DNA of 64,000 nt from Candidatus Gastranaerophilales bacterium (lineage in GTDB: Bacteria; Cyanobacteriota; Vampirovibrionia; Gastranaerophilales; Gastranaerophilaceae), in the NCBI GenBank assembly GCA_944325735.1, contig CALVBI010000002.1, forward strand, positions 310,001 through 374,000, in the 5' to 3' direction. Position numbers and translations under genes: made by a program. Below the pieces are notes generated by a model. It was not told the DNA's origin and made no database searches. It saw only the letters and a list, made by a program, of their open reading frames with translations. Shown here piece after piece: positions 1 through 64,000 of this stretch (its first letter is position 1; each line of letters opens with the position of its first letter).

Positions 1-13
1 ATTTAATTTTTAG

Positions 14-268
14 TTACACAGCGTAAACACTAACTTGTTTTCTGTCACGTCTGTGAGCTTCAAATTTAACTTGACCGTCAATTAAAGCATATAAAGTATC
101 ATCTGATCCGATACCTACGTTGTTACCAGGATGTACTTTTGTTCCTCTTTGACGAACAAGAATGTTACCAGCTTTAACGATTTCTCCGCCGAATTTTTTA
201 ACGCCTAAACGCTTCGCTTCGGAGTCACGACCGTTACGGGTAGATCCCATACCTTTCTTATGTGCCAT
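14..268 (-). CDS. rpmA: 50S ribosomal protein bL27
   Basis: This is an 84-residue protein with the complete bL27 pattern: the N-terminus [17 protein letters not shown], then [11 protein letters not shown] and the [16 protein letters not shown] core. bL27 sits near the peptidyl-transferase centre of the large ribosomal subunit, and its N-terminal tail reaches the tRNA acceptor ends. The start is the canonical MAHKKG, with a strong AAGGAG ribosome-binding site (complement of 278-283). There is no N-terminal extension of the kind removed by the Prp protease in Firmicutes, and no prp gene lies between rplU and rpmA. The gene follows rplU on the same strand after a 204-base leader. The identification is secure. 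Confidence 0.97.
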
Positions 269-472
269 TTTTATATTCTCCTTGTACTACGTACGTAGCT
301 ATAACTTACAATTATTTTAAGTATCGCCTGCCATACGATTTTTGTGCTACTTTTTCCGATTTATTTTTTTTATCGGCTTTTGTTTTGTCAATGTACTCGA
401 GGTATTATTTTAAAATTTTTATATTATATTTTAAATTTTTCCTCTCGCATCTGTTTTGTTTATCATTTTTGA
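269..472 (-). promoter_or_regulatory. rpmA leader sharing motifs with the rplU leader
   Basis: This 204-base untranslated stretch lies between rplU and rpmA. On the minus strand it contains CAAAACAGATGCGAG soon after the rplU stop. About 44 bases later comes CGAGTACATT followed by an A-rich ACAAAACAAA. The same two blocks in the same order occur in the rplU leader. A 12-bp perfect palindrome, CTACGTACGTAG (287-298), sits just before the ribosome-binding site. I see no good sigma-70 promoter here, so read-through from rplU is likely. The role as a ribosomal-protein regulatory RNA is an inference. Confidence 0.5.
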
Positions 473-823
473 TTATGCTTCTTCAGTTGTTTCTGCTGAT
501 TTTTTCTGAGCTGATGTTCTGATTTTAGAAATCATTACTCTTGTGAAGCCTTGTCTGTGTCCTTGTTTTTTTCTGTAACCTTTTTTAGGTCTTTGTTTGT
601 AAACAATAACTTTCTTTTCTTTGTCATGTTTAACGATTGTACCTTCAGCAGAAGCACCTGCAACGTAAGGTTGTCCTACTTTAGATTTTTTACCGTTAAC
701 GATCATTACGACTTTATCAAAAACTACTTTTGAATCTTTTTCGCCGTCTAATAATTCAACATCAAGATATCTTCCTTCTTCTACTTGATATTGTTTTCCG
801 CCTGTTTCTACGATTGCGAACAT
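473..823 (-). CDS. rplU: 50S ribosomal protein bL21
   Basis: This 116-residue protein begins MFAIVETGGKQYQVEEG, the diagnostic bL21 start, and continues with the family core ending VYKQRPKKGYRKKQGHRQGF. bL21 binds 23S rRNA in the large subunit. A short Ala/Lys/Glu-rich C-terminal tail follows the conserved part, giving a protein slightly longer than the usual 100-105 residues. It is the first gene of an rplU-rpmA pair. A strong promoter lies at 1067-1095, and a leader of about 237 bases separates the predicted transcription start from the ATG. The identification is secure. Confidence 0.97.
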   Translation of the reverse strand: MFAIVETGGKQYQVEEGRYLDVELLDGEKDSKVVFDKVVMIVNGKKSKVGQPYVAGASAEGTIVKHDKEKKVIVYKQRPKKGYRKKQGHRQGFTRVMISKIRTSAQKKSAETTEEA

Positions 824-1060
824 GTTTGTTTTTCCTTTCTACTTGGGTTTCGTTTTTTCATTACAGCTTACGGGATTGCTTGTGCCGCCTTTTGACGGTT
901 TTGATCAGTTTTGAAACATATCTTTTTGCAAGCTTTGATTTGTTTAATGCACTCGGGTAAATTTACTCCGTTTTATATGTTTCAGAATGACTTGTCCCTC
1001 GCATCTGTTTTGCTTTAAAAGCTTTTGAAAAATTATTAACGAGTTACCGCATACTAATAC
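824..1060 (-). promoter_or_regulatory. rplU 5' leader, candidate regulatory RNA
   Basis: This long leader carries CAAAACAGATGCGAG (complement of about 998-1012). About 42 bases later comes CGAGTGCATTAAACAAA. Both blocks recur at nearly the same spacing in the rpmA leader. GATGC of the first block could pair with GCATT of the second, but this is weaker in the rpmA copy. Each first block also opens a very short reading frame (ATGCGAG...), 13 codons here and 8 in the rpmA copy. The matched sequences are seen directly. The function is not known. Confidence 0.5.
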
Positions 1061-1066
1061 ATCAAT

Positions 1067-1095
1067 ATTATCACTTGCTCAATGCCTCTTGTCAA
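1067..1095 (-). promoter_or_regulatory. sigma-70-type promoter for rplU-rpmA
   Basis: On the minus strand a perfect TTGACA -35 box (complement of 1090-1095) is followed after exactly 17 bp by GATAAT (complement of 1067-1072). This predicts transcription starting near 1060. It is among the best promoter matches in the window, as expected for a ribosomal-protein operon. Confidence 0.8.
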
Positions 1096-1175
1096 GCACT
1101 ATTAACATTTATTAACTTTGTGTTTTTAGTGTTTTGTTTGGGTTAAAATTATTTAAGAGGGAGAATTTTTTGAAA

Positions 1176-2543
1176 ATGAAATTTACTGTTGAAGAATTAA
1201 GAGCAGCTACTGGTGCTCAGGTAAAAGGGAATTTAGACGGCGAATATGAAATTTCTACTGACACTAGAACAATAAAAGCCGGAGATATATATTTACCTTT
1301 AAAAGGCGCAAGTTTTGATGGTGAAAATTTTTGTGATAAGGCCATAGAGGCTGGTGCTGCAGGTTGTTTTTGTACAAAAAATGATTGCCCTTCTGATTTT
1401 TCAATGAAAGTTTCAGATACTCTTACTGGATATTTGAATATTGCAAATTATGCACGTAAAAAATATAATCCTATTGTAATAGGTATTACAGGCAGTTCGG
1501 GTAAAACTACAACTAAAGAAATGGTGTATTCGGTTGTTGCTGAAAAATTCAGAACGCATAAAACTTATTCAAATCATAATAATGAAATAGGCTTTTGCCA
1601 GACAGTTCTTTCAATGCCTGAGGATACTCAAGTTTTAATTATTGAAATGGGAATGAGAGGTCTTGGAGAAATTGAATTGATTACAAAATATGCTGAACCT
1701 GATTATGCGGTAATTACCAATGCAGGTTCTGCTCATATTGGTCGTTTAGGTAGTCTTGATAATATTGCGAAAGCTAAATGTGAGATTACTAAGTTCTTGA
1801 AGAAGGCTCTTGTTGCAAATAATAATGATCGAATTAAAAAATTTGCAAATTTTTCTGGAGAAAAAGTCTTCTATTCAATTAATGATGTGAAAATTTTAGA
1901 AAAAAGAAGTGGTTATTCAAAATTTGTATATAAAGATAAAGAATATGAGCTAAATGTTGAGGGTGATTATAATATCGAAAATTCTCTATCAGCGATTGAA
2001 ATAGGTTATATGCTCGGTATGTCTTATGATGAAATAAAACAAGGTTTGTTAAAATATCACCCGATTGAAAAGCGTTGGGAAGCCCAAAATGTTGCGGGGT
2101 TCAATATTATAAATGATAGCTATAACGCTAATCCTGAATCAATGAAGGCTTCGGTTTCTACATTTATTGACCTTTATCCTAATCCTGTTGTAATTTTAGG
2201 AAATATGGGTGAGTTAGGGGACAATGAAATTGAATTTCATAGAGAAGTTGGAGAATTTATTGGTAAAAAGTTTAAAGGGAAAGATGTTAAATTCTTAACT
2301 GTTGGAAATTTAGCAGAACATATCGGAAAAGAACTTTTAAAATATGGTTTTGATGTAATACATTTTGAAGATAATATTGCAACATCTCGTTACATTCTTG
2401 ATAATCTGAATGCTGGTATTACAATATTTTTAAAGGCTTCTCGTTCTATGAAGTTTGAAGAAATAATTGAAAAATTAAAAGGTGATGAAAAATCTCCTGA
2501 TAATGTGATTAAAAATAATAAAGAAGTAGTGAAAGAGGGATAA
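1176..2543 (+). CDS. murF: UDP-N-acetylmuramoyl-tripeptide--D-alanyl-D-alanine ligase
   Basis: MurF adds D-Ala-D-Ala to the UDP-MurNAc-tripeptide in the cytoplasm, the last soluble ligation before the lipid stage of peptidoglycan synthesis. The protein has the N-terminal substrate domain (STDTRTIKAGDIYLPLKG), the ATP-binding loop GITGSSGKTTTKE, the central NHNNEIG segment and the C-terminal NDSYNANPESM motif. The frame stays open upstream to a TTG at 1134. The ribosome-binding site AAGAGGGAG (1155-1163) favours either TTG 1170 or ATG 1176, and I chose the ATG. It is the first gene of a six-gene cell-wall operon, 5 bp before mraY. murE is absent from this cluster. Confidence 0.95.
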   Translation: MKFTVEELRAATGAQVKGNLDGEYEISTDTRTIKAGDIYLPLKGASFDGENFCDKAIEAGAAGCFCTKNDCPSDFSMKVSDTLTGYLNIANYARKKYNPIVIGITGSSGKTTTKEMVYSVVAEKFRTHKTYSNHNNEIGFCQTVLSMPEDTQVLIIEMGMRGLGEIELITKYAEPDYAVITNAGSAHIGRLGSLDNIAKAKCEITKFLKKALVANNNDRIKKFANFSGEKVFYSINDVKILEKRSGYSKFVYKDKEYELNVEGDYNIENSLSAIEIGYMLGMSYDEIKQGLLKYHPIEKRWEAQNVAGFNIINDSYNANPESMKASVSTFIDLYPNPVVILGNMGELGDNEIEFHREVGEFIGKKFKGKDVKFLTVGNLAEHIGKELLKYGFDVIHFEDNIATSRYILDNLNAGITIFLKASRSMKFEEIIEKLKGDEKSPDNVIKNNKEVVKEG

Positions 2544-2548
2544 CAAAT

Positions 2549-3529
2549 ATGATAATGCTTGCAGTTGCGTTTTTACTAGGTTTAATATTATGTTTGCTTT
2601 TCGGAGTTCCATATATTGATTTTTTGAGAAAGCATATGATTGGGCAATATGTAAAAGATTGTGCTCCAGAAGCGCATGCAAAAAAACAAGGAACACCAAC
2701 TACAGGCGGAATTTTTATAATTCTTGCAATAATTTTGGGTTCTATTATAACTCTTGCAATGGCGCAAAGACTTAATACCGAAGCATTTATCATTCTTTTA
2801 ACTTTATTATTTTATACATTTGCTGGTTTTCAAGATGATTATATAAAAATTAAAGGTAAGGGGAACGATGGGCTTACTCCTAGAGGAAAATTATTAAGAC
2901 AAATAGCAATTGCAATGTTGCCTACTTTGTATTTAATGATGTCAAAAGCAAGTGCAGGAGATGTTGCTATCGGTCATTATATTTTACATTTAGGTTGGTT
3001 ATACCCAATATTTGCAGTATTTGTAATTACTGGTGCATCTAATGCTTATAATTTGACTGATGGTTTAGATGGATTAGCTGCATCTACAGGTATTTTTTCT
3101 TTCTTGGCTTGCGCGCTGATTTGTTTATTTTCAGGTTATCCTGAAGCTGCGATAATTTCAGCTTGTGTGGCTGGTGCTTTAGCTGGATTTTTAAAATATA
3201 ACAAACCTAAAGCTCAAGTATTTATGGGTGATACAGGATCGTTAGCAATTGGTGGATTGTTAGGAACTGTTGCGGTTATGGGAAAATTTGAAATTTTACT
3301 TGTTTTAATTGCAGGTATTTTTGTTATGGAAACATTGTCTGTTATTATTCAGGTTACAAGTTTCAAAACAACTGGAAAGAGAGTTTTTAAAATGGCTCCT
3401 ATTCATCACCATTTTGAATTATGTGAATGGAGTGAAAAGAAAATTGTTTGTGTATTTGCGCTGGTTTCAGCAATTTTATCAATTAGCGCAATAATTCTTT
3501 ATGTCTTATTTAACAGAGGTATTTTATAA
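2549..3529 (+). CDS. mraY: phospho-N-acetylmuramoyl-pentapeptide transferase
   Basis: MraY transfers phospho-MurNAc-pentapeptide to undecaprenyl phosphate to make lipid I at the inner face of the cytoplasmic membrane. The 326-residue protein shows the family motifs: HAKKQGTPTTGGI near residue 43, the FQDDYIK aspartate motif near 92, NLTDGLDGLA near 173, and MAPIHHHFE near 285. It has about ten hydrophobic segments. It lies between murF and murD, and its stop codon overlaps the murD start (TAATG type), so translation is probably coupled. Confidence 0.96.
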   Translation: MIMLAVAFLLGLILCLLFGVPYIDFLRKHMIGQYVKDCAPEAHAKKQGTPTTGGIFIILAIILGSIITLAMAQRLNTEAFIILLTLLFYTFAGFQDDYIKIKGKGNDGLTPRGKLLRQIAIAMLPTLYLMMSKASAGDVAIGHYILHLGWLYPIFAVFVITGASNAYNLTDGLDGLAASTGIFSFLACALICLFSGYPEAAIISACVAGALAGFLKYNKPKAQVFMGDTGSLAIGGLLGTVAVMGKFEILLVLIAGIFVMETLSVIIQVTSFKTTGKRVFKMAPIHHHFELCEWSEKKIVCVFALVSAILSISAIILYVLFNRGIL

Positions 3530-4896
3530 TGAAATCAATATGTCCAAGTTTAAAATTATTCGATAAAAAAGTTTTGGTATTAGGTTTTTCAAAAAGTGGT
3601 ATATCTGCTGCGAAGTATTTAAATAATGTTGGGGCAGATGTTTATATTACGGAATCAAGAGAAGAACGCCCCGACGATATTCAAAAATTAAAAGAATTAA
3701 GGGAAATGGGTATACATATTGAGCTGGGTGGCCATAGTGATGATTTTGTTAAGGATTCATATATTGCAGTTACAAGTCCTGGAATTCCTCCACATGTCCC
3801 AATAATGCAAAAATTAAAAGAATTTAATATTAAAGTTATTTCAGAAATTGAATTAGCATATACTCAGGCAGGTTCTCCTTTTATTGCAATAACTGGTACT
3901 AACGGTAAAACAACAACAACAGCTTTGACTGCTCATATTTTATCAAGCGAATATAAGGCTGAACCTTGTGGTAATTATGGAATACCTCCTTGTGATTTAT
4001 TAGACAAGGATATTGATTTCTTTGTTTGTGAATGTAGTTCTGCTCAATTAGAATATAGTAATGCATTTCAACCTCAAATTTCTGTATTTACGAACTTTAC
4101 ACCTGATCATATTGACTGGCATGGTGGTTTAGAGAATTATTTTAAAGCTAAGGCTAAGATTTTTAAAACTCCTCAAGCTCCTGCATTTTCTGTTTTAAAT
4201 GCGAAAGATGAAAGACTATTAGAATTCTCTAAAGAATGTGATGGAACTGTATTTTTGTTTGATGGAGAAATAGGAGATAATTGTTCATTTATAAAAGATG
4301 AGGCAATATTTTTCAAAAGAGATGGTAAAGTTGAAAAAATTATTGATTTAAAGGATTGTCCATTAATTGGAAATCATAATTATCAAAATGTAATGTGCGC
4401 TGTAATTGTTGCTAAATTGGAAGGTATTTCAAATGATAATATTAAAACATCTATAATGTCATTTAAGGTTCCAGAACATAGACTTGAAAAGTTCGCACAA
4501 AGTGGAAAAACTATTTTCTATAATGATTCAAAAGCGACAAATCCAGAGGCTAGTTTAGTTGCTATAAATTCTTTTAATAATTGTGATGTGACTTTAATTG
4601 CAGGTGGACGTGATAAAAATACTGATTTAAAAGAATTTTGCGAAGCTATAAAAAAACATATTAAAACTGTTATTTTGATAGGTGAAGCAGCTGACAGATT
4701 TGAAGAAAATTTGAGAAATAACGGATTTGATAGCATAATAAGAGAAAGTACAATGCAAGATGCAATAGATAAATCTATTGTGTTAAATCCAGATGTTGTA
4801 TTGTTATCACCGGCATGCGCAAGTTTTGATATGTTTAGCGGATATGAAGAAAGAGGAAAGGTATTCAAAGAATATGTCTTATCAAAGATCAATTAG
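3529..4896 (+). CDS. murD: UDP-N-acetylmuramoylalanine--D-glutamate ligase
   Basis: MurD adds D-glutamate to UDP-MurNAc-L-Ala. The 455-residue length is normal. It has the N-terminal Rossmann-like segment VLVLGFSKSGISAAKYL, the P-loop AITGTNGKTTTTA, the NFTPDHIDWHGG segment and the C-terminal NDSKATNPEAS motif, ending LSPACASFDMFSGYEERG. The start overlaps the mraY stop by one base. The 3' end overlaps ftsW by 23 bp. Confidence 0.96.
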   Translation: MKSICPSLKLFDKKVLVLGFSKSGISAAKYLNNVGADVYITESREERPDDIQKLKELREMGIHIELGGHSDDFVKDSYIAVTSPGIPPHVPIMQKLKEFNIKVISEIELAYTQAGSPFIAITGTNGKTTTTALTAHILSSEYKAEPCGNYGIPPCDLLDKDIDFFVCECSSAQLEYSNAFQPQISVFTNFTPDHIDWHGGLENYFKAKAKIFKTPQAPAFSVLNAKDERLLEFSKECDGTVFLFDGEIGDNCSFIKDEAIFFKRDGKVEKIIDLKDCPLIGNHNYQNVMCAVIVAKLEGISNDNIKTSIMSFKVPEHRLEKFAQSGKTIFYNDSKATNPEASLVAINSFNNCDVTLIAGGRDKNTDLKEFCEAIKKHIKTVILIGEAADRFEENLRNNGFDSIIRESTMQDAIDKSIVLNPDVVLLSPACASFDMFSGYEERGKVFKEYVLSKIN

Positions 4897-6052
4897 AAGA
4901 GAACCTTATGATAATAGGGGTGATCAGCCTATTCAAAGTATTATAATTTCATCACCGGACAAGACTCTTTTAATTGTTGTAGCTTTCCTTGTTATAATAG
5001 GCTTTTTAGCTATTTTTTCTGCTACAGCTCCTAAATGTTTGGATGAAGGTGGTAACCCTGCTCAATTTTTGATAAAGCAGCTAATTTGTTTTGTTGTCGG
5101 TTTTTTCGGTTTGAAGTTTTTTATGAATTATGATTATAAAAAACTTTCTGATTGGAATGTAATAATAATGTCAGCGATTTTGTTATCTTTATTTTTGGTA
5201 GACTTTACTCCTTTAGGAGTTGTTGTAAACGGTGCTAAACGATGGATTAACATTGCTGGATTTCAATTACAGCCTTCTGAATTTGCAAAACCGGCTGTTG
5301 TTTTATTGTTGGCTAATGCTTTCAGAAAAGATGCTAATTTGTTTGACCAAAATAAATGGGTATGGGCATTTTTCCCAATAATTGCTATGGCAGGATTAAT
5401 TTTTATTCAGCCGAATTTGTCAATGGTAATATTGCTTGGAATGACGACTGTTGTTATGTATATGGCTGCAGGCGGTTCTATGAAGTTGTTTTTAAGCTGT
5501 GTAGGTACTATGTTTGTTACATTGGTAATTGGGCTTACAACAATTATTAAACCTTATCAGTTGCAGCGTATAAAAACTTGGAGGCACCCTGAATCAGATC
5601 CTTTAGGGGCTGGTTATAATATTATTCAATCTCTTATTGCTTTTGCATCAGGAGGTTTTAGCGGTGTTGGATATGGCGGTTCTATTCAAAAACTTTCTTA
5701 TTTGCCAGAATGTCATACAGACTTTATTTTTGCAATTATTGCAGAAGAATTAGGGCTAGTTGGCTGTATTTTAGTTATAGGTCTTTTCTTTACATTTATG
5801 CAAAGAGGTTTTGTAATTGCCGCAAGATGTCCTGATATGTATGGGAAATTGTTGGCTGTGGGGATTACTTTTTCTATTACATTCCAAGCATTTATGAATA
5901 TGAGTGTAGCGAGTTCATTCTTGCCAACAACTGGTGTTCCGCTTCCATTTATTAGTTATGGCGGTTCTTCTTTAATCGTGTCTTTGATTATGGTAGGAAT
6001 ACTTTTAAATATATCTAAAAAAAGAATTAAAAAGATAAGGAATAGATTTTAA
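4874..6052 (+). CDS. ftsW: SEDS-family peptidoglycan glycosyltransferase FtsW
   Basis: FtsW polymerises lipid II glycan at the division septum. About ten transmembrane segments follow a cytoplasmic N-terminus of roughly 30 residues. The SEDS signatures KRWINIAGFQLQPSEFAKP and NLSMVILLG, and the C-terminal LPFISYGGSSLIVSL, are present. The frame is open upstream to 4793 inside murD, but MSYQRS at 4874 is the sensible start, preceded by a GAGGAAAGG ribosome-binding site within the murD end. RodA is a close paralogue. The mur neighbours favour FtsW. Confidence 0.9.
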   Translation: MSYQRSIRREPYDNRGDQPIQSIIISSPDKTLLIVVAFLVIIGFLAIFSATAPKCLDEGGNPAQFLIKQLICFVVGFFGLKFFMNYDYKKLSDWNVIIMSAILLSLFLVDFTPLGVVVNGAKRWINIAGFQLQPSEFAKPAVVLLLANAFRKDANLFDQNKWVWAFFPIIAMAGLIFIQPNLSMVILLGMTTVVMYMAAGGSMKLFLSCVGTMFVTLVIGLTTIIKPYQLQRIKTWRHPESDPLGAGYNIIQSLIAFASGGFSGVGYGGSIQKLSYLPECHTDFIFAIIAEELGLVGCILVIGLFFTFMQRGFVIAARCPDMYGKLLAVGITFSITFQAFMNMSVASSFLPTTGVPLPFISYGGSSLIVSLIMVGILLNISKKRIKKIRNRF

Positions 6053-7152
6053 TGAGCAGATTTTTTATAACAGGCGGAGGTACAGGCGGTCACATTTATC
6101 CGGCAATTGCAGTTGCTGAAAGTTTAAAAGGTGATGAAATATATTATATTGGGAATCCTAAAAATCTAGAATTTGATATTGTTTCTCAAAAGGGCTTTCA
6201 ATTTTTAGGGATTAATGTTCATGGAATGCCTAGAAAAATATGTTTTGAACTTTTGAAATGGATTATTCAGCTTAGTATAGCAGTTATGAAATGTTGTTAT
6301 TATGTCAAGAAATATAAGCCTGACGCTGTATTTGGAACAGGTGGGTATGTTTCTGCCCCTGCTTTAATGGCTTGTCGTATTTTAAATGTTCCTTATATGA
6401 TGCATGATTGTGATGCTCAGCCTGGATTAGTTACCAGGAAATTGTCAAAAGATGCAAAATGTGTATCTGTAGCATTTGAATGTGCTTGTAACTCTATAAG
6501 TAATACTAATTGTAAGGTGAATGGAAATCCTATTCGTTCAGCTTTTAAGGATTTATCTAAAGAAGATGCTAGAAAATCTCTAGGCTTGAAGGATAAATTG
6601 ACGCTTTGTATTATGGGTGGGTCTCAGGGAGCAAGATCTATTAACAATGCTGCTGTAGAGACATTAAAATCTTTTTCAAAAGATTATGATTTGCAAATAA
6701 TTTTTCAGACTGGTAAAAAGAATTATGAAAGAGTTTTAGAGCAGTTAATTCGTATTTATCCTGAATATGAGGCAGACGCTAATATTATTATCAGACCGTA
6801 TTTTGAAGATATGGTGTCAGTTTTAAAAGCCTCTGATATCGCCGTATCACGTTCAGGTTCTTTGAGTATTTCTGAAATATGTGCATCTGCTATTGCCCCT
6901 ATTTTTGTGCCTTATCCTCATGCAGCTGCTGATCATCAACGTAAAAATGCAAAATTTATGGTTGAAAAAAATGCAGGGTTGTATATTGAAGATAATGAAA
7001 TTAATGAAAATACTTTAAAAGAAGCGGTTTTATCTTTGGTAAATGACAGACAAAAACTAGATCAATTCCAAAAAAATTCTTATGCTTTAGCGAAATTGGA
7101 TGGTACTGAGAAAATTGTTGAACAATTAAGAGAAATTGCAAATGGGAAATAG
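6052..7152 (+). CDS. murG: undecaprenyldiphospho-muramoylpentapeptide beta-N-acetylglucosaminyltransferase
   Basis: MurG converts lipid I to lipid II on the cytoplasmic membrane face. The 366-residue GT28 protein begins with the glycine-rich TGGGTGGHIYPAIAVAE. It contains FGTGGYVSAP, the nucleotide-sugar loop MGGSQGARSIN, and the C-terminal SRSGSLSISE followed by PYPHAAADHQ. The start codon overlaps the ftsW stop (TAATG), and the 3' end overlaps folC by 11 bp. Confidence 0.96.
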   Translation: MSRFFITGGGTGGHIYPAIAVAESLKGDEIYYIGNPKNLEFDIVSQKGFQFLGINVHGMPRKICFELLKWIIQLSIAVMKCCYYVKKYKPDAVFGTGGYVSAPALMACRILNVPYMMHDCDAQPGLVTRKLSKDAKCVSVAFECACNSISNTNCKVNGNPIRSAFKDLSKEDARKSLGLKDKLTLCIMGGSQGARSINNAAVETLKSFSKDYDLQIIFQTGKKNYERVLEQLIRIYPEYEADANIIIRPYFEDMVSVLKASDIAVSRSGSLSISEICASAIAPIFVPYPHAAADHQRKNAKFMVEKNAGLYIEDNEINENTLKEAVLSLVNDRQKLDQFQKNSYALAKLDGTEKIVEQLREIANGK

Positions 7153-8302
7153 TTATAAAAATGCAATAGATTTATTGACTTCTCAAGGCAAATTTTATAT
7201 TAATTTAGGTCTTGATAGAATTTCTGCGATATTGGATTTATTAGGAAATCCTCAAGATAATCTAAAATGTATCCATGTTGCAGGAACTAACGGTAAGGGT
7301 TCTGTATGTGCGATAATCGCATCGATTTTGAATTATGCAGGAGTAAAAACAGGGCTTTATACAAGTCCTCATATTTTTGATTATACTGAAAGAATTAAAA
7401 TTAATGGTGTGGATATTTCAAAAGATGATTTTGCAAATTATGTATTTGAAATTGTGAAAATTGCAGATGAAAATAATATACATTTGACAGAATTTGAAAT
7501 ATTAACTGCAGTTATGTTTAAATATTTCTCTGACAATAAAGTAGAAGTTGTTGTCTTAGAAACAGGTTTAGGGGGTAGATTTGATGCAACAAATGTTATT
7601 AAATCAAATCTTTGTGCAATAATTACTCATATTGATTTAGACCATACAGAAAGATTGGGAAATACAAGATCTAAAATTGCATTTGAAAAGGCTGGGATTA
7701 TTAAACCTGATTGTCCTGTTTTCACTTGTGAAGGGTATGAAGAAATAAAAGACAAAGCAGATGAATGTAATTCTTTATTTGTAATGGTTGCACCTTTTGA
7801 AGATCCTACAAATTTATCATTAAAAGGTACTTGTCAGCAAGAGAATTTATCACTAGCTTTGACTGCAGTGAGACATGTATTCCCAACTATTTCAGAAGAA
7901 ATTATCCAAGAAGGAATAAGGAATGTTAAACACCCATGTAGATTTCAAATATGTAGGGATGATTTAATTATTGATGGCTCTCATAATCCAAATGGAGCTA
8001 TGGCACTTCGAGAAAGTTTAGATTTGTATTTCCCAAATTCAAAACGCTGTTTTGTTTTTGGCTGTTTAAAAAATAAAGATTATAAAAAAATGATGGAAAT
8101 ATTATTTTCTAAAGGTGATGAAATTTATTTTTATCATTTTAATAATCAAAACTCCTGCTCTATAAAAGAGTTACAGGAGTCTTGTGAGTTTCCTTCTAAA
8201 ATTTTTAAATCTTTGGATGAATTACCGCAAGATTATTTAAAAATAGTATGCGGATCTTTTTATATGCTTAATGAGATTGTTCCTCAATCTCTTGTTCGTT
8301 AG
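7142..8302 (+). CDS. folC: bifunctional folylpolyglutamate synthase/dihydrofolate synthase
   Basis: FolC adds glutamate to dihydropteroate and folates and belongs to the Mur ligase superfamily. The P-loop VAGTNGKGSVCA, the SPHIFDYTERIKING segment, the ETGLGGRFDATN motif and HIDLDHTERLG are all present. A C-terminal domain includes the DGSHNPNGA motif. ATG 7142 was chosen over the in-frame TTG at 7136. It overlaps the murG stop and ends the operon. The 3' end overlaps the convergent glycosyltransferase gene by 35 bp, with no terminator visible between them. Confidence 0.92.
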   Translation: MGNSYKNAIDLLTSQGKFYINLGLDRISAILDLLGNPQDNLKCIHVAGTNGKGSVCAIIASILNYAGVKTGLYTSPHIFDYTERIKINGVDISKDDFANYVFEIVKIADENNIHLTEFEILTAVMFKYFSDNKVEVVVLETGLGGRFDATNVIKSNLCAIITHIDLDHTERLGNTRSKIAFEKAGIIKPDCPVFTCEGYEEIKDKADECNSLFVMVAPFEDPTNLSLKGTCQQENLSLALTAVRHVFPTISEEIIQEGIRNVKHPCRFQICRDDLIIDGSHNPNGAMALRESLDLYFPNSKRCFVFGCLKNKDYKKMMEILFSKGDEIYFYHFNNQNSCSIKELQESCEFPSKIFKSLDELPQDYLKIVCGSFYMLNEIVPQSLVR

Positions 8303-9842
8303 CCATTTCTTCAAGTAAATTTGTAACTTTTGCCGGTTCAAAATCGGTACAAGAATTCCAAATTAGTGTTGGTTTTTGTCCGTTTATTGAGGGGCTTGGA
8401 TAATCACTGTTACAGAAACCTTTCAACATATTAGTAGAGCCGTCTACATTTGATGTAAAGTATTTGCAGCAGCTGCATATTTTTAGAACAAAGCCGTAAT
8501 CATATAATTTTTGTCTGATTTCTTGTAAAGCATCAATCATTCTGAGATGTCTGCCAGTTACAAATTTTTTGTTTTTGTACATAAATTTGATTTTAGCCAG
8601 TCCTGATTCTGATATAAATTCAAGTTTACAAGGTAATTCTCTACCTGCATTGTTCATTACAAATGCTTCTATCGCAAGTTTTTCAGTATCTTCTGGAAGT
8701 TCTTCTCTCTGTGTGATTTTAGCTCTTATAACTCTTACAGGTGGAAGATTTTTTATTATGTGGCATAGAGAATATATTGGATATAGACATAATAATAGAA
8801 TTTCTCTAAATCTTAGTTTTGAATTGATTAAGCTAATTCCAAATCCAGCTACAAGAATTAAGAATGTAAAAAGAACAATTTTGAAATCTACAAAGAAGTA
8901 GTATCTGTAAGAATGTTTCATTATTGCAGCATATATAATTAATATCATCCAAATATTAGGATTTAATAGTGAAAATGTATGTTCTGCAAATACAAAGTTG
9001 TTTGACCAAATTTGAGTGAAACAATTTTTGAATAAATCTAGTCTAGCAGATAATCTAGGTTTTCTAAATTCATAATTAGCAGTGTCAACATAAGTTTGAA
9101 TATTAGGATTATATGTGCAGGGACATTTAATTTTAGATAACAACATACTGTATTTTAATTCGGTATTTATATCTTTAAAATCAATTGAACCTATTTCATC
9201 AACAATATCTTTTTTTATAATGAATACGCCTGAATCAGCGCTTGCTGCAAGTCCAAATAATGAACGAGCTTTTCTCATAAAGTTCATATGATATTTCTGG
9301 TAAGCTGCTTTAATTTTATCAACAGGTCCTAAGTTATCAGTAATGATTAATGTTTCACCACTTAATGCGCTGTTGTTAATTAATGCAGAATTTACTGTTG
9401 TTAAGAAGTTTGATGGGATACTTCTGTCTCCATCAATAAAAACATAAGAATCAATTGTTTGATCTTTAGATAATCTTTCAATAAGCATTGAAATGGCTTG
9501 ATCTTTACCAACGGTTCCAACTCCTGTTATGTTTATTAAATTTACAAAACTTTCATTAATAAAAAGTTGTTCTGAACCGTCAGAGCAGTTGTCTAAAATA
9601 ACAAAAACTCTAAAATTATTAATTGGATAGTCTTGCATTTTTAATTCTTTGATAAGATTTTCTAAGGTAATTTTGTTATTTCTTGCATAAATAACTACAG
9701 CAAGATTATCTTTTTCTTCATATTGAGAATATCTTTTTTCGATTTTAAAAGGTCTATCGTTAAGATTTCTAATAGCTAGTGCTAAAAAATATAATGAATA
9801 TACTGCTACGTATAAGTATAAAATATCTAAAATTAATTCCAT
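8268..9842 (-). CDS. membrane family-2 glycosyltransferase with Cys-rich C-terminal domain
   Basis: This is a 524-residue protein with one N-terminal membrane helix (about 3-23), then a GT2 domain. The GT2 domain has VVIYARNNKITLENLI, DNCSDGS near 84-90 and the metal-binding DGD at 137-139. About three further helices follow at roughly 290-370. The last 100 residues form an unusual soluble tail with clustered cysteines (CSCC, GFCNSDYPSP, IWNSCTDFEPA) that could bind metal. It resembles processive glycan synthases in layout, but the substrate cannot be told. It is alone on the minus strand, convergent with folC. Confidence 0.72.
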   Translation of the reverse strand: MELILDILYLYVAVYSLYFLALAIRNLNDRPFKIEKRYSQYEEKDNLAVVIYARNNKITLENLIKELKMQDYPINNFRVFVILDNCSDGSEQLFINESFVNLINITGVGTVGKDQAISMLIERLSKDQTIDSYVFIDGDRSIPSNFLTTVNSALINNSALSGETLIITDNLGPVDKIKAAYQKYHMNFMRKARSLFGLAASADSGVFIIKKDIVDEIGSIDFKDINTELKYSMLLSKIKCPCTYNPNIQTYVDTANYEFRKPRLSARLDLFKNCFTQIWSNNFVFAEHTFSLLNPNIWMILIIYAAIMKHSYRYYFFVDFKIVLFTFLILVAGFGISLINSKLRFREILLLCLYPIYSLCHIIKNLPPVRVIRAKITQREELPEDTEKLAIEAFVMNNAGRELPCKLEFISESGLAKIKFMYKNKKFVTGRHLRMIDALQEIRQKLYDYGFVLKICSCCKYFTSNVDGSTNMLKGFCNSDYPSPSINGQKPTLIWNSCTDFEPAKVTNLLEEMANEQEIEEQSH

Positions 9843-9957
9843 AATAATCCTTTCACAATAATATTTTATGTAAAAGAATTCTAAAAATCCATTACATGTT
9901 AATAAATGTAATTACTCCTTTTAAGTTTAATCAAGTCCCTATTTTTAATAATAAGGG

Positions 9958-9986
9958 TTGTTATAAAGTTAAAAATCTGTTATAAT
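9958..9986 (+). promoter_or_regulatory. promoter of prepilin gene
   Basis: TTGTTA (9958-9963), a 17-bp spacer and a consensus TATAAT (9981-9986) predict a start near 9993, about 30 bases before the prepilin ATG. Confidence 0.75.
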
Positions 9987-10022
9987 ATTTGTAAGGAATA
10001 TATTAATGGAGAGTTGGATTTA

Positions 10023-10688
10023 ATGAAACGAGCTTTTACATTAGCTGAAGTATTGGTTACGCTAGGTATCATAGGAGTTGTGTCAGCAATGACAGTTCCA
10101 ACATTGATGCAAAATCACCAACGTAAGACTTATGTAGTGCAATTACATAAAGTATATAATGAGTTTCAACAGGCAATGGTTCAGTATATGACAGAAAGAA
10201 ATGCTTTAAATCTTAGAGAAGCTGGAATAAATAGTCAAGCAGCCATGAATAGTTTTGTAACAAATCATTTTAAGGTTGTAAATAGTTGTCTTACTGAAGA
10301 AACTACTCCTTGTTTTGAAAATCCTGCAAATTATAAAAAAATATCAGGTGCAGTTGCTAATGGTTTTGATAATGAAGAAGGTATGATGTTTACTTTAGCT
10401 AGTGGGGCATCTATTAGACCTTGGTACGCAAATAATGGATCAAATTTTATTGTTATGGTTGTAGATACTAATGGTATGCAGGGGCCTAATATCTATGGTA
10501 GAGATTTTTTTGATATGTGCATAGATGTTAACGGTAATATCGATGGTTGTGTAGCTGCTCCAACATCTTTCCCATTATCTTCGGATGCAAGAGATACGGC
10601 GTTTAATTCTTCTTGTTTAGGTAATGGTCAGGAAATTCTGGGATGTTTTGGTAAAATTTTAAATGATAATTGGGAAATGACTTATTAA
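10023..10688 (+). CDS. type IV prepilin-like protein
   Basis: The protein starts with a short basic leader and a class III (prepilin) signal: MKRA then FTLAEVLVTLGIIGVV, with Phe at +1 and Glu at +5 of the expected mature form. This suits cleavage by a prepilin peptidase and insertion into a type IV pilus or type II secretion pseudopilus. The globular part has several cysteines that could form disulfides, and a GMQGPNIYGRDFFDMCIDVNG segment similar to other pilin-like proteins in this window. ATG 10023 is preferred to TTG 10014 because the signal should begin MK. It is monocistronic, with its own promoter and terminator. Confidence 0.85.
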   Translation: MKRAFTLAEVLVTLGIIGVVSAMTVPTLMQNHQRKTYVVQLHKVYNEFQQAMVQYMTERNALNLREAGINSQAAMNSFVTNHFKVVNSCLTEETTPCFENPANYKKISGAVANGFDNEEGMMFTLASGASIRPWYANNGSNFIVMVVDTNGMQGPNIYGRDFFDMCIDVNGNIDGCVAAPTSFPLSSDARDTAFNSSCLGNGQEILGCFGKILNDNWEMTY

Positions 10689-10689
10689 T

Positions 10690-10722
10690 TAAAAAGCTCT
10701 CTTTTTGAAGAGGGCTTTTTAA
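10690..10722 (+). terminator. rho-independent terminator after prepilin gene
   Basis: An AAAAGCTCTCT / AGAGGGCTTTT hairpin with a small loop is followed by a T-rich run. It immediately follows the prepilin stop codon. Confidence 0.8.
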
Positions 10723-10826
10723 TTAATTTATAATATTAATAAATTTAATAATATCCTCGTAAAAGTATTTAAGTCTAATGAACAATTTAAGTAATAATGG
10801 ATAATAGAAATACGAAGGGGATTAAT

Positions 10827-11531
10827 ATGCTAAAAAAAATAATTTTATATTTAAGTTTTGTTATTTTATCTATTATGCCTGTTGCTGCTCAGAATTATGC
10901 ACCGGATGAACTTATAAATATTAGTGTATACGAAAAAATTAATCCTGCTATTGTATCGATTGATGCAAATTTAGATGACGGTTTTTCTGCAGGCACAGGT
11001 TGCGTAATAAGAGCTGATGGTGTTATTCTGACAGGATCTCATGTGATAGAGGGCGCTAAAGATATTGATGTAACAACATCAGATGGAAAAGTTTATAAAG
11101 CTTCTATTTTAGCTAAAATGGGGAAAAATAAAGATTTAGCTCTTTTAAAAATTGATTCGAAAAAATCTTTAAAAACAATTGCTTTTGGAGATTCTGAAGA
11201 TGTTAAAGTCGGACAAAAGGTTTTAGCTATAGGTAACCCGTTTGGTTTTTCAGGAACTCTAACTTCAGGCATTGTATCAAGAATTGATTATGCAAAAGGT
11301 AGAATTCAGACTGATGCTGCAATTAACCCAGGGTGTTCTGGCGGACCTTTGTTAAATTCTCAAGGGGAAGTGATAGGAATTTCTCAATCTATTTATAATC
11401 CCGACAATAATATTTCCAATATTGGAATTGGTTTTGCTATCCCTGTTAATGAAGCTAAAAAGTTTATTGAAACTGCAAATCTTGATAATACAAATTTAAC
11501 TAATAAAAAACGATTTGCATTTAAAGAATAG
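10827..11531 (+). CDS. exported HtrA-like trypsin-fold serine protease without PDZ domain
   Basis: A 234-residue protein begins with a signal peptide (LKKIILYLSFVILSIMPVAA) with likely cleavage after VAA. The S1C protease core has a catalytic triad visible as His72 in GSHVIEG, Asp103 in NKDLALLK and Ser171 in NPGCSGGPLLN. The usual Asn before the catalytic Ser is Cys here. It ends soon after the protease domain and has no PDZ, so it is a minimal periplasmic DegP/DegQ relative. An in-frame ATG lies 30 bases upstream, but GAAGGGG at 10814-10820 sets the start at 10827. It is monocistronic. Confidence 0.82.
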   Translation: MLKKIILYLSFVILSIMPVAAQNYAPDELINISVYEKINPAIVSIDANLDDGFSAGTGCVIRADGVILTGSHVIEGAKDIDVTTSDGKVYKASILAKMGKNKDLALLKIDSKKSLKTIAFGDSEDVKVGQKVLAIGNPFGFSGTLTSGIVSRIDYAKGRIQTDAAINPGCSGGPLLNSQGEVIGISQSIYNPDNNISNIGIGFAIPVNEAKKFIETANLDNTNLTNKKRFAFKE

Positions 11532-11572
11532 GTTAAGTTTTTATAATCTTTCACTCTGTTTTAATTCTTTCG

Positions 11573-11581
11573 TGGTATAGT
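11573..11581 (+). promoter_or_regulatory. extended -10 promoter of ilvE
   Basis: TGG-TATAGT (11573-11581) is an extended -10 element lying 27 bases before the ilvE ATG. No convincing -35 is present. Confidence 0.45.
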
Positions 11582-11607
11582 ATTTTATATAAAACTAAGG
11601 AGGAATT

Positions 11608-12522
11608 ATGGCAGAGTTTTATTTTATGAATGGTGAATATGTTGATGCGACAAAGGCAATGATTCCTGTTCGTACGCATGCATTCCTTTACGGAACTGCT
11701 GTTTTTGAAGGTATTAGAGCATATTGGAATGAAGAAGAAAAACAATTATATGCATTCAGAGTACCTGAACATTATGAAAGACTTCAAAGAAGTGCAAAAA
11801 TAATGTGCATGGAAAGTCCTTATACAGTTGAAGAATACTGTGACATTACAAAAAAATTATTAGCAAAAAATAATTACAAACAAGATTGTTATATGCGTCC
11901 AACATTATATAAATCAGCTCAAAAAGTTGGACCTGGACTTTATGATAATGAAGATTCATTCATGATTATTTCTAATAAAATGGGTGATTATATTGATACA
12001 TCAAAAGGTTTGAAAGTTTGTGTATCAAGCTGGAGAAGAAACAGTGATAACGCTATTCCTCCTCGTGCAAAAGTTGCAGGTTCATATGCAAATGCTGCGT
12101 TAATCAAAACAGATGCTCATAATATGGGATTTGATGATGCGATTGTGTTAGATGAAGCTGGACAAGTAACAGAAGGTTCTGCAATGAACTTATTCCTTGT
12201 TCAAAATGGAAAACTTGTAACTACTATGAAAACAGATAATATCTTAGTAGGTGTTACAAGAAATACAATTATGGAACTTGCAAAAGACGTGTTAGGTATC
12301 GAAACAGAAGAACGTGCTATTGACAGAACTGAATTATATATCTCTGATGAAGCGTTCTATTGTGGTACTGGAGCTCAAGTAAGTCCTATTGTAAGTGTAG
12401 ATAATAGAAAACTTGGTGACGGTAATGTCGGCGAAATTTCTAAATCTCTACAAAAACTTTATTTTGATGTTGTTAAAGGTAAAGTTGCAAAATATAAAAA
12501 ATGGTGTATGCCAATTTATTAA
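11608..12522 (+). CDS. ilvE: branched-chain-amino-acid aminotransferase
   Basis: This 304-residue fold-type IV PLP enzyme transfers amino groups between glutamate and the keto acids of Val, Leu and Ile. Landmarks are VRTHAFLYGTAVFEGIRAY near residue 21, YMRPTLYKS near 95, the PLP lysine Lys155 in PPRAKVAGSYANA, and the EGSAMNLFLV segment. The ribosome-binding site is a perfect AAGGAGG. It stands alone between the protease gene and mlaE, with a terminator after it. D-amino-acid transaminase and aminodeoxychorismate lyase are related, but length and motifs fit IlvE best. Confidence 0.9.
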   Translation: MAEFYFMNGEYVDATKAMIPVRTHAFLYGTAVFEGIRAYWNEEEKQLYAFRVPEHYERLQRSAKIMCMESPYTVEEYCDITKKLLAKNNYKQDCYMRPTLYKSAQKVGPGLYDNEDSFMIISNKMGDYIDTSKGLKVCVSSWRRNSDNAIPPRAKVAGSYANAALIKTDAHNMGFDDAIVLDEAGQVTEGSAMNLFLVQNGKLVTTMKTDNILVGVTRNTIMELAKDVLGIETEERAIDRTELYISDEAFYCGTGAQVSPIVSVDNRKLGDGNVGEISKSLQKLYFDVVKGKVAKYKKWCMPIY

Positions 12523-12529
12523 AAATTTT

Positions 12530-12562
12530 ATGCCCCTCTCTTTTGAGAGAGGGGTATATTTT
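12530..12562 (+). terminator. terminator after ilvE
   Basis: A GC-rich hairpin pairs CCCCTCTC (12533-12540) with GAGAGGGG (12547-12554), followed by an AT-rich run. It lies only 15 bp before mlaE. Confidence 0.75.
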
Positions 12563-12576
12563 ATAAGAGAAAGAGT

Positions 12577-13308
12577 ATGATTGAATTTTTAGGGTTATGT
12601 GTCCAAAATTTAATAAGAAGTATAAAATACTTGTTTCAAGTTAGATTTTCAAGTGTTTTAGCTCAAGCAGCGGAAATTAGTTATGATTCTTTACCAATAT
12701 CTTTGATTATTGCTTTTATTGCAGCTGCAGTAATTGCAATTCAAGTATCTAAACAGTTTTTAATGAGTGGAGCAGAAGCCTATATTGGCGGCACAATCGC
12801 TGTTGTAATGATTAGAGAAATTGCACCCGGTTTTGTTGCATTAGCAATAGGAGCAAGAGCTGGAACTGCTATTTCTGCTGAAATTGCTAATATGCAGGTT
12901 ACATCTCAAGTTGATGCTATGAAAACTCTAAAAGTTGATCCTGTTGGTTATTATTTTACCCCAAGAATTATTGCAGGTATGTTGACTGTTCCAATGGTTG
13001 TTCTTTTGGCTGAATTTATCGGGATTGTAGGCGGAATGTTTGTATCTCATGCTACAATCGATTTGCATCCTGCAAGATATATGAATTCAGCTTGGTTATG
13101 GATTTCTACAAGAGATATTTATATAAGCCTATTAAAAGCTTCTATTTTTGGAGGGTTAATAGCTCTTGTTTGTGCTACTCAAGGATATAGTACAAAGGGT
13201 GGTGCAAAAGAGGTTGGTACATCTACAACACAAGCTGCGATTCTTTCAACTATTTATATGCTTATTGCGGATTTTTTGATAAATTTAGTGTTTTATATAA
13301 TTAAATAA
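12577..13308 (+). CDS. mlaE: MlaE-family ABC transporter permease
   Basis: This 243-residue integral membrane protein of the MlaE/YrbE family is the permease of Mla-type complexes that move phospholipids between inner and outer membranes. It has an amphipathic N-terminal helix, then about five membrane segments. The family segments IREIAPGFVALAIGARAGTAISAEIANM and QVDAMKTLKVDPVGYYFTPRI are clear. The ATPase (MlaF) and MCE substrate-binding protein (MlaD) are not adjacent, so the other parts must be encoded elsewhere. The gene supports a diderm envelope. Confidence 0.88.
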   Translation: MIEFLGLCVQNLIRSIKYLFQVRFSSVLAQAAEISYDSLPISLIIAFIAAAVIAIQVSKQFLMSGAEAYIGGTIAVVMIREIAPGFVALAIGARAGTAISAEIANMQVTSQVDAMKTLKVDPVGYYFTPRIIAGMLTVPMVVLLAEFIGIVGGMFVSHATIDLHPARYMNSAWLWISTRDIYISLLKASIFGGLIALVCATQGYSTKGGAKEVGTSTTQAAILSTIYMLIADFLINLVFYIIK

Positions 13309-13312
13309 AAAA

Positions 13313-14695
13313 TTATGCCAAATATTTTTGAACAGACTCTTTTGTAAACACTTCAATACTGTCTTGAGAATGTATGAAAATCATACAGCTGATAAGTGAT
13401 TTAAGTGTTTCAAAATCAGAGAATGATAATTTATATCTTAAATCTTCCATATTATTTGCTAAAAATTCCATAATGATAGTTTTATTATCAAATACTAAAT
13501 TAGCAAAGTAGTCAAAAGATTCTTTTGATTTAATTCCTTCAAGATAAATAATATCAGGGGATTGGAATTCTATAAAGCGAGAGGCTTTATCCATGTTAAA
13601 ACCTACGTTTTCATTTAATTCGCATTGATGAACATTTTTGAGATTGTATTTTGCAATACTTTCAAGTGTCATAATATTTTTATTCTTATCCGCAGCTTCG
13701 ATTAGCAGTGAATATATGATATGAGTTTTCCCGCTTAATGGAGAACCGCATACAATTATAATCCCAGGATTATTTAATGCAGATTTAATTAAATTTAAGT
13801 TGCTGTTTGATTTTATAATTTGATTAAGAGGTCTTGGTGGTTTGTATATTTTTAGAAAAATTCTTTCTCCCATAATTGTTGGAAAAGTTGAAATACTTGC
13901 TATTACATTCATTTCGTCTACTTTAAAACTTAATTTGCCTAATTGAGGAACTTCTGATACAGAAGCGTCAAGTTCTGCAAGTGTTTTTAATTTAGCTACA
14001 AATGATGATGCAAGTACTGATGGAATATTACCTTTATTTAGAATTTCTCCGTTCTTTTTAAAGTTTACTCCAAAGCCGCTGTCTTCATGTTGGAAAGTTA
14101 CTTCATGAACATTTTCAAGTATTGCTTGTTTTAGAATTGCACGAATAATTTTTTGCATATGATTATCAGATAGATCTTCACTATGCAATTCATCTTTCCA
14201 ATCAAATTCTACAGAATCTTGTGTATAGATTTCTCCTACGGATTCATCTGTTTTGTAATATTCTTCAATTTTTTTTCGAATACTTGCTTCTGATGAAATA
14301 ACAGGTTCAATTGAACATTCTGCTGTTTCAATAATTTTATCTATTGCAAATAAATCTAAAGGATCAGACATTGCAACTGTAAGTGTATCTTCTATTTTGA
14401 ATAGCGGTATAATCTTATATTTTTTAGCATCAGAAAAACTAATGTATTTAAGGCATTTCGGATCAAGTGTATAATCATCCAAATTTACATATGGAATGTG
14501 CAATTTAGCTTCTAAAAATTTTAAAATAGCATCTTCAGTGATTACTCCAGAATTGATAAGAGCTTGGCCTATGTTTATTTTTTGAGCGTTAGCAATTTCT
14601 TCAGCTTGTTCTATTGTTTCGTATGGAACAAGTCCTGCTCTTACAAGGTCGTATTTTAATTTTTCTAATGTTTTATTTGTAACTGAGGTATCCAT
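13313..14695 (-). CDS. degenerate GspE/PilB-like ATPase paralogue
   Basis: This 460-residue protein aligns by eye with type II secretion/type IV pilus ATPases. It has an N-terminal GspE-N (MshEN) domain (about 15-145), a linker, then the ATPase core with Walker A GSPLSGKT at 317-324. Key catalytic motifs are altered. The Asp-box LxxEDP is LESIAKY, the arginine-rich LRxxLRxDP stretch is ASRFIEFQSP, and the Walker B GEIRD is LEGIKSKE. The four-cysteine zinc element is missing. It may bind nucleotide but probably hydrolyses poorly. It starts one base after a response-regulator gene, suggesting a regulated, non-motor role. Confidence 0.65.
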   Translation of the reverse strand: MDTSVTNKTLEKLKYDLVRAGLVPYETIEQAEEIANAQKINIGQALINSGVITEDAILKFLEAKLHIPYVNLDDYTLDPKCLKYISFSDAKKYKIIPLFKIEDTLTVAMSDPLDLFAIDKIIETAECSIEPVISSEASIRKKIEEYYKTDESVGEIYTQDSVEFDWKDELHSEDLSDNHMQKIIRAILKQAILENVHEVTFQHEDSGFGVNFKKNGEILNKGNIPSVLASSFVAKLKTLAELDASVSEVPQLGKLSFKVDEMNVIASISTFPTIMGERIFLKIYKPPRPLNQIIKSNSNLNLIKSALNNPGIIIVCGSPLSGKTHIIYSLLIEAADKNKNIMTLESIAKYNLKNVHQCELNENVGFNMDKASRFIEFQSPDIIYLEGIKSKESFDYFANLVFDNKTIIMEFLANNMEDLRYKLSFSDFETLKSLISCMIFIHSQDSIEVFTKESVQKYLA

Positions 14696-14696
14696 T

Positions 14697-15059
14697 TTAT
14701 TTTAAATATTCTTCTACTTTTTTTACTACTTCGTCTAATTCAAAAGGTTTGGTAATGTATTCATCTGCACCGGTTTCTTCTCCGATTAGTTTATCTTCTT
14801 CTTGGGAACGTGCTGTAACCATTAATATTGGAATATTTTTATATTTCGCATCGTATTTTAAAAGTCTGCTGATTTTATAGCCGTTAATTTTAGGCATCAT
14901 AACATCAAGAATGATTAAATCAGGGATAATTTCTTTTGCTAATCTTAGTCCGTCTTCTCCGTTATATGCGCAGTAGCAAGTGAAATCAGCTGCTTCAAGT
15001 ACAAATTTTAAACTTTCTACAATGTCCTGCTCGTCATCTACAATTAAAATCTTTTTCAT
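14697..15059 (-). CDS. single-domain response regulator
   Basis: This is a CheY-like receiver of 120 residues with no output domain. The acidic pocket (Asp8, Asp9), phosphoacceptor Asp52 in LIILDVMMP, the VTA threonine and the ITKPFE lysine are all present, so it should be phosphorylatable. ATG 15059 is preferred to an upstream in-frame ATG because AGGGGAA lies just before it. It is co-transcribed with the degenerate GspE/PilB-like gene, which starts immediately after it. The sensor kinase at 16020-17702 is a possible partner. Confidence 0.88.
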   Translation of the reverse strand: MKKILIVDDEQDIVESLKFVLEAADFTCYCAYNGEDGLRLAKEIIPDLIILDVMMPKINGYKISRLLKYDAKYKNIPILMVTARSQEEDKLIGEETGADEYITKPFELDEVVKKVEEYLK

Positions 15060-15217
15060 ACATTCCCCTATCAAAGTCTTGTATATTAGTATTATAGCAT
15101 ATTAAAAATCTTCTTCTATATTCTTAATATTTTTTAATAGGAAATACTTGAAATAGCAATATTTTTTTTGATAGTTTTTATAATTTTTGTGTCGGAATAA
15201 AATTTGAAAGGGATAAA

Positions 15218-16033
15218 ATGTCATTCGTTAATAAAATATCAAATGCATTATCAAAAGAACCTGTTTTTCGTTTTGGTGGTTGGCAAGCAATGGGTGCTCA
15301 TACAAAAGCTCCAGATACAAGATCTACAGAACAATTATTAGCAAATATAGATTATTTTGCTCAAAGAAATCCAGAAGTCGCAAGGTTTAAAGAAGAATTA
15401 AAAGCAATGAACCCAAAACATTTAGGATTAGTGTCTGATATTTGTGAGTTAGCAAATAAATCAGAGATGTTAAACACTAATATAAATTTGAAAGATCCAA
15501 AACAAGTAGGTAAAAATGTGTTTGCTACATGGATTGAAAAATTATCAAAAGTATCCAAAGAAAATCCTGAAGTTTTAGAATTTACTCAAGAAGTAATTAA
15601 TCAAACTGATAATACTGCTTCAAAATATTTCCTAGCTACATATAATGGAATTTTAGATCATACAGAAGCTGCAGAGCATATAAAGGCAACTAAACCTTTA
15701 GTCAAAGAAATTGCACAATCAGCATTATCTGGTGGTTATACAATGGATTATTCAAAAGAACGCAATTTTATTAACGCTTTAGATTGTTTTATAAATCCGA
15801 ATTCTGATGTTGAAAAAATTAAGTTAATGCCAGAGTTAATAAAAATAGCAGATTCTATTCCTAGTGAAGGTAATGTTATAATTGATACATTACCATTTAT
15901 AGAATCGAAAGTACCTATGAAACAAATTAAAGAAAATTTAGAAGTTTTCCCTCAAGTTGCAGGAGACCTTTTGAAACAAGGTAAAAACATTAATATGACA
16001 GATTTCTTAATGAAAAATGTTAATTTAGATTAG
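15218..16033 (+). CDS. hypothetical protein with N-terminal F-G-G motif
   Basis: I do not recognise this 271-residue protein. It is soluble, mostly helical by composition, and has no signal peptide or membrane segment. Its N-terminus (MSFVNKISNALSKEPVFRFGGW) ends in FRFGG at about 17-21, resembling the short leader found on several unrelated proteins in this window. The ribosome-binding site AAAGGG precedes the ATG. The last 14 bases overlap the 3' end of the convergent sensor kinase gene. Confidence 0.7.
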   Translation: MSFVNKISNALSKEPVFRFGGWQAMGAHTKAPDTRSTEQLLANIDYFAQRNPEVARFKEELKAMNPKHLGLVSDICELANKSEMLNTNINLKDPKQVGKNVFATWIEKLSKVSKENPEVLEFTQEVINQTDNTASKYFLATYNGILDHTEAAEHIKATKPLVKEIAQSALSGGYTMDYSKERNFINALDCFINPNSDVEKIKLMPELIKIADSIPSEGNVIIDTLPFIESKVPMKQIKENLEVFPQVAGDLLKQGKNINMTDFLMKNVNLD

Positions 16034-17702
16034 TACTTACAGGGATTACAAAATAGAATTTAGAACCTCTATGAAGCTCACTGTCGCACCATATTGCTCC
16101 TCGGTGAGCTTCTAATAATTGTTTCGCGATAGGGAGCCCAAGACCTGTTCCGCCAGCTTTTCTAGATAAAGAATTTTCTATTTGGGCAAATTTATCAAAT
16201 GCGTGTAGCAAGTCTTTTTCAGCAATACCTATGCCTTCATCTTCTACACAGACCTCTATATAATCTCCTTCTTTAAGCTTTATTGAATCTTTAAAATATT
16301 CATTGATTTTTATATCTTTAGAATTTACAAGTGATGATGATATTTTAATTGTTTTATTTTCAGGAGTAAATTTAATAGCGTTTGATACAAGGTTTGTTAA
16401 TACTTGTTCTAATCTTTGGGCATCTGCAGTGATGTCAGGTAAATTTTCAGCTTCAGAGGTAATCAGGTTTAATCCTTTAGTTTTTGCAACTTCAGAAAGA
16501 GCTGATTTTACATAGCCTATTACTGTATTAATATTTGTAGGAGCAAAATTGAAATCCATTTTGCCTGCTTCGATTTTAGACAAGTCTAGCAAGTCGTTTA
16601 TAATTCCTGAAAGCCTTTGCACATTTCTCATTGCCATTGACAAAAATTTATCTGCAGCTTGTGTAATTTCTCCGCATCGTCCGCTCATTAGAATATCTAG
16701 TGAATTTTTTATTGATGTGAGAGGAGTTCTTAATTCGTGCGATACAATTGAGATAAATTCAGATTTAAGTCTTTCGAGTTTTTCTAATTTGTGATTTGTT
16801 TCAATTAATTCTTGATATAGAGTTGCACTTTTTAAAGGTAATGATACCTGTTGTGCGATTGTTTGGAAACAGGTTGAATCTTCTGCGGTAAATGCTGTTT
16901 CTTTAAAGATTTCTATGCAGCCGAAAAAGTTATCCCCAAGACTTATTGGTGCAAACATATTATCATATTGGAATAGTGTAAATGTAAATCTGCTTGCAGG
17001 GTATTTTATTTGTTTAATTACTTTTAAATTATCCAATGTAATATCTGCAGGTAGAGTTTTACCTTCAAATAATGAGTTATAATTTAGTATTACTCTTAAT
17101 TTTAGTGCGGTAATAAGTTCTTCAGAAAGCTCATATAATGAATTTATTAATAATACCGGTTTGTCTTCTGTACACAATGAAAGTGTGCAAGTCAAAGAAA
17201 AACTGAGAGCTTTATCCATACCTTCTATCATATACTGGATTAGTTTGGACTTATCAAGAGTTCCTGCGAATTGAGAACTTGTGCTGTACAGTGCATTAAG
17301 TCTATACAAACTGTCAGCAAGATCTTTATTTGAATTTGATAACATATCTAAAGATGATTTCATTCTTAAATTAATGTTCAGAGTTGATAAAATCAAATCT
17401 TCAGACATGTCATTTGTAAAAAATGCATTTGCGTATTTTATTAAATCTTTGTCTACTTTATTGTCAGAAATTAAGAATATAATGATTGTATTTTCACAAA
17501 TTGATTTAATTTTTTTATTTAAAGTTTTTATATTTTTATATTCTTCATCAATGATAATAATATCAGGAGTTTCTGCACTTATGTAATCATATATAAGTGC
17601 CTCATCTGTCATGATTGAAAAATCATAACTGTTTTTATTAAAAATTGATTGAAATTTTTCTGTTTGCGATTTATTATCTGATACCAATAAAGTTTTAATC
17701 AT
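16020..17702 (-). CDS. sensor histidine kinase with degenerate N-terminal receiver and GAF-like domain
   Basis: The 560-residue protein has a receiver-like fold at 1-115. Asp52 is kept, but the conserved lysine is missing (NAFFTND in its place). A GAF-like region follows (about 140-295), then a HisKA domain with His322 in IVSHELRTPLTS, and a HATPase domain with the N-box NLVSNAIKFTP, G1 DEGIGIAEKD and G2 GGTGLGLPIAK. There is no membrane segment, so it senses a cytoplasmic cue. The output partner may be the receiver at 14697-15059, 961 bp beyond its 3' end on the same strand with a plus-strand gene between. Confidence 0.85.
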   Translation of the reverse strand: MIKTLLVSDNKSQTEKFQSIFNKNSYDFSIMTDEALIYDYISAETPDIIIIDEEYKNIKTLNKKIKSICENTIIIFLISDNKVDKDLIKYANAFFTNDMSEDLILSTLNINLRMKSSLDMLSNSNKDLADSLYRLNALYSTSSQFAGTLDKSKLIQYMIEGMDKALSFSLTCTLSLCTEDKPVLLINSLYELSEELITALKLRVILNYNSLFEGKTLPADITLDNLKVIKQIKYPASRFTFTLFQYDNMFAPISLGDNFFGCIEIFKETAFTAEDSTCFQTIAQQVSLPLKSATLYQELIETNHKLEKLERLKSEFISIVSHELRTPLTSIKNSLDILMSGRCGEITQAADKFLSMAMRNVQRLSGIINDLLDLSKIEAGKMDFNFAPTNINTVIGYVKSALSEVAKTKGLNLITSEAENLPDITADAQRLEQVLTNLVSNAIKFTPENKTIKISSSLVNSKDIKINEYFKDSIKLKEGDYIEVCVEDEGIGIAEKDLLHAFDKFAQIENSLSRKAGGTGLGLPIAKQLLEAHRGAIWCDSELHRGSKFYFVIPVSTNLN

Positions 17703-17771
17703 ATTTTAATTTTATCAGTGTAAAATGAGATAGCAAATTTATTAATTTTTGCAAATTATAATTAAATAAAA

Positions 17772-19988
17772 TTAAGAACTTTTTTTCTTGGTATTTTTAT
17801 TATGCCTTGGTTTCCCGTTATTTCTTTTTGGTAAATTAGGCGTAGAGTAAGATGTTTGAATTCTTTTCACACTGTATACATCAGGAATTGCTTGAATACT
17901 TAGTATAACTTTTTTTAACGTGTCTATGTTGTCAAGTTCAATGCCAAGTTCAATAATACCGACTTTCCCGCTTTTTGATTTAACGTTTGCATAATTTATG
18001 TTTGTTCCGTTATCTGATACGGCAGCGATAATATCTTTTAACAGTCCTTGTTTTTCTGCTGTTTCAACTCTTATTGTAGTGTTGTAGGTTTTATTTACAT
18101 TGTCACCAGACCATCTAATATCCATTAATCTTTCAGGTTCAATGTGTTCCAGCATTTGGCAATCCATTCTATGAACAGTAACGCCTTTTGCTCTTGTTAC
18201 TACTCCTACAATTGGCTCTCCTGGAATTGGAGAACAGCATCTCGCAATTGAATACATTAGTCCTTCAAGACCAATGATATCTTTTTCAGATTTTTTTCTT
18301 GTTGATCCATGAAATGCTGTTTCTGGAGTTTTTACAGGTTCAGGCTTTTTAAGTTTATTTATGATTTTATTTAAAGTTGTTTCACCATATCCTAGTGCAG
18401 CAAATAAATCTTCTGCAGATAGATAATTCATTTGTTTTGCAACTTTGTCGAATTCGCCTGACTTCATGTAGTCATCAAAAACTGCTTTAGTTAGTTCATG
18501 CTCAAGATTATCTTTTCCAACTTGAATATGTTCTTCTCTATTGTTTTTCTTAAACCATTGTTTAATTTTTGATGATGCTTGTTTGGTAACTACAAAGTTT
18601 AACCAATCAAGTCTTGGTGCCGGTGTTTTAGAGGTTAATATTTCTACTATGTCGCCGTTATGTAGTTTTGTATCTAATTGAGCAATTCTACCGTTGATTA
18701 GAGCTCCGACAGTTTTGTTCCCTACTTCAGAGTGAATTCTATATGCAAAATCAACAGGTGTAGCATTTATAGGTAAATCAAATACATCGCCGTTTGGAGT
18801 AAATGCGAATACTTGATCTGAGAATAAGTCTAATTTTACGGAATTCACATAATCTTCTGCAGAAGACATGTCTTTATCATATTCGACTAACTTTCTCATC
18901 CAAGAGAATTGCATATCTGTTGGGTTATTAGCTTTTTGAGATCCTTTTTCTTTGTATCTCCAGTGAGCAGCAATACCATATTCTGCGACTTCATGCATTT
19001 CCCAAGTCCTGATTTGAACTTCCAGAGGTTTTGATCTAGGACCAATTACAGATGTGTGTAATGATTGATACATATTGCCTTTTGGCATTGCAATGTAATC
19101 TTTAAATCGACCTGGGATTGGTTTGAATTGTGAATGGATAAGTCCTAATACTTCATAGCATTCTTTTTCTGTATCTACAATTACACGAACAGCAGTTATG
19201 TCATATAAGTCGTGGAATGCGATATTTAATCGTTTCATTTTGCTGTAGATACTGTAATAGTGTTTAGCTCTGCCGGTAATTTGAGCATTAATACCTGCTT
19301 TTTTTACGTCTGCTGTAATTTTTTCAATAAGTATTTTTACGGTTTCTTCTCTGCTTGCTTTTGTTTGGGAAACCAAACGTGCAATTTCAAAATATTTATC
19401 AGGCTCAAGATATCTTAAAGATAAGTCTTCTAATTCTGCTTTTATTTTGTAAATCCCGAGTCTGTTTGCTAGAGGTGCAAAGATATCTAAAGTTTCTCTT
19501 GCAATTTTTTGTTGTTTTACGGTTGTCATAAAGTTCAGAGTTCGCATATTATGCAATCTGTCTGCAAGTTTTAAAAAGACAATTCTAATATCACTTGCCA
19601 TAGCAATAAACAAACGTCTGAAATTTTCAGCTTGGCGTTCCTCTTTGGATTTAAATTGCAGTTTTCCGAGTTTTGTAACACCTTGCACTAAAGTTAATAC
19701 GTCTTTGCCAAATAATTTTTCAATTTCTTCAGGTTGAGTATCAGTATCTTCCAAAATATCGTGCAAAAATGCTGCTTGTAGGGTATGAGAATCAACTTTT
19801 AATCCAACTAAAATTTTTGCAACTTCTACAGGGTGTATAATATATGGTTCTTCTGAAATTCTATATTGACCTTCGTGTAATCTTTTTGCGAAAAGATAGG
19901 CTTTTTCAATCTGTTCGATTTCTTCAGGTTCTCTGTTTTGTTCAATTAATATTTTTTTTATATCGTCAAAAAGTGGTTTTTCGCTCAT
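17772..19988 (-). CDS. rsh: bifunctional (p)ppGpp synthetase/hydrolase
   Basis: This 738-residue RelA/SpoT homologue controls the stringent-response alarmone. Domains in order are an HD hydrolase (HDILEDTD near residue 70), the synthetase (KPIPGRFKDYIAMPKGNMYQSLHT), TGS (FAFTPNGDVFDLP near 395), a helical and zinc-finger-like region with CCSPIPGEPIVG, and a C-terminal ACT domain. Both hydrolase and synthetase motifs look intact. The C-terminus ends in a basic Lys/Asn-rich tail. It is divergent from the small DUF167 gene. Confidence 0.94.
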   Translation of the reverse strand: MSEKPLFDDIKKILIEQNREPEEIEQIEKAYLFAKRLHEGQYRISEEPYIIHPVEVAKILVGLKVDSHTLQAAFLHDILEDTDTQPEEIEKLFGKDVLTLVQGVTKLGKLQFKSKEERQAENFRRLFIAMASDIRIVFLKLADRLHNMRTLNFMTTVKQQKIARETLDIFAPLANRLGIYKIKAELEDLSLRYLEPDKYFEIARLVSQTKASREETVKILIEKITADVKKAGINAQITGRAKHYYSIYSKMKRLNIAFHDLYDITAVRVIVDTEKECYEVLGLIHSQFKPIPGRFKDYIAMPKGNMYQSLHTSVIGPRSKPLEVQIRTWEMHEVAEYGIAAHWRYKEKGSQKANNPTDMQFSWMRKLVEYDKDMSSAEDYVNSVKLDLFSDQVFAFTPNGDVFDLPINATPVDFAYRIHSEVGNKTVGALINGRIAQLDTKLHNGDIVEILTSKTPAPRLDWLNFVVTKQASSKIKQWFKKNNREEHIQVGKDNLEHELTKAVFDDYMKSGEFDKVAKQMNYLSAEDLFAALGYGETTLNKIINKLKKPEPVKTPETAFHGSTRKKSEKDIIGLEGLMYSIARCCSPIPGEPIVGVVTRAKGVTVHRMDCQMLEHIEPERLMDIRWSGDNVNKTYNTTIRVETAEKQGLLKDIIAAVSDNGTNINYANVKSKSGKVGIIELGIELDNIDTLKKVILSIQAIPDVYSVKRIQTSYSTPNLPKRNNGKPRHNKNTKKKSS

Positions 19989-20063
19989 GATATAATCATA
20001 ATACAGATTTTATTTGAATTTTTCAAGTAGAATAAAACAATTTCATTCATAAGGATTATAAAA

Positions 20064-20354
20064 ATGCTTAGAGAAACAAATGATGGATTAATTTTAAATT
20101 TGCGAATATCTCCAAATGCTTCAAAAAATGAAATTATAAAAACTGATGATACTTTAAAGATTAAGATAACAGCTCAACCTATTGATGGTAAGGCCAATAA
20201 AGCTCTTGTTGAATTTTTATCAAAGTTATTTAAAGTTCCTAAATCTTCATTTGAAATTCTTAAAGGACAGACTTCTAAGGATAAAACAATTTTGATTAAT
20301 GTTAAAGATTTGAAAAAACAAGAAGAAATAAAAACTTTTTTTAATAATCTTTAA
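20064..20354 (+). CDS. DUF167/YggU family protein
   Basis: This 96-residue protein has the YggU pattern: LRISPNASKNEI, then the signature LKIKITAQPIDGKANKALVEFLSKLF, then a hydrophilic end. The family is widespread and small, and its biochemical role is not established. It is divergently oriented from rsh. Confidence 0.85.
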   Translation: MLRETNDGLILNLRISPNASKNEIIKTDDTLKIKITAQPIDGKANKALVEFLSKLFKVPKSSFEILKGQTSKDKTILINVKDLKKQEEIKTFFNNL

Positions 20355-20417
20355 AATATTAGCAAAAATGATTATTCAGGTATTTTTTTAATAATGAAAC
20401 AAAAAAGGAGTCTCAAA

Positions 20418-20924
20418 ATGCAAGTTAACAGTATAGGTAGTTCAAATTATTCAAATACTTTCACAGGTGGTATAAATTCAACTTTGTATAAAAAAATTGT
20501 ACCTGATAATAGTTTTCCTACAGATGTGTTTAAAAAAGTTGATGATGTATGTAGAACTAATAAAAGTCCGTTTGTCCTTTCTGATGCAATATATAATGCA
20601 AAAGAAAAGGCTGCTGAATTCATTTTAACAGCTGTGGATACTGTTAAATTTATTCCTGGTCTTGATAATGTAAAACCTAAAATTGTGAAATCTTCTGGAA
20701 ATAACCTTGCAGAAGCCTTTAAAAATATAGATTTAAAGGATTTACAAAAAGCGAATGAAGAATTAGCTGTTGATTATTCAAAAGCGTATAAAGAAACAGA
20801 AGGATTAAGAAAAGAAATTTTTGAAAAAAGAAAAGCTGTAGTAGAAAAATTAAATGACAAATTTAATAATGCAGATGGCTTTTGGAATAATTTTTATAGA
20901 AATCTTGAGGATCAAAAAAAATAG
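20418..20924 (+). CDS. hypothetical protein with N-terminal FTGG motif
   Basis: This protein of 168 residues is not a family I recognise. The N-terminus MQVNSIGSSNYSNTFTGG shows the short leader motif discussed in the findings (Phe15-Thr-Gly17). The rest is hydrophilic and helical with a Lys/Glu-rich C-terminal half (about 110-150) that may form a coiled coil. No signal peptide or membrane segment is seen, and it has no histidine. The start at 20418 follows an AAAAAAGGAG ribosome-binding site, whereas the upstream in-frame ATG at 20394 lacks one. Confidence 0.7.
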   Translation: MQVNSIGSSNYSNTFTGGINSTLYKKIVPDNSFPTDVFKKVDDVCRTNKSPFVLSDAIYNAKEKAAEFILTAVDTVKFIPGLDNVKPKIVKSSGNNLAEAFKNIDLKDLQKANEELAVDYSKAYKETEGLRKEIFEKRKAVVEKLNDKFNNADGFWNNFYRNLEDQKK

Positions 20925-20926
20925 TC

Positions 20927-20955
20927 TTGTAAATTTTTATTGTTTAAGTTAGTAT
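20927..20955 (+). promoter_or_regulatory. promoter of the His-codon leader
   Basis: TTGTAA (20927-20932) and TAGTAT (20950-20955) are separated by 17 bp. The predicted start near 20962 lies just before the AAAGGA ribosome-binding site of the leader peptide. Confidence 0.65.
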
Positions 20956-20975
20956 GTTTGACGTAAAGGAAATTT

Positions 20976-21041
20976 ATGAAACAATTTAATTCTTTAAAAT
21001 TACATCATATTCATCATCATAGCGACCTTGGAAGGCTATGA
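20976..21041 (+). CDS. histidine-rich leader peptide
   Basis: This is a 21-codon reading frame with ribosome-binding site AAAGGA five bases before its ATG. It contains His-His-Ile-His-His-His (codons at 21003-21020), then SDLGRL and a TGA stop. Five of six consecutive codons are CAT, as in the leader peptides that sense charged tRNA-His in enteric his operons. The stop falls inside the 3' arm of the first hairpin of the attenuator, as in classical systems. Function is inferred from structure. Confidence 0.75.
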   Translation: MKQFNSLKLHHIHHHSDLGRL

Positions 21042-21105
21042 ATTGATGATTTGCGCTTTTTAAAGAATAAAATAAAATTCAATTCTAAAAAATAGTCTTT
21101 CAAGG
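21011..21105 (+). promoter_or_regulatory. pause hairpin and antiterminator of a putative histidine attenuator
   Basis: Three alternative pairings are visible. The pause hairpin (1:2) pairs TCATCA (21011-21016) with TGATGA (21044-21049) and CATAG (21018-21022) with CTATG (21036-21040). The antiterminator (2:3) pairs CCTTGGAAG (21026-21034) with CTTTCAAGG (21097-21105), nine pairs with one G-U. The terminator (3:4) uses the same strand 3 with the segment at 21122-21132. Ribosome stalling at the His codons would leave strand 2 free to block the terminator. Confidence 0.72.
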
Positions 21106-21140
21106 AACCCCGATTAAAGCGTTTGGAAGATTATTTTTTT
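21094..21140 (+). terminator. attenuator terminator
   Basis: AGTCTTTCAAG (21094-21104) pairs with TTTGGAAGATT (21122-21132), 11 pairs including three G-U, with a 17-nt loop. It is followed by TTATTTTTTT. The stem is only moderately stable, which fits a conditional terminator. It lies 45 bases before the next start codon. Confidence 0.68.
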
Positions 21141-21184
21141 GAGCTAGTTGCTCATTTTGTAAAAGAATTGGAGATTTAAAGAAT

Positions 21185-22459
21185 ATGACTATATCAAATA
21201 TAATTTCAGCTATAGGTAATAATAGCAGTGTATACCCCTTAATTGTTCGTGATTGTGGAATAGAAGTCCCAACTAAAATTGCTCTTACTTATAATCAAAA
21301 TAAAAAAGAGTCAAAAGGAATTGCTTATCTTGCTGCAAGAGAGCGTTTCCTTGATGAATACGCTACATCTGCAGTGTGGCTAGGCGGTATTCCTTTTGTT
21401 GGTTGGATTGCTAATAAGTATATAAAGGCTAGAGGATTAAATCCTGATGTAAATTTAAAATTGTTTAAAGAAGAACAAGGTATTCAGGGTATTGATTATA
21501 ATATCAAAAAGTTTAAAGACTTAGCGCCAGATGCTGTAAAAGATTTGGTAAAAGCAAAAGAAAATAAAAAATTGTTCGAAAAACTTTTAGCTGGTAAATT
21601 TATTGCTTCTACGACTATTCCTATTTTGTTTATGGGATTTATTTTACCTAAATTGATATTTGCATCATCTGCAAAGAAAATTAAAAATTTAAGAGAAAAA
21701 GAAGCTCAAAAAATAAAAAATAATGGACAAGTTAGTTTTTTACAAAAAGACAGATTTTATAAATCAAAAGATGTTAATTTTACAGGAAGTTGGATAACTA
21801 AAGCTGCGAATTTTTCAGCGCAAGATAAAATGGCTGTAACAGATGGTGGCTATGCTGTTGGAAGGGTTGCAACTGCAAGAAATAAAAATGAACGTTATGA
21901 TTTGTCTTTTAAAATGGCTGGTATGATGTTTTTAAATTTTGTTGCTCCAAAGTGGATTGAAAAAGGATTAAATAAAATTACTGGAATTTCTTTGGATCCT
22001 GTTATGTTAGCAGATAAAGATTTTATGACACAAATTAAGGAAGGGAAAATTCAATTACCAAAATCGGATTCCGCAAAAGATTTATTAGATTTTGTTGATA
22101 ATGTTCAAAATAAAGATACTTATTTCATAAAGTACGCTAAAAAATTCGAAAAAATAAAAATGCTTGAAAATGGAATTAGAGATCCAAGAGAATATGTAGA
22201 TTTGAAAAAATTAGGGAATTTTAGGAATGATATAGAATTATTCTCTCAAAAACTGTTAAAATCAGAAAATGTTGATTCATATATAAAGAAAGCTAAGTTT
22301 GCAAAATCTGCGAATATTTTGACAAATGTCGCATTGAGTAGTTTTTTATTGGCATATGTTTTACCAAAAGCTCAATTTGCGTTTAGAAAACTTGTAACAG
22401 GTTCTGATTTGGAACCGGGGCTTGCTCCTGCTGAAAAAATTGTAGATAAAAAGGCATAA
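21185..22459 (+). CDS. hypothetical membrane-associated protein without histidine
   Basis: I do not recognise this 424-residue protein. Hydrophobic segments occur near 60-80 (SAVWLGGIPFVGWIANKY), 140-160 (TTIPILFMGFILPKLIF), 245-260 and 380-400 (NVALSSFLLAYVLPKA). A VNFTGSW segment near residue 200 resembles the N-terminal FxG motif of other proteins here, so the upstream part could be an added domain. I find no histidine in the whole sequence. It lies directly downstream of the His-codon attenuator and is followed by a strong terminator, so it is the only gene that device can control. Confidence 0.72.
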   Translation: MTISNIISAIGNNSSVYPLIVRDCGIEVPTKIALTYNQNKKESKGIAYLAARERFLDEYATSAVWLGGIPFVGWIANKYIKARGLNPDVNLKLFKEEQGIQGIDYNIKKFKDLAPDAVKDLVKAKENKKLFEKLLAGKFIASTTIPILFMGFILPKLIFASSAKKIKNLREKEAQKIKNNGQVSFLQKDRFYKSKDVNFTGSWITKAANFSAQDKMAVTDGGYAVGRVATARNKNERYDLSFKMAGMMFLNFVAPKWIEKGLNKITGISLDPVMLADKDFMTQIKEGKIQLPKSDSAKDLLDFVDNVQNKDTYFIKYAKKFEKIKMLENGIRDPREYVDLKKLGNFRNDIELFSQKLLKSENVDSYIKKAKFAKSANILTNVALSSFLLAYVLPKAQFAFRKLVTGSDLEPGLAPAEKIVDKKA

Positions 22460-22497
22460 AAAAATACCTCCTTATTTGAGGAGGTATTTTTTTATTT
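22460..22497. terminator. bidirectional terminator
   Basis: AAATACCTCCT (22462-22472) and AGGAGGTATTT (22479-22489) form an 11-bp perfect stem with an A run before it and a T run after it. It serves the convergent genes on both sides. Confidence 0.85.
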
Positions 22498-22503
22498 AGA
22501 AAA

Positions 22504-23166
22504 TTAAACCATTGCAATTTCTTTTGGTTCCATATAAACAACTTCGTTGTTGTCCATAGAATGATCAATATCTGCAAGAATTTCATTTTTAATATTTGCT
22601 AAATCTTGCTGCATTAATCTTCTTGGAGAACCTTCAGCCATTGAACCGTTTCTTAACAAATATGATGGGTGGAAAATAGTTATTGCTCTATAATCTTTTC
22701 CATCTACATTTATTGACATCCATTGACCTCTAACTTTAGAGATTGTCTGTTTTTTATCTAATTCAACGAAAGATTTTAATGCAGTAGCTCCGCATAGAAC
22801 AATAGCTCTAGGATTGATAATATCAATTTGAGCGTTTAAGAATTTTCTGCAAGCTGATTGTTCTTGCTCTGTAGGAACTCTGTTTTCAGGAGGTCTGCAT
22901 TTTACTGTGTTAATAATATACACATCTTCATCGCGAGAGATTCCTGCTTCTGTTAGGAAATCATTTAAAAGTTGTCCGGCACGACCTACAAATGGTCTTC
23001 CTGTTTCGTCTTCCATTTCTCCCGGAGCTTCTCCGATTAGTACAATTTTTGCTGTTGAAGGATTTCCGTCAGAAAAAACAATGTTATTTCTTGTTTTTCC
23101 AAGTGCACATGCTGTACAGCTTTCACACTTTGATCTTACTATCTCCAGACAATCTTTCTTCATCAT
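22504..23166 (-). CDS. family-4 uracil-DNA glycosylase
   Basis: This 220-residue enzyme removes uracil from DNA at the start of base-excision repair. Four cysteines suited to a [4Fe-4S] cluster are present at 14, 17, 90 and 106. Motif A is GEAPGEMEDETGRPFVG, and motif B contains HPSYLLR. This is the thermophile-type (TTUDGA-like) family found widely in bacteria, and not Ung. The start overlaps the end of the upstream symporter gene by 44 bp, so the two are probably co-transcribed. The next codon is also ATG. Confidence 0.9.
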   Translation of the reverse strand: MMKKDCLEIVRSKCESCTACALGKTRNNIVFSDGNPSTAKIVLIGEAPGEMEDETGRPFVGRAGQLLNDFLTEAGISRDEDVYIINTVKCRPPENRVPTEQEQSACRKFLNAQIDIINPRAIVLCGATALKSFVELDKKQTISKVRGQWMSINVDGKDYRAITIFHPSYLLRNGSMAEGSPRRLMQQDLANIKNEILADIDHSMDNNEVVYMEPKEIAMV

Positions 23167-24640
23167 TCTCTCTCTCCTCGTTATTTTTAAATAAACCTAC
23201 GTTATATTTTTTGCAATATCTTTTTAGTTCTTTCATGATTATATCTGATAACATGAATACTGCTATTAAGTTTGGCACAGCCAAGAATAAAGTAAATGCA
23301 TCAGATAGATTAATTATACTTTTGAAATTCATGGCAGAGCCAATAATTATGAATATACAATATATAACCTGAAAAGTCCTTGTTGTCAATTTTGTATCGC
23401 CAAATAAATAATTCCAAGCCTTAATTCCGTAATATGACCCGCAAAGCATTGTGGATAGTACAAAACAACTTGCCATAAATGTTAATAAAATAGGGAAAAA
23501 CGGGCATACACTACCAAATGCCTTTGATGTTAATTCAATTCCAGCAATGCCTGATGTATGTAAATATTCTCCAGATACAACTATTACAAATGCTGTTGCA
23601 GAGCCTACTATCACTGTATCTACAAAAGGTTGCAACATCGCAATAAATGCTTGAGCTACAGGGTTATTTGTCTTAACTGCAGAAAATGCAATAGGTGCAG
23701 TTCCAAGCCCTGACTCGTTTGCAAACATTGCGCGTCTAAATCCCCAAAGCATGCACATCATCCATCCGCCTGCTAATGCTTTTGGATGAAACGCTTCTTT
23801 TAAAATTAATGCAAATGTATGAGGAACATGTCCTATGTTATAAATACATACGGCAAATGCTGTTAAAACATATAATGTGCACATTACTGGAGTTACTTTA
23901 GAGGTAAATTTTCCAATTGCTTTAATTCCGCCTATAATTGTAAAGTAAGTAATAACAGCTACAATTAAACCTAAGAGCCAGCTTTGATTTGCAAAGAAAC
24001 TTTTATCTCCGCCTGTTACTTCAGTAATTTGAGTTGTCATTGCGTTAATCTGGAACAAATTCCAGCCCCCAATCATTGCAAAAATACAGCAAATTGCATA
24101 TATTTTTGATAAGTGTGGGGCAAATTTCCCGATATATTTATTGTTTTTTAATGCGCCTTCAATATAGTACATTGGGCCGCCGGCAATTGTGCCATCCGGA
24201 TTTACTTTTCTGAATTTTAATCCTAATAGAACTTCTGCAAATTTTAGAGCCATTGAGAAAAATCCTGCTAAAATCATCCAAAAAATTACGCCAGGACCTC
24301 CGATAGATACTGCAGCAGCAGAACCTGCAACGTTTCCGATGCCTGCAGATGCTGAAATTGTAGCAGTTAGTGCTTGAAAAGCAGAAACTTCTCCTTTTTT
24401 CTTTTTAACTCTAATTTCTTTATGTTCGTAATTTTTAGTAATTAATTGTATTGCATGTTTAAATCCCCAGATACCAATAAATCTTGTTCTAAAAGTAAAA
24501 TAAAACGCAGCAATCATTAGCAGGGCAACAAGAAATTCAATCTTTACACCATGAATTGTGACTGAACTAAATATTATCCCTGAAATTTTATCGGCTATTG
24601 GAGATAAAAATGTATCTATTGCTGTATCTAAATTCATCAA
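23123..24640 (-). CDS. sodium:alanine symporter family protein
   Basis: This 505-residue protein has about eleven transmembrane segments and belongs to the AGCS family (alanine or glycine:cation symporters). It has the signature region SASAGIGNVAGSAAAVSIGGPG and the GGPMYYIEGAL segment that follow the first loop. It should import alanine or glycine with Na+ across the inner membrane. The C-terminal tail is short and charged. It precedes the uracil-DNA glycosylase gene, with overlapping ends. Confidence 0.9.
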   Translation of the reverse strand: MMNLDTAIDTFLSPIADKISGIIFSSVTIHGVKIEFLVALLMIAAFYFTFRTRFIGIWGFKHAIQLITKNYEHKEIRVKKKKGEVSAFQALTATISASAGIGNVAGSAAAVSIGGPGVIFWMILAGFFSMALKFAEVLLGLKFRKVNPDGTIAGGPMYYIEGALKNNKYIGKFAPHLSKIYAICCIFAMIGGWNLFQINAMTTQITEVTGGDKSFFANQSWLLGLIVAVITYFTIIGGIKAIGKFTSKVTPVMCTLYVLTAFAVCIYNIGHVPHTFALILKEAFHPKALAGGWMMCMLWGFRRAMFANESGLGTAPIAFSAVKTNNPVAQAFIAMLQPFVDTVIVGSATAFVIVVSGEYLHTSGIAGIELTSKAFGSVCPFFPILLTFMASCFVLSTMLCGSYYGIKAWNYLFGDTKLTTRTFQVIYCIFIIIGSAMNFKSIINLSDAFTLFLAVPNLIAVFMLSDIIMKELKRYCKKYNVGLFKNNEERENDEERLSGDSKIKV

Positions 24641-24668
24641 ATATATTATACAACAAACAAAATATTAT

Positions 24669-25451
24669 TTAACTCACAAGTGTTTTTGTCTCGTTTTGTT
24701 TTGCGTAATTGACTAGGGCTTTAAATACAAAAGGATGAAGTTTTTCATCTTTTACATCTTGATAAATTATTGTGAGAGCTTGTTTTGGGGTGATTGATTT
24801 TTTATAAGGTCTTGGTTCTGTGAGTGCAGAATATTTGTCAGCGATTGAAACAATTTGTAAGTTTAAATCGGCATTAAAATCCTTCCCAACCCAAGGATAT
24901 CCTGTTTTTTTTGCGTTTTGGTGATGATTTCTTATTAGTTTAAGAGTTTTTTCATCCAAATCTGTTGTTTTTAATAATTCATAACTGAGTTCTGAATGTG
25001 TATGCATTATTTTAGTTTCTTCAGGATTTAGTTTTGCAGGTTTATCTAAAATTGCTTTTGGAATAAGAACTTTGCCAAGGTCGTGTAAGTAAGCAGCTTT
25101 TTCTACTGCATTTTCATCTACCCTGCTTTTTAATGAAAACGGTAAGTTTTCTGTTATGCCTCTAGCAATGTTTTGAACATCCTTAAGATGATTATTTTTT
25201 AATTGATTCAATCCAGTAATATTTAATTCTAAATTTGGATTAAAATCTTTTACAATTTTTTTTATTTTTGGATTAGCATTAATCATTTTTTTTATGGCAT
25301 ATTCAGATGTGTAGCGGTCAATTGAATTATTTTCAAATTTGTCCGCATTAAGTTGATTGCCAAAACCTATATTATAGTTTCGACCTATATAAATATTCGG
25401 TTGAATTGCGCCCACACTAAGCGCTCTTGGTATTTCCAATCCCATTAGCAA
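24669..25451 (-). CDS. HD-GYP-like domain protein
   Basis: This 260-residue protein has an N-terminal region ending NYNIGFGNQ (FG near 30), similar to the leader motif of neighbours. An HD domain follows: His123-Asp124 with GK, THSE near 151-154, NHHQ at 175-178, then TGYP at 183-186 and DKYSALTEPRPYKK. HD-GYP enzymes hydrolyse cyclic di-GMP. The usual HHE is HHQ here and the DGxGYP stretch is altered, so activity is uncertain. A GGDEF protein lies at the end of the window. It is divergent from the ketopantoate reductase-like gene. ATG 25445 is an equally good start. Confidence 0.78.
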   Translation of the reverse strand: MLMGLEIPRALSVGAIQPNIYIGRNYNIGFGNQLNADKFENNSIDRYTSEYAIKKMINANPKIKKIVKDFNPNLELNITGLNQLKNNHLKDVQNIARGITENLPFSLKSRVDENAVEKAAYLHDLGKVLIPKAILDKPAKLNPEETKIMHTHSELSYELLKTTDLDEKTLKLIRNHHQNAKKTGYPWVGKDFNADLNLQIVSIADKYSALTEPRPYKKSITPKQALTIIYQDVKDEKLHPFVFKALVNYAKQNETKTLVS

Positions 25452-25608
25452 TTCTACACTATAAATTACACTACTACATATTAATAAAGTATTTTCTCTT
25501 TTAAAAATTGCTTTTTTATATTAGACATGTGTACAATTTTTAACAAAATTCGATTAAATATTTATAAAGAATGAAAAAAAATTTTATTTTGCGTGCTAGA
25601 ATAAAAAT

Positions 25609-26556
25609 ATGAGAGATATCAAAAATGTTTTAATTTGTGGCTTAGGAGCAATTGGCAGTATTTATGCTGATAAAATTCAAAAATTTAACCCGGATAGTTT
25701 GAGGGTTCTTGTAGATGAGGAAAGATTTGAAAGATATTCAAGTAATCCGATAATTTTTAATGGTAATGAGTTGCATTTCAACTATATATTACCAAATGAT
25801 GATAGCTTTAAAGCTGATTTAGTAATTATTGCGACTAAGTATGATGGTTTGTCTGATGTAATTAAAAATATGAAAAATTTTGTTTACTCTGATACTGTAA
25901 TTTTAGCATTATTAAATGGCGTTACGAGTGAAAAAATTATTGCAGAAACTTATGGTAGAGAAAAACTTTTATACTCATATTTTATAGGTCATAGTGCTGT
26001 TAGAACAGGTAGAAATGTTATTCATGATGATGTAAATACAATTGTATACGGATCTGAAAATACCGCAGATATCGAAAATGTTCAAAGGGTTAAAGAGTAT
26101 TTTGATTTAGTAGGCATAAATTATAAAATTCCTGATGATATAATGCATTCACTTTGGTTAAAATATATGTTGAATGTCTCAGCAAATCAAAGTACAGCAA
26201 TTTTACGATTAACTTTTGGTGAAATGCTTGCAAATGAAAAATGTATGGATTTTGCTATTAATATAATGAAAGAAGTTCAAAAAATAGCAAAGGCTGAAGG
26301 TGTTAAAAATACGGATATTATGATAGATGAGACAATCTCTCATTTGCATACAATGATTCCAGAAGGGAAAACATCAATGCTCCAAGATGTTGAGGCTGGG
26401 AGAAAAACAGAAGTTGATATGTTTGCAGGAACAGTTATTGAATTAGGCTTGAAACATAATATTCAGACTCCATATAATCAAATTATTAAAGAAATTCTAG
26501 ATGCAATTTATCAAAATGAAATAATAAAAAATTCACAAATTTTAACAAAAGTATAG
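25609..26556 (+). CDS. ketopantoate reductase-like (ApbA/PanE) protein
   Basis: This 315-residue dehydrogenase has an N-terminal Rossmann segment ICGLGAIGSIYADKI and an ApbA C-terminal helical domain (LWLKYMLNVSANQSTAILRLTFGEML, then SMLQDVEAGRKTEVDMFAGTVIELG). PanE reduces 2-dehydropantoate to pantoate for coenzyme A. Several paralogues act on other 2-keto acids, and no other pan gene is nearby, so I do not assign the symbol. It is monocistronic. Confidence 0.82.
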   Translation: MRDIKNVLICGLGAIGSIYADKIQKFNPDSLRVLVDEERFERYSSNPIIFNGNELHFNYILPNDDSFKADLVIIATKYDGLSDVIKNMKNFVYSDTVILALLNGVTSEKIIAETYGREKLLYSYFIGHSAVRTGRNVIHDDVNTIVYGSENTADIENVQRVKEYFDLVGINYKIPDDIMHSLWLKYMLNVSANQSTAILRLTFGEMLANEKCMDFAINIMKEVQKIAKAEGVKNTDIMIDETISHLHTMIPEGKTSMLQDVEAGRKTEVDMFAGTVIELGLKHNIQTPYNQIIKEILDAIYQNEIIKNSQILTKV

Positions 26557-26624
26557 TCCTTTTATCAATTTCTAAAATTAAAAATTTTTATATATATTAT
26601 AGGGGAAATTCATAAGGGGATATT

Positions 26625-27296
26625 ATGATTAATTCTGTATCTAATGAGCAAGCATATATTAATGCAATGATGGCAAAATTGCCAGAAGTTAATGCAAAAG
26701 AAGAATATTCTTTAAAAAAAGGTGATAGTTTGTGGTCTTTAGCTAAAAAATGTTTAAATGATAAAACTGCATCGAATGCTGAAACTGCAAATTATATGTT
26801 ACTGATTGCAAAGTTAAATAATTTGGATTCTGTAGAAAAGATGAATGGACTAAAAGTTGGGCAAAAAATTTATTTACCTGATGAGATTATAAAAGAACAA
26901 GTTAATAAGTCGGTTCGTAACGATGCAGAAGATACGCTTTTAAAGACTATTGAGGTTTTAGAAAACGATAAAACTTTAAAATTAGAAAAGGCAAATATGG
27001 AATATGGTCAATGTTACCATTTATATCGTAAAAAGAATGCAAATGATAATTTTAAATTAGATAGAAAATTAGTATTATCCTTTGAAGTTGATTCTAAAGG
27101 TGAAATAAGCACTATTTCTATGGATAATGCAAAAAAAGATTTGTACTCTTTCGGCTATGATTATGATGTTGATAAAAAAGGTAATATTATTGAAGCTAAA
27201 TATCCTCATGCCGTAAAAGGAAAGCTTTCAAAAGAGGAAAATTCAAACTTGCGAACAAAATTGAAAGAATTAGTTAATAATATTGATAAAAAATAG
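26625..27296 (+). CDS. LysM-domain protein
   Basis: The 223-residue protein has one LysM-like module near residues 22-85 (YSLKKGDSLWSLAKKCL ... LNNLDSVEKMNGLKVGQKIYLPDE), longer than a standard LysM because of an insert. The rest (about 90-223) is unrecognised. LysM modules bind peptidoglycan or chitin-like glycans. No signal peptide or membrane helix is visible, so its location is unclear. AAGGGG sets the start. Confidence 0.75.
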   Translation: MINSVSNEQAYINAMMAKLPEVNAKEEYSLKKGDSLWSLAKKCLNDKTASNAETANYMLLIAKLNNLDSVEKMNGLKVGQKIYLPDEIIKEQVNKSVRNDAEDTLLKTIEVLENDKTLKLEKANMEYGQCYHLYRKKNANDNFKLDRKLVLSFEVDSKGEISTISMDNAKKDLYSFGYDYDVDKKGNIIEAKYPHAVKGKLSKEENSNLRTKLKELVNNIDKK

Positions 27297-27314
27297 TATT
27301 TACTGATTTTTTAA

Positions 27315-27548
27315 TTAATAATCATTTTCTTGCATTTGTTTATTATAATCGATTGTTTGTTGACGCATTTGTTCAATTTCGCTTACTGTCTGGTCTACAT
27401 GTTCTTGTACGCTTTGACTATCAAGTGATGAATCTTTAATTTTTATAGATGAAACGCCTTTAAATGTTTGTACTCCTATTAAAAATATTATAGCTGTAAT
27501 TACTAGTCCTAAAAGTAAGCTTATTGCTCCAAAACCGTTTCTTTTCAT
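27315..27548 (-). CDS. small single-pass membrane protein
   Basis: This 77-residue protein has one hydrophobic helix near 8-27 (AISLLLGLVITAIIFLIGV) and a hydrophilic C-terminus rich in Gln, Ser and Asp. The N-terminus (MKRNGFG then a hydrophobic run) looks somewhat like a prepilin signal, but no glutamate is found at +5. It ends the minus-strand operon that contains RNase E/G. Function unknown. Confidence 0.6.
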   Translation of the reverse strand: MKRNGFGAISLLLGLVITAIIFLIGVQTFKGVSSIKIKDSSLDSQSVQEHVDQTVSEIEQMRQQTIDYNKQMQENDY

Positions 27549-27559
27549 TTAAAATCCTT

Positions 27560-27850
27560 TTAATTTAGTTTATTTTTATTTATAAAAAACTTTATAGCAT
27601 CATCAGTTGTTTTTGGAGTTTTTAAAATTTCTTCTTCAATAGAGTGAGGTCTGTTTTGGGAAACGAAAAATTTATTATATATAGTAAGACCTACAAAAAT
27701 AATTATTGAAGATAATGCAACTCCACCCATTGCAAGACCAAATTTAATTATAGCATTGTGCATAACAGCAGAGCGGGTTTGTTCGCACAATCCCGCATTC
27801 GCTGTTAAAAATATAAATGTAAAAAATGTATTTAAAATTTTATTCTTCAA
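27560..27850 (-). CDS. small membrane protein translated from a TTG within the rng end
   Basis: The frame is open far into rng, but that N-terminal part is a lysine-rich shadow of the RNase E/G tail. A TTG at 27850 follows GAGGAAAAAG with good spacing and gives a 96-residue protein with a signal-like start (KNKILNTFFTFIFLTANAG). A second membrane helix follows (LAMGGVALSSIIIFVGLTIY), then a short tail. Start and rng stop overlap by 11 bp, implying translational coupling. Function unknown. Confidence 0.62.
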   Translation of the reverse strand: MKNKILNTFFTFIFLTANAGLCEQTRSAVMHNAIIKFGLAMGGVALSSIIIFVGLTIYNKFFVSQNRPHSIEEEILKTPKTTDDAIKFFINKNKLN

Positions 27851-29663
27851 CTTTTTCCTCTTTTGTTGCTTTAGCTTTTTTAGCACGAGGTTTTCTTGTT
27901 TTAGAAGTACCTCTATTTGGTCTGCGTGTCTTTTTAGCTTCTGTTTCTGTTGTTTCTGCTTGAGTTTCAGAAGTTTCATTCGTTTTTTCTGCTTCTTTTT
28001 CAATTTCTACTTTAGGTTCTTCTTTTTCTACAGGTTCTGTTTTTTCAGAAGCATCTGGCTCAATTATTGGTTTGATTTCTTCATTTGGTTTAAGAACAGT
28101 ATCAGCAGTTTCAACAGTTTGTTCAACAACTATTTCTTGTTGTTCTTGAGCTTTTTTCTCAAACTTATTTTTTCTTCCCCCGCGTTTTTTCTTGTTTTCT
28201 CTTTTTTCTGTTTCTTGAGAAGCAACAGTAGAAGGATTTTCTACTTCAATTTCAGGTTGTTGTATTTCTTGAATTTCTTCTACTTGAGTTTCTTGTTGCG
28301 GAGCTGGTTGATTTTGATTTTTGTTATTGTTTTTATTCTTTTTAAAGTTGTTTACAGGTAACTTCATTTTTGCTGCTTTAGCTCTGTATTCTCCTTCTGC
28401 TGTTGGTGTAGAGAAGTTGAATTCATTCATAAAGTAGCCTGTACCCTGACAGTGAGGACATTTTCTTGTAAATATTTCTGAAAGAGATTGTCCTTGTCTG
28501 TGTCTTGTTAATTCAACCAAACCTAAATCTGAAATTTGACCGACTTGAGGTTTTGCTTTATCTGGTTCAAGTGCAATTTCTAATTCTTCTAACATTGCAA
28601 GTTTGTCTGCTCTTGACATCATATCAATAAAGTCTACGATAATCATTCCGCCGATATTTCTTAATCTTAATTGTCTTGCAATTTCATGAACTGCTTCTAT
28701 GTTTGTTTTCAAGATAGTTTCATCTTGAGTAGATGAACTTGTAAATTTACCGCTGTTTACATCGATTACAGTTAGAGCTTCTGTTTGTTGGATAAATAAA
28801 TATCCACCTGATGGCATATTAACTTTTACATTTAATGCAGCTTTTATTTCTTTATGAATATCAGTTGCAATTAATAAAGGTTCTGTCCCTTTGTATAGAG
28901 TTACTTGAACATTTTTGTTCATATGCCAGTTTTGTAAAATGTTTTGAACTCTTTGCATTGCAAAAGCAGTATCTACAACAATTTCTTTCACATCTTCAGT
29001 GCAAGCTTCTCTTATTGTTCTATATAGTAAATCTTGATCTCTATATAAAAGGTTTGGAGGAGTCATTGTTTCTGCAGCAGTAATAATGTTGTTCCATTTT
29101 TCAAGTAAGATTTCTAAGTCTTCTTGAATGTCTGCTTCAGATTGTCCTTCGGCTTCTGTTCTGATAATTACACCTACTCCTACAGGTTTGATAAGGCTTA
29201 CTACTGATTTTAGTCTAGCTCTTTCTTTTGAATTTTCGATTTTTTTACTTATGCTTATACCTGGTTCATTTGGCATTAATACTAAAAATCTACCAGGTAG
29301 GCTTATTTCTGTTGTAACTCTTGGGCCTTTATGTCCAGTTGGTTCTTTTACAACTTGAACGATAAGTTTTTGTTTTGGTGATAATTTATCTTTTAATGAG
29401 CCTTTTCCCATAACATCTTGTGCGTGTAAAAAGCCCATTTTATCGAAACCTACATTTACAAATGCTGCATCAATACTTGGTAAAATGTTATCTACTGTTG
29501 CAAGATAAACATCTCCTAAGATTACTTCGCCTCTTGAAATAAAAAAGTCAGTAACTTTTCCGTTTTCTAATACCGCAGCAATATTATCACGTTCTGCAAT
29601 AATGATTTTCTTTTCAACGTTTCCATTTTGCTGCCCGTTTTTGTTGTGTCTGTCGTTTGCCAT
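27840..29663 (-). CDS. rng: ribonuclease E/G family endoribonuclease
   Basis: This 607-residue protein has an N-terminal S1-like region (GEVILGDVYLATVDNILPSIDAAFVNVG), the RNase H-like and DNase I-like catalytic parts with DVNSGKF and FIDMM aspartates, and the zinc-link motif CPHCQGTGYF near residue 405. A disordered tail of about 190 residues rich in Glu, Thr, Lys and Gln follows. The core fits RNase E/G, which cleaves rRNA precursors and mRNA. The tail could recruit partners as in RNase E. It lies 16 bp after the radical SAM gene. Confidence 0.9.
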   Translation of the reverse strand: MANDRHNKNGQQNGNVEKKIIIAERDNIAAVLENGKVTDFFISRGEVILGDVYLATVDNILPSIDAAFVNVGFDKMGFLHAQDVMGKGSLKDKLSPKQKLIVQVVKEPTGHKGPRVTTEISLPGRFLVLMPNEPGISISKKIENSKERARLKSVVSLIKPVGVGVIIRTEAEGQSEADIQEDLEILLEKWNNIITAAETMTPPNLLYRDQDLLYRTIREACTEDVKEIVVDTAFAMQRVQNILQNWHMNKNVQVTLYKGTEPLLIATDIHKEIKAALNVKVNMPSGGYLFIQQTEALTVIDVNSGKFTSSSTQDETILKTNIEAVHEIARQLRLRNIGGMIIVDFIDMMSRADKLAMLEELEIALEPDKAKPQVGQISDLGLVELTRHRQGQSLSEIFTRKCPHCQGTGYFMNEFNFSTPTAEGEYRAKAAKMKLPVNNFKKNKNNNKNQNQPAPQQETQVEEIQEIQQPEIEVENPSTVASQETEKRENKKKRGGRKNKFEKKAQEQQEIVVEQTVETADTVLKPNEEIKPIIEPDASEKTEPVEKEEPKVEIEKEAEKTNETSETQAETTETEAKKTRRPNRGTSKTRKPRAKKAKATKEEKVEE

Positions 29664-29679
29664 AAATAAAAATCCTTTA

Positions 29680-32211
29680 CTATAATTCTTTTAAATTTCT
29701 GTCAAAGAACCGTGTACGTTTGATATCAAATGTTACATCGGGTGCAATTAAATTCATTAGGACATCTGCTCTCAGTGCGGGAATTCCGCTTTCAACTGTT
29801 CCATCTTCTTTATTAATTGCGGATTGACCGGTTTTTAGTACTATGTACAGACTATTATTTTCATATCTGTATGAATTAATAGATTGTTTAACGTCTGTTT
29901 TTTTGATTAAACCTTTTTTGTTTTTCTTCTCGATAAAAATTTCTTCAGAAGATAAAACTTTGTCTGTATTATATCTTAAAGTTTCAAAATCGTAAAGTGA
30001 TTTGTTAAAAATATCTATTTTATATTCAGCCCATTGAGCGGTCATATCAATTGCTGGGGCATTTTTTTCTATTTTAACAATACTTATAATTTTTGATTGT
30101 TCTGGTAAGACTTTCTCTAACTTTAGTTTGAGTTCTTCTATTGAAAGATTGTCAAACAATTCGATATCCACAAGTTCGCATTCGCTTTCTGCAAATAGTG
30201 GCAGAGCAATTCCCATTGATACTTTCATAGATGGGTTATAACCAAGAGAATATACTATATCTAAATCTGTTCGTGAAAGGGCTTTGAAAAATGTATTTTG
30301 CCAATCAAGATGAGAGAAATATTTTAATATTCCTGTTTTGGTTAATTTAATTCTATATTTATAGATTTCTCTGTCATAACCTTGACAAGTTTTAGGATCT
30401 TTTATTTCGATTTTTAAATTTTGAGCATTTTCACTAGCTTTGAATGGTTCTGCAAGAATTTTTCTTGTTTTAAGATTTTTGCAGACTCCACAATTTACAC
30501 AGCCTTTTTCGCAGGTTGGCTTTGTATTTGAATCATTATATTCTTTGATTAACCATTCTTTATCAACACCTATGTTTATAAAATCCCAAGGAAGATTTTC
30601 TTCTGTAGAATATTGCTTTTGAGCAAGTTCTGCAAGATTAATACCAAGTTCTTTTGCTGTCTCATGCCAGATGTCTTTATTAAAATATTCTCCCCAAGCA
30701 TCTAGGTAGCAGCCTTTTTTATATAATTCTTCTATGTATTTACATAAGCTAATATCTCCACGAGTAAGTACAGCTTCTATTTGAGAAATTGTGTCTTCGT
30801 GGTAGTTTATTTTCAAACCTTTAATATGCTTTGTTTTTTCTTTTAAATATTTGATATGTTCATCTACTTTGTCCAAGTTCATTTGACCGTACCATTGGAA
30901 TGGTGTGAAAGGTTTTGGAACAAAAATAGATAAAGTGCAAGTTATATCAAGACCGTGATTTAGTCCTTTTTCTTTTTTAATTAGCTTACAGCGATATTTT
31001 ATTTTGCTTAGTAAATCAGCCATTTCGTCCATATCTGCAAGAGTTTCTGTTGGAAGTCCGCAGATAAAGTAAAATTTAAGTTTAGACCAGCCGTTTTCGT
31101 ATAATGTAAGAACTGCATTTAAAATTTGTTCTTCTGAAATATTTTTCTTAATTTTATCTCGTAATCTTTGGCTGCCTGCTTCAGGTGCAAGTGTCATAGT
31201 TGATTTCCTTACACTTTGTACTAGATTTGCAAGCTCTAAGTTAAATCCGTCAATTCTTTGACTTGGCAGTGATACTGAAATTTTCTTTTCATTAAAGTCA
31301 ACTGCAAGTTCTTTTATTACTTCATTAATGTTTTTATAATCATTAGATGATAGAGAAAGAAGAGAATATTCATCATAACCTGTATTTTTAACAAGTTCTT
31401 TTGCTATTTTGATAATGTCTTCTGCAGATCTTTCTCTTATTGGTAATGTGACGTGTCCCGGTTGGCAGAATCGGCACATTCTTCCACAGCCTCGTCTAAT
31501 TTCAACTACAGCTCTATCTTGTACTGAGGTTGAAAATGGGATTGGATAAGATTTTAGAGCTGTGTCATATTTTAATTGGGCAATTCGTTTTGTAACAGTG
31601 CCTCCTGTGAGTAATGACCAGCGCCCTGAATTTTCTCCCTCACAAAGTGCTTTTATTCTTTCTTGTCTTGGAAGTCCTTTTGTTTTTTCTAAAATTTCAC
31701 AAACTTCAATAATACTGTCTTCCCCGTCACCAATCATAAAAACATCAATAAATTCAGCTACCGGTAATGGGTTGAAAGCACAAGGACCTCCTGCGATAAT
31801 TATAGGATCTGAGTCTTTTCGCATATCGTTTCTGTATGGTATTTTTGCCATATCAAGCATTTTTAAAACAGTTGGATATGCCATTTCATATTGTAAAGAA
31901 AAACCTATTGCATCAAAATCTTTTATGTGTTTTTTGCTTTCCAGTGCATATAATATTTCTGGTTGAAAATCAGATTCTGGAGCATATACTCTATCTGCCA
32001 TGTAGTTTGGCTGTTTATTAACTAAGTCATATAAAACTCTTAGTCCTAGATTGCTAATCCCTATTTCATATTTATCAGGGAAGGCGAATGCAAATCTTAC
32101 TTTCGCATTGTCAAAATTTTTATTATATGATAGGAATTCTCCACCTACGTATTGGTAAGGTTTGTTGCATCTATATAAGGCTTCGTGATTTTCTCTAAAA
32201 AAACAATTCAT
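29680..32211 (-). CDS. TIGR03960-like radical SAM protein fused to a DUF2344 domain
   Basis: The 843-residue protein has an N-terminal B12-binding-like region and a radical SAM core with the cluster motif CGRMCRFC in RRGCGRMCRFCQPGHVTLP near residue 240. A Cys-rich link (CEKGCVNCGVCKN near 600) follows, then a C-terminal DUF2344 domain (KYRIKLTKTGILKYFSHLDWQNTF). In many Firmicutes such a protein sits beside rng, rplU and rpmA. Here it keeps only rng next to it. Its substrate is not established. It is the second gene of the operon. Confidence 0.85.
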   Translation of the reverse strand: MNCFFRENHEALYRCNKPYQYVGGEFLSYNKNFDNAKVRFAFAFPDKYEIGISNLGLRVLYDLVNKQPNYMADRVYAPESDFQPEILYALESKKHIKDFDAIGFSLQYEMAYPTVLKMLDMAKIPYRNDMRKDSDPIIIAGGPCAFNPLPVAEFIDVFMIGDGEDSIIEVCEILEKTKGLPRQERIKALCEGENSGRWSLLTGGTVTKRIAQLKYDTALKSYPIPFSTSVQDRAVVEIRRGCGRMCRFCQPGHVTLPIRERSAEDIIKIAKELVKNTGYDEYSLLSLSSNDYKNINEVIKELAVDFNEKKISVSLPSQRIDGFNLELANLVQSVRKSTMTLAPEAGSQRLRDKIKKNISEEQILNAVLTLYENGWSKLKFYFICGLPTETLADMDEMADLLSKIKYRCKLIKKEKGLNHGLDITCTLSIFVPKPFTPFQWYGQMNLDKVDEHIKYLKEKTKHIKGLKINYHEDTISQIEAVLTRGDISLCKYIEELYKKGCYLDAWGEYFNKDIWHETAKELGINLAELAQKQYSTEENLPWDFINIGVDKEWLIKEYNDSNTKPTCEKGCVNCGVCKNLKTRKILAEPFKASENAQNLKIEIKDPKTCQGYDREIYKYRIKLTKTGILKYFSHLDWQNTFFKALSRTDLDIVYSLGYNPSMKVSMGIALPLFAESECELVDIELFDNLSIEELKLKLEKVLPEQSKIISIVKIEKNAPAIDMTAQWAEYKIDIFNKSLYDFETLRYNTDKVLSSEEIFIEKKNKKGLIKKTDVKQSINSYRYENNSLYIVLKTGQSAINKEDGTVESGIPALRADVLMNLIAPDVTFDIKRTRFFDRNLKEL

Positions 32212-32215
32212 TTTA

Positions 32216-32560
32216 TTATGCTAAATCCTCTGGAAAATATTTGTCTATTTCAATTATTGTACCATCAAGAGTATTTTCTTCAAATGATTTCATAAATTTA
32301 AAAAGGTTTTTATTCGGGACATCATAGTTATATAATACGGTTTCTCCTTTGTATTCTCTCATTACTCGTACTATATAGTGGCATTTTTCTGCATATTTTA
32401 CTAAATGTTCCGGATTAAATTTGTTCCCATTATGGTCTTTGTCAATTCTAACGTAACTAAATCCTGCATAATATTTTATTTTTTCCTTTGTTTCTTCGGA
32501 AATATTTTTATTATGCTTTGAAAATATATCTATAACCTTTTTATTAATTTCGTCACTCAT
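32216..32560 (-). CDS. hypothetical protein
   Basis: This 114-residue soluble protein is unknown to me. It is mixed alpha/beta by appearance, with many charged residues and no signal peptide. It is the first gene of the minus-strand operon that continues into the radical SAM and RNase E/G genes, with only a 4-bp gap. The short spacing is the only hint to function. Confidence 0.65.
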   Translation of the reverse strand: MSDEINKKVIDIFSKHNKNISEETKEKIKYYAGFSYVRIDKDHNGNKFNPEHLVKYAEKCHYIVRVMREYKGETVLYNYDVPNKNLFKFMKSFEENTLDGTIIEIDKYFPEDLA

Positions 32561-32647
32561 ATCTATATTTAACTATAATATTGGCAGGCATGGCTAAATT
32601 GTTAACAATTTGTGATATAATTTTCTTAAATTAAGGAGATATAGCTG

Positions 32648-33592
32648 GTGTTTATTAAAAAAAATAAAATTACTGGAAGATTAATTGTTAACATATTTGG
32701 GTTGCGTTTAAAATTTAGATTGCCTGTTAAAAATAAGGATTTAGATGAAAGATTGGCAAATCTTTTGTATGAATTAGCTGATCCAAGAACATTAGAAAGA
32801 GTTAAATTGCCAAAAGTTTTAAATTTGTATGATTCTTTATATGCTCTTGTTGATTCTAATAAGTCTCTTGCTCGTTTTGGAGATGGTGAATTTAAAATTA
32901 TGATGGGTGAAAATATTAATTTTCAACAATATGATCCAAAACTTGCTAAACGTTTAGAAGATGTTTTAAAAAATGATTTAGATGATTTAATGGTTGGCAT
33001 TCCTGATACATTTGGATGTTGTTATAGTGATTATTTTAGAAGAGTTTTAGTTTCCTGCAGGGATTATTTATATAAGTATATGAATTTTGAAAAAAATTAT
33101 GTCGATGCATTTCTTACGAGACAGTCTAAATTTGATAGTGAAACTAAAGGAAATGACTATTATAGAAATTTGAAAAAATTATGGGAAAATAAGAATATTG
33201 TTATTGTTGAAGGTGAAGGAAGCAGGTTAGGTATTGGAAATGATTTATTTTCTAATGCAAATTCTATTAAAAGAATATTATGTCCAATAAAAGATGCTTA
33301 TTCAAAATATGGTGAAATTCTTAATATTTGCGAAAAACAGGCAAAAGAGACTCTTTTTATAATTGCATTGGGCCCAACTGCAACTGTTCTTGCTTATGAT
33401 TTGTGTAAATTAGGTTATAGAGCTCTGGATGTGGGGCACATTGATACTATGTATGAATGGTTTTTAAGAAAGGCTACAAAAAGTATTCCTATTGAAGGTA
33501 AAATAGTTTTTAATGAAGAACGGCATAGAAATAGTATTAAACCTTGTAAAGATAAAAATTATTATGAACAGATAATTGCAACTATTTTATAA
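32648..33592 (+). CDS. GT-D-fold (DUF1792) glycosyltransferase
   Basis: This 314-residue protein has ARFGDGEFKIMMGE near residue 77, the hallmark of the GT-D/DUF1792 domain. It also has a VIVEGEGSRLGIGNDLF segment, an IIALGPTATVLAYDL strand-loop and the C-terminal GHIDTMYEWFLRKA. GT-D enzymes add sugars to glycoproteins or surface glycans. The N-terminal 25 residues end in FGLRLKFRL, a short element also found on the next gene. The start is GTG with AAGGAG 9 bases before it. It probably acts in surface glycan assembly. Confidence 0.82.
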   Translation: MFIKKNKITGRLIVNIFGLRLKFRLPVKNKDLDERLANLLYELADPRTLERVKLPKVLNLYDSLYALVDSNKSLARFGDGEFKIMMGENINFQQYDPKLAKRLEDVLKNDLDDLMVGIPDTFGCCYSDYFRRVLVSCRDYLYKYMNFEKNYVDAFLTRQSKFDSETKGNDYYRNLKKLWENKNIVIVEGEGSRLGIGNDLFSNANSIKRILCPIKDAYSKYGEILNICEKQAKETLFIIALGPTATVLAYDLCKLGYRALDVGHIDTMYEWFLRKATKSIPIEGKIVFNEERHRNSIKPCKDKNYYEQIIATIL

Positions 33593-33749
33593 TTGCGCAT
33601 TTATAGTTAATATTTTGATGAATTCATTAATTGAAAAATATTAATTTTTATTTTATATATATAATATTCTCGTTCAAGAAATAGACTTATGGCTAATATT
33701 ATTAATAAACCTTTTTAGGTATATTCTCATTGTAAAAAGGAATAAAATA

Positions 33750-34457
33750 GTGTTATTGATAGAAGCTGGAAGAGAAAATCATTCATATAAAATATCATTT
33801 TGGGGAATAAGAATTCGTTTTCGAAATATTTTTGCGTTAAAAAATAATAGAATTATACTTGTAAATGAAAACGGTTCTCAAATTAAGAAAAAGATTAAGG
33901 GGTTAAACGTAAAATTTAAAGGCGCAAATGCTACTATAAAAATTTATTCGCCTTGTCCAAATTTTTCAAATACAACTATTGAATGTGGAGATAATGTTAA
34001 TATTTCAATTGGAGCTTCTCATCATAGAATCTTTAATTCATTTTTTTCTGTTTTATCAGATGGAGCAGTTCTAAATATAGGAGAAAATTCTTGTATACGT
34101 GGAGCTTCAATAATTATTAAGGAAAATAAAAATCTTTCCGTAGATATTGGAAAAGATTGTTTAATAGCTTCAAATGTTAAAATTTGGACAACAGATTTTC
34201 ATACAGTTATAGATTCGCAAACTTTACAGGCAATAAATCCTCCAAGTAGTATTTTGATAGGAAATCATTGTTGGATTTGTGAAGATGTAACTATTGCAAA
34301 AGGTGTGTCTTTAGCTGATGATACAATTGTTGCATCAAAATCTTATGTTACAAAATCATTTGATAAATCAAGTATTATAGTGGGTGGAGTTCCTGCTAAA
34401 ATAATAAAAGAGAAGACTTCTTGGTCAACTGAACCTTATGATAGATATAATAAGTAA
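33750..34457 (+). CDS. hexapeptide-repeat acyltransferase
   Basis: This 235-residue protein starts at GTG after AAAAAGGA. The N-terminus carries the element KISFWGIRIRFRN like that of the preceding glycosyltransferase. From about residue 60 come left-handed beta-helix hexapeptide turns (VNISIGAS, AVLNIGENS, LSVDIGKDC), the active-site region TTDFHTVID, and the C-terminal VIVASKSYVTK / GGVPAKIIKEK. Such enzymes acetylate sugars. The pair suggests a small surface-polysaccharide module. Confidence 0.82.
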   Translation: MLLIEAGRENHSYKISFWGIRIRFRNIFALKNNRIILVNENGSQIKKKIKGLNVKFKGANATIKIYSPCPNFSNTTIECGDNVNISIGASHHRIFNSFFSVLSDGAVLNIGENSCIRGASIIIKENKNLSVDIGKDCLIASNVKIWTTDFHTVIDSQTLQAINPPSSILIGNHCWICEDVTIAKGVSLADDTIVASKSYVTKSFDKSSIIVGGVPAKIIKEKTSWSTEPYDRYNK

Positions 34458-34462
34458 ATTAA

Positions 34463-34777
34463 TTATTTAAGATTCTTTTCGTAATCTTTGTATTCTTTTA
34501 TAAAATCAATAATTTCGAGAGCCAGTTCTTTTCTTATATCAATAGGGCAATTTTTAAGGTATTCCATTGCATGTGATACTTTGATATTTTTGTCGTACCA
34601 TCTGCGCATAATATAATTATATTGATCATCAAGAGACATTTCAATATTAAAATCAATATCTTTTAGTCTGTCTATAATATAGTCAGCACAACGAACCTGA
34701 ATATATTCTTCAGCTTTTGCAAGTTCTGCAACAGCTCTGCTGACTGTAGGATCAATATCGTACCAACGTTTTTTCAT
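34463..34777 (-). CDS. RWYD-repeat hypothetical protein, copy A
   Basis: This is a 104-residue protein made of two similar halves. Each starts RWYD and continues V-S-x-A with a helix: RWYDIDPTVSRAVAELAKAE at residues 4-23 and RWYDKNIKVSHAMEYLKN in the second half. The next gene upstream encodes a paralogue of the same plan. I know no described family with this pattern. The protein is small, soluble and helical, and could be an adaptor or regulator. Confidence 0.72.
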   Translation of the reverse strand: MKKRWYDIDPTVSRAVAELAKAEEYIQVRCADYIIDRLKDIDFNIEMSLDDQYNYIMRRWYDKNIKVSHAMEYLKNCPIDIRKELALEIIDFIKEYKDYEKNLK

Positions 34778-34822
34778 ACGTTAATATTACAGATTTTTTT
34801 GTATAAAGTCAAGTGTTTTATG

Positions 34823-35116
34823 CTATGCTGATTTCATTAATGCAAGAACTGATAATGAGACTTCTTTTTGAATAGTTTTAGTTGTCCCTTTTAAGTATGA
34901 GAAAGCAGTAGATATTGTATCATTTTTATCATACCATCTTTGGTATTTTCTTTCTATATTATTCATTGCAGTATTTTTTATGTAGTTCATTTCTGTGTCT
35001 TTTTCTTTGACAAGTTTAATAATATATTCTGCATATTCTACTTGTGATTTTGTTTCTGCACATTCAATCATACTTATTGCCATACAAACATCAGGCTCTA
35101 TGTCATACCAACGCAT
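34823..35116 (-). CDS. RWYD-repeat hypothetical protein, copy B
   Basis: This 97-residue paralogue of the neighbouring gene also has two halves. RWYDIEPDVCMAISMIECAE starts at residue 2 and RWYDKNDTISTAFSYLKG begins the second half. First halves of both genes share RWYDI(D/E)P and a YAEYII/CADYII helix. Second halves share RWYDKN. So an internal duplication preceded the gene duplication. It is transcribed in the same direction as copy A, 45 bp upstream of it. Confidence 0.72.
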   Translation of the reverse strand: MRWYDIEPDVCMAISMIECAETKSQVEYAEYIIKLVKEKDTEMNYIKNTAMNNIERKYQRWYDKNDTISTAFSYLKGTTKTIQKEVSLSVLALMKSA

Positions 35117-35239
35117 TCAGCTTCCTCCCTAATAATATGCACAAATTTATTATGCCCATATTTTTATAAAAAGAAACGTTGATTTTTGGAAATATTTAAA
35201 ATTTTTGAATTTAGAAATAAATTGTTATATAATTAAGTT

Positions 35240-36394
35240 ATGAAAAGATTTATTACATCTTTAATATTATTATCTTTTATGTTTTCAAGTTCTTCTGTGT
35301 TTGCGGAAGTTTTGGAAGGTCATGCTGAAAAATCTGATGTGTATGAGCAGCAATTGCAAAAAGAGTTGTTTACAGGTCAAGTAGAGCATTTAGAAAGAAA
35401 AGATGTTATTAATATGACTGTATCTCAAGTCCTTGATAGCAATATTAATATTGAAGGAGATGAGTTTTTTGCTGAAGTAACAGATGAAGTAAAGGGTGAT
35501 AAAGGTGTAATTATTCCTAAAGGGACAATTGCTCATGGTAGAATTTCTCAAACAGGAGATCCAAAACGTTTAGGTCGTCAAGGTTGGATTGCTTTGGATT
35601 TTGATTACTTGATAACTCCTGATGGTCGAGAAATTCCGATAGAAGGGAAAATGTCCACAAAATTGCATCCTGTTGCAGAAGCTTCTAAAATTGTAGCTCA
35701 AGATGTAGGTTATACTATAGCAGGTGGTGCTGTAGGTGGCTTTTTAGCTTTGAATTGGTTAGGTCTTGAAGCCGCAATTGCATCTCAAGGTTATACTCTT
35801 GCAGGAGGGGCTGCTGTAGGTGGTGCAATAGGACTTGGTATGGCGTTGATAAGAAAAGGACATGATGTATTAATTGCTCCCGGAGATGAAATAAGGGTAA
35901 AAATTAATACAACAGTGCCATTACCAGTGTATAAAGAATCAGCTCTTATGCAGCATGAAATGTTTTATCCAGGTTTGGATATTCATATAAGTAATATTAA
36001 ACATGAAAAAGATCCTTTTGGAGAAGTGAATACTCTTACTTTGACGATTATGATTTCTAATATGTCTGATAAAACTTTTTCAGGTTTAGATATGGCTTTA
36101 GTTAACGATTACAATTCTGTATTCAGACCATCTATTTTTGGTGATACAAAATTAATGTTTAAACAAATAAGACCAGGGGATAAATTCGCAGGTCAGGTAT
36201 CTTTTTCTGTTGATAATATAAACAGAAGTTTTTGGTTAACTTTTTACGACAGAAGAAAAGGCACAGCTTTGACAAAGATATCTTTGGATAATGCATATAG
36301 AAAAGTCCCAGAAAGAACAAAAAAGAAAAATTTAAAATTAAGAAGACAAAAAACAAACTTTAAAAAAGAAGAGGATCTTCTTGATATTCAGTAA
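35240..36394 (+). CDS. exported protein of unknown function
   Basis: The 384-residue protein begins with a signal peptide (KRFITSLILLSFMFSSSSVFA). A segment near 85-135 (IIPKGTIAHGRISQTGDPKRLGRQGW then FDYLITPDGREIPIEG) resembles the VirB10/TrbI C-terminal beta fold, but only weakly. A Gly/Ala-rich pair of helices follows (about 150-215), then a beta-rich domain and a basic C-terminal tail. It is likely periplasmic or envelope-bound. It stands alone upstream of the BlaI-type operon. Confidence 0.7.
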   Translation: MKRFITSLILLSFMFSSSSVFAEVLEGHAEKSDVYEQQLQKELFTGQVEHLERKDVINMTVSQVLDSNINIEGDEFFAEVTDEVKGDKGVIIPKGTIAHGRISQTGDPKRLGRQGWIALDFDYLITPDGREIPIEGKMSTKLHPVAEASKIVAQDVGYTIAGGAVGGFLALNWLGLEAAIASQGYTLAGGAAVGGAIGLGMALIRKGHDVLIAPGDEIRVKINTTVPLPVYKESALMQHEMFYPGLDIHISNIKHEKDPFGEVNTLTLTIMISNMSDKTFSGLDMALVNDYNSVFRPSIFGDTKLMFKQIRPGDKFAGQVSFSVDNINRSFWLTFYDRRKGTALTKISLDNAYRKVPERTKKKNLKLRRQKTNFKKEEDLLDIQ

Positions 36395-36418
36395 TTGTAA
36401 CTTTTTATTATCAAGCTG

Positions 36419-36463
36419 TTGAAATAAAAATATTTTATGTTACAATGATAGTAATACGTAGTA
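36419..36463 (+). promoter_or_regulatory. promoter and possible operator of the BlaI-type operon
   Basis: TTGAAA (36419-36424), a 16-bp spacer and TACAAT (36441-36446) with a TG just upstream form a good promoter. Directly after it TAATACGTAGTA (36452-36463) is a near-perfect inverted repeat whose half GTAGTA matches half of the known BlaI/MecI box. Autoregulation is an inference. Confidence 0.5.
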
Positions 36464-36483
36464 GAAAGAAAGTAGAGGAATAT

Positions 36484-36825
36484 ATGGTGTGCGGAAAATT
36501 GGAAATTGATATTTTAAATTCATTTTGGAATTTGACAGCCAATGATGAAGATAGAGATATTTCCATTCAAGACATTGTAGATGAATTAGCACTTAATGGT
36601 ATTGAAAGAGCATATACAACAATAAAAACTGTAATGGATAGATTGACTGTAAAATCAGTATTAGTTCGTTATAAAGTTGGTAAAAAATTCTATTATAAAG
36701 CAACAATGAATAGAAATGAAATGGCAATGGATGCTGTAAAAACTGTTGCGGAACAATTTTTTAACGGTAATTATGTTGAATTAATAAAATTTGTTGAAAA
36801 TAATACTCAAAATGTATTAGTATAA
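36484..36825 (+). CDS. BlaI/MecI/CopY-type transcriptional repressor
   Basis: This 113-residue protein is a winged-helix regulator of the BlaI family. It has LEIDILNSFWNL, the AYTTIKTVMDRLTVKSVLVR recognition helix and the GKKFYYKATMNRNE wing, then a dimerising C-terminus. MVCGK at 36484 fits the family start and has AGAGGAA before it. No BlaR1-type sensor protease is adjacent. It is the first gene of a three-gene operon ending in an exported serpin-like protein. Confidence 0.85.
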   Translation: MVCGKLEIDILNSFWNLTANDEDRDISIQDIVDELALNGIERAYTTIKTVMDRLTVKSVLVRYKVGKKFYYKATMNRNEMAMDAVKTVAEQFFNGNYVELIKFVENNTQNVLV

Positions 36826-36829
36826 TATT

Positions 36830-37228
36830 ATGGATTATTTAAAAGACAGAGTATTAGTTTCAGAGCTAATCCGACAAGTTTTAATTTCTCGTATGTGTGT
36901 AAGAGAAGCTATTTTGAGATTTCCGCGTGATACCCAAGATAAAAGTATTCACGCGGCTTATCATGCATTAGTTCATTTTGAAGCAGATGAGGATTTACGC
37001 AAAAGAGATGAATTGTATCGTGAAGAACAAGATGATTATCTTGAATTCATTGCTCATGTTCTTGAAAAAGGAGAAGATTTGCCTGAAAATATTATAAATA
37101 ATTATGAAAAATATTATGCTTGTGCTAATATTCCGCATGAAAATAATACAAAAGGTTTCTTTAAAAGTTTTTTACGATTTTTGAATATAAAATCGGAAGT
37201 TGCGACATATAAGAAGGAGAAAGAATGA
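36830..37228 (+). CDS. hypothetical protein in BlaI-type operon
   Basis: This 132-residue soluble, helical and acidic protein is not recognised. A region near residue 40-60 (HAAYHALVHFEADEDLRKRDELYREEQDDYLEF) recurs as a helical pattern in lineage-specific proteins. It starts 4 bp after the repressor gene, and its stop overlaps the next start by 4 bp. It is therefore part of the same operon. Confidence 0.68.
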   Translation: MDYLKDRVLVSELIRQVLISRMCVREAILRFPRDTQDKSIHAAYHALVHFEADEDLRKRDELYREEQDDYLEFIAHVLEKGEDLPENIINNYEKYYACANIPHENNTKGFFKSFLRFLNIKSEVATYKKEKE

Positions 37229-38268
37229 AAAAGTTATTAGCTTTATTAGCAGTTTTAATGCTTGCTGGCGGGGCTGTAATGGCTAAACCTGACAAATCTC
37301 TAGATGTATTACCTTTGTTGTCATCAAAGTCTTTACAGCAAAATAGAGTATGGGTAGGAACATTTCAGCTTGTATGGAATGATTTTATGGATGGAATAGT
37401 TAAAGGTCCTGTAAAATTTGAGGATTACAAATCTCCATTGGCTTTTAAATTAAATAAACAAAGATTTAAAGCAGATCAATTGTCTGAAGATTCTTATTAC
37501 AAAACTTATGGAGAAACATCTCCTGAATTAAAAGCTCAAATTGAGAAAGCTATACAAGAAAAATTTAATGAAACAAGCGATATTTTAGATTCTATTGACT
37601 GGACTCCTGGACCTGGTAAATATCTTGTATATGCTATGTTGAAAAAAGATTTTAAGTTCTTAACTGCTTTTGATAAATTAAAACCTGCAAGATTTGCTCA
37701 TTCATTCAAAAAAGTTGACTATTTTGGAATTGATGAAAACAGTGATAAAATCTTAGATGATACATTACATGTATTGTTCTATAATTCTTCAAAAGATTTT
37801 GCAGTTTCTGTCTATACTCAAGGAAAAGATATTTTGTACTTGTATAGAACTGATGATGATAAAACTTTTGATAAATTGTATTCTGATATGTTCATGAAAA
37901 AAGTTCAATATGATGGACCATCTGAATTTTTAGCTAAAGATGAATTCAAAGTGCCAAATATTTCATTATACGCTCAAAAATCATTTGATGAATTATGCAA
38001 CCATAAAATCAAAGGTACTGATTTAATTATTGGTCAAGCGTTGGAAACTGTTGATTTTAAAATGGATAATGAAGGCGTAAAACTAAAATCAGAAGCAGCA
38101 ATTGCTACAAAAATGTCAATGCCGATTATTCCGGAAGATATAAAACCAAGAAAATTCTATTTTGATGACACATTTGTTCTATTCTTGCAAGAATCAGGTA
38201 AGATTAAACCTTATTTTGCTTTAAGAGTAGATGATGTATCTTTAATTAACGGAACAGCAAAAAAATAA
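37225..38268 (+). CDS. exported serpin-like protein
   Basis: This 347-residue protein has a clear signal peptide (KKLLALLAVLMLAGGAVMA). The C-terminal third resembles a serpin. The hinge-like VDFKMDNEGVKLKSEAAIAT (276-295) corresponds to the serpin pattern of E-G-T-E-A-A-A-A-T. A 16-residue loop follows, and then FYFDDTFVLFLQESGKIKPYFALRV, like the F-x-A-D-x-P-F strand. Serpins trap proteases by inserting the loop. The N-terminal half is diverged, so inhibitory activity is uncertain. It ends an operon with a BlaI-type repressor and is followed by a strong terminator. Confidence 0.6.
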   Translation: MKKLLALLAVLMLAGGAVMAKPDKSLDVLPLLSSKSLQQNRVWVGTFQLVWNDFMDGIVKGPVKFEDYKSPLAFKLNKQRFKADQLSEDSYYKTYGETSPELKAQIEKAIQEKFNETSDILDSIDWTPGPGKYLVYAMLKKDFKFLTAFDKLKPARFAHSFKKVDYFGIDENSDKILDDTLHVLFYNSSKDFAVSVYTQGKDILYLYRTDDDKTFDKLYSDMFMKKVQYDGPSEFLAKDEFKVPNISLYAQKSFDELCNHKIKGTDLIIGQALETVDFKMDNEGVKLKSEAAIATKMSMPIIPEDIKPRKFYFDDTFVLFLQESGKIKPYFALRVDDVSLINGTAKK

Positions 38269-38297
38269 AAAATGGTGGGTATATACCCACCATTTTT
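38268..38297. terminator. palindromic terminator before radA
   Basis: A 30-base perfect palindrome with arms AAAAATGGTGGG and CCCACCATTTTT around TATATA forms a strong stem bounded by A and T runs. It starts at the last base of the serpin-like gene's stop codon. Confidence 0.85.
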
Positions 38298-38313
38298 ATA
38301 CTATAATATTTAT

Positions 38314-39693
38314 ATGGCTAAAGTTAAATCAAAATGGATATGTCAAGAATGCGGTTATGAAACTGCTGGTTATTTAGGAAAGTGCCCAGAATGTGGTGCA
38401 TGGGGAAGTTTAGTAGAAGAAGTGCAATTCGCCGCAAAGCCTCAACAGACAAGTGTGCATGATGAGTTTATAAATCGGGAAAAACCTGAGTTATTAAAAG
38501 ATATTCATATTGGGGAAGAATTAAGAGTTTCTACAAATATTTCCGAATTTGACAGAATTTTAGGTGGAGGTTTAGTTCAAGGTTCTCTAGTTTTAATTGC
38601 AGGAGATCCCGGAATTGGAAAATCTACAATTTTGCTTCAAACAAGTGGAGAATTGTGCAAGAATAATAAAAAAGTTTTGTATGTATCAGCAGAAGAAAGT
38701 GCAAGCCAGTTAAAATTAAGAGCTCAAAGACTTTCTATAAATTCTGATAATTTATATGTCTATCCGCAAACATCAATGGAGAGTATAAAATCTCAAATTG
38801 AAGAAATTATGCCTGATGTTGTTGTGATTGACAGTATTCAAGCTATTTATTCTCAAAATGTGGCAAGTTCAGCTGGCAGTGTATCTCAAATTCGAGAATG
38901 TACAAATCTTTTAATGCATATTGCAAAATCTAAAAATATAACCGTTATTGTAATTGGTCATGTTACAAAAGAAGGAAATATTGCAGGCCCAAAAGTTCTT
39001 GAACATATGGTAGACACCGTAATTTATTTTGAGGGTGATAAATACAAGTCTTATAGAATGCTCCGTTCTATGAAAAACCGTTTTGGAAATACATCTGAGG
39101 TTGGAATTTTTGAAATGCATTCAGATGGTCTAAAAGAAGTTAAAAATCCTAACGAATTATTCTTAAATGAGCGTTCACAAATTGCGACTCCAGGTAGTGC
39201 AATTATTGTAACAAATGAAGGAACTCGTCCTCTTTTAGTTGAAATTCAAGCACTTGTAGGTACAACTCCTTACCCGTCACCTCGAAGAGTTACAAATGGT
39301 GTAGATACAAGTAGAGTTTTGCAAATTCTTGCAGTACTTGAAAAAAGAGTCGGACTTAATTTGTCAAAACAAGATGTGTATGTGAATGTAATGGGCGGTA
39401 TTGATGTGTATGAGCCATCTGCAGACTTAGGGATCGCACTTGCAGTTGCTACTTGTGCTCGAGATGTTGTGGTTGACTCTCAAACAGTAATAATTGGTGA
39501 AATTGGTCTATCTGGTGAAATTCACCCTGTTAATAATATAGAGAAGCGTTTGAATGAAGCTGTTATGTCAGGGTTTAAAAAAGCAATAATTCCTTACGCA
39601 AACAAAGTAGAGGATAAAAGAATCGAAATTGTTCCTGTAAAACGTTTAATGGATGCAATAAGTGCTTGTATATCACCGGTTGAAAAAAAGTAG
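38314..39693 (+). CDS. radA: DNA repair protein RadA
   Basis: RadA is a RecA-like ATPase that helps branch migration in recombination. The 459-residue protein has the N-terminal zinc finger (CQECGYETAGYLGKCPECGAWG), Walker A AGDPGIGKST, the KNRFGN RadA motif, and a C-terminal Lon-like domain (VMGGIDVYEPSADLGIALAVATCARD). The frame is open upstream through the terminator palindrome, but MAKVKSKW at 38314 is the family start. No ribosome-binding site is visible, and a TATAAT at 38302-38307 is so close that the mRNA may be leaderless. Confidence 0.93.
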   Translation: MAKVKSKWICQECGYETAGYLGKCPECGAWGSLVEEVQFAAKPQQTSVHDEFINREKPELLKDIHIGEELRVSTNISEFDRILGGGLVQGSLVLIAGDPGIGKSTILLQTSGELCKNNKKVLYVSAEESASQLKLRAQRLSINSDNLYVYPQTSMESIKSQIEEIMPDVVVIDSIQAIYSQNVASSAGSVSQIRECTNLLMHIAKSKNITVIVIGHVTKEGNIAGPKVLEHMVDTVIYFEGDKYKSYRMLRSMKNRFGNTSEVGIFEMHSDGLKEVKNPNELFLNERSQIATPGSAIIVTNEGTRPLLVEIQALVGTTPYPSPRRVTNGVDTSRVLQILAVLEKRVGLNLSKQDVYVNVMGGIDVYEPSADLGIALAVATCARDVVVDSQTVIIGEIGLSGEIHPVNNIEKRLNEAVMSGFKKAIIPYANKVEDKRIEIVPVKRLMDAISACISPVEKK

Positions 39694-39731
39694 AATATGT
39701 TTTATAATTGAAAAAAAAAGGAGCAATAAGT

Positions 39732-40525
39732 ATGAAAAATTTTTGTATTTTTAAAACGCGGGGGGGGGGCGTAATTTAAGCTATACTCTTGGTTTTACCC
39801 TTGCAGAAACATTAATTACTCTAGGAATAATTGCTGTAGTTGCAGCAATGACTATGCCGGCATTAATTGCAAATCATCAGGAAAAAGTTACAGTTACAAG
39901 ATTGAAAAAAGTTTATTCTATTTTGTCACAGTTGTATGTTTCAGTTACAAATGAAGAAGGCTATCCTTATGATTGGGAAGTTGAATATAATGATTCAGGT
40001 AGTAAAGATGGAACTAAGACATTTTATAATGTTATAAAAAACTATTCTAAGTATCTAAAAATATGTGATAATAGCGATTGTAGGGTAGAATATAGATTGT
40101 TAAATGGAACATATGATGGAAATTCTTCATATAGAATCGCAAGTTTACCTATGATTTTAGCTGATGGAACTTACTTAAGGGTAAATTTTTCAGATTTAGG
40201 TGGTGCTGATCAGTGTAATCTTGTGAGGGGAAATTCTGAAGCATTAAAAAGTGTTTGTGCTGAATTATTTGTTGATATAAATGGGAAACAATTCCCTAAC
40301 ACTTTTGGAAGAGACACTTTTATTTTTTATTGGACAAAATATGGGATTGTTCCTGTTGGAACAAAAAATGAAGCATCTCATGTGACATTTGACTCAACTT
40401 GTTCAAAAAATAAATCTAGCTTGTACAGTGGTTATGGTTGTACTGCTTGGGTTTTAATTAATGAAAATATGGATTATATGCACTGTGATGGATTATCTTG
40501 GTTTAGGAAACAAAGTTGTAAATAA
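39732..40525 (+). CDS. phase-variable type IV prepilin-like gene, out of frame here
   Basis: A start with ribosome-binding site AAAGGAG leads into ATGAAAAAT..., then a run of ten G (39760-39769). As read, the frame stops at once (TAA, giving about 15 residues). One G more, or two fewer, joins it to SYTLGFTLAETLITLGIIAVVAAM, a full prepilin signal, and to a globular part that ends at 40525. Translation from the internal ATG at 39848 would lack the pilin signal. The present state is therefore OFF, or an error in the length of the tract. The globular part has paired cysteines like other pilins here. Confidence 0.75.
39760..39769 (+). repeat. ten-base poly-G tract inside the prepilin start region
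   Basis: A GC then ten-G tract stands out in AT-rich sequence. It lies in coding sequence between the start codon and the prepilin signal, so slippage by one base would switch the protein on and off. Confidence 0.9.
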
Positions 40526-40527
40526 AT

Positions 40528-40866
40528 TTATTTTTTAGTTTCAACACCTGGAGCATCTTTTATTATAAAAGGTCTTACAAATGCCCAAGTCCCGTATAAA
40601 GATGCCAAAAGACCTGCACCCATAAGAGTTTTATTTGCCTTTGGGTGCTTGTTAAATAATCCGCCTAATGTAACTAATGTTGTGCCGACCATAATTCCAA
40701 GATATCCCTTGAAAATAGTTCTTGGCACAACTATTGTGTCAGTCATATCAGCTGAATTTTTTGTTTTTGTGTGAAATTTTTCTAAAAAAGATTCTTTCTT
40801 CTCAATTTGTTTATTATTGAAAGAAATTTGATTTGTTTTAGGTACACATATCTTACTTACTAGCAT
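40528..40866 (-). CDS. small two-helix membrane protein with NISF-like leader
   Basis: This 112-residue protein starts MLVSKICVPKTNQISFNNKQ, a leader like those of other lineage-specific proteins here. Two hydrophobic segments follow (TIFKGYLGIMVGTTLVTLGGLF near 50-71 and LMGAGLLASLYGTWAFVRPF). It is not recognised. It is convergent with the phase-variable prepilin gene. Confidence 0.65.
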   Translation of the reverse strand: MLVSKICVPKTNQISFNNKQIEKKESFLEKFHTKTKNSADMTDTIVVPRTIFKGYLGIMVGTTLVTLGGLFNKHPKANKTLMGAGLLASLYGTWAFVRPFIIKDAPGVETKK

Positions 40867-40944
40867 AGTTAAATAATACTTTGCAAGAAAAATTTTTTCA
40901 ATAAAAATTAACTATTTCTTAATATTTAAAAAGGCTCTAACTAC

Positions 40945-40973
40945 TTGATTAGTTTTTTTGTTAATGTTATAAG
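40945..40973 (+). promoter_or_regulatory. promoter of gap
   Basis: TTGATT (40945-40950), a 17-bp spacer and TATAAG (40968-40973) predict a start about 35 bases before the gap ATG. Confidence 0.65.
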
Positions 40974-41015
40974 ATACATGTTAAAGGTTTTACAAAAGAA
41001 AGGGAGTAAATACTT

Positions 41016-42026
41016 ATGACAAAAAGAAAAGTTGCTATCAATGGTTTTGGTAGAATCGGCCGTAACACATTACGTGCTGCTATTAGAGAAGGTATTTTTG
41101 ATGAAATCGATTATGTAGCAATCAACGACCCAGGTCTTAAACCTGAAGATGCTGCAAGAATTTTCAAATATGACTCTGTAATGGGTAAATTTGATGGTGA
41201 AGTTGAAGCTTATGAAGAAGGTATCATCATCAACGGTAAAAAAATTAAATTCTTCGCTGAAAAAGATCCAGCTCAATTACCTTGGAAAGATTTAGGTGTT
41301 GAAGTTGTTGTTGAATCAACTGGCTTCTTTACAGATGCAACAAAAGCTCACGCTCACATCGATGCTGGTGCTAAAAAAGTTATCATTTCTGCTCCAGCTA
41401 CAAACGAAGATAAAACTATCGTTTTAGGTGTTAACGAAAAAGAATACGATCCAGCTAAACACAACGTAATTTCAATGGCTTCTTGTACAACTAACTGCTT
41501 AGCTCCTGTAGCTAAAGTTATTGATGAAAAATTCGGTATCGTTAAAGGTTTAATGACAACAGTTCACTCTTATACTGGTGACCAAAGAATCTTAGATGCT
41601 GGACACAAAGATCCTAGAAGAGCTAGAGCTGGTGCTTTAAACATCGTTCCTACAAAAACTGGTGCTGCTAAAGCTGTTGCTCTTGTATTACCTCAATTAA
41701 AAGGTAAATTGGATGGTTTCGCTATGAGAGTTCCTACTCCAGACGTATCATTAGTTGACGTTGTATTCGAACTTTCTAAAGACGTAACTGTTGAAGAAGT
41801 AAATGCAGCATTAAAAGAAGGTGCTGATGGACATGTTCTTTGCTACACTGAAGAACCATTAGTTTCTTCTGATTACATTGGTACTTCTCAATCATCTACA
41901 GTTGATGCTTTATTAACTCGTGTAATGGGCGGAAACCAAGTTAAAATCATTTCTTGGTACGACAACGAAATGGGTTACTCAACTCGTTTAGCTGAAACTA
42001 CTAAAATGGTTGCTGAAAAATTATAA
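41016..42026 (+). CDS. gap: glyceraldehyde-3-phosphate dehydrogenase
   Basis: This 336-residue glycolytic enzyme oxidises glyceraldehyde-3-phosphate to 1,3-bisphosphoglycerate. The NAD-binding INGFGRIGRN is at the start, and the catalytic Cys157 lies in SMASCTTNCLAPV. The HSYTGDQRILD and RARAGALNIVPTKTGAAKAV segments are also present. Codon use is visibly more biased than in neighbours (many GGT, GCT, AAA), as expected for high expression. It has a strong AAGGGAG ribosome-binding site, its own promoter and a terminator. It stands alone. Confidence 0.97.
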   Translation: MTKRKVAINGFGRIGRNTLRAAIREGIFDEIDYVAINDPGLKPEDAARIFKYDSVMGKFDGEVEAYEEGIIINGKKIKFFAEKDPAQLPWKDLGVEVVVESTGFFTDATKAHAHIDAGAKKVIISAPATNEDKTIVLGVNEKEYDPAKHNVISMASCTTNCLAPVAKVIDEKFGIVKGLMTTVHSYTGDQRILDAGHKDPRRARAGALNIVPTKTGAAKAVALVLPQLKGKLDGFAMRVPTPDVSLVDVVFELSKDVTVEEVNAALKEGADGHVLCYTEEPLVSSDYIGTSQSSTVDALLTRVMGGNQVKIISWYDNEMGYSTRLAETTKMVAEKL

Positions 42027-42048
42027 TTTTGATTATAATTAATAAGTT

Positions 42049-42085
42049 CAAAAGAGTTCGACATATGTCGGACTCTTTTGTTGTA
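42049..42085 (+). terminator. terminator after gap
   Basis: CAAAAGAGT-CGACA pairs with TGTCG-ACTCTTTTG with one mismatch and almost no loop (42049-42080). A T-rich run follows. Confidence 0.75.
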
Positions 42086-42146
42086 TATTTGTCGGATTAA
42101 ATTTTTACCGTAATGCTAAATACTAAATATGAAAGCGAGGTTAGTT

Positions 42147-42341
42147 ATGCATGTTCTAAAAATCATTACTTACATATTAGTTTTAGTCGGAGCTTTAAAC
42201 TGGGGGCTTGTGGGTCTTTTGAATATTGATTTGGTTGCTTTGATTTTTGGTGATATGACTTTATTATCAAGAATTGTCTATAGTCTTGTTGGTTTAAGTG
42301 CTTTAACTTATATTTTCTTATCTTATAAAGATGTTTTATAA
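42147..42341 (+). CDS. DUF378 small membrane protein
   Basis: A 64-residue protein has two transmembrane helices and the DUF378 (YuzA) pattern LVLVGALNWGLVGLLNIDLVALIFG followed by RIVYSLVGLSAL. The family is common and its role is not known. ATG 42147 has a GAGG six bases before it, better than the in-frame ATG at 42129. Confidence 0.85.
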   Translation: MHVLKIITYILVLVGALNWGLVGLLNIDLVALIFGDMTLLSRIVYSLVGLSALTYIFLSYKDVL

Positions 42342-42342
42342 A

Positions 42343-45138
42343 CTATTTTTTTAAAGTTTCAAAATATTCTTTATTAGCATTAATTGTGTCTTCTGTTGCG
42401 AGTATTGAGTAAGTCGGCTTGCCGGAGAAGACATAATTTGCTGCGTTATAGATATCATCAGCTGTTATCTTGTCAATTTCATCCAATAATTGATTTTCTT
42501 TTGTAATTCCATATGGCGATTCCATACCTTGTATTAGACTCATTATTTTCCCAAATGGAGTGTTATTGGAATTAAGAATACTATTTTTCAAACTTAATTT
42601 TGCATTATTTAATTCTTCATCTGTGACTTTTTCTGTTTTTATTTTTTCAATGTGTCTATTAAAACCGTTAATGGATTTTTGTACGTTGTCAAAACTTTGT
42701 TCGCCAGTTTCTTTATTGTCAGTTGTTGTGCCTATTTTTAAAGTAAATAGACCTATATTATTATTTGTTTCGTAATTTGATCTTACATGGTATGCCAGTT
42801 TTTGTTGTTCTCTAAGGTCAGAGAATAATCTTGATGATGGGTTGCCTCCTAGAATTGTATTTAAAAGTTCTAGAGTAACTCTATCTTTAATGTTTTGATT
42901 AATTTTAAATTTGTATGCTTCAATTATTTCAGCTTGGTTTTTAAAATCTGTATCTGTTAAAACCTTTGTTTCTTCGACAGGTTTGTATACATCTTGTAAT
43001 TCTCTAGTGTGATGAGGTGTAACTGATTTAAATTCTCCAAGAGTATTGAAAAGTACTTTATTTAATTCAGGTTTTCTTTCAAATGGTGCAGAAATAGAGA
43101 GTTCTCCTTTACCATTTTGAATTAGATAATTATAAAGAGCTTTAACATCTTCAATCGTTAAGGATTCCAAATCTTTTAAGATCTCTTCTTTAGAATACCC
43201 AGCTTGCAAGCCTTTATATAACTCATTTGAAAGTTTATCATATGCTGATTTATCAGCAGTTAGTAGAGCTTCTTTAATTTCAGCTTTTGCATGTTCAAAT
43301 TCTTCATTTGTAAATCTTGGATTTTCTATCACTTCTTGCATGCTTTTTAGAGCTTTTTGCATGTCGTCACTGTTGCAGGTAATTGCTGCTGAAATTGTAT
43401 CATAGGCAGTTCCTATTGAACTTTCTATGCCATCTTTTGCTATATCTGTTTTAAATTCTTCTTGATTTTTGAATATTGAACCTTCATCTAAGATTTTATC
43501 AAGCACAAATTCTGCGGACGGTTTGCCATTAAACGTTTTGTCAGTTGTAATTCTGAAGATGATATTTGCATTGTTTGTTTTTGAATTTATTGTTGTAACT
43601 TTGTAATTGTTCGGCATATTATATTCTTTTACAGAAGCCATATTAATTGCTTCTTTTTTAGCTCCTGAAAAAGAAATGTTTTTGTAATTTTGTTTTATAC
43701 TTTCTTCTGTTGCAGATGATGGGTGAATTAGAGTTACTGAAGCTTTATTTATATCTAAATATTTTTTTGCAGCATTTGCAAGATCTTCAGAAGTCATAGA
43801 TTTTACAATGTTTTCAAAATTATTTAAAAAGTTTTCATTGTTTTCTAAAATAGATGTCCCTATTGCATTATTTGTATTAAATGATTTTTCAAACATATTA
43901 GAAAAAGCATTAAGCATCTGTTTTTTTACAATTTGCAATTCATCTTCAGTTGGAGGATTATTTTTAATGTTGCCAATTTCGTTGAAGATTTCTTTTAAAA
44001 CTTTTTCAGAATTTTCGTCAGAGCATTCAGACATAATCATTAATACTCTGCCATCTTTAGGATTTGTGCTGATTTTTTCTTCTTCTGCCCAAGTTCCTGT
44101 ATTATATTGTTTAATTTTTTTATCAATTCTCGAAGTTGCAGATCTTGCAAGAACTCTTGTAATTGCTTCTGCATAAATTCTATCTTTTGTGTTGTCAGAT
44201 GAAGGTCCGTTGAAGCCTACTACAATAGTTGTTGCATTCGCTTTGTCAGAAATTAAATCTTCTCTAATTGTTTTTTGTGTTGGTACAAGTTTTTCTAAGT
44301 GTCTTTTGTCTGTTGGTTGTTTTTTTGATGTAAAATATTTTGAGATAAGTTTCATTGTCTCATCAGGCTTTACATCTCCTGTGATGACTGTTACCATATT
44401 TGCAGGGTAATAATTGTTATTAAAATAGTTTACAACATCTTCTCTTGTTAGATTTGTAATATTATCAGTTGTTCCTCCAATTATATCGGTTGATGTTGTA
44501 TTAATTCCATACAAATTTTTAATCATTTTGTTAATTGCGAGATTTTCAGGATCAGAGGTGATCATGTTAATTTCTGAATTAACAATGCCTTTTTCTTTTT
44601 CTAGTTTTTCTGTAGCAAAAATAGGGGTTTCAAGCATTGAGGCGTGAAGTTTTATTTTTGTTTCTAAATCGCTATCGTTTAAAAGATTTGAACTTATATA
44701 ATAGTTTGTTTCCGCAAAGCCTGTTGATGCATTTGTAGATGCTCCCATTTTATCAACTTGTTTGAAGAAATCTCCTTCTTCCAAACCTTTAGAGCCGTTA
44801 AATAAATTATGCTCAATATAATGACTTATCCCGCGCAATTTATCAGGCTCGTTCATAGAACCTGTGTTAACGTATGTACGAAGAACAGTTTCTCCTTCTT
44901 GTGGAACAATAATTACCTTTTGACCATTTGCAAGTTTATAGCAATAAGCTTTAGTGTCATATGGAAAGTTCATTTCTCCAAGTTTTAAGTAAGCCATAGG
45001 AGTTTTAACCGTATAATCCGGTTGAACGTTAGATAACTTATCTATTTGAGGATTTGTTTGATTTTCGTTCCCTTTAAATACGATTTTTGAATTTCTTTGA
45101 TAATTATTTACACTATTGATTGAATTTATTCTTAACAC
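42343..45138 (-). CDS. M16 family zinc metallopeptidase, two-domain-pair form
   Basis: The 931-residue protein has two M16 units in tandem. The first has the inverted zinc motif HYIEH at 106-110 and a downstream Glu in EKEKGIVNSEI. The second (about 500-900) is the inactive partner with the ASSRLFSDLREQQKLAYHV-type segment. Pitrilysin-like M16 enzymes digest peptides. No signal peptide is seen. The N-terminus instead begins MLRINSINSVNNYQ, ending in IVFKGNE (Phe21-Lys-Gly23), the leader motif noted elsewhere. It is upstream of no obvious partner, and purA lies 55 bp before its start. Confidence 0.88.
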   Translation of the reverse strand: MLRINSINSVNNYQRNSKIVFKGNENQTNPQIDKLSNVQPDYTVKTPMAYLKLGEMNFPYDTKAYCYKLANGQKVIIVPQEGETVLRTYVNTGSMNEPDKLRGISHYIEHNLFNGSKGLEEGDFFKQVDKMGASTNASTGFAETNYYISSNLLNDSDLETKIKLHASMLETPIFATEKLEKEKGIVNSEINMITSDPENLAINKMIKNLYGINTTSTDIIGGTTDNITNLTREDVVNYFNNNYYPANMVTVITGDVKPDETMKLISKYFTSKKQPTDKRHLEKLVPTQKTIREDLISDKANATTIVVGFNGPSSDNTKDRIYAEAITRVLARSATSRIDKKIKQYNTGTWAEEEKISTNPKDGRVLMIMSECSDENSEKVLKEIFNEIGNIKNNPPTEDELQIVKKQMLNAFSNMFEKSFNTNNAIGTSILENNENFLNNFENIVKSMTSEDLANAAKKYLDINKASVTLIHPSSATEESIKQNYKNISFSGAKKEAINMASVKEYNMPNNYKVTTINSKTNNANIIFRITTDKTFNGKPSAEFVLDKILDEGSIFKNQEEFKTDIAKDGIESSIGTAYDTISAAITCNSDDMQKALKSMQEVIENPRFTNEEFEHAKAEIKEALLTADKSAYDKLSNELYKGLQAGYSKEEILKDLESLTIEDVKALYNYLIQNGKGELSISAPFERKPELNKVLFNTLGEFKSVTPHHTRELQDVYKPVEETKVLTDTDFKNQAEIIEAYKFKINQNIKDRVTLELLNTILGGNPSSRLFSDLREQQKLAYHVRSNYETNNNIGLFTLKIGTTTDNKETGEQSFDNVQKSINGFNRHIEKIKTEKVTDEELNNAKLSLKNSILNSNNTPFGKIMSLIQGMESPYGITKENQLLDEIDKITADDIYNAANYVFSGKPTYSILATEDTINANKEYFETLKK

Positions 45139-45193
45139 ATTTATATAAAAACATGAAAATTATAAAAATTGCTATTTATTGAATTCGTGCAAA

Positions 45194-46477
45194 CTATTTT
45201 GTTTTAAAAATAGTTTGTTCTCTGTCTGGTCCTACACTAACGATAGAGATAGGAACTTCAAGCAATTCTTCTAATCTTGCAAGATATTTTTTTGCATTTT
45301 CAGGTAGTTTTTCGTATTCTGTAATTCCTGTGATATCTTGTCCCCAGCCTTTGTGAGTTTCATAAACAGGTTCTAAATATTTGTGGATAAATACATCTGT
45401 TGGGTAACTTGTGTAGATTTTACCATTTCTAGTATCTTTATATGCTGTACACAATTTAATTTCATCAAAGCTGTCAAATACATCAATTTTTGTAAGTGCA
45501 ATTGACGTTAAGCCACCTACTAATACTGCATATTTCATTGTTACGGCATCGAACCAGCCACAGCGTCTAGCTCTACCTGTTGTAACTCCGTATTCATGTC
45601 CGATTTCTCTGATTTTATCACCTGTTTCATCTGTAAGTTCTGTGACAAACGGACCTTCTCCTACACGTGTTACATATGCTTTTGCAACACCTATAACTTC
45701 ATCAATCATAGTCGGGCCATAACCTGAACCTGTTGCAGCACCGCCTCCTATTGGGTTCGATGATGTTACAAAAGGATATGTGCCATAATCAATATCAAGC
45801 ATTACTCCTTGAGCACCTTCAAATAGGACAGCTTTCTTTTCTCGTTTTGCGTCTTCTAAAACTTTTTGCCAATCAAAACATACGTAAGGTCTGAATATTT
45901 CTGCATATTTTTTGCATAATTCAAGAACTTCTTCTTTTGAATATGTTTTTAATCCGTATACTTCTTTTAATGTTTTGTTTTTTAAAGGAAGTATTATATC
46001 TAATTTTTCAGAAAGAGCTTCTTCAGAATACAAATCTTCGATTTTTAAACCGATTCTAGCCATTTTATCTGTGTAAGTAGGCCCTATACCTTTTTTAGTT
46101 GTACCGATTTTTCCTTTTTTAGCTGTACTTTCAGAGTATCCGTCAACCTCTGTATGATAAGGCATTGTAATTGATGCTAGCGGATTGATTTTAAGTCCTG
46201 AAACGTCAATGCCTTCATCTATTAAACCTTTTATTTCTTCTTCAAAATATTCAGGTAGAATAACTGTTCCGGCACCGATAAAGCAAGTTTTTCCTTTATA
46301 TAAAATTCCAGATGGAATTAAATGAAATTTAAACGTTTTGTTGTGTGCAACAACAGTATGGCCTGCGTTGCATCCCCCTTGGTATCTAATGATTAAATCT
46401 GCATCTTGTGCTAATAAATCAGTAATTTTGGCTTTACCTTCATCGCCCCATTGTGCGCCTACTACAACCTTATTCAT
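45194..46477 (-). CDS. purA: adenylosuccinate synthetase
   Basis: PurA joins IMP and aspartate using GTP in AMP synthesis. The 427-residue protein has the GAQWGDEGKAKITD P-loop at the start, GGCNAGHTV, the GTTKKGIGPTYTDK segment, EGAQGVMLDIDYGTYPFVTSSNP and TGRARRCGWFD. The length and all key motifs are normal. It is preceded by a CTTTCTTG-rich stretch whose minus-strand sequence gives AAGGATTAAGGG as a ribosome-binding site. Confidence 0.97.
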   Translation of the reverse strand: MNKVVVGAQWGDEGKAKITDLLAQDADLIIRYQGGCNAGHTVVAHNKTFKFHLIPSGILYKGKTCFIGAGTVILPEYFEEEIKGLIDEGIDVSGLKINPLASITMPYHTEVDGYSESTAKKGKIGTTKKGIGPTYTDKMARIGLKIEDLYSEEALSEKLDIILPLKNKTLKEVYGLKTYSKEEVLELCKKYAEIFRPYVCFDWQKVLEDAKREKKAVLFEGAQGVMLDIDYGTYPFVTSSNPIGGGAATGSGYGPTMIDEVIGVAKAYVTRVGEGPFVTELTDETGDKIREIGHEYGVTTGRARRCGWFDAVTMKYAVLVGGLTSIALTKIDVFDSFDEIKLCTAYKDTRNGKIYTSYPTDVFIHKYLEPVYETHKGWGQDITGITEYEKLPENAKKYLARLEELLEVPISIVSVGPDREQTIFKTK

Positions 46478-46549
46478 ATCCCTTAATCCTTTCTTGAAAA
46501 ATAGGTTTATTACTTATTTATTTTAGCACAAAGATAGCATTAAGTGAAT

Positions 46550-47245
46550 TTAAATTTTTAAGCTTTTCCAGTATGGTTTTGACTTGTCTTGCGGGTTAAT
46601 ATTTTGTTGAGCATATTTATAGCATCCATATGAATATGTATCATCAGAATTACAAGTTTCTACATTCCAGTACCCTGTATCATAAATAAATATGTCATAT
46701 CCAAATCTATTAGGTCCTTTAAATGCTCCATTAGTGTCAAAAATTACTTTTATTCCATCATGCACCCCATGTGCTTGGAATTTCATTAAAGAAACAGATG
46801 TTCCATCATTTAAAATATACTTTTGTTCTAGATTATAAACGAAAAGTGGATAAACTTGTTTTCCTGTAAGAAAACCATATACTGGTTTTAAATTTGCATT
46901 ATGCGTTATAGAATCAGCTCCAATACTGAATGTTTTCAGATTGTATGTGTGACCTATGTTTAATTTGGAAGAAAATGTTTCATTCATTTCATTTCTTAAT
47001 TCATTTGGAATTGTTCCGTTTATATTTTCATTTGACTTTTTAGTCAGTAAATCATCCATTGCATATTCAGTTACTGTAGATATGACGGCATTTTCAATTG
47101 TTGATGATGCTTTTTTAAATCTATTTTCAAGTTCAATTTTTTTGTATGATGATATTATTGCAGGTAAAGTCATTGCAGCAATTATACCGATAATCCCAAG
47201 TGTAATTAATATTTCTGCAAGAGTAAAACCAGTAAATTTATTCAT
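46550..47245 (-). CDS. type IV prepilin-like protein
   Basis: This 231-residue prepilin-like protein starts MNKFTG then FTLAEILITLGIIGIIAAM, with Phe +1 and Glu +5 for prepilin peptidase. A GPNRFGYDIFIYDTG segment near the C-terminus matches other pilin-like proteins of the window. The frame is open upstream to 47275, but the signal argues for ATG 47245 (GGAA nearby). A ten-base poly-C tract on its strand lies 86-95 bases upstream of this start. Confidence 0.83.
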   Translation of the reverse strand: MNKFTGFTLAEILITLGIIGIIAAMTLPAIISSYKKIELENRFKKASSTIENAVISTVTEYAMDDLLTKKSNENINGTIPNELRNEMNETFSSKLNIGHTYNLKTFSIGADSITHNANLKPVYGFLTGKQVYPLFVYNLEQKYILNDGTSVSLMKFQAHGVHDGIKVIFDTNGAFKGPNRFGYDIFIYDTGYWNVETCNSDDTYSYGCYKYAQQNINPQDKSKPYWKSLKI

Positions 47246-47585
47246 ATGATGTTCCATATCACAATTATGGCACATGTTTTTAATAAAGTAAATATGTGTA
47301 TTAGAATCTCTTGCTATACTTGTGTTTTGCGGGGGGGGGGCACTCTCAAAGCATTGTTATATCTCATTTTAGAACTCCTATTATTGCTTCCAACATCTTT
47401 ATTATTTGTTATTTATAGATTTTTGTCAAGTTTTGAGTGCTATAATTTAAGTTTTTTTTATATGATTAAATTTTCTAAGAATAATTTGGAGGATGCATCA
47501 TACAAAGAGGTTTGAGCCCAGCCAAGTTGGGTGTGAGTATCTGGAACAAATTTTTGTTTGAAATATATAAAAAGCTCAAATTTTT
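47246..47585 (+). other. intergenic region with a poly-G tract and a possible decayed prepilin
   Basis: This 340-base stretch lies between the prepilin and etfA. It holds ten G at 47331-47340. A plus-strand frame from ATG 47294 reads about 12 residues, then RGGG, then a hydrophobic run YLILELLLLLP with Glu at the fifth place, and ends at 47515. Its layout mirrors the phase-variable prepilin at 39732, but the sequence is too short and diverged to call a working gene. A short CCCAG/TTGGG hairpin occurs at 47518-47533. Confidence 0.4.
47331..47340 (+). repeat. ten-base poly-G tract upstream of a prepilin gene
   Basis: Exactly ten G in an AT-rich region, preceded by TTTTGC. This closely resembles the tract at 39760-39769, which is also preceded by GC. 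Confidence 0.9.
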
Positions 47586-48578
47586 TTATGTATTTTGAAA
47601 AATATCAGTAAGTTTTGGTAATATTTCAAAAGCATCTCCGACAATTCCGCAGTCGCAATGTTCAAAAATCGGAGCTTTTTCATCTGTATTGATTGCTATA
47701 ATTTTGTCACTGTCTTGCATTCCGACAATATGTTGTATTGCTCCTGATATTCCGCAAGCTATATAGAGTTTTGGAGTGACAGTTTTTCCTGTTTGTCCGA
47801 TTTGAATATCTGCTGATGCAAGTCCCATATCTACTGCGCCTCTGCTAGCCCCGACACAGGCTCCTATGCTTTCTGCAAAGTTTTTTAATAGTGCAAATCC
47901 TGCTTCATTTTTTAGCCCTTTGCCCCCTGCTACGATTATTTCTGCGCTATCAAGTTCATTAATTGTTGTGTTTAGTCCTTTTACAAATTCAATAAATTCA
48001 ATTCTTTTTTCAATATTTTCAATTTCAGGTTTTATGTAGATAAATTTTGTATCTTTAACAATATTTTCTGGAGCCGGCTTGAATACTTTAGGTCTTACTG
48101 TTGCCATTTGAGGTAATCTTTTGCATAAAATTGTAGCCATTAATTTGCCACCAAATGTTGGACGAGTAGCTGCAAGTTGTCCGTTTTCGTTTATATCAAG
48201 TCCTATGCAATCAGCTGTAAGTCCTGTGTGTAAAGATGCAGATATTCTAGGTGCAATATCTCTACCTTGTGTTGTAGCTCCAATTAACATAATATCCGGT
48301 TTAATTTCATTTATAATATCTATTGCAACTTTTGAATATAATTCTGTTGAATAATGAGTAAAGCTGTCATCTTCTGCGATGTAGACATAGTTAAATCCTG
48401 AATTGATAAATGCTTCTTTAAAACTTTCTGAAAGTCCTCTTTTGCAAATTAAAAGAGCTGATACATCTGCATTGTTCAATTTTTTTGAAAGCTCTTGAGC
48501 TTTGTAAGCAAGTTCAAACAGCACTGTGTGGAGGAAGTTATCTTTTGTAACTTCTGCGTATAACAAAATATTACTCAT
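47586..48578 (-). CDS. etfA: electron transfer flavoprotein alpha subunit
   Basis: This 330-residue protein has the EtfA C-terminal FAD domain: GGKGLKNEAGF, then GASRGAVDMGLASADIQIGQTGKTVTPKLYIACGISG. The last part, NTDEKAPIFEHCDCGIVGDAFEILP, is characteristic. With EtfB it carries electrons between dehydrogenases and a partner, and in anaerobes it may bifurcate electrons. It overlaps the end of etfB by 8 bp and is last in a four-gene operon. Confidence 0.93.
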   Translation of the reverse strand: MSNILLYAEVTKDNFLHTVLFELAYKAQELSKKLNNADVSALLICKRGLSESFKEAFINSGFNYVYIAEDDSFTHYSTELYSKVAIDIINEIKPDIMLIGATTQGRDIAPRISASLHTGLTADCIGLDINENGQLAATRPTFGGKLMATILCKRLPQMATVRPKVFKPAPENIVKDTKFIYIKPEIENIEKRIEFIEFVKGLNTTINELDSAEIIVAGGKGLKNEAGFALLKNFAESIGACVGASRGAVDMGLASADIQIGQTGKTVTPKLYIACGISGAIQHIVGMQDSDKIIAINTDEKAPIFEHCDCGIVGDAFEILPKLTDIFQNT

Positions 48579-49356
48579 TATTTAATCCTCCAAATTCTTT
48601 TATTTTTAATGCTAATGTATCGCAATCTTTGCAGATTTCGCATTCGCCTCTTGAATTAGTTGGTCTAAATGCTTTGCTGACATATGTTGGGGAACCTTTT
48701 ATTCCGACATCATCAGGAGTTAAGCCAATATCTTCCATTGAATATACTGTGATATTTGCTTGTTGTGCTTTTATAATACCGTTTATTTTTGGTCTTGTAG
48801 GTTCATAAGTCCCTTTTAAAACACATACTAGTGCCGGCAGATTAACTCTTAATGTTTCAAAACCTTCTTCAATTTCTCTTGTTGCATAAATACATTTGCC
48901 GTCACATTTATCTAAATCTTTTACGTATGTAATTTGTGGAATTTCAAGATGAGATGCAATGCTTGGTCCAGTTTGGGCTGTATCGCCATCAATTGCAAAT
49001 TGTCCGCATATTATTAAATCGAAATCATTTAGTTTAGATTTGATTGCTGCTGCAATTGTTTTACCTGTTGCATAAGTGTCAGCACCTGCGAATTTTCTGT
49101 CTGAAATTAATACACCTTTATCACAGCCTATTGCAATTGCTTTTTTGAGCATATCTACAGCTTGTAAAGGACCCATTGTAAGTGCTGTGATTTCAACATT
49201 TTCTAAACTTCTTTTTAGTTTAAGAGCTTCTTCCAAAGCGTATACATCAAAAGGGTTGATGACACTTTCGACACCTTCCCTTTGAATAGTATTATTTTCA
49301 GTCCACTTGATATCTGTAGTATCTGGGACTTGTTTTATGCAAACAAGTATTTTCAT
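48571..49356 (-). CDS. etfB: electron transfer flavoprotein beta subunit
   Basis: EtfB of 261 residues starts MKILVCIKQVPDTTDIKW and has SVINPFDVYALEEALKLK, the DLIICGQFAIDGDTAQTGPSIASHL signature and a C-terminal recognition-loop region. It pairs with EtfA. The C-terminal third holds an added CEICKDCDTL stretch with three cysteines. It lies 9 bp after a small Cys protein and upstream of etfA. Confidence 0.93.
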   Translation of the reverse strand: MKILVCIKQVPDTTDIKWTENNTIQREGVESVINPFDVYALEEALKLKRSLENVEITALTMGPLQAVDMLKKAIAIGCDKGVLISDRKFAGADTYATGKTIAAAIKSKLNDFDLIICGQFAIDGDTAQTGPSIASHLEIPQITYVKDLDKCDGKCIYATREIEEGFETLRVNLPALVCVLKGTYEPTRPKINGIIKAQQANITVYSMEDIGLTPDDVGIKGSPTYVSKAFRPTNSRGECEICKDCDTLALKIKEFGGLNNE

Positions 49357-49365
49357 ATAAAATCC

Positions 49366-49548
49366 TTATCTGTGTTGTTGAGTCGCTTTTTGTCTAGCGT
49401 TTGTTTCTAATAAAGCATTGTATGCCAACATGTACATTGAACATTTTCTAACACTTGGAACGTACCAAGCGCAACTTTCTAGTGTACAAACTTTGTCGAT
49501 ATCAGAGCCTGCGCTCATAAGCGGGCAATATGGAATATCTTTAGCCAT
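49366..49548 (-). CDS. small four-cysteine protein in electron-transfer operon
   Basis: This 60-residue protein has cysteines at 8, 21, 26 and 36 (PYCPLMSAG, VCTLESCAWY, KCSMYML). The spacing would suit binding of metal or an Fe-S cluster. I recall similar small proteins in anaerobes but no assigned function. It sits between the NfnA-like reductase and etfB, so it may take part in electron transfer or assembly. Confidence 0.7.
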   Translation of the reverse strand: MAKDIPYCPLMSAGSDIDKVCTLESCAWYVPSVRKCSMYMLAYNALLETNARQKATQQHR

Positions 49549-49564
49549 TTTATTTTCTCCTTAT

Positions 49565-50413
49565 TTATTTAGATATTTTTTCTGCTTGTTTTAACAAGTT
49601 GCAATTTTCATCGCGTTTTCTTTCCTGATCTTTATAAATTTTAGTTCTGTTAATTACTTCATCAAAGTCAATTTTATGAGCATCAAAATCAGGTCCGTCT
49701 ACACATGCAAATTTAGTTTCTCCGCCAACAGTTACTCTGCAAGCTCCGCACATACCTGTACCGTCTACCATAATTGGGTTCATACTTGCTTCAGTATAAA
49801 TCCCTTTGTCGCGAGTTAAATCCGCCACTGCTCTCATCATTGGCATAGGTCCTACAGCGATTGCATAGTCAACTTTTTCTTGATTCATAATTCTTTCAAG
49901 AACTTGGGTTACAAAACCTTTTTCACCTAATGTACCATCATCTGTTGTGATAAATAGTTCAGTACAAGCATCTTTCATTTTATCTTGCCAGAAAATTAAA
50001 TCTTTATTTCTTGCACCCATAATCATATATACTTTGTTACCTGCTTCTTTAAAAGCTTTAGCAATTAAGTAACATGGAGCTGCACCGTATCCGCCTGCTA
50101 AGCATACTACTGTACCATATTTTTTAATATGTGTTGGTTGCCCAAGTGGTCCAACTATATCATGAATTTCATCCCCGGCATTTAATGCTGCAAGTTGTTT
50201 TGTAGAATATCCGACAGCCATAAATACAAGAGTTAATTCTCCTTTTTCTTTGTTAACGTCTGCGATTGTAAGAGGAACTCTTTCGCTGTTTGCAGTTGCT
50301 CTAAATATTATAAATTGACCTGCTTTAGCGTTTCTTACAACATAAGGTGCATCAATTGTTATTTCATATTGGTTAGGACAAAGCTCTTTTTTGGATAATA
50401 TTTTATATCCCAT
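49565..50413 (-). CDS. NfnA-like FAD/NAD(P)-binding ferredoxin reductase subunit
   Basis: The 282-residue protein of the ferredoxin-NADP reductase/dihydroorotate dehydrogenase electron-transfer family has a beta-barrel FAD domain (ITIDAPYVVRNAKAGQFIIF), a nucleotide domain (CLAGGYGAAPCYLIAKA) and a C-terminal [2Fe-2S] site (GTGMCGACRVTV, KFACVDGP). This matches NfnA/SudB. The usual NfnB subunit is not adjacent; etfB and etfA follow instead. ATG 50413 is the start, with GAAGGAG just before. Confidence 0.85.
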   Translation of the reverse strand: MGYKILSKKELCPNQYEITIDAPYVVRNAKAGQFIIFRATANSERVPLTIADVNKEKGELTLVFMAVGYSTKQLAALNAGDEIHDIVGPLGQPTHIKKYGTVVCLAGGYGAAPCYLIAKAFKEAGNKVYMIMGARNKDLIFWQDKMKDACTELFITTDDGTLGEKGFVTQVLERIMNQEKVDYAIAVGPMPMMRAVADLTRDKGIYTEASMNPIMVDGTGMCGACRVTVGGETKFACVDGPDFDAHKIDFDEVINRTKIYKDQERKRDENCNLLKQAEKISK

Positions 50414-50483
50414 AATTTTCTCCTTCTTATATATTGTCATTATACTATAAAATGTGAAAATAAGGGAAATTTTTTAAGGAATA

Positions 50484-51215
50484 TTATGGTAAATTTTTAA
50501 AATAATTTTCTTCAGTTAGAGCTTTGTAAGTGCATCCTGTTCCATTTGAACCATATGTATTATTTTTGGTGCAGTTATTGCTTTTATAATATGAGTCTAT
50601 CCCTCCTGATGGTATTAATTTGCCAGTTTTTGGATTAATTTCAAAAACAAAGAAATCATGTCCCAGTGCATTAGGTTTTTTATTAATGCCATTTACGTCT
50701 ACTGTTAAAATAAATCTATCAGGTATACAAGTTCCCATATCAAATACAATTAGCATTGAATCATTTGATGTTATTATTCCATCATCTAAGCAAGCTGTGA
50801 AAGCTCCTGTCCCGTTAATTGTATTATTTTTTGTATAATTTTTGTATTCTTTAATTCTTTTTATGTAATCATCAAATCCCATAATATTAAGACTTTTACA
50901 TTCATATCTCAGACAATGTGCTTGACCTTTAAAATATTTAGAATATATATCAAGAAAACTATTTTTTCCGTCATATGAAGTTGAGTAGTTTGTAGGATTA
51001 GGTATTTGTTGTTCATCTTCTATAAATTGTTCAAGTGCTTGACTCATAATTGAATAGGACTTTTTTAATTGTGATTCTAATATCTTTCCTCTTATATTTT
51101 TAACAAGAGAGGGAATTGTCATTGCTGCTACAACTCCAATAATACCTATTGTTAAAAGTGTTTCTGCTAATGTGAAAGCTGATGAAATTGAATTTTTATT
51201 TTTCTTTGTTAACAA
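50484..51215 (-). CDS. type IV prepilin-like protein with TTG start
   Basis: The 243-residue protein has a 13-residue basic leader (LTKKNKNSISSA) before FTLAETLLTIGIIGVVAAM. The C-terminal half carries NKKPNALGHDFFVFEINP, like other pilins here, and several cysteines. The start is TTG at 51215 with AGAGG eight bases before it; that ribosome-binding site forms part of the GGTATTAAT element shared with the divergent XRE gene. Expression may thus be set by that regulator. Confidence 0.8.
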   Translation of the reverse strand: MLTKKNKNSISSAFTLAETLLTIGIIGVVAAMTIPSLVKNIRGKILESQLKKSYSIMSQALEQFIEDEQQIPNPTNYSTSYDGKNSFLDIYSKYFKGQAHCLRYECKSLNIMGFDDYIKRIKEYKNYTKNNTINGTGAFTACLDDGIITSNDSMLIVFDMGTCIPDRFILTVDVNGINKKPNALGHDFFVFEINPKTGKLIPSGGIDSYYKSNNCTKNNTYGSNGTGCTYKALTEENYFKNLP

Positions 51216-51216
51216 T

Positions 51217-51290
51217 ATTAATACCTCTATAGTGAATTATATTATTACATGTTGGTATTAATGTCAAGGTATTAATAAAGAGGTATTAAT
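51217..51290. promoter_or_regulatory. GGTATTAAT repeats between a prepilin and an XRE regulator
   Basis: Three direct GGTATTAAT copies begin at 51254, 51268 and 51282, exactly 14 bp apart. One inverted copy is at 51217-51225. A near copy (GATATTAAT) begins at 51297 within the XRE start. The outer copies extend to AGAGGTATTAATAT and contain the ribosome-binding site of each divergent gene. This fits operator sites, probably of the XRE protein. Confidence 0.6.
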
Positions 51291-51293
51291 ATA

Positions 51294-51506
51294 ATGGATA
51301 TTAATCAACGTGTTGCTATACGTATAAAAGAATTAAGAAAAGAAAAAAATATGACAGCAGAAAAACTTGCTTGGTATTCTGAGTTATCAAAGAGTTGTGT
51401 AACGTACGCTGAAAAAGCTCAAAGAGATATTAAAATGTCTACTATAGAATCTATTTGTAAGGGTTTTGGTATTAGTATTTGTGAGTTTTTTAAGGATTTT
51501 AAATAA
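51294..51506 (+). CDS. XRE-family DNA-binding regulator
   Basis: This 70-residue helix-turn-helix protein has the Cro/CI-like pattern RIKELRKEKNMTAEKLAWYSELSKSCVTYAEKAQRDIKMSTIESICKGFG. It has no other domain. It is divergent from a prepilin gene, with the repeated GGTATTAAT elements between and at both starts. Autoregulation and control of the prepilin are likely but not shown. Confidence 0.85.
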   Translation: MDINQRVAIRIKELRKEKNMTAEKLAWYSELSKSCVTYAEKAQRDIKMSTIESICKGFGISICEFFKDFK

Positions 51507-51621
51507 TTAGTAATTTGTACATATCTATTTATTGTCTTTTTTGCTAAGGAAAAATTTTTTTTATTAATTATTATAAAAATGGTTATGTTGTTTATCATTT
51601 AGTAATGAAGTTTTTATAGTT

Positions 51622-52149
51622 ATGTTTAATTCAAAAGATGATGATGAAAAAAAAGGTTTTTATGAACGTGTAAGATGTAAAGCATTATGCCATAAGTATA
51701 ATTCAGTTTCTCCTGAAATGATTGGTATACGTATGGATTTATTGAAAAGTATATTAGGCAAAACAAAGTCGATTTTTTTACTGGAACAGCCTTTTATGTG
51801 TGATTACGGATATAATATTGAAATTGGGGAAAATTTTTATTCCAATCATAATTTGATAATATTAGATGAAGGTAATGTAACTTTCGGGGATAATGTTTTA
51901 GTTGGGCCTAATTGTGCTTTTTATACTTCAACTCATCCTTTTTCTGCTGAAGTTCGAAAGAGTGGTAAGAAGATGCCCAAACCTATAAAAATTGGTAATA
52001 ATGTTTGGATATGCGGGAATGTAACGGTATTGCCAGGGGTTTCAATTGGTGATAATTCAATAATTGGTGCAGGCAGTATTGTTTCTAAAAATATACCTTC
52101 AAACGTTTTAGCTCTTGGTATTCCTTGTAGAGTAATAAAAAAAATATAA
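51622..52149 (+). CDS. LacA/NodL-type sugar O-acetyltransferase
   Basis: The 175-residue protein has the maltose-acetyltransferase-like N-terminus, then hexapeptide repeats with FMCDYGYNIEIGENFYSNHNLIILD, the catalytic His region YTSTHPF, and KPIKIGNNVWICGNVTVLPGVSIGDNSIIGAGSIVSK. It should transfer acetyl from acetyl-CoA to a sugar hydroxyl. The ribosome-binding site is weak. No glycan genes flank it. Confidence 0.87.
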   Translation: MFNSKDDDEKKGFYERVRCKALCHKYNSVSPEMIGIRMDLLKSILGKTKSIFLLEQPFMCDYGYNIEIGENFYSNHNLIILDEGNVTFGDNVLVGPNCAFYTSTHPFSAEVRKSGKKMPKPIKIGNNVWICGNVTVLPGVSIGDNSIIGAGSIVSKNIPSNVLALGIPCRVIKKI

Positions 52150-52150
52150 A

Positions 52151-52705
52151 TTATTTTCTTATTACGCCATTAATAAAATCAAAACAGTTATTTTTAATAG
52201 CTTCAAGAACGTCTTTTGCTTGTAATTTATTTATATCACTGACATGTTTATCCGTTGTTGTAAATGCAAAGTGTGCTAGAAATTTTTTACTTTCTTCTAT
52301 TGCATCATGGACTATACCTTTTTTATTTTCAATCATGTAATCCAGTAAATTATCAGGATTATTTCTAAAATGAGCTTCTATCATAGATCTAACTTCTTTG
52401 TATGGTTTGTCGTGTTTTGGGTATGATATAAAATTGTATTGAGTATAATTAGTTCCAATAAAACTCAAGAGAGGTTTAGCATCTCCATTTGTAGCAATTA
52501 AAAGTTCTGTTGTTGGCTTTTGTTCTTTAGGGAGTGTAAAAACTCCGGCATAGTCATATACTTTTGAGTCATTGCCTTTAAATTCATATTCCCTTTTATA
52601 TTTTTTTTCAACAGTAGATTCGATATTGCTTAAATCTTTATAAGTTCCGTTTATTGTGTATAATCCTGTAAATTTAACTGGGGTAAGAGTATTATGTATA
52701 TTCAT
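52151..52705 (-). CDS. hypothetical protein with N-terminal KFTG motif
   Basis: This 184-residue protein is not recognised. It begins MNIHNTLTPVKFTGLYT (Phe12-Thr-Gly14), the short leader motif shared by several proteins here. A second TINGTY follows. The rest is soluble, mixed alpha/beta, without signal peptide. GGAG sets the start. It lies downstream of and in line with the PfkB kinase gene, and converges with the acetyltransferase. Confidence 0.68.
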   Translation of the reverse strand: MNIHNTLTPVKFTGLYTINGTYKDLSNIESTVEKKYKREYEFKGNDSKVYDYAGVFTLPKEQKPTTELLIATNGDAKPLLSFIGTNYTQYNFISYPKHDKPYKEVRSMIEAHFRNNPDNLLDYMIENKKGIVHDAIEESKKFLAHFAFTTTDKHVSDINKLQAKDVLEAIKNNCFDFINGVIRK

Positions 52706-52750
52706 TTATAATTTTCTCCTTTTATATATGAATATAAAACTCCTGAAAAA

Positions 52751-53797
52751 TTATTTTGCTATTTGATATGTATATTCAGGATGTTCTTTTAGTTTTTGCT
52801 CAATTTCTTCAAACGTTAAAAGCCCTTGAGTTGCGCCGAATTGAGAAACAACTCCTGCAGAATTTACAGAAGCATACATTAAAGCTTTTCCTATATCAAT
52901 TTTAGTTTTTCCTAGTGCTGCACATAATGTGGATGCAAATGCATCTCCTGCTCCTAAAGTGGAAACTACAGGACTGTTGAATACTGGACAATAATAATAT
53001 TTATGGCCGTCATATGCGTATGCACCATGTCCGCCATCTGTGATTACAATTATTTGGTAATCTCTCACTTTTAATTTTTTAAACATTTCTTTTATATCAG
53101 GGTGAATTAATTCATCTGAAAATTTTTCATCTCTTGTGTCAGGTCTGACTTGTATTTGAGTTGCCATAGTTGCTTCTTCTTTATTCATTACAACAATATG
53201 AGCATTTTCTAAGATTTTTTTTATGTAATTAAATCCTTTTTTGATGCTTGATGTCCCAGCATTAAAACAAACTTTTACATTATTGTCTTTTGCAAAATTG
53301 ACAATATCATCAAGAACTTTAGTACTGTCTCCATTTAGAGGTGCAATGTATAAAAGTTTTGCATTTTTTATTGCTTCAAAATTAATATCTGATTTTTTAA
53401 TTTTTGCGTTAGCTCCACGATGAGCAAGTACAGTACGATCCCCTTGAAAGCTTACTAGGATTATAGAAAAACCTGTACTTAGAGTTTTATCTTGAATGAT
53501 ATTTGATAAATCTACATTTTTTGCTTTGAAGGATTCTAAAATCCCGTCTGAATATATATCATCTCCTATTTTAAAAATAGCACTAGTTTTAAGACCTAAG
53601 TTTGCAAAGTTGCATGCTGTATTAACTCCGCCGCCACCTACTTGAGAAGCAAAATCTGTTATTTCAACTTTTGCCCCATATGGATAACTCATAAATTCAG
53701 ATTTTTTGTTTTTTGTATAAACAGATACAATATTTGCATCATCACTTTCTACAAATACATCCATTGTAGCACTGCCAATAGTTATTACATCGCACAT
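52751..53797 (-). CDS. PfkB-family carbohydrate kinase
   Basis: This 348-residue protein of the ribokinase/PfkB family phosphorylates a sugar or nucleoside. The N-terminal ITIGSATMDVFVE and QVGGGGVNTACNFANLG segments bind substrate. The C-terminal STLGAGDAFASTLCAALGK contains the catalytic Asp and the anion hole. The substrate cannot be read from sequence. Confidence 0.88.
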   Translation of the reverse strand: MCDVITIGSATMDVFVESDDANIVSVYTKNKKSEFMSYPYGAKVEITDFASQVGGGGVNTACNFANLGLKTSAIFKIGDDIYSDGILESFKAKNVDLSNIIQDKTLSTGFSIILVSFQGDRTVLAHRGANAKIKKSDINFEAIKNAKLLYIAPLNGDSTKVLDDIVNFAKDNNVKVCFNAGTSSIKKGFNYIKKILENAHIVVMNKEEATMATQIQVRPDTRDEKFSDELIHPDIKEMFKKLKVRDYQIIVITDGGHGAYAYDGHKYYYCPVFNSPVVSTLGAGDAFASTLCAALGKTKIDIGKALMYASVNSAGVVSQFGATQGLLTFEEIEQKLKEHPEYTYQIAK

Positions 53798-53932
53798 TTT
53801 TTTTCTTCCTCCAATTGATTTCAGCTTAGCACAAAAAATTAAATTTGTTAATTTATATTAATTGAGAGCAAAAATTTTTTTGTTTTGGTTTAAAATATCT
53901 AGGTAAATATACATTTAATTCTGAAAGGTAAT

Positions 53933-56143
53933 ATGAAAATATATAACATTTCCCCAATATCTTCTCAAAAGATATTATTAAGTTCGCAAGATAATAAAAA
54001 TTTAAATTCTAATAAAAATATAGAAAATAAATCTAATAAACAATATTCTTATAATCCGTTAGCATATCAAGATTATGGAATTAGTTTTTCGGCAAGATTA
54101 TTTCGGACTCCTGCCAATTTCTTTGAACAGGATTTTAACAGAAAAGGTATGCCGGAAACTATGAAAAACTATCTTTTTGATGATTATGAAGATAGACAGA
54201 ATATGCCTCCTGCGCAAATGATGCGTTTAGTATTTGACGATATAAATGAGACAAAATCTTTGGAACAAGTAAAGCGAATATATCCAAATGAACCGTTATT
54301 TAATAATTTGCGTGATATTCCAGGTAGAAATGCCAGAACAGGTGTAATTGCTGAAATAGAATTAATGAAACAAGAAGATAAATCTCTATTTAAAAATGGG
54401 CAAGATAATTTAGGTTTATATTTGCTAAAGAAAATTTATTTAGAAGGTAAAACCCTAAAAGAAATAAATAACGATTTTCAAAAAGATATTTCAGTTTATT
54501 ATAAAGGTTTAAGTCCTATAAAATACGAAACTTTGTCTGCTTTTGGTATTAAATTCCCAAATAGTGCTTTTTGGAAGTCTTTTACCGCAACAAGAGAGGA
54601 TTTCCCATATGAATACAAACCAAGAAAAGCTCTAGTTTTAAGAAATAATTCTTCTCATAATGCAATATCTAAACCTAAATCCACAAATGTAATTGAAAAG
54701 AAAAAATTTGATAATGTAAAAGATTGGGAAATTGATAAATTGGCCGATGCTATGATTAAAGGTATGGGCAGTGGCGAAGAAACTAAAAAGCAGATAAAAA
54801 AACATAATATTCAAGATCGTGAAACTCTTGGATTTGTTGCGAAATATATGAGTGAAATAAATTCTGTAGTGTTAGAAAAAGTTCATGCTTCTGATGAGAT
54901 GAAAGATTTTTATGAAAATTATGATAATTTGTCTACGTCTCAAAAGAATATTTTCAAGGCTTACTGGAATAGTGATCCAAAAATAAAGGAAAATCGTTCT
55001 ATTGCAATGAAAGATACAATTAAATTATTTATGGAAGCATATGGCGCTGATGGAAATAATGAAGAATTTAAGGAACTTATTAATTATGCTAATAGTATCA
55101 AACCTGCAAGGTTAGAAAGACAAAATGAGCATAATAAGATTCAAGCAGAATATGATAAAATGTTTGCGGAATTAGATGCTGAATCTAATGTAGAAAAAAA
55201 GATGATAAATGACGTTGCAAAAAAAATAGAAGATTTGGCAAATGATGGTGCAGACAAATCTTATACTATTATACCAAATAAACATGAGATTAAGTATAAT
55301 GGTGATCTTTCTGAGGATTTTAAGAAAGAATTGCAATTCCAGATGCGTCTTTTACCGGAATCATTCTCAAATAGGTATGTAAAGTATTTTCTTTCTCATC
55401 CAAATGTTAGTGATAAATATAAATTATCAATATTGGTAGAAAATAGTATTCCAAATGAATATAAAGATTTGTTGTATACAAAAGAGGAATTTAACAAAAT
55501 ATCTTTAGGTGTAAATAGAGATTTTACATTGAAATATCCTCTTGTTATTGCGGCTTGTAATCAATCTTTAGTTGAGTTGTTGTCAGAATTTAAGCCTAAA
55601 GAGGCTCCTAAAATGCTATCTCTTGAAACAGATCAATTAATTAACTTACTGGAATTTACAGGAGTAAATGATTTAACTAAAGAACAAAGAGCGAAATTAA
55701 ATGATAATTACCAAGAATATTTACGTCCAATATCTTCAAAAGAAGATATTAATAAAATAAATAATATGCTTGTTGACTTTGTCGGTAGTTATAATGAAAA
55801 TTTAACTAATGATAGTACTGATGTTGCAGCTTTAATAGAATTGTTAAAAGCTAATGTTATTTCAAATCCAATATTGAAAAAAGATTTTGCAAAATCCTTA
55901 AAATATTCAAAGTTTTTGGAAAAATATGGCGGTTCTGCAAGAATATTGTTAAAAAATAATGTTAGCGATGATTTGAAAAAAGCTAAAATGGAATTAATGC
56001 TAGGGGATTTGATGTCTCTTAATGTTATTGAAATGACAGATATTTTATCTGATAATTTATATAATTTAGAAACAATTTTAAAACCTGTAAATTATGAATT
56101 ATATCAATTATTAAAGCAGAAATATTATCAAAAAAAATATTAA
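53933..56143 (+). CDS. large hypothetical protein with ISFSA leader
   Basis: I do not recognise this 736-residue protein. It has a 50-residue Asn/Ser-rich N-terminus ending GISFSARLF (Phe52), similar to other leaders here, then a largely helical, charged body with no signal peptide or membrane helix. A HNKIQAEYDKMFAELDAE stretch near 400 suggests coiled coil. The start follows GAAAGG. It is monocistronic with a strong terminator after it. Confidence 0.7.
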   Translation: MKIYNISPISSQKILLSSQDNKNLNSNKNIENKSNKQYSYNPLAYQDYGISFSARLFRTPANFFEQDFNRKGMPETMKNYLFDDYEDRQNMPPAQMMRLVFDDINETKSLEQVKRIYPNEPLFNNLRDIPGRNARTGVIAEIELMKQEDKSLFKNGQDNLGLYLLKKIYLEGKTLKEINNDFQKDISVYYKGLSPIKYETLSAFGIKFPNSAFWKSFTATREDFPYEYKPRKALVLRNNSSHNAISKPKSTNVIEKKKFDNVKDWEIDKLADAMIKGMGSGEETKKQIKKHNIQDRETLGFVAKYMSEINSVVLEKVHASDEMKDFYENYDNLSTSQKNIFKAYWNSDPKIKENRSIAMKDTIKLFMEAYGADGNNEEFKELINYANSIKPARLERQNEHNKIQAEYDKMFAELDAESNVEKKMINDVAKKIEDLANDGADKSYTIIPNKHEIKYNGDLSEDFKKELQFQMRLLPESFSNRYVKYFLSHPNVSDKYKLSILVENSIPNEYKDLLYTKEEFNKISLGVNRDFTLKYPLVIAACNQSLVELLSEFKPKEAPKMLSLETDQLINLLEFTGVNDLTKEQRAKLNDNYQEYLRPISSKEDINKINNMLVDFVGSYNENLTNDSTDVAALIELLKANVISNPILKKDFAKSLKYSKFLEKYGGSARILLKNNVSDDLKKAKMELMLGDLMSLNVIEMTDILSDNLYNLETILKPVNYELYQLLKQKYYQKKY

Positions 56144-56160
56144 AATAATATCAATATAAT

Positions 56161-56195
56161 AAAAATCACCTGTTTTTAACAGGTGATTTTTATTG
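56161..56195. terminator. bidirectional terminator
   Basis: AAAAATCACCTGT and ACAGGTGATTTTT form a 13-bp stem with a short loop, with A and T runs on both sides. It ends both the hypothetical gene and pnp. Confidence 0.88.
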
Positions 56196-56206
56196 CTTAT
56201 GTTATA

Positions 56207-58348
56207 TTAGTTTAATTGAGCTTTTTCTTCTTCAGAAACGCCTTTAATTGTAAGATTTACTCTACCTTTATCGTCAATTTTTATAACTTTAACGATAACT
56301 TCATCTCCAATATGTAAATGTGGTTCAATAGATTCAATTCTTTCGTTACATACTTGAGAAATATGAACCATACCGTCTTTACCAGGAGCTAGTTCTACGA
56401 ATGCTCCAATAGGGATAATTCTTACAACTTTACCTTTTACAACCATTCCAGGTTCTGCTTTGAATGTTAATTCTTTAATCATTCTTTTTGCAATTTCAGC
56501 ACCTTCTTGGTCGTTAGAAGTAATAGTAACAACGCCACTGTCTTGGATATCAATTTCAGCACCTGATGCATCAATAATTGCTCTGATTTGTTTTCCACCA
56601 GGTCCAATTACTGTTCCGATATCTTCTGTAGGGATTGTCATTGTTGTAATACTTGGTGCATATGGAGATAGATGATCTGCTGGTGCAGAAATTACTTCTC
56701 TCATTTTGCCTAAGATATGTAATCTACCTTCTTTTGCTTGAGCTAAAGCACGACGTAATGTATCATTAGCGATACCTTTAGCTTTCATATCCATTTGTAA
56801 AGCTGTGATACCTGTATCATTACCTGTAACTTTGAAGTCCATATCACCTAAGAAGTCTTCGATACCTTGAATATCTGTAAGTACAACAGGATCTTTGCCT
56901 TCTTCTGTAATCATACCCATTGCAACGCCACCAATCATACATTTTACAGGTACACCTGCATTCATTAATGCCATTGATGAACCGCAAGTAGAAGCCATTG
57001 ATGTAGAACCGTTTGATTCTAGAACATCAGATGTTACACGGATTGTGTATCCGAATTCTTCTTGAGATGGAAGAGCTGGAACATTTGCTCTTTCTGCTAA
57101 AGCTCCGTGTCCTACTTCACGTCTGCCCGGTCCTCTTAGAGGTTTTACTTCTCCTACAGAGAAGCCTGGGAAGATGTATTTGTGCATATAAGTTTTTTCT
57201 GTCTCTGGATCAACTCCGTCTAGTTCTTGTTTCATTGCAGGACCAGCAAGTGTTGCAACTGATAATACTTGAGTTTGACCTCTTGTAAATACTGCAGAAC
57301 CGTGTGCTCTTGGAATAACTCCAACTTCACACCAGATAGGACGTACGTCGTGAGGTTTTCTTCCGTCAGCTCTTACGCCTTCATCTAAAATCATTGTACG
57401 CATAATTTTCTTTTCTGCGTTTTTGAATTCTTCTGCGACAAAGTCAATACCAGTTTCTTCCATTATTTTTTTGCTGTAATCATCATCTGGAAGTGCGTCT
57501 ATTTTTTCTTTAACAAGTTTTTTAGCTTCTTCTAATTTTTCTTGTCTGTATTTTCTGTCAAAATTGTGATAAGCATCAAAAATCATATCATGAGCTGTTT
57601 CATCAATGATTTTTTTGATTTCAGATGTATCGTATGGATTTACAAACACTTCTTTTTCAACTCCGCATTCTTTAGCAAATGCTTCTTGAGCTTCGCATTG
57701 TTTTTTGATTTCGCCTTGAGCGAATTCTACAGCGTTCATAATATCGTCTTCTGTAACAAATTTACAACCTGCTTCAACCATAATTACAGAATCGTGTGTA
57801 CCAGCAACTACGATATCTAGGTCTGATTTGTCAGCTTGTTGGTGAGTTGGGTTTGCAATCATATTGCCATTTTCATCTCTTGATACTCTTACAGCACCGA
57901 TTGGTCCTTCAAATGGAGCTCCTGAAAGCATTAAAGCACAAGATGCACCTAACATAGCTAAAGTATCAGGTTGGTTTTGTTGATCATAGCTGAATAGTTG
58001 AGCTACGATTTGAATATCATTTCTATATCCTTTAGGGAAAAGTGGTCTGATTGGTCTGTCAATTAATCTTGAAATAAGAATAGCTTTATCACTAGCTTTT
58101 CCTTCTGAACGATTGTAACCACCAGGAATACGACCAATTGCAGACATTCTTTCTTCATAATCAATTAGTAGAGGGAAAAAGTCTATTCCCACTCTAGGTT
58201 CTTTTGATACGCAGCAATGTACAAATAACATTGTATCTCCGCATCTTACTGTAACAGAACCGTTTGTTGATTGAGCATATTTACCGGTTTCAACAGTAAC
58301 TGTTTTCCCGCCGATTTCTAGCTCAAATTTTTTTGTTTCCGGTACCAT
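56207..58348 (-). CDS. pnp: polyribonucleotide nucleotidyltransferase
   Basis: PNPase degrades RNA from the 3' end by phosphorolysis. The 713-residue protein has two RNase PH domains (RIPGGYNRSEGKASDKAILISRLIDRPIRPLFPKGYRND; GQTQVLSVATL; MGDMDFKVTGNDTGITALQMD), a KH domain (IGPGGKQIRAIIDASGA) and an S1 domain (GMVVKGKVVRIIPIGAFVELAPGKDGMVHISQ). Translation from MVPETKKFEL at 58348 fits, with AAAGG nearby. A GTG 33 bases upstream lies in the leader hairpin. rpsO is not adjacent. Confidence 0.96.
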   Translation of the reverse strand: MVPETKKFELEIGGKTVTVETGKYAQSTNGSVTVRCGDTMLFVHCCVSKEPRVGIDFFPLLIDYEERMSAIGRIPGGYNRSEGKASDKAILISRLIDRPIRPLFPKGYRNDIQIVAQLFSYDQQNQPDTLAMLGASCALMLSGAPFEGPIGAVRVSRDENGNMIANPTHQQADKSDLDIVVAGTHDSVIMVEAGCKFVTEDDIMNAVEFAQGEIKKQCEAQEAFAKECGVEKEVFVNPYDTSEIKKIIDETAHDMIFDAYHNFDRKYRQEKLEEAKKLVKEKIDALPDDDYSKKIMEETGIDFVAEEFKNAEKKIMRTMILDEGVRADGRKPHDVRPIWCEVGVIPRAHGSAVFTRGQTQVLSVATLAGPAMKQELDGVDPETEKTYMHKYIFPGFSVGEVKPLRGPGRREVGHGALAERANVPALPSQEEFGYTIRVTSDVLESNGSTSMASTCGSSMALMNAGVPVKCMIGGVAMGMITEEGKDPVVLTDIQGIEDFLGDMDFKVTGNDTGITALQMDMKAKGIANDTLRRALAQAKEGRLHILGKMREVISAPADHLSPYAPSITTMTIPTEDIGTVIGPGGKQIRAIIDASGAEIDIQDSGVVTITSNDQEGAEIAKRMIKELTFKAEPGMVVKGKVVRIIPIGAFVELAPGKDGMVHISQVCNERIESIEPHLHIGDEVIVKVIKIDDKGRVNLTIKGVSEEEKAQLN

Positions 58349-58365
58349 AATTACCTTTTCTTTCT

Positions 58366-58419
58366 GTGTCGTCTTCGACACCTTTTAGTTATACACTTCT
58401 AATGTTCGTTAATATTATA
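58366..58419 (-). promoter_or_regulatory. pnp leader hairpin and -10 box
   Basis: On the minus strand TATAAT (complement of 58414-58419) marks a probable -10 with no clear -35. The short leader then holds a perfect hairpin, GTGTCG-AAGA-CGACAC (58366-58381), just before the pnp ribosome-binding site. PNPase controls its own leader in E. coli; a similar role here is only an inference. Confidence 0.5.
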
Positions 58420-58489
58420 CCGCAAACAAGAAAAAGGGGCTATTTCTATAAAGTATTGTGACAAGAATATTTTAAAAATTGATAAATAA

Positions 58490-58510
58490 AAAAGCCCTTT
58501 AGGGGCTTTT
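58490..58510 (-). terminator. terminator after the 98-residue hypothetical gene
   Basis: AAAAGCCC and GGGCTTTT form a tight stem with a U-rich run on the minus strand (complement of 58480-58489). It lies between that gene and the pnp promoter. Confidence 0.8.
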
Positions 58511-58543
58511 CTATCAATATATAGACAAATAAGAATTAGTAGT

Positions 58544-58840
58544 TTAAAAATGCATATCAAAAGATGATGGCATTCCATTAATTTTTTCATCTTCCATTCT
58601 CATAGCAGAGCCTATTGTGAAACTTTCTGCATAGAGTTTATTAATTTTATAATTAATATCGCCAGTGAACACTTCTTCATTATCTTCTAAGAATTTAAAA
58701 AGAGGTTCTGTTGGACTTTTTACAAGATTTGTAAGAGAATCCCCAGCTTGTTTAAGTGTTCTTTCTCCTATTTCTGGAACTTTTACATTCATCCCAAAAG
58801 GTTTATATGGTCTGTTAAATGAAGCACCTGTATCTGCCAT
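58544..58840 (-). CDS. small hypothetical protein
   Basis: The 98-residue protein is not recognised. It begins MADTGASFNRPYKPFGMNVKVP, with KPFG near 13-16, loosely like the FxG leader. It has no membrane helix or signal peptide. It has an AAGG ribosome-binding site and a clear terminator, which support it being expressed. Confidence 0.62.
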   Translation of the reverse strand: MADTGASFNRPYKPFGMNVKVPEIGERTLKQAGDSLTNLVKSPTEPLFKFLEDNEEVFTGDINYKINKLYAESFTIGSAMRMEDEKINGMPSSFDMHF

Positions 58841-58949
58841 TTTTATTTTAATCCTTACCTTTTATAAACTAAGTACATTCATTTAATCGGCATATTATTT
58901 TTCAAAGTTTAATTTATTTTAGAAACTTTTACATTTGTTAATATTTTGT

Positions 58950-60500
58950 TTAATAAAATTTGTAGTTTAAATTATTTGCATTAACATTGATTCCGCATTT
59001 TTTGTTTAATAAGGTTTGTAGTTCGTAAATATTATAACCAGATATTAGTTGTTGATTCGATAGTTCTATTAATTTATTAAAATTTTCTTGAGGTTTATCT
59101 TTAAAATATTCTAATAATATATTTTTTGACAATTTTCTAATATTTAAGTTTTTACCGCTTTCAATATGTATTGATTCACTTTGTTGTAGTAAATCTTCTA
59201 AAGAAATTAATCCTTCATTTGTGGCATTAACAATTTCATCGAAATACAATTGAGGATTATTTGCATCATATTTATCAAGAATTATATTCATACTATTGTC
59301 AAGTCTTCTATTATTATCAAAGGCACATGAAAGAGCCCAATTGCCCATTTCGTTTCTTCCGCCTTTTGCTGTAGGGGTGATATGCTCAATTGTAGCGACA
59401 GATGGCTTAAACAAATTATATCCGATTGTATTTGAATCAGAGTATTTATGTTTTGTCACAAAAGAATTAATATTTGATTGTGATGTTGGAAGTTTTTGCC
59501 CAATTTTCATTATTTTTCTAACAGTCTCTTTGTCTGGGCAATCCTTTATGGCTTTATTTAAATCATAGAGGAATGTTTTATTTCTAAAAGGGACTATTAC
59601 AGGTTTGTCGAGTAACATTTTTTCTGCATTTTTGCATAAATTTGTAATGTCATTTGACTCTTGTTTTCCTGCTAATCGTTTAATTTCTTCAACAATGAAC
59701 AGTTTAAGACTATTTATTGAATATGGGAGAGAATAATCATATTTATATTTTTTATTAAAAATTTTGCTGAATGTAGAATTAGAAATTTTATTTGTATCAG
59801 CCTCTTTAAATTCTTTGTCAGTTAGAATATTACATAATTGAGATATTTTGGATTTTTGTTCGTTGCTTAATAATATTGCTTCTGTTGCTGTTTTTATTTT
59901 ATATACAAATTCTTTGGCGCTAAATTCTTCTTTTTGCGCTATGCCTTCCATTCTGTTTAGGTGGAGTGTAAAAACTTCCATTGCTTTTTCTTTATATTTA
60001 GGGGGAAGTTTATTTATTTGATCTTCTATTTTGGAAAATATAGGTCTTTGGATACTTCTTAATTCTATTAATGATTCTTTATAAATTGTTTTTATAATTC
60101 TTGATAAATTTGTTTGAGGAGCTTTTTTACCAATACGTTCTATGTCATTAAAAGCTTCCAATAAGCCTGGTTTTAATACATCTTTGTATTTCGACATTTC
60201 TTGTAGAAAGTTTGTTACTGGGCCGTTGAATAGACCGGATCTTTGATAATTAATGAGAGTATCAGAATTTATCATTGGTTTGTTACAATACATACAATGA
60301 ATATTATGAGTTTTTATTAAGTTTCTGAATTCTGCTTGTTTTGTTATGAAACCATTAAAGCTTGGAGATTTTTTTATAAATATATCTTTATCTAAAAGAT
60401 TGCTTACAGGGACCCTGTAAGAAGAATAATCATATTGATTATTCTTATAATCTATTTTAGTTTTATTAAATAAATTATTAGAAAAAAGTATTACTTTCAT
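58950..60500 (-). CDS. HNH-like protein with long insert, copy A
   Basis: This 516-residue protein has CMYC at 69-72. A helical region of about 300 residues follows, and then ATIEHITPTAKGGRNEMGNW near 369-388 and CAFDNNRR at 392-399. The parts match an HNH nuclease (CxxC, then E/D-H-x-x-P, G-G, N, then C-x-x-C/N-N-x-R), but the first CxxC is split from the rest by a long insertion, and the last CxxC reads CxxD. It begins with a segment containing SPSFNGF (Phe48-Asn-Gly50). The next gene encodes a paralogue. Confidence 0.7.
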   Translation of the reverse strand: MKVILFSNNLFNKTKIDYKNNQYDYSSYRVPVSNLLDKDIFIKKSPSFNGFITKQAEFRNLIKTHNIHCMYCNKPMINSDTLINYQRSGLFNGPVTNFLQEMSKYKDVLKPGLLEAFNDIERIGKKAPQTNLSRIIKTIYKESLIELRSIQRPIFSKIEDQINKLPPKYKEKAMEVFTLHLNRMEGIAQKEEFSAKEFVYKIKTATEAILLSNEQKSKISQLCNILTDKEFKEADTNKISNSTFSKIFNKKYKYDYSLPYSINSLKLFIVEEIKRLAGKQESNDITNLCKNAEKMLLDKPVIVPFRNKTFLYDLNKAIKDCPDKETVRKIMKIGQKLPTSQSNINSFVTKHKYSDSNTIGYNLFKPSVATIEHITPTAKGGRNEMGNWALSCAFDNNRRLDNSMNIILDKYDANNPQLYFDEIVNATNEGLISLEDLLQQSESIHIESGKNLNIRKLSKNILLEYFKDKPQENFNKLIELSNQQLISGYNIYELQTLLNKKCGINVNANNLNYKFY

Positions 60501-60556
60501 ACTTTAGTAATACTACTGATAATTAAAATTTGTTAGTATTTTAATATTTTGTTACG

Positions 60557-61516
60557 TTATTCATCAAGGTTTGTTATATTTAAATCTATTATTTCATCGG
60601 ATAGGCATTTTAATACTGCTTTTAGGTTTTTAACATATTCTCTTTTACATAAATCTTTCTTACAAAGTGAGATTAATTTATCTGCTTGGAGTTGAGCATT
60701 TTGTGGCATATAAGGATTCTCTTCTATTTGAACGGATATAGGATAGTGATGTCGAGAATTGTTACAGTATGAGCATTCTAATGCAAAGTTTAGTGAATTA
60801 TTCATTCCTTTCATACACTTAGGTAATAAATGTTCAAATGTGCCGACTGATGGGTGTACAAGATTAAGTGCAATAACTGAAGCAGGTTTTCTTGCATTTT
60901 TTACGACAAATGCGCATACTTCGTCACTTGATCGGGGAAGTCTTCTTGCTATTTCAAGAATTTCATTTTTGATTTTTTTGTTTTCTAAGTTTTTTGTTAT
61001 GTTTTTTATTTTATGTATAAAAATTCGTCTTGAAAATGGCTTATGAGGCTCTGGATCAAAGATTATGTCATTTGTTCTAATCATTAATTTTCTGAGTTGT
61101 CTGGCTGTTTTTTTAGGTACAATTCGCCTATAAAAACTGATTTTGTTGAAAATAATACTTTGAATTTTTACAAGAGCTAATTCATGAATATCTTTTTTCA
61201 TCATTAAAAGCTCTTTAAAATTTTTGTCAGGATATTTTACAGCCATAGTTTTGAACATGTTGAATACTTGCCTTTCAACAGGATGCATAATTTTTTCATA
61301 TGGCTCTAAAATTGGGATAGCTTCTATTGCTACTCCTGACAGCTTCTTATTCTCCATTAATTTCATATATTCATCAGGATGTAGCATTTCAAGGCCACAG
61401 CACAGGCATGGAATACGATAATTTAGCAAATTCTTTAATTCTTTTCTTGTTAGTGGAATTTCCGGAATTTTGCATTTGAATGAAATATTTTCAGTTTTAA
61501 CTATTTTCTTCTCCAT
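60557..61516 (-). CDS. HNH-like protein with long insert, copy B
   Basis: This 319-residue paralogue has CLCC at 37-40, an insert of about 185 residues, then VGTFEHLLPKCMKGMNNSLNF near 224-244 and CSYCNNSR at 248-255. Here both CxxC pairs are intact. A stretch LPxSxxxxxxFVxK...NLxxPSVxTxEH is shared with the upstream gene. The N-terminus has ENISFKC (Phe13), like other leaders here. The HNH-type motif suggests nucleic-acid cleavage, but this is unproved. It lies 56 bp from the start of copy A, on the same strand. Confidence 0.7.
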   Translation of the reverse strand: MEKKIVKTENISFKCKIPEIPLTRKELKNLLNYRIPCLCCGLEMLHPDEYMKLMENKKLSGVAIEAIPILEPYEKIMHPVERQVFNMFKTMAVKYPDKNFKELLMMKKDIHELALVKIQSIIFNKISFYRRIVPKKTARQLRKLMIRTNDIIFDPEPHKPFSRRIFIHKIKNITKNLENKKIKNEILEIARRLPRSSDEVCAFVVKNARKPASVIALNLVHPSVGTFEHLLPKCMKGMNNSLNFALECSYCNNSRHHYPISVQIEENPYMPQNAQLQADKLISLCKKDLCKREYVKNLKAVLKCLSDEIIDLNITNLDE

Positions 61517-61611
61517 ACGCAGCCATCAGGATTAATGCTCAATATTATTATTCCCGTTTTTATTATTTTTATAGCAAAGAAAATAGTTGTTAGATTTTTT
61601 TATTTGCTAAG

Positions 61612-62220
61612 TTATGCACCCATTGGAGGCGGTTGAATATAAAGAGGTTTAAGTTTTCTCCAGTTGCCTTCGTCTTCTTTATTTTCTGCTAAGTCTGCTA
61701 AAATTTCTCCAAGGGGATATTCTTTTTCTTGATAAGATGTTCCGCCTAATAATGGCTGTAATTTGTTATCGGTAATTACTGTGTAATTTCCTGATTTTAT
61801 TATTTCTTGTACTTCTTCTAATTGTACTGCCCCTTTAATTTCGTTATCATAATATAGGTATGCACAATTTTTTCTTGCATCTAAGGCTACAAGAGGATTA
61901 GCTTCTGCAAGTTTTGATAGTATTTCAAGAGATGAAACACCTATTGCTTTACAGTTTAATTGTTGAGCCATTACTCTAGCAACTGTAACGCAGGCTCTAA
62001 TACCTGTAAAACTTCCCGGACCTATATTTACGGCAATAAGATTTACATCTTGAGGTTTTATATTATTGGCAGATAAAATTTCTTGCAAGGTAGAAATTAA
62101 AAAAGCTGAATGATATTTATTATCTTTATTTTCTACAATTTTTGATGCAAGAATTTCATTATCTTTTTTTAATACCGCATACATTTTATCTAAACATGTA
62201 TCAAATGCTAATGTAATCAT
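61612..62220 (-). CDS. tsaB: tRNA N6-threonylcarbamoyladenosine protein TsaB
   Basis: TsaB (YeaZ) partners TsaD in making t6A in tRNAs that read ANN codons. The 202-residue protein has the ASKHA-fold start ITLAFDTCLDKMYAVL and the VNIGPGSFTGIRACVTVARVMAQQL signature, and the C-terminus is shortened. Its start overlaps the tsaE stop by 4 bp, so the two t6A genes are coupled. Confidence 0.93.
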   Translation of the reverse strand: MITLAFDTCLDKMYAVLKKDNEILASKIVENKDNKYHSAFLISTLQEILSANNIKPQDVNLIAVNIGPGSFTGIRACVTVARVMAQQLNCKAIGVSSLEILSKLAEANPLVALDARKNCAYLYYDNEIKGAVQLEEVQEIIKSGNYTVITDNKLQPLLGGTSYQEKEYPLGEILADLAENKEDEGNWRKLKPLYIQPPPMGA

Positions 62221-62678
62221 TTTGATAATCCCTCTATTATTTCGTCTTTGCCAACTGATTCAAATTCATAAATTCTAGAATCATCATCATTATATTTTAC
62301 GTTAATTTTAATATGATTAAACGGAGCTTCGTTTTGGTTAAATTCAGCCCATTCCACGAAAGTTACCTGTTTGCCTTCAGAATATTCTCTTAATTCATCA
62401 TAAATTGTTTTAATTCCTTCATTTTCAAGTCTGTATAAATCAAAATGATAAATAGGAATTGAGCCTGTATGATATTCGTTAAGGATTACAAAACTAGGGC
62501 TAGTTACTTTTTCTTTTACATCAAGTGCATCTGCAACGAGTTTTACAAATGCTGTTTTGCCTGCTCCGATTTCTCCATATAGATTTATAAAACATCCGTC
62601 TTTAATGAGTTCTGCAAATTTATATGCTAATTTTTTTGTATCATCTAAGTTATTACAAATTTGTTGGAATTTCTTCAT
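62217..62678 (-). CDS. tsaE: tRNA threonylcarbamoyladenosine ATPase TsaE
   Basis: TsaE (YjeE) is the ATPase of the t6A complex. The Walker A is GEIGAGKTAFVK, followed by TSPSFVILNEY, HFDLYRL and FVEWAE motifs. The frame is open upstream to 62759 inside the diguanylate cyclase gene, but MKKFQQICNN at 62678 fits the family start. The gene overlaps the upstream cyclase end by 26 bp and tsaB by 4 bp. Confidence 0.92.
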   Translation of the reverse strand: MKKFQQICNNLDDTKKLAYKFAELIKDGCFINLYGEIGAGKTAFVKLVADALDVKEKVTSPSFVILNEYHTGSIPIYHFDLYRLENEGIKTIYDELREYSEGKQVTFVEWAEFNQNEAPFNHIKINVKYNDDDSRIYEFESVGKDEIIEGLSK

Positions 62679-63999
62679 ATATCTCTGCCCTGTTCCTTCC
62701 ATTATTTTTTGCATTATATAAGGCTTTGTCAGCTTTTTGTAAAAATATTTTTTCGTCATCTCCTGATTTGTATTCGGAGACTCCTAGACTTATTGTAACA
62801 TTAATATTTTTTTCGTCAGAATCTGTATTAATTTTTGAAATATCAATTTGAGTTTTTTCAACAGCTTTTCTAAGTCTTTGGGCAACCATTTTAGCTTCAT
62901 CAATTTTTGTATAAGGAAGAATAATCGCGAATTCTTCCCCGCCATATCTTCCTGCAATATCATAATCTCTAAGCTGACGTTTAATCTCTGCTGATACAGT
63001 TTTTAAAACTAAATCTCCAGTTGCATGTCCATATGTGTCATTAACATGTTTAAAATAATCTATGTCAATCATAATGGCGCAAAGATTTCTTCTCTGACGT
63101 TTGGCACTGGATACTTCTTGTTTTATACGTTCTTCTAGTTGTCTGCGGTTATAAAAACTTGTAAGAGCATCTAACGTTGCATGTTTTAGAATTTCAGCGT
63201 AAACATTAGCTCTGTTGATTGTTGTTGCAGCTTGATTTGTAAGCTGTTCAATATAATTTATTTCTTTTTCACTTAAAATATTTTCTGTACTTTTAGTTAC
63301 AATACAGCCTAAAAGCTGATTTTCACTAATAAGAGGGAACAATCCTATTTTTTTATCAGGTGTAAGTATGTATTCTGATTTATTATTTATACATTTTAAC
63401 AGCTCAAATATTTTTTCATCTTTGCAGGCCGAAGGCCATATGAGTTCATTATTTATAAAAATATAGATTAAATGTTCGCATACAAACTTATCAATCATTT
63501 CTCCGATTATTGGAATTATATAACTTGTTTCATATTGGGTTTCAATAATTTTTGCAATATTTTTCATAGCATCGTGAAAATCAATATTTTTTTGCATTCT
63601 ATCAGACAGAATAATGTTTTGAATTTTTAAAGAAATTAAATAAGATGCAACTTTTAAAAATTCAATTGAGTCATTATTTAATTTGTCTTTAAATTCAAGC
63701 ATTCCGATAAGTTTTTGACCTTGATAAAGTCCGTAAAATAATTTTTGATCTTCAATAATATAGTTATTTTCTTTTAATTTTTCAAAAATATTATATAAGT
63801 TCTTTGTATTTTCTTTTTTATAAAATTCGTCGATGGAAATCCAACTTTTTGAAAAATCCCTAAGAGTATCAGATGTAGAATCGAATATAAAAATATTAAC
63901 AGGACAAAATGTTTCCTCAAGAACACGTGTAATACCTATAGCATTACACGTGTCATTAAGTTTTATTGATAAATTTTCTATATCTTTAAAATTCTGCAT
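62653..63999 (-). CDS. GAF-like domain diguanylate cyclase
   Basis: The 448-residue protein, which may begin outside the window, has a GAF-like sensor region (about 1-270) and a GGDEF domain. The latter has DALTSFYNRRQLEERI, DIDYFKHVNDTYGHATGD and AGRYGGEEFAIILP with GGEEF at the active site. RDYD five residues before it is an intact inhibitory I-site. It should make cyclic di-GMP. No membrane helix is seen. It overlaps tsaE. Confidence 0.88.
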   Translation of the reverse strand: MQNFKDIENLSIKLNDTCNAIGITRVLEETFCPVNIFIFDSTSDTLRDFSKSWISIDEFYKKENTKNLYNIFEKLKENNYIIEDQKLFYGLYQGQKLIGMLEFKDKLNNDSIEFLKVASYLISLKIQNIILSDRMQKNIDFHDAMKNIAKIIETQYETSYIIPIIGEMIDKFVCEHLIYIFINNELIWPSACKDEKIFELLKCINNKSEYILTPDKKIGLFPLISENQLLGCIVTKSTENILSEKEINYIEQLTNQAATTINRANVYAEILKHATLDALTSFYNRRQLEERIKQEVSSAKRQRRNLCAIMIDIDYFKHVNDTYGHATGDLVLKTVSAEIKRQLRDYDIAGRYGGEEFAIILPYTKIDEAKMVAQRLRKAVEKTQIDISKINTDSDEKNINVTISLGVSEYKSGDDEKIFLQKADKALYNAKNNGRNRAEIYEEIPTNL

Positions 64000-64000
64000 T

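Follow-up and report, generated by a model that had tools for sequence, protein, structure and literature searches.

Why would a bacterium place what looks like a histidine attenuator in front of a single gene of unknown function? This question is raised by a locus at positions 20927-22459 of the window, by which we mean the whole 64,000-nucleotide stretch of Candidatus Gastranaerophilales DNA that was analysed, taken from a 1.94-Mb, 99.9% complete genome. An initial annotation, made from the sequence alone, had interpreted this locus as a complete histidine-codon attenuator preceding a protein without any histidine. The best explanation overall, which we consider very probable, is indeed a ribosome-mediated histidine attenuator that controls a histidine-free protein in bacteria devoid of histidine biosynthesis.

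Organization of the locus

The locus lies on the forward strand and successively comprises a promoter, a 21-codon open reading frame (ORF), three overlapping RNA pairings, a T7 run, a Shine-Dalgarno sequence, a 424-codon gene and a terminator. The promoter that had been proposed can be read directly as a sigma-70-like sequence at 20927-20955 (TTGTAA at 20927-20932, a 17-nt spacer and TAGTAT at 20950-20955), and a matching arrangement (TTG-16/18 nt-TA...T with at least 8/12 matches, upstream of the leader) was found in 49/62 orthologous leaders. It was not listed by a general promoter scan because that scan requires 9/12 matches. Downstream of a Shine-Dalgarno sequence (AAAGGAA, about 20965-20971), the leader ORF (20976-21041) starts with an ATG at 20976 and stops with a TGA at 21039-21041; it encodes the peptide MKQFNSLKLHHIHHHSDLGRL and displays, exactly as described earlier, five CAT codons within six consecutive codons (21003-21020). 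Only one gene follows (21185-22459), encoding a 424-residue protein, and it ends at the expected terminator, a near-palindromic AT-rich hairpin at 22460-22495 that was also listed on the minus strand.

In several orthologous leaders (L048, L050, L154, L156 and similar ones), the leader ATG is located only 6-10 nt past the -10 box. Since a Shine-Dalgarno-like site for the leader peptide was also detected in only 43/62 leaders, the peptide may be translated from a leaderless transcript in some orthologues.

Conservation of the leader peptide

We collected 48 orthologous loci from a contig collection (45-85% identity) and further loci from whole genomes. A His-rich leader peptide was present 130-250 nt upstream of the gene in every orthologous locus examined (about 70), with HHIHHH as the pattern of the window and HHHNHHHCH, HCVHLH or HLHH among those of distant orthologues. 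When upstream mini-ORFs were scored for at least three His within seven codons, 70/70 targets were positive, compared to 2/193 control genes taken from the same loci, while a stricter rule of at least four His retained 64 targets and no control gene. The His cluster upstream of this gene is thus not a chance occurrence, and the loss of the His run from homologous loci, which the initial annotation had named as a possible refutation, was not seen. When genomes were searched with a covariance model of the leader, each gave a single strong match, which was located at this gene in all cases, with all other matches being only weak (E 0.01-0.04). The putative attenuator is conserved across many Gastranaerophilales genera; translation of the leader is inferred from the conservation of its ORF.

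Codon choice in the leaders is strongly skewed: their His codons (70 loci) are 307 CAT to 15 CAC, compared to 184:65 in the genes of the window. This preference could reflect either a slower decoding of CAT or the pairing of these codons with an ATGATG strand.

Alternative RNA pairings

The RNA from 20960 to 21145 folds at -42.3 kcal/mol (z = -4.25, 0/200 shuffles), and all three pairings that had been suggested could be recognized in it. In the 1:2 pause hairpin (21012-21048), the His codons themselves constitute strand 1, with 21012-21016 predicted to pair with 21044-21048 and 21018-21023 with 21035-21040 (88.8% of cells paired in 35 aligned leaders). Region 2 (21026-21046, 96% of cells paired) is the 5' strand of an antiterminator that turned out to be longer than the 21026-21034/21097-21105 pairing of the initial annotation, as it includes a helix of 14 bp (21026-21039 with 21092-21105) and an extension of 7 bp (21040-21046 with 21079-21085). 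Region 3 (21079-21105) can serve either as the 3' strand of this antiterminator or as the 5' strand of a 3:4 terminator hairpin (21087-21140), in which 21087-21104 pairs with 21122-21139 and which ends with the predicted T run (T7 at 21134-21140).

Covariation analyses of the 35 aligned leaders, a check that had been recommended earlier, supported both of the competing helices. The main helix of the antiterminator was paired in 98.4% of cells, with 8/14 pairs showing compensatory changes on both sides; these values were reached by 0/500 shuffles and the signal was abolished when the partner was shifted by 1-3 columns. The 3:4 helix was paired in 88.8% of cells, with compensatory changes at 11/15 pairs. 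Region 3 is therefore complementary to two different partners in a conserved manner, as is characteristic of attenuators, and the criterion of mutually exclusive 2:3 and 3:4 helices can be considered as met at the level of predicted structures. Without any alignment, the 2:3 pairing still outcompeted 200 dinucleotide shuffles (rank 10 or better) in 60/62 leaders, with a median of -26.4 kcal/mol. The 1:2 hairpin, which displays little covariation, and the nearly invariant Shine-Dalgarno helix described below rest on conservation rather than on covariation. A pseudoknot between a GCGC segment located after the leader and the terminator loop was also considered (84% of lettered cells paired) and then rejected, as it showed many gaps and no covariation above shuffles.

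We then modelled co-transcriptional folding using transcripts ending before region 4, with a ribosome placed on the His codons or on the stop codon of the leader. Region 3 was held by upstream RNA with a median probability of 0.91 when the ribosome was on the first or middle His codon, of 0.54 on the last His codon and of only 0.09 on the stop codon, and this difference between stalled and stop positions in the capture of region 3 by region 2 was found in 60/62 leaders. The criterion that ribosome position selects the RNA structure is thus met by computation only, in a test that is partly geometric, since a ribosome that has arrived at the stop codon occupies region 2; the overlap between region 2 and the end of the leader is nevertheless a conserved placement in itself. 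Most relatives are predicted to favour the antiterminator in the absence of translation, so that the 1:2 hairpin is no general brake.

Termination and Shine-Dalgarno sequestration

One element of the locus had been missed previously. The Shine-Dalgarno region of the gene (GAATTGGAG, 21165-21173) includes a GAATTG (21165-21170) that can pair with CAATTC at 21080-21085, abutting and overlapping the GGAG at 21170-21173. This helix was paired in 97.6% of cells in the 35 leaders and is nearly invariant; an alternative partner for the CAATTC is a GAATTGA located directly after the leader stop. The U-tract following the 3:4 hairpin was found in 41/62 leaders, including that of the window. The other 21/62 lack it but retain a pairing at the Shine-Dalgarno sequence or next to it, through a direct CTCCTT:AAGGAG pairing in the case of L074-L078. 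About a third of the leaders thus appear to sequester the Shine-Dalgarno sequence instead of terminating transcription, and much of the leader family looks as if it were under translational rather than terminator control. The window locus carries both devices, its U7 terminator and its Shine-Dalgarno helix being separated by about 25 nt. At equilibrium, no clear difference in Shine-Dalgarno accessibility was found between the stalled and the read-through states, the site being about equally closed in both; the switch must therefore be kinetic.

A histidine-free membrane protein

The first reading could not place the 424-residue protein, and neither could we: its family had no Pfam, NCBIfam or PDB sequence match, and a fold search against PDB and viral models gave no match at E <= 0.001 (VIA Z at most 6.0), which does not prove that the fold is new. 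Weak matches to PEX18/21, TraB and similar families were discarded, as they did not reach the cut-off and differed from one member to another. AlphaFold2 predicts an all-helical structure (mean pLDDT 79.7, pTM 0.72). The N- and C-terminal halves of the protein are similar to one another (hhalign probability 90, E 1.7e-6). Each half has a single strongly hydrophobic helix, and the protein has only two strongly hydrophobic segments, one spanning about 130-165 and the other about 372-400. Among the residues that never vary are D23, W65, F199, D220, R227 and D271. These predictions describe what appears to be a new, internally duplicated membrane protein family. A participation in histidine or peptide uptake or scavenging remains a guess, with no functional data.

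A short F-x-G motif (NFTG, NTFTGG, VKFTG) is found repeatedly in proteins of the window that are not related to one another, either close to the N-terminus or within linkers (8/47 ORFs, compared to 2.7 in shuffles; for example 20418-20924). The 424-residue protein also has one at residues 197-201 (21773-21787), where the invariant F199 lies in a disordered linker.

As reported earlier, the protein encoded by the window contains no histidine. The initial annotation had graded this absence as weak evidence, a judgement that we reverse. Among 59 orthologues sharing less than 95% identity, only 6 His were found in 24,780 residues, while 357 would be expected at the 1.44% of the window; in a set of 17 orthologues with less than 65% mutual identity, there were 4 His in 7,184 residues (65-103 expected). 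In contrast, 17 homologues or paralogues with a different leader contain 0.91% His. The depletion is specific, because the remaining composition is similar, and it holds in orthologues down to about 45% identity. The upstream neighbour (20394-20924), which also lacks His, was considered as a possible part of the system and set aside: its best-aligned orthologues include some that contain His (for example that of L039), placing it outside the system.

Paralogues of the 424-residue protein carry a second conserved leader peptide, such as MEKFIRRNSIIKANTPIVKLMNLIWGL, ending with NLxWGL-stop 25-50 nt before the gene. One of them, L002, belongs to the source genome itself (C2, minus strand, upstream of 293992-295245), and others are L032, L082-L088, L090, L092-L098 and L214. 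At the DNA level, this pattern was found in 41/58 genomes, with roughly one occurrence in each and mostly at the paralogue gene. It is possibly an arrest peptide, for which the sensed signal is not known; RNAalifold detected no shared RNA structure in these leaders. Since other members of the family have this leader, sensing by leader peptides may govern the membrane family as a whole. Weakly related proteins of about 530 residues (L003, L099-L101) form a third group, in which no leader peptide could be recognized.

Distribution of the gene and of histidine biosynthesis

Gut Melainabacteria were previously described as lacking histidine production (PMC3787301). Neither hisD nor hisG was found in the source genome or in any of the other members of its genus that were searched, and the two had identical distributions in 58 genomes. 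In the order as a whole (383 genomes), 217 genomes carried the gene and 109 carried hisD; these figures include 6 genomes with the two together, while 63 lacked both (Fisher P 6e-41, without correction for phylogeny). The two alternate even within three genera: g30 includes 11 genomes with the gene only, 3 with both and 7 with hisD only, compared to 12, 1 and 12 in g34 and 6, 0 and 26 in g37. Transfer or contamination may account for two of these six genomes with both genes, bringing true co-occurrence to four to six genomes: in G329, hisD is on a contig with an argG seen in no other g34 genome, and in G174, the hisD score is unlike the rest. The hisD of these two genomes, which carry loci L141 and L140, respectively, differs from that of the other genomes in the order. 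A true argG (E below 1e-45) was missing from g30, from g37 and, except for G329, from g34; in these mixed genera argG thus shows no parallel variation, and the gene tracks the biosynthesis of histidine, not that of arginine. The gene thus seems to replace histidine biosynthesis rather than to accompany it: where a his operon would be expected, these histidine auxotrophs appear to have an attenuator that precedes an unknown protein without histidine.

Discussion

Leader-peptide attenuators with His codons are known in the Bacillus cereus group, in Eubacteriales and in Erysipelotrichales (PMC9413887). Like these Firmicutes leaders and HisL of the enterobacterial his operon, the window element combines a short leader peptide bearing a His-codon run with a pause hairpin, an antiterminator and a terminator in the same order; unlike them, it targets a single gene of unknown function rather than known histidine biosynthesis or transport genes, and it occurs in genomes without his genes. 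It meets the criteria of a short translated leader with a codon run for a single amino acid and of an intrinsic terminator with a U-tract. As for a target among histidine biosynthesis, transport or hisS genes, the downstream gene falls in no Pfam or NCBIfam family and hisD and hisG are absent from the genome, while a transport role is not excluded. The mechanism is his-leader-like, yet no Rfam covariance model, his leader and T-box included, matched anywhere in the window at gathering score, and the gene it would control lies outside the known his genes. A variant of leader-peptide attenuators that sequesters the ribosome-binding site was also described (PMC9413887), with comparative work in Actinobacteria (PMC1262725). 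The criterion of Shine-Dalgarno pairing is met here as well, the closed form covering the Shine-Dalgarno sequence of the regulated gene in both cases, but the Gastranaerophilales element has members with a terminator, with sequestration or with both. In the literature searched, we found no mention of leader peptides together with Gastranaerophilales.

We propose that, when charged histidyl-tRNA is plentiful, the ribosome would reach the leader stop and cover region 2, so that region 3 would pair with region 4 and transcription would end at the T7 run; in many relatives, the 3:4 hairpin together with the CAATTC:GAATTG helix may also bury the Shine-Dalgarno sequence of the gene. When histidyl-tRNA is short, the ribosome would wait on the CAT codons, region 2 would capture region 3 and the 424-residue protein would be made, its purge of histidine presumably allowing its synthesis to finish during histidine starvation. 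While computation demonstrates the leader, the exclusive covarying pairings, the His purge and the loss of his genes, a response to charged tRNA-His is inferred, in the absence of transcript, term-seq or histidine-response data. All the refutation tests that could be computed were favourable to the proposed attenuator, with the His run kept and the exclusive helices covarying.

Other readings of the same data must be weighed. The alternative structure might act on translation only, by hiding the Shine-Dalgarno sequence, with the U-tract of the window being incidental: the almost invariably paired helix beside GGAG, the leaders devoid of a U-tract and the direct pairing in L074-L078 all speak for this possibility, which we nevertheless regard as unlikely given that most leaders, including that of the window, keep a U-tract after the 3:4 hairpin and that a gap separates the terminator from the Shine-Dalgarno helix at the window locus. 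We give very little credit to the idea that the leader answers slow translation in general, as under stress or antibiotics, with His codons being merely convenient slow codons. The excess of CAT over that in window genes does suggest that slow decoding may matter, but this bias has another possible reason in the ATGATG pairing, histidine is specifically excluded from the product and the presence of the gene tracks the loss of his genes, not that of argG. It is also hard to believe that a His-rich nascent peptide stalls the ribosome by sensing a metal ion rather than through codons sensing charged tRNA-His. Clusters of His, sometimes with Cys, as in MFTPSVKRHHHNHHHCH of L065-L069 or in the HHHNHHHCH of some relatives, would fit such a sensor; however, the number of His (3-7), their spacing and their flanks vary (HCVHLH, HLHH), as suits codon counting, and neither the His purge nor the loss of his genes would be explained.

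As to its role, we suppose that the 424-residue protein most likely helps an auxotroph to obtain histidine or peptides, or to survive without them, because these bacteria lost histidine biosynthesis; this is a guess. That it has no part in acquisition and acts instead in envelope stress, dormancy or host contact, histidine shortage being only a cue, is a serious possibility, if one that we hold slightly below even. Its fold matches no transporter, strongly hydrophobic segments are scarce and paralogues under another leader are present in genomes with hisD; on the other hand, the gene and hisD alternate inside genera, which points to a role connected with histidine.

Biosynthetic enzymes are known to display a low cognate amino-acid bias (PMC4209129). 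The 424-residue family similarly holds little of the residue whose starvation would make it needed, but it does not belong to the known biosynthetic enzymes and is nearly devoid of this residue, so that the His purge extends this bias to a protein of unknown function. It provides a clear case in which a protein predicted to be induced by starvation nearly eliminates the amino acid that is lacking, and close paralogues serve as the control. In a protein family without known relatives and in bacteria whose biosynthetic pathway is gone, the attenuator gives a testable handle on an unknown gene, since it predicts when and why the protein is made. Tentatively, with about as much doubt as confidence or a little more, we suggest that one paralogue acquired a His-codon attenuator and lost its histidine residues in these auxotrophs, and that a histidine-starvation system for acquisition or survival thereby replaced the lost his operon, within a family that may as a whole be controlled by the sensing activity of leader peptides.
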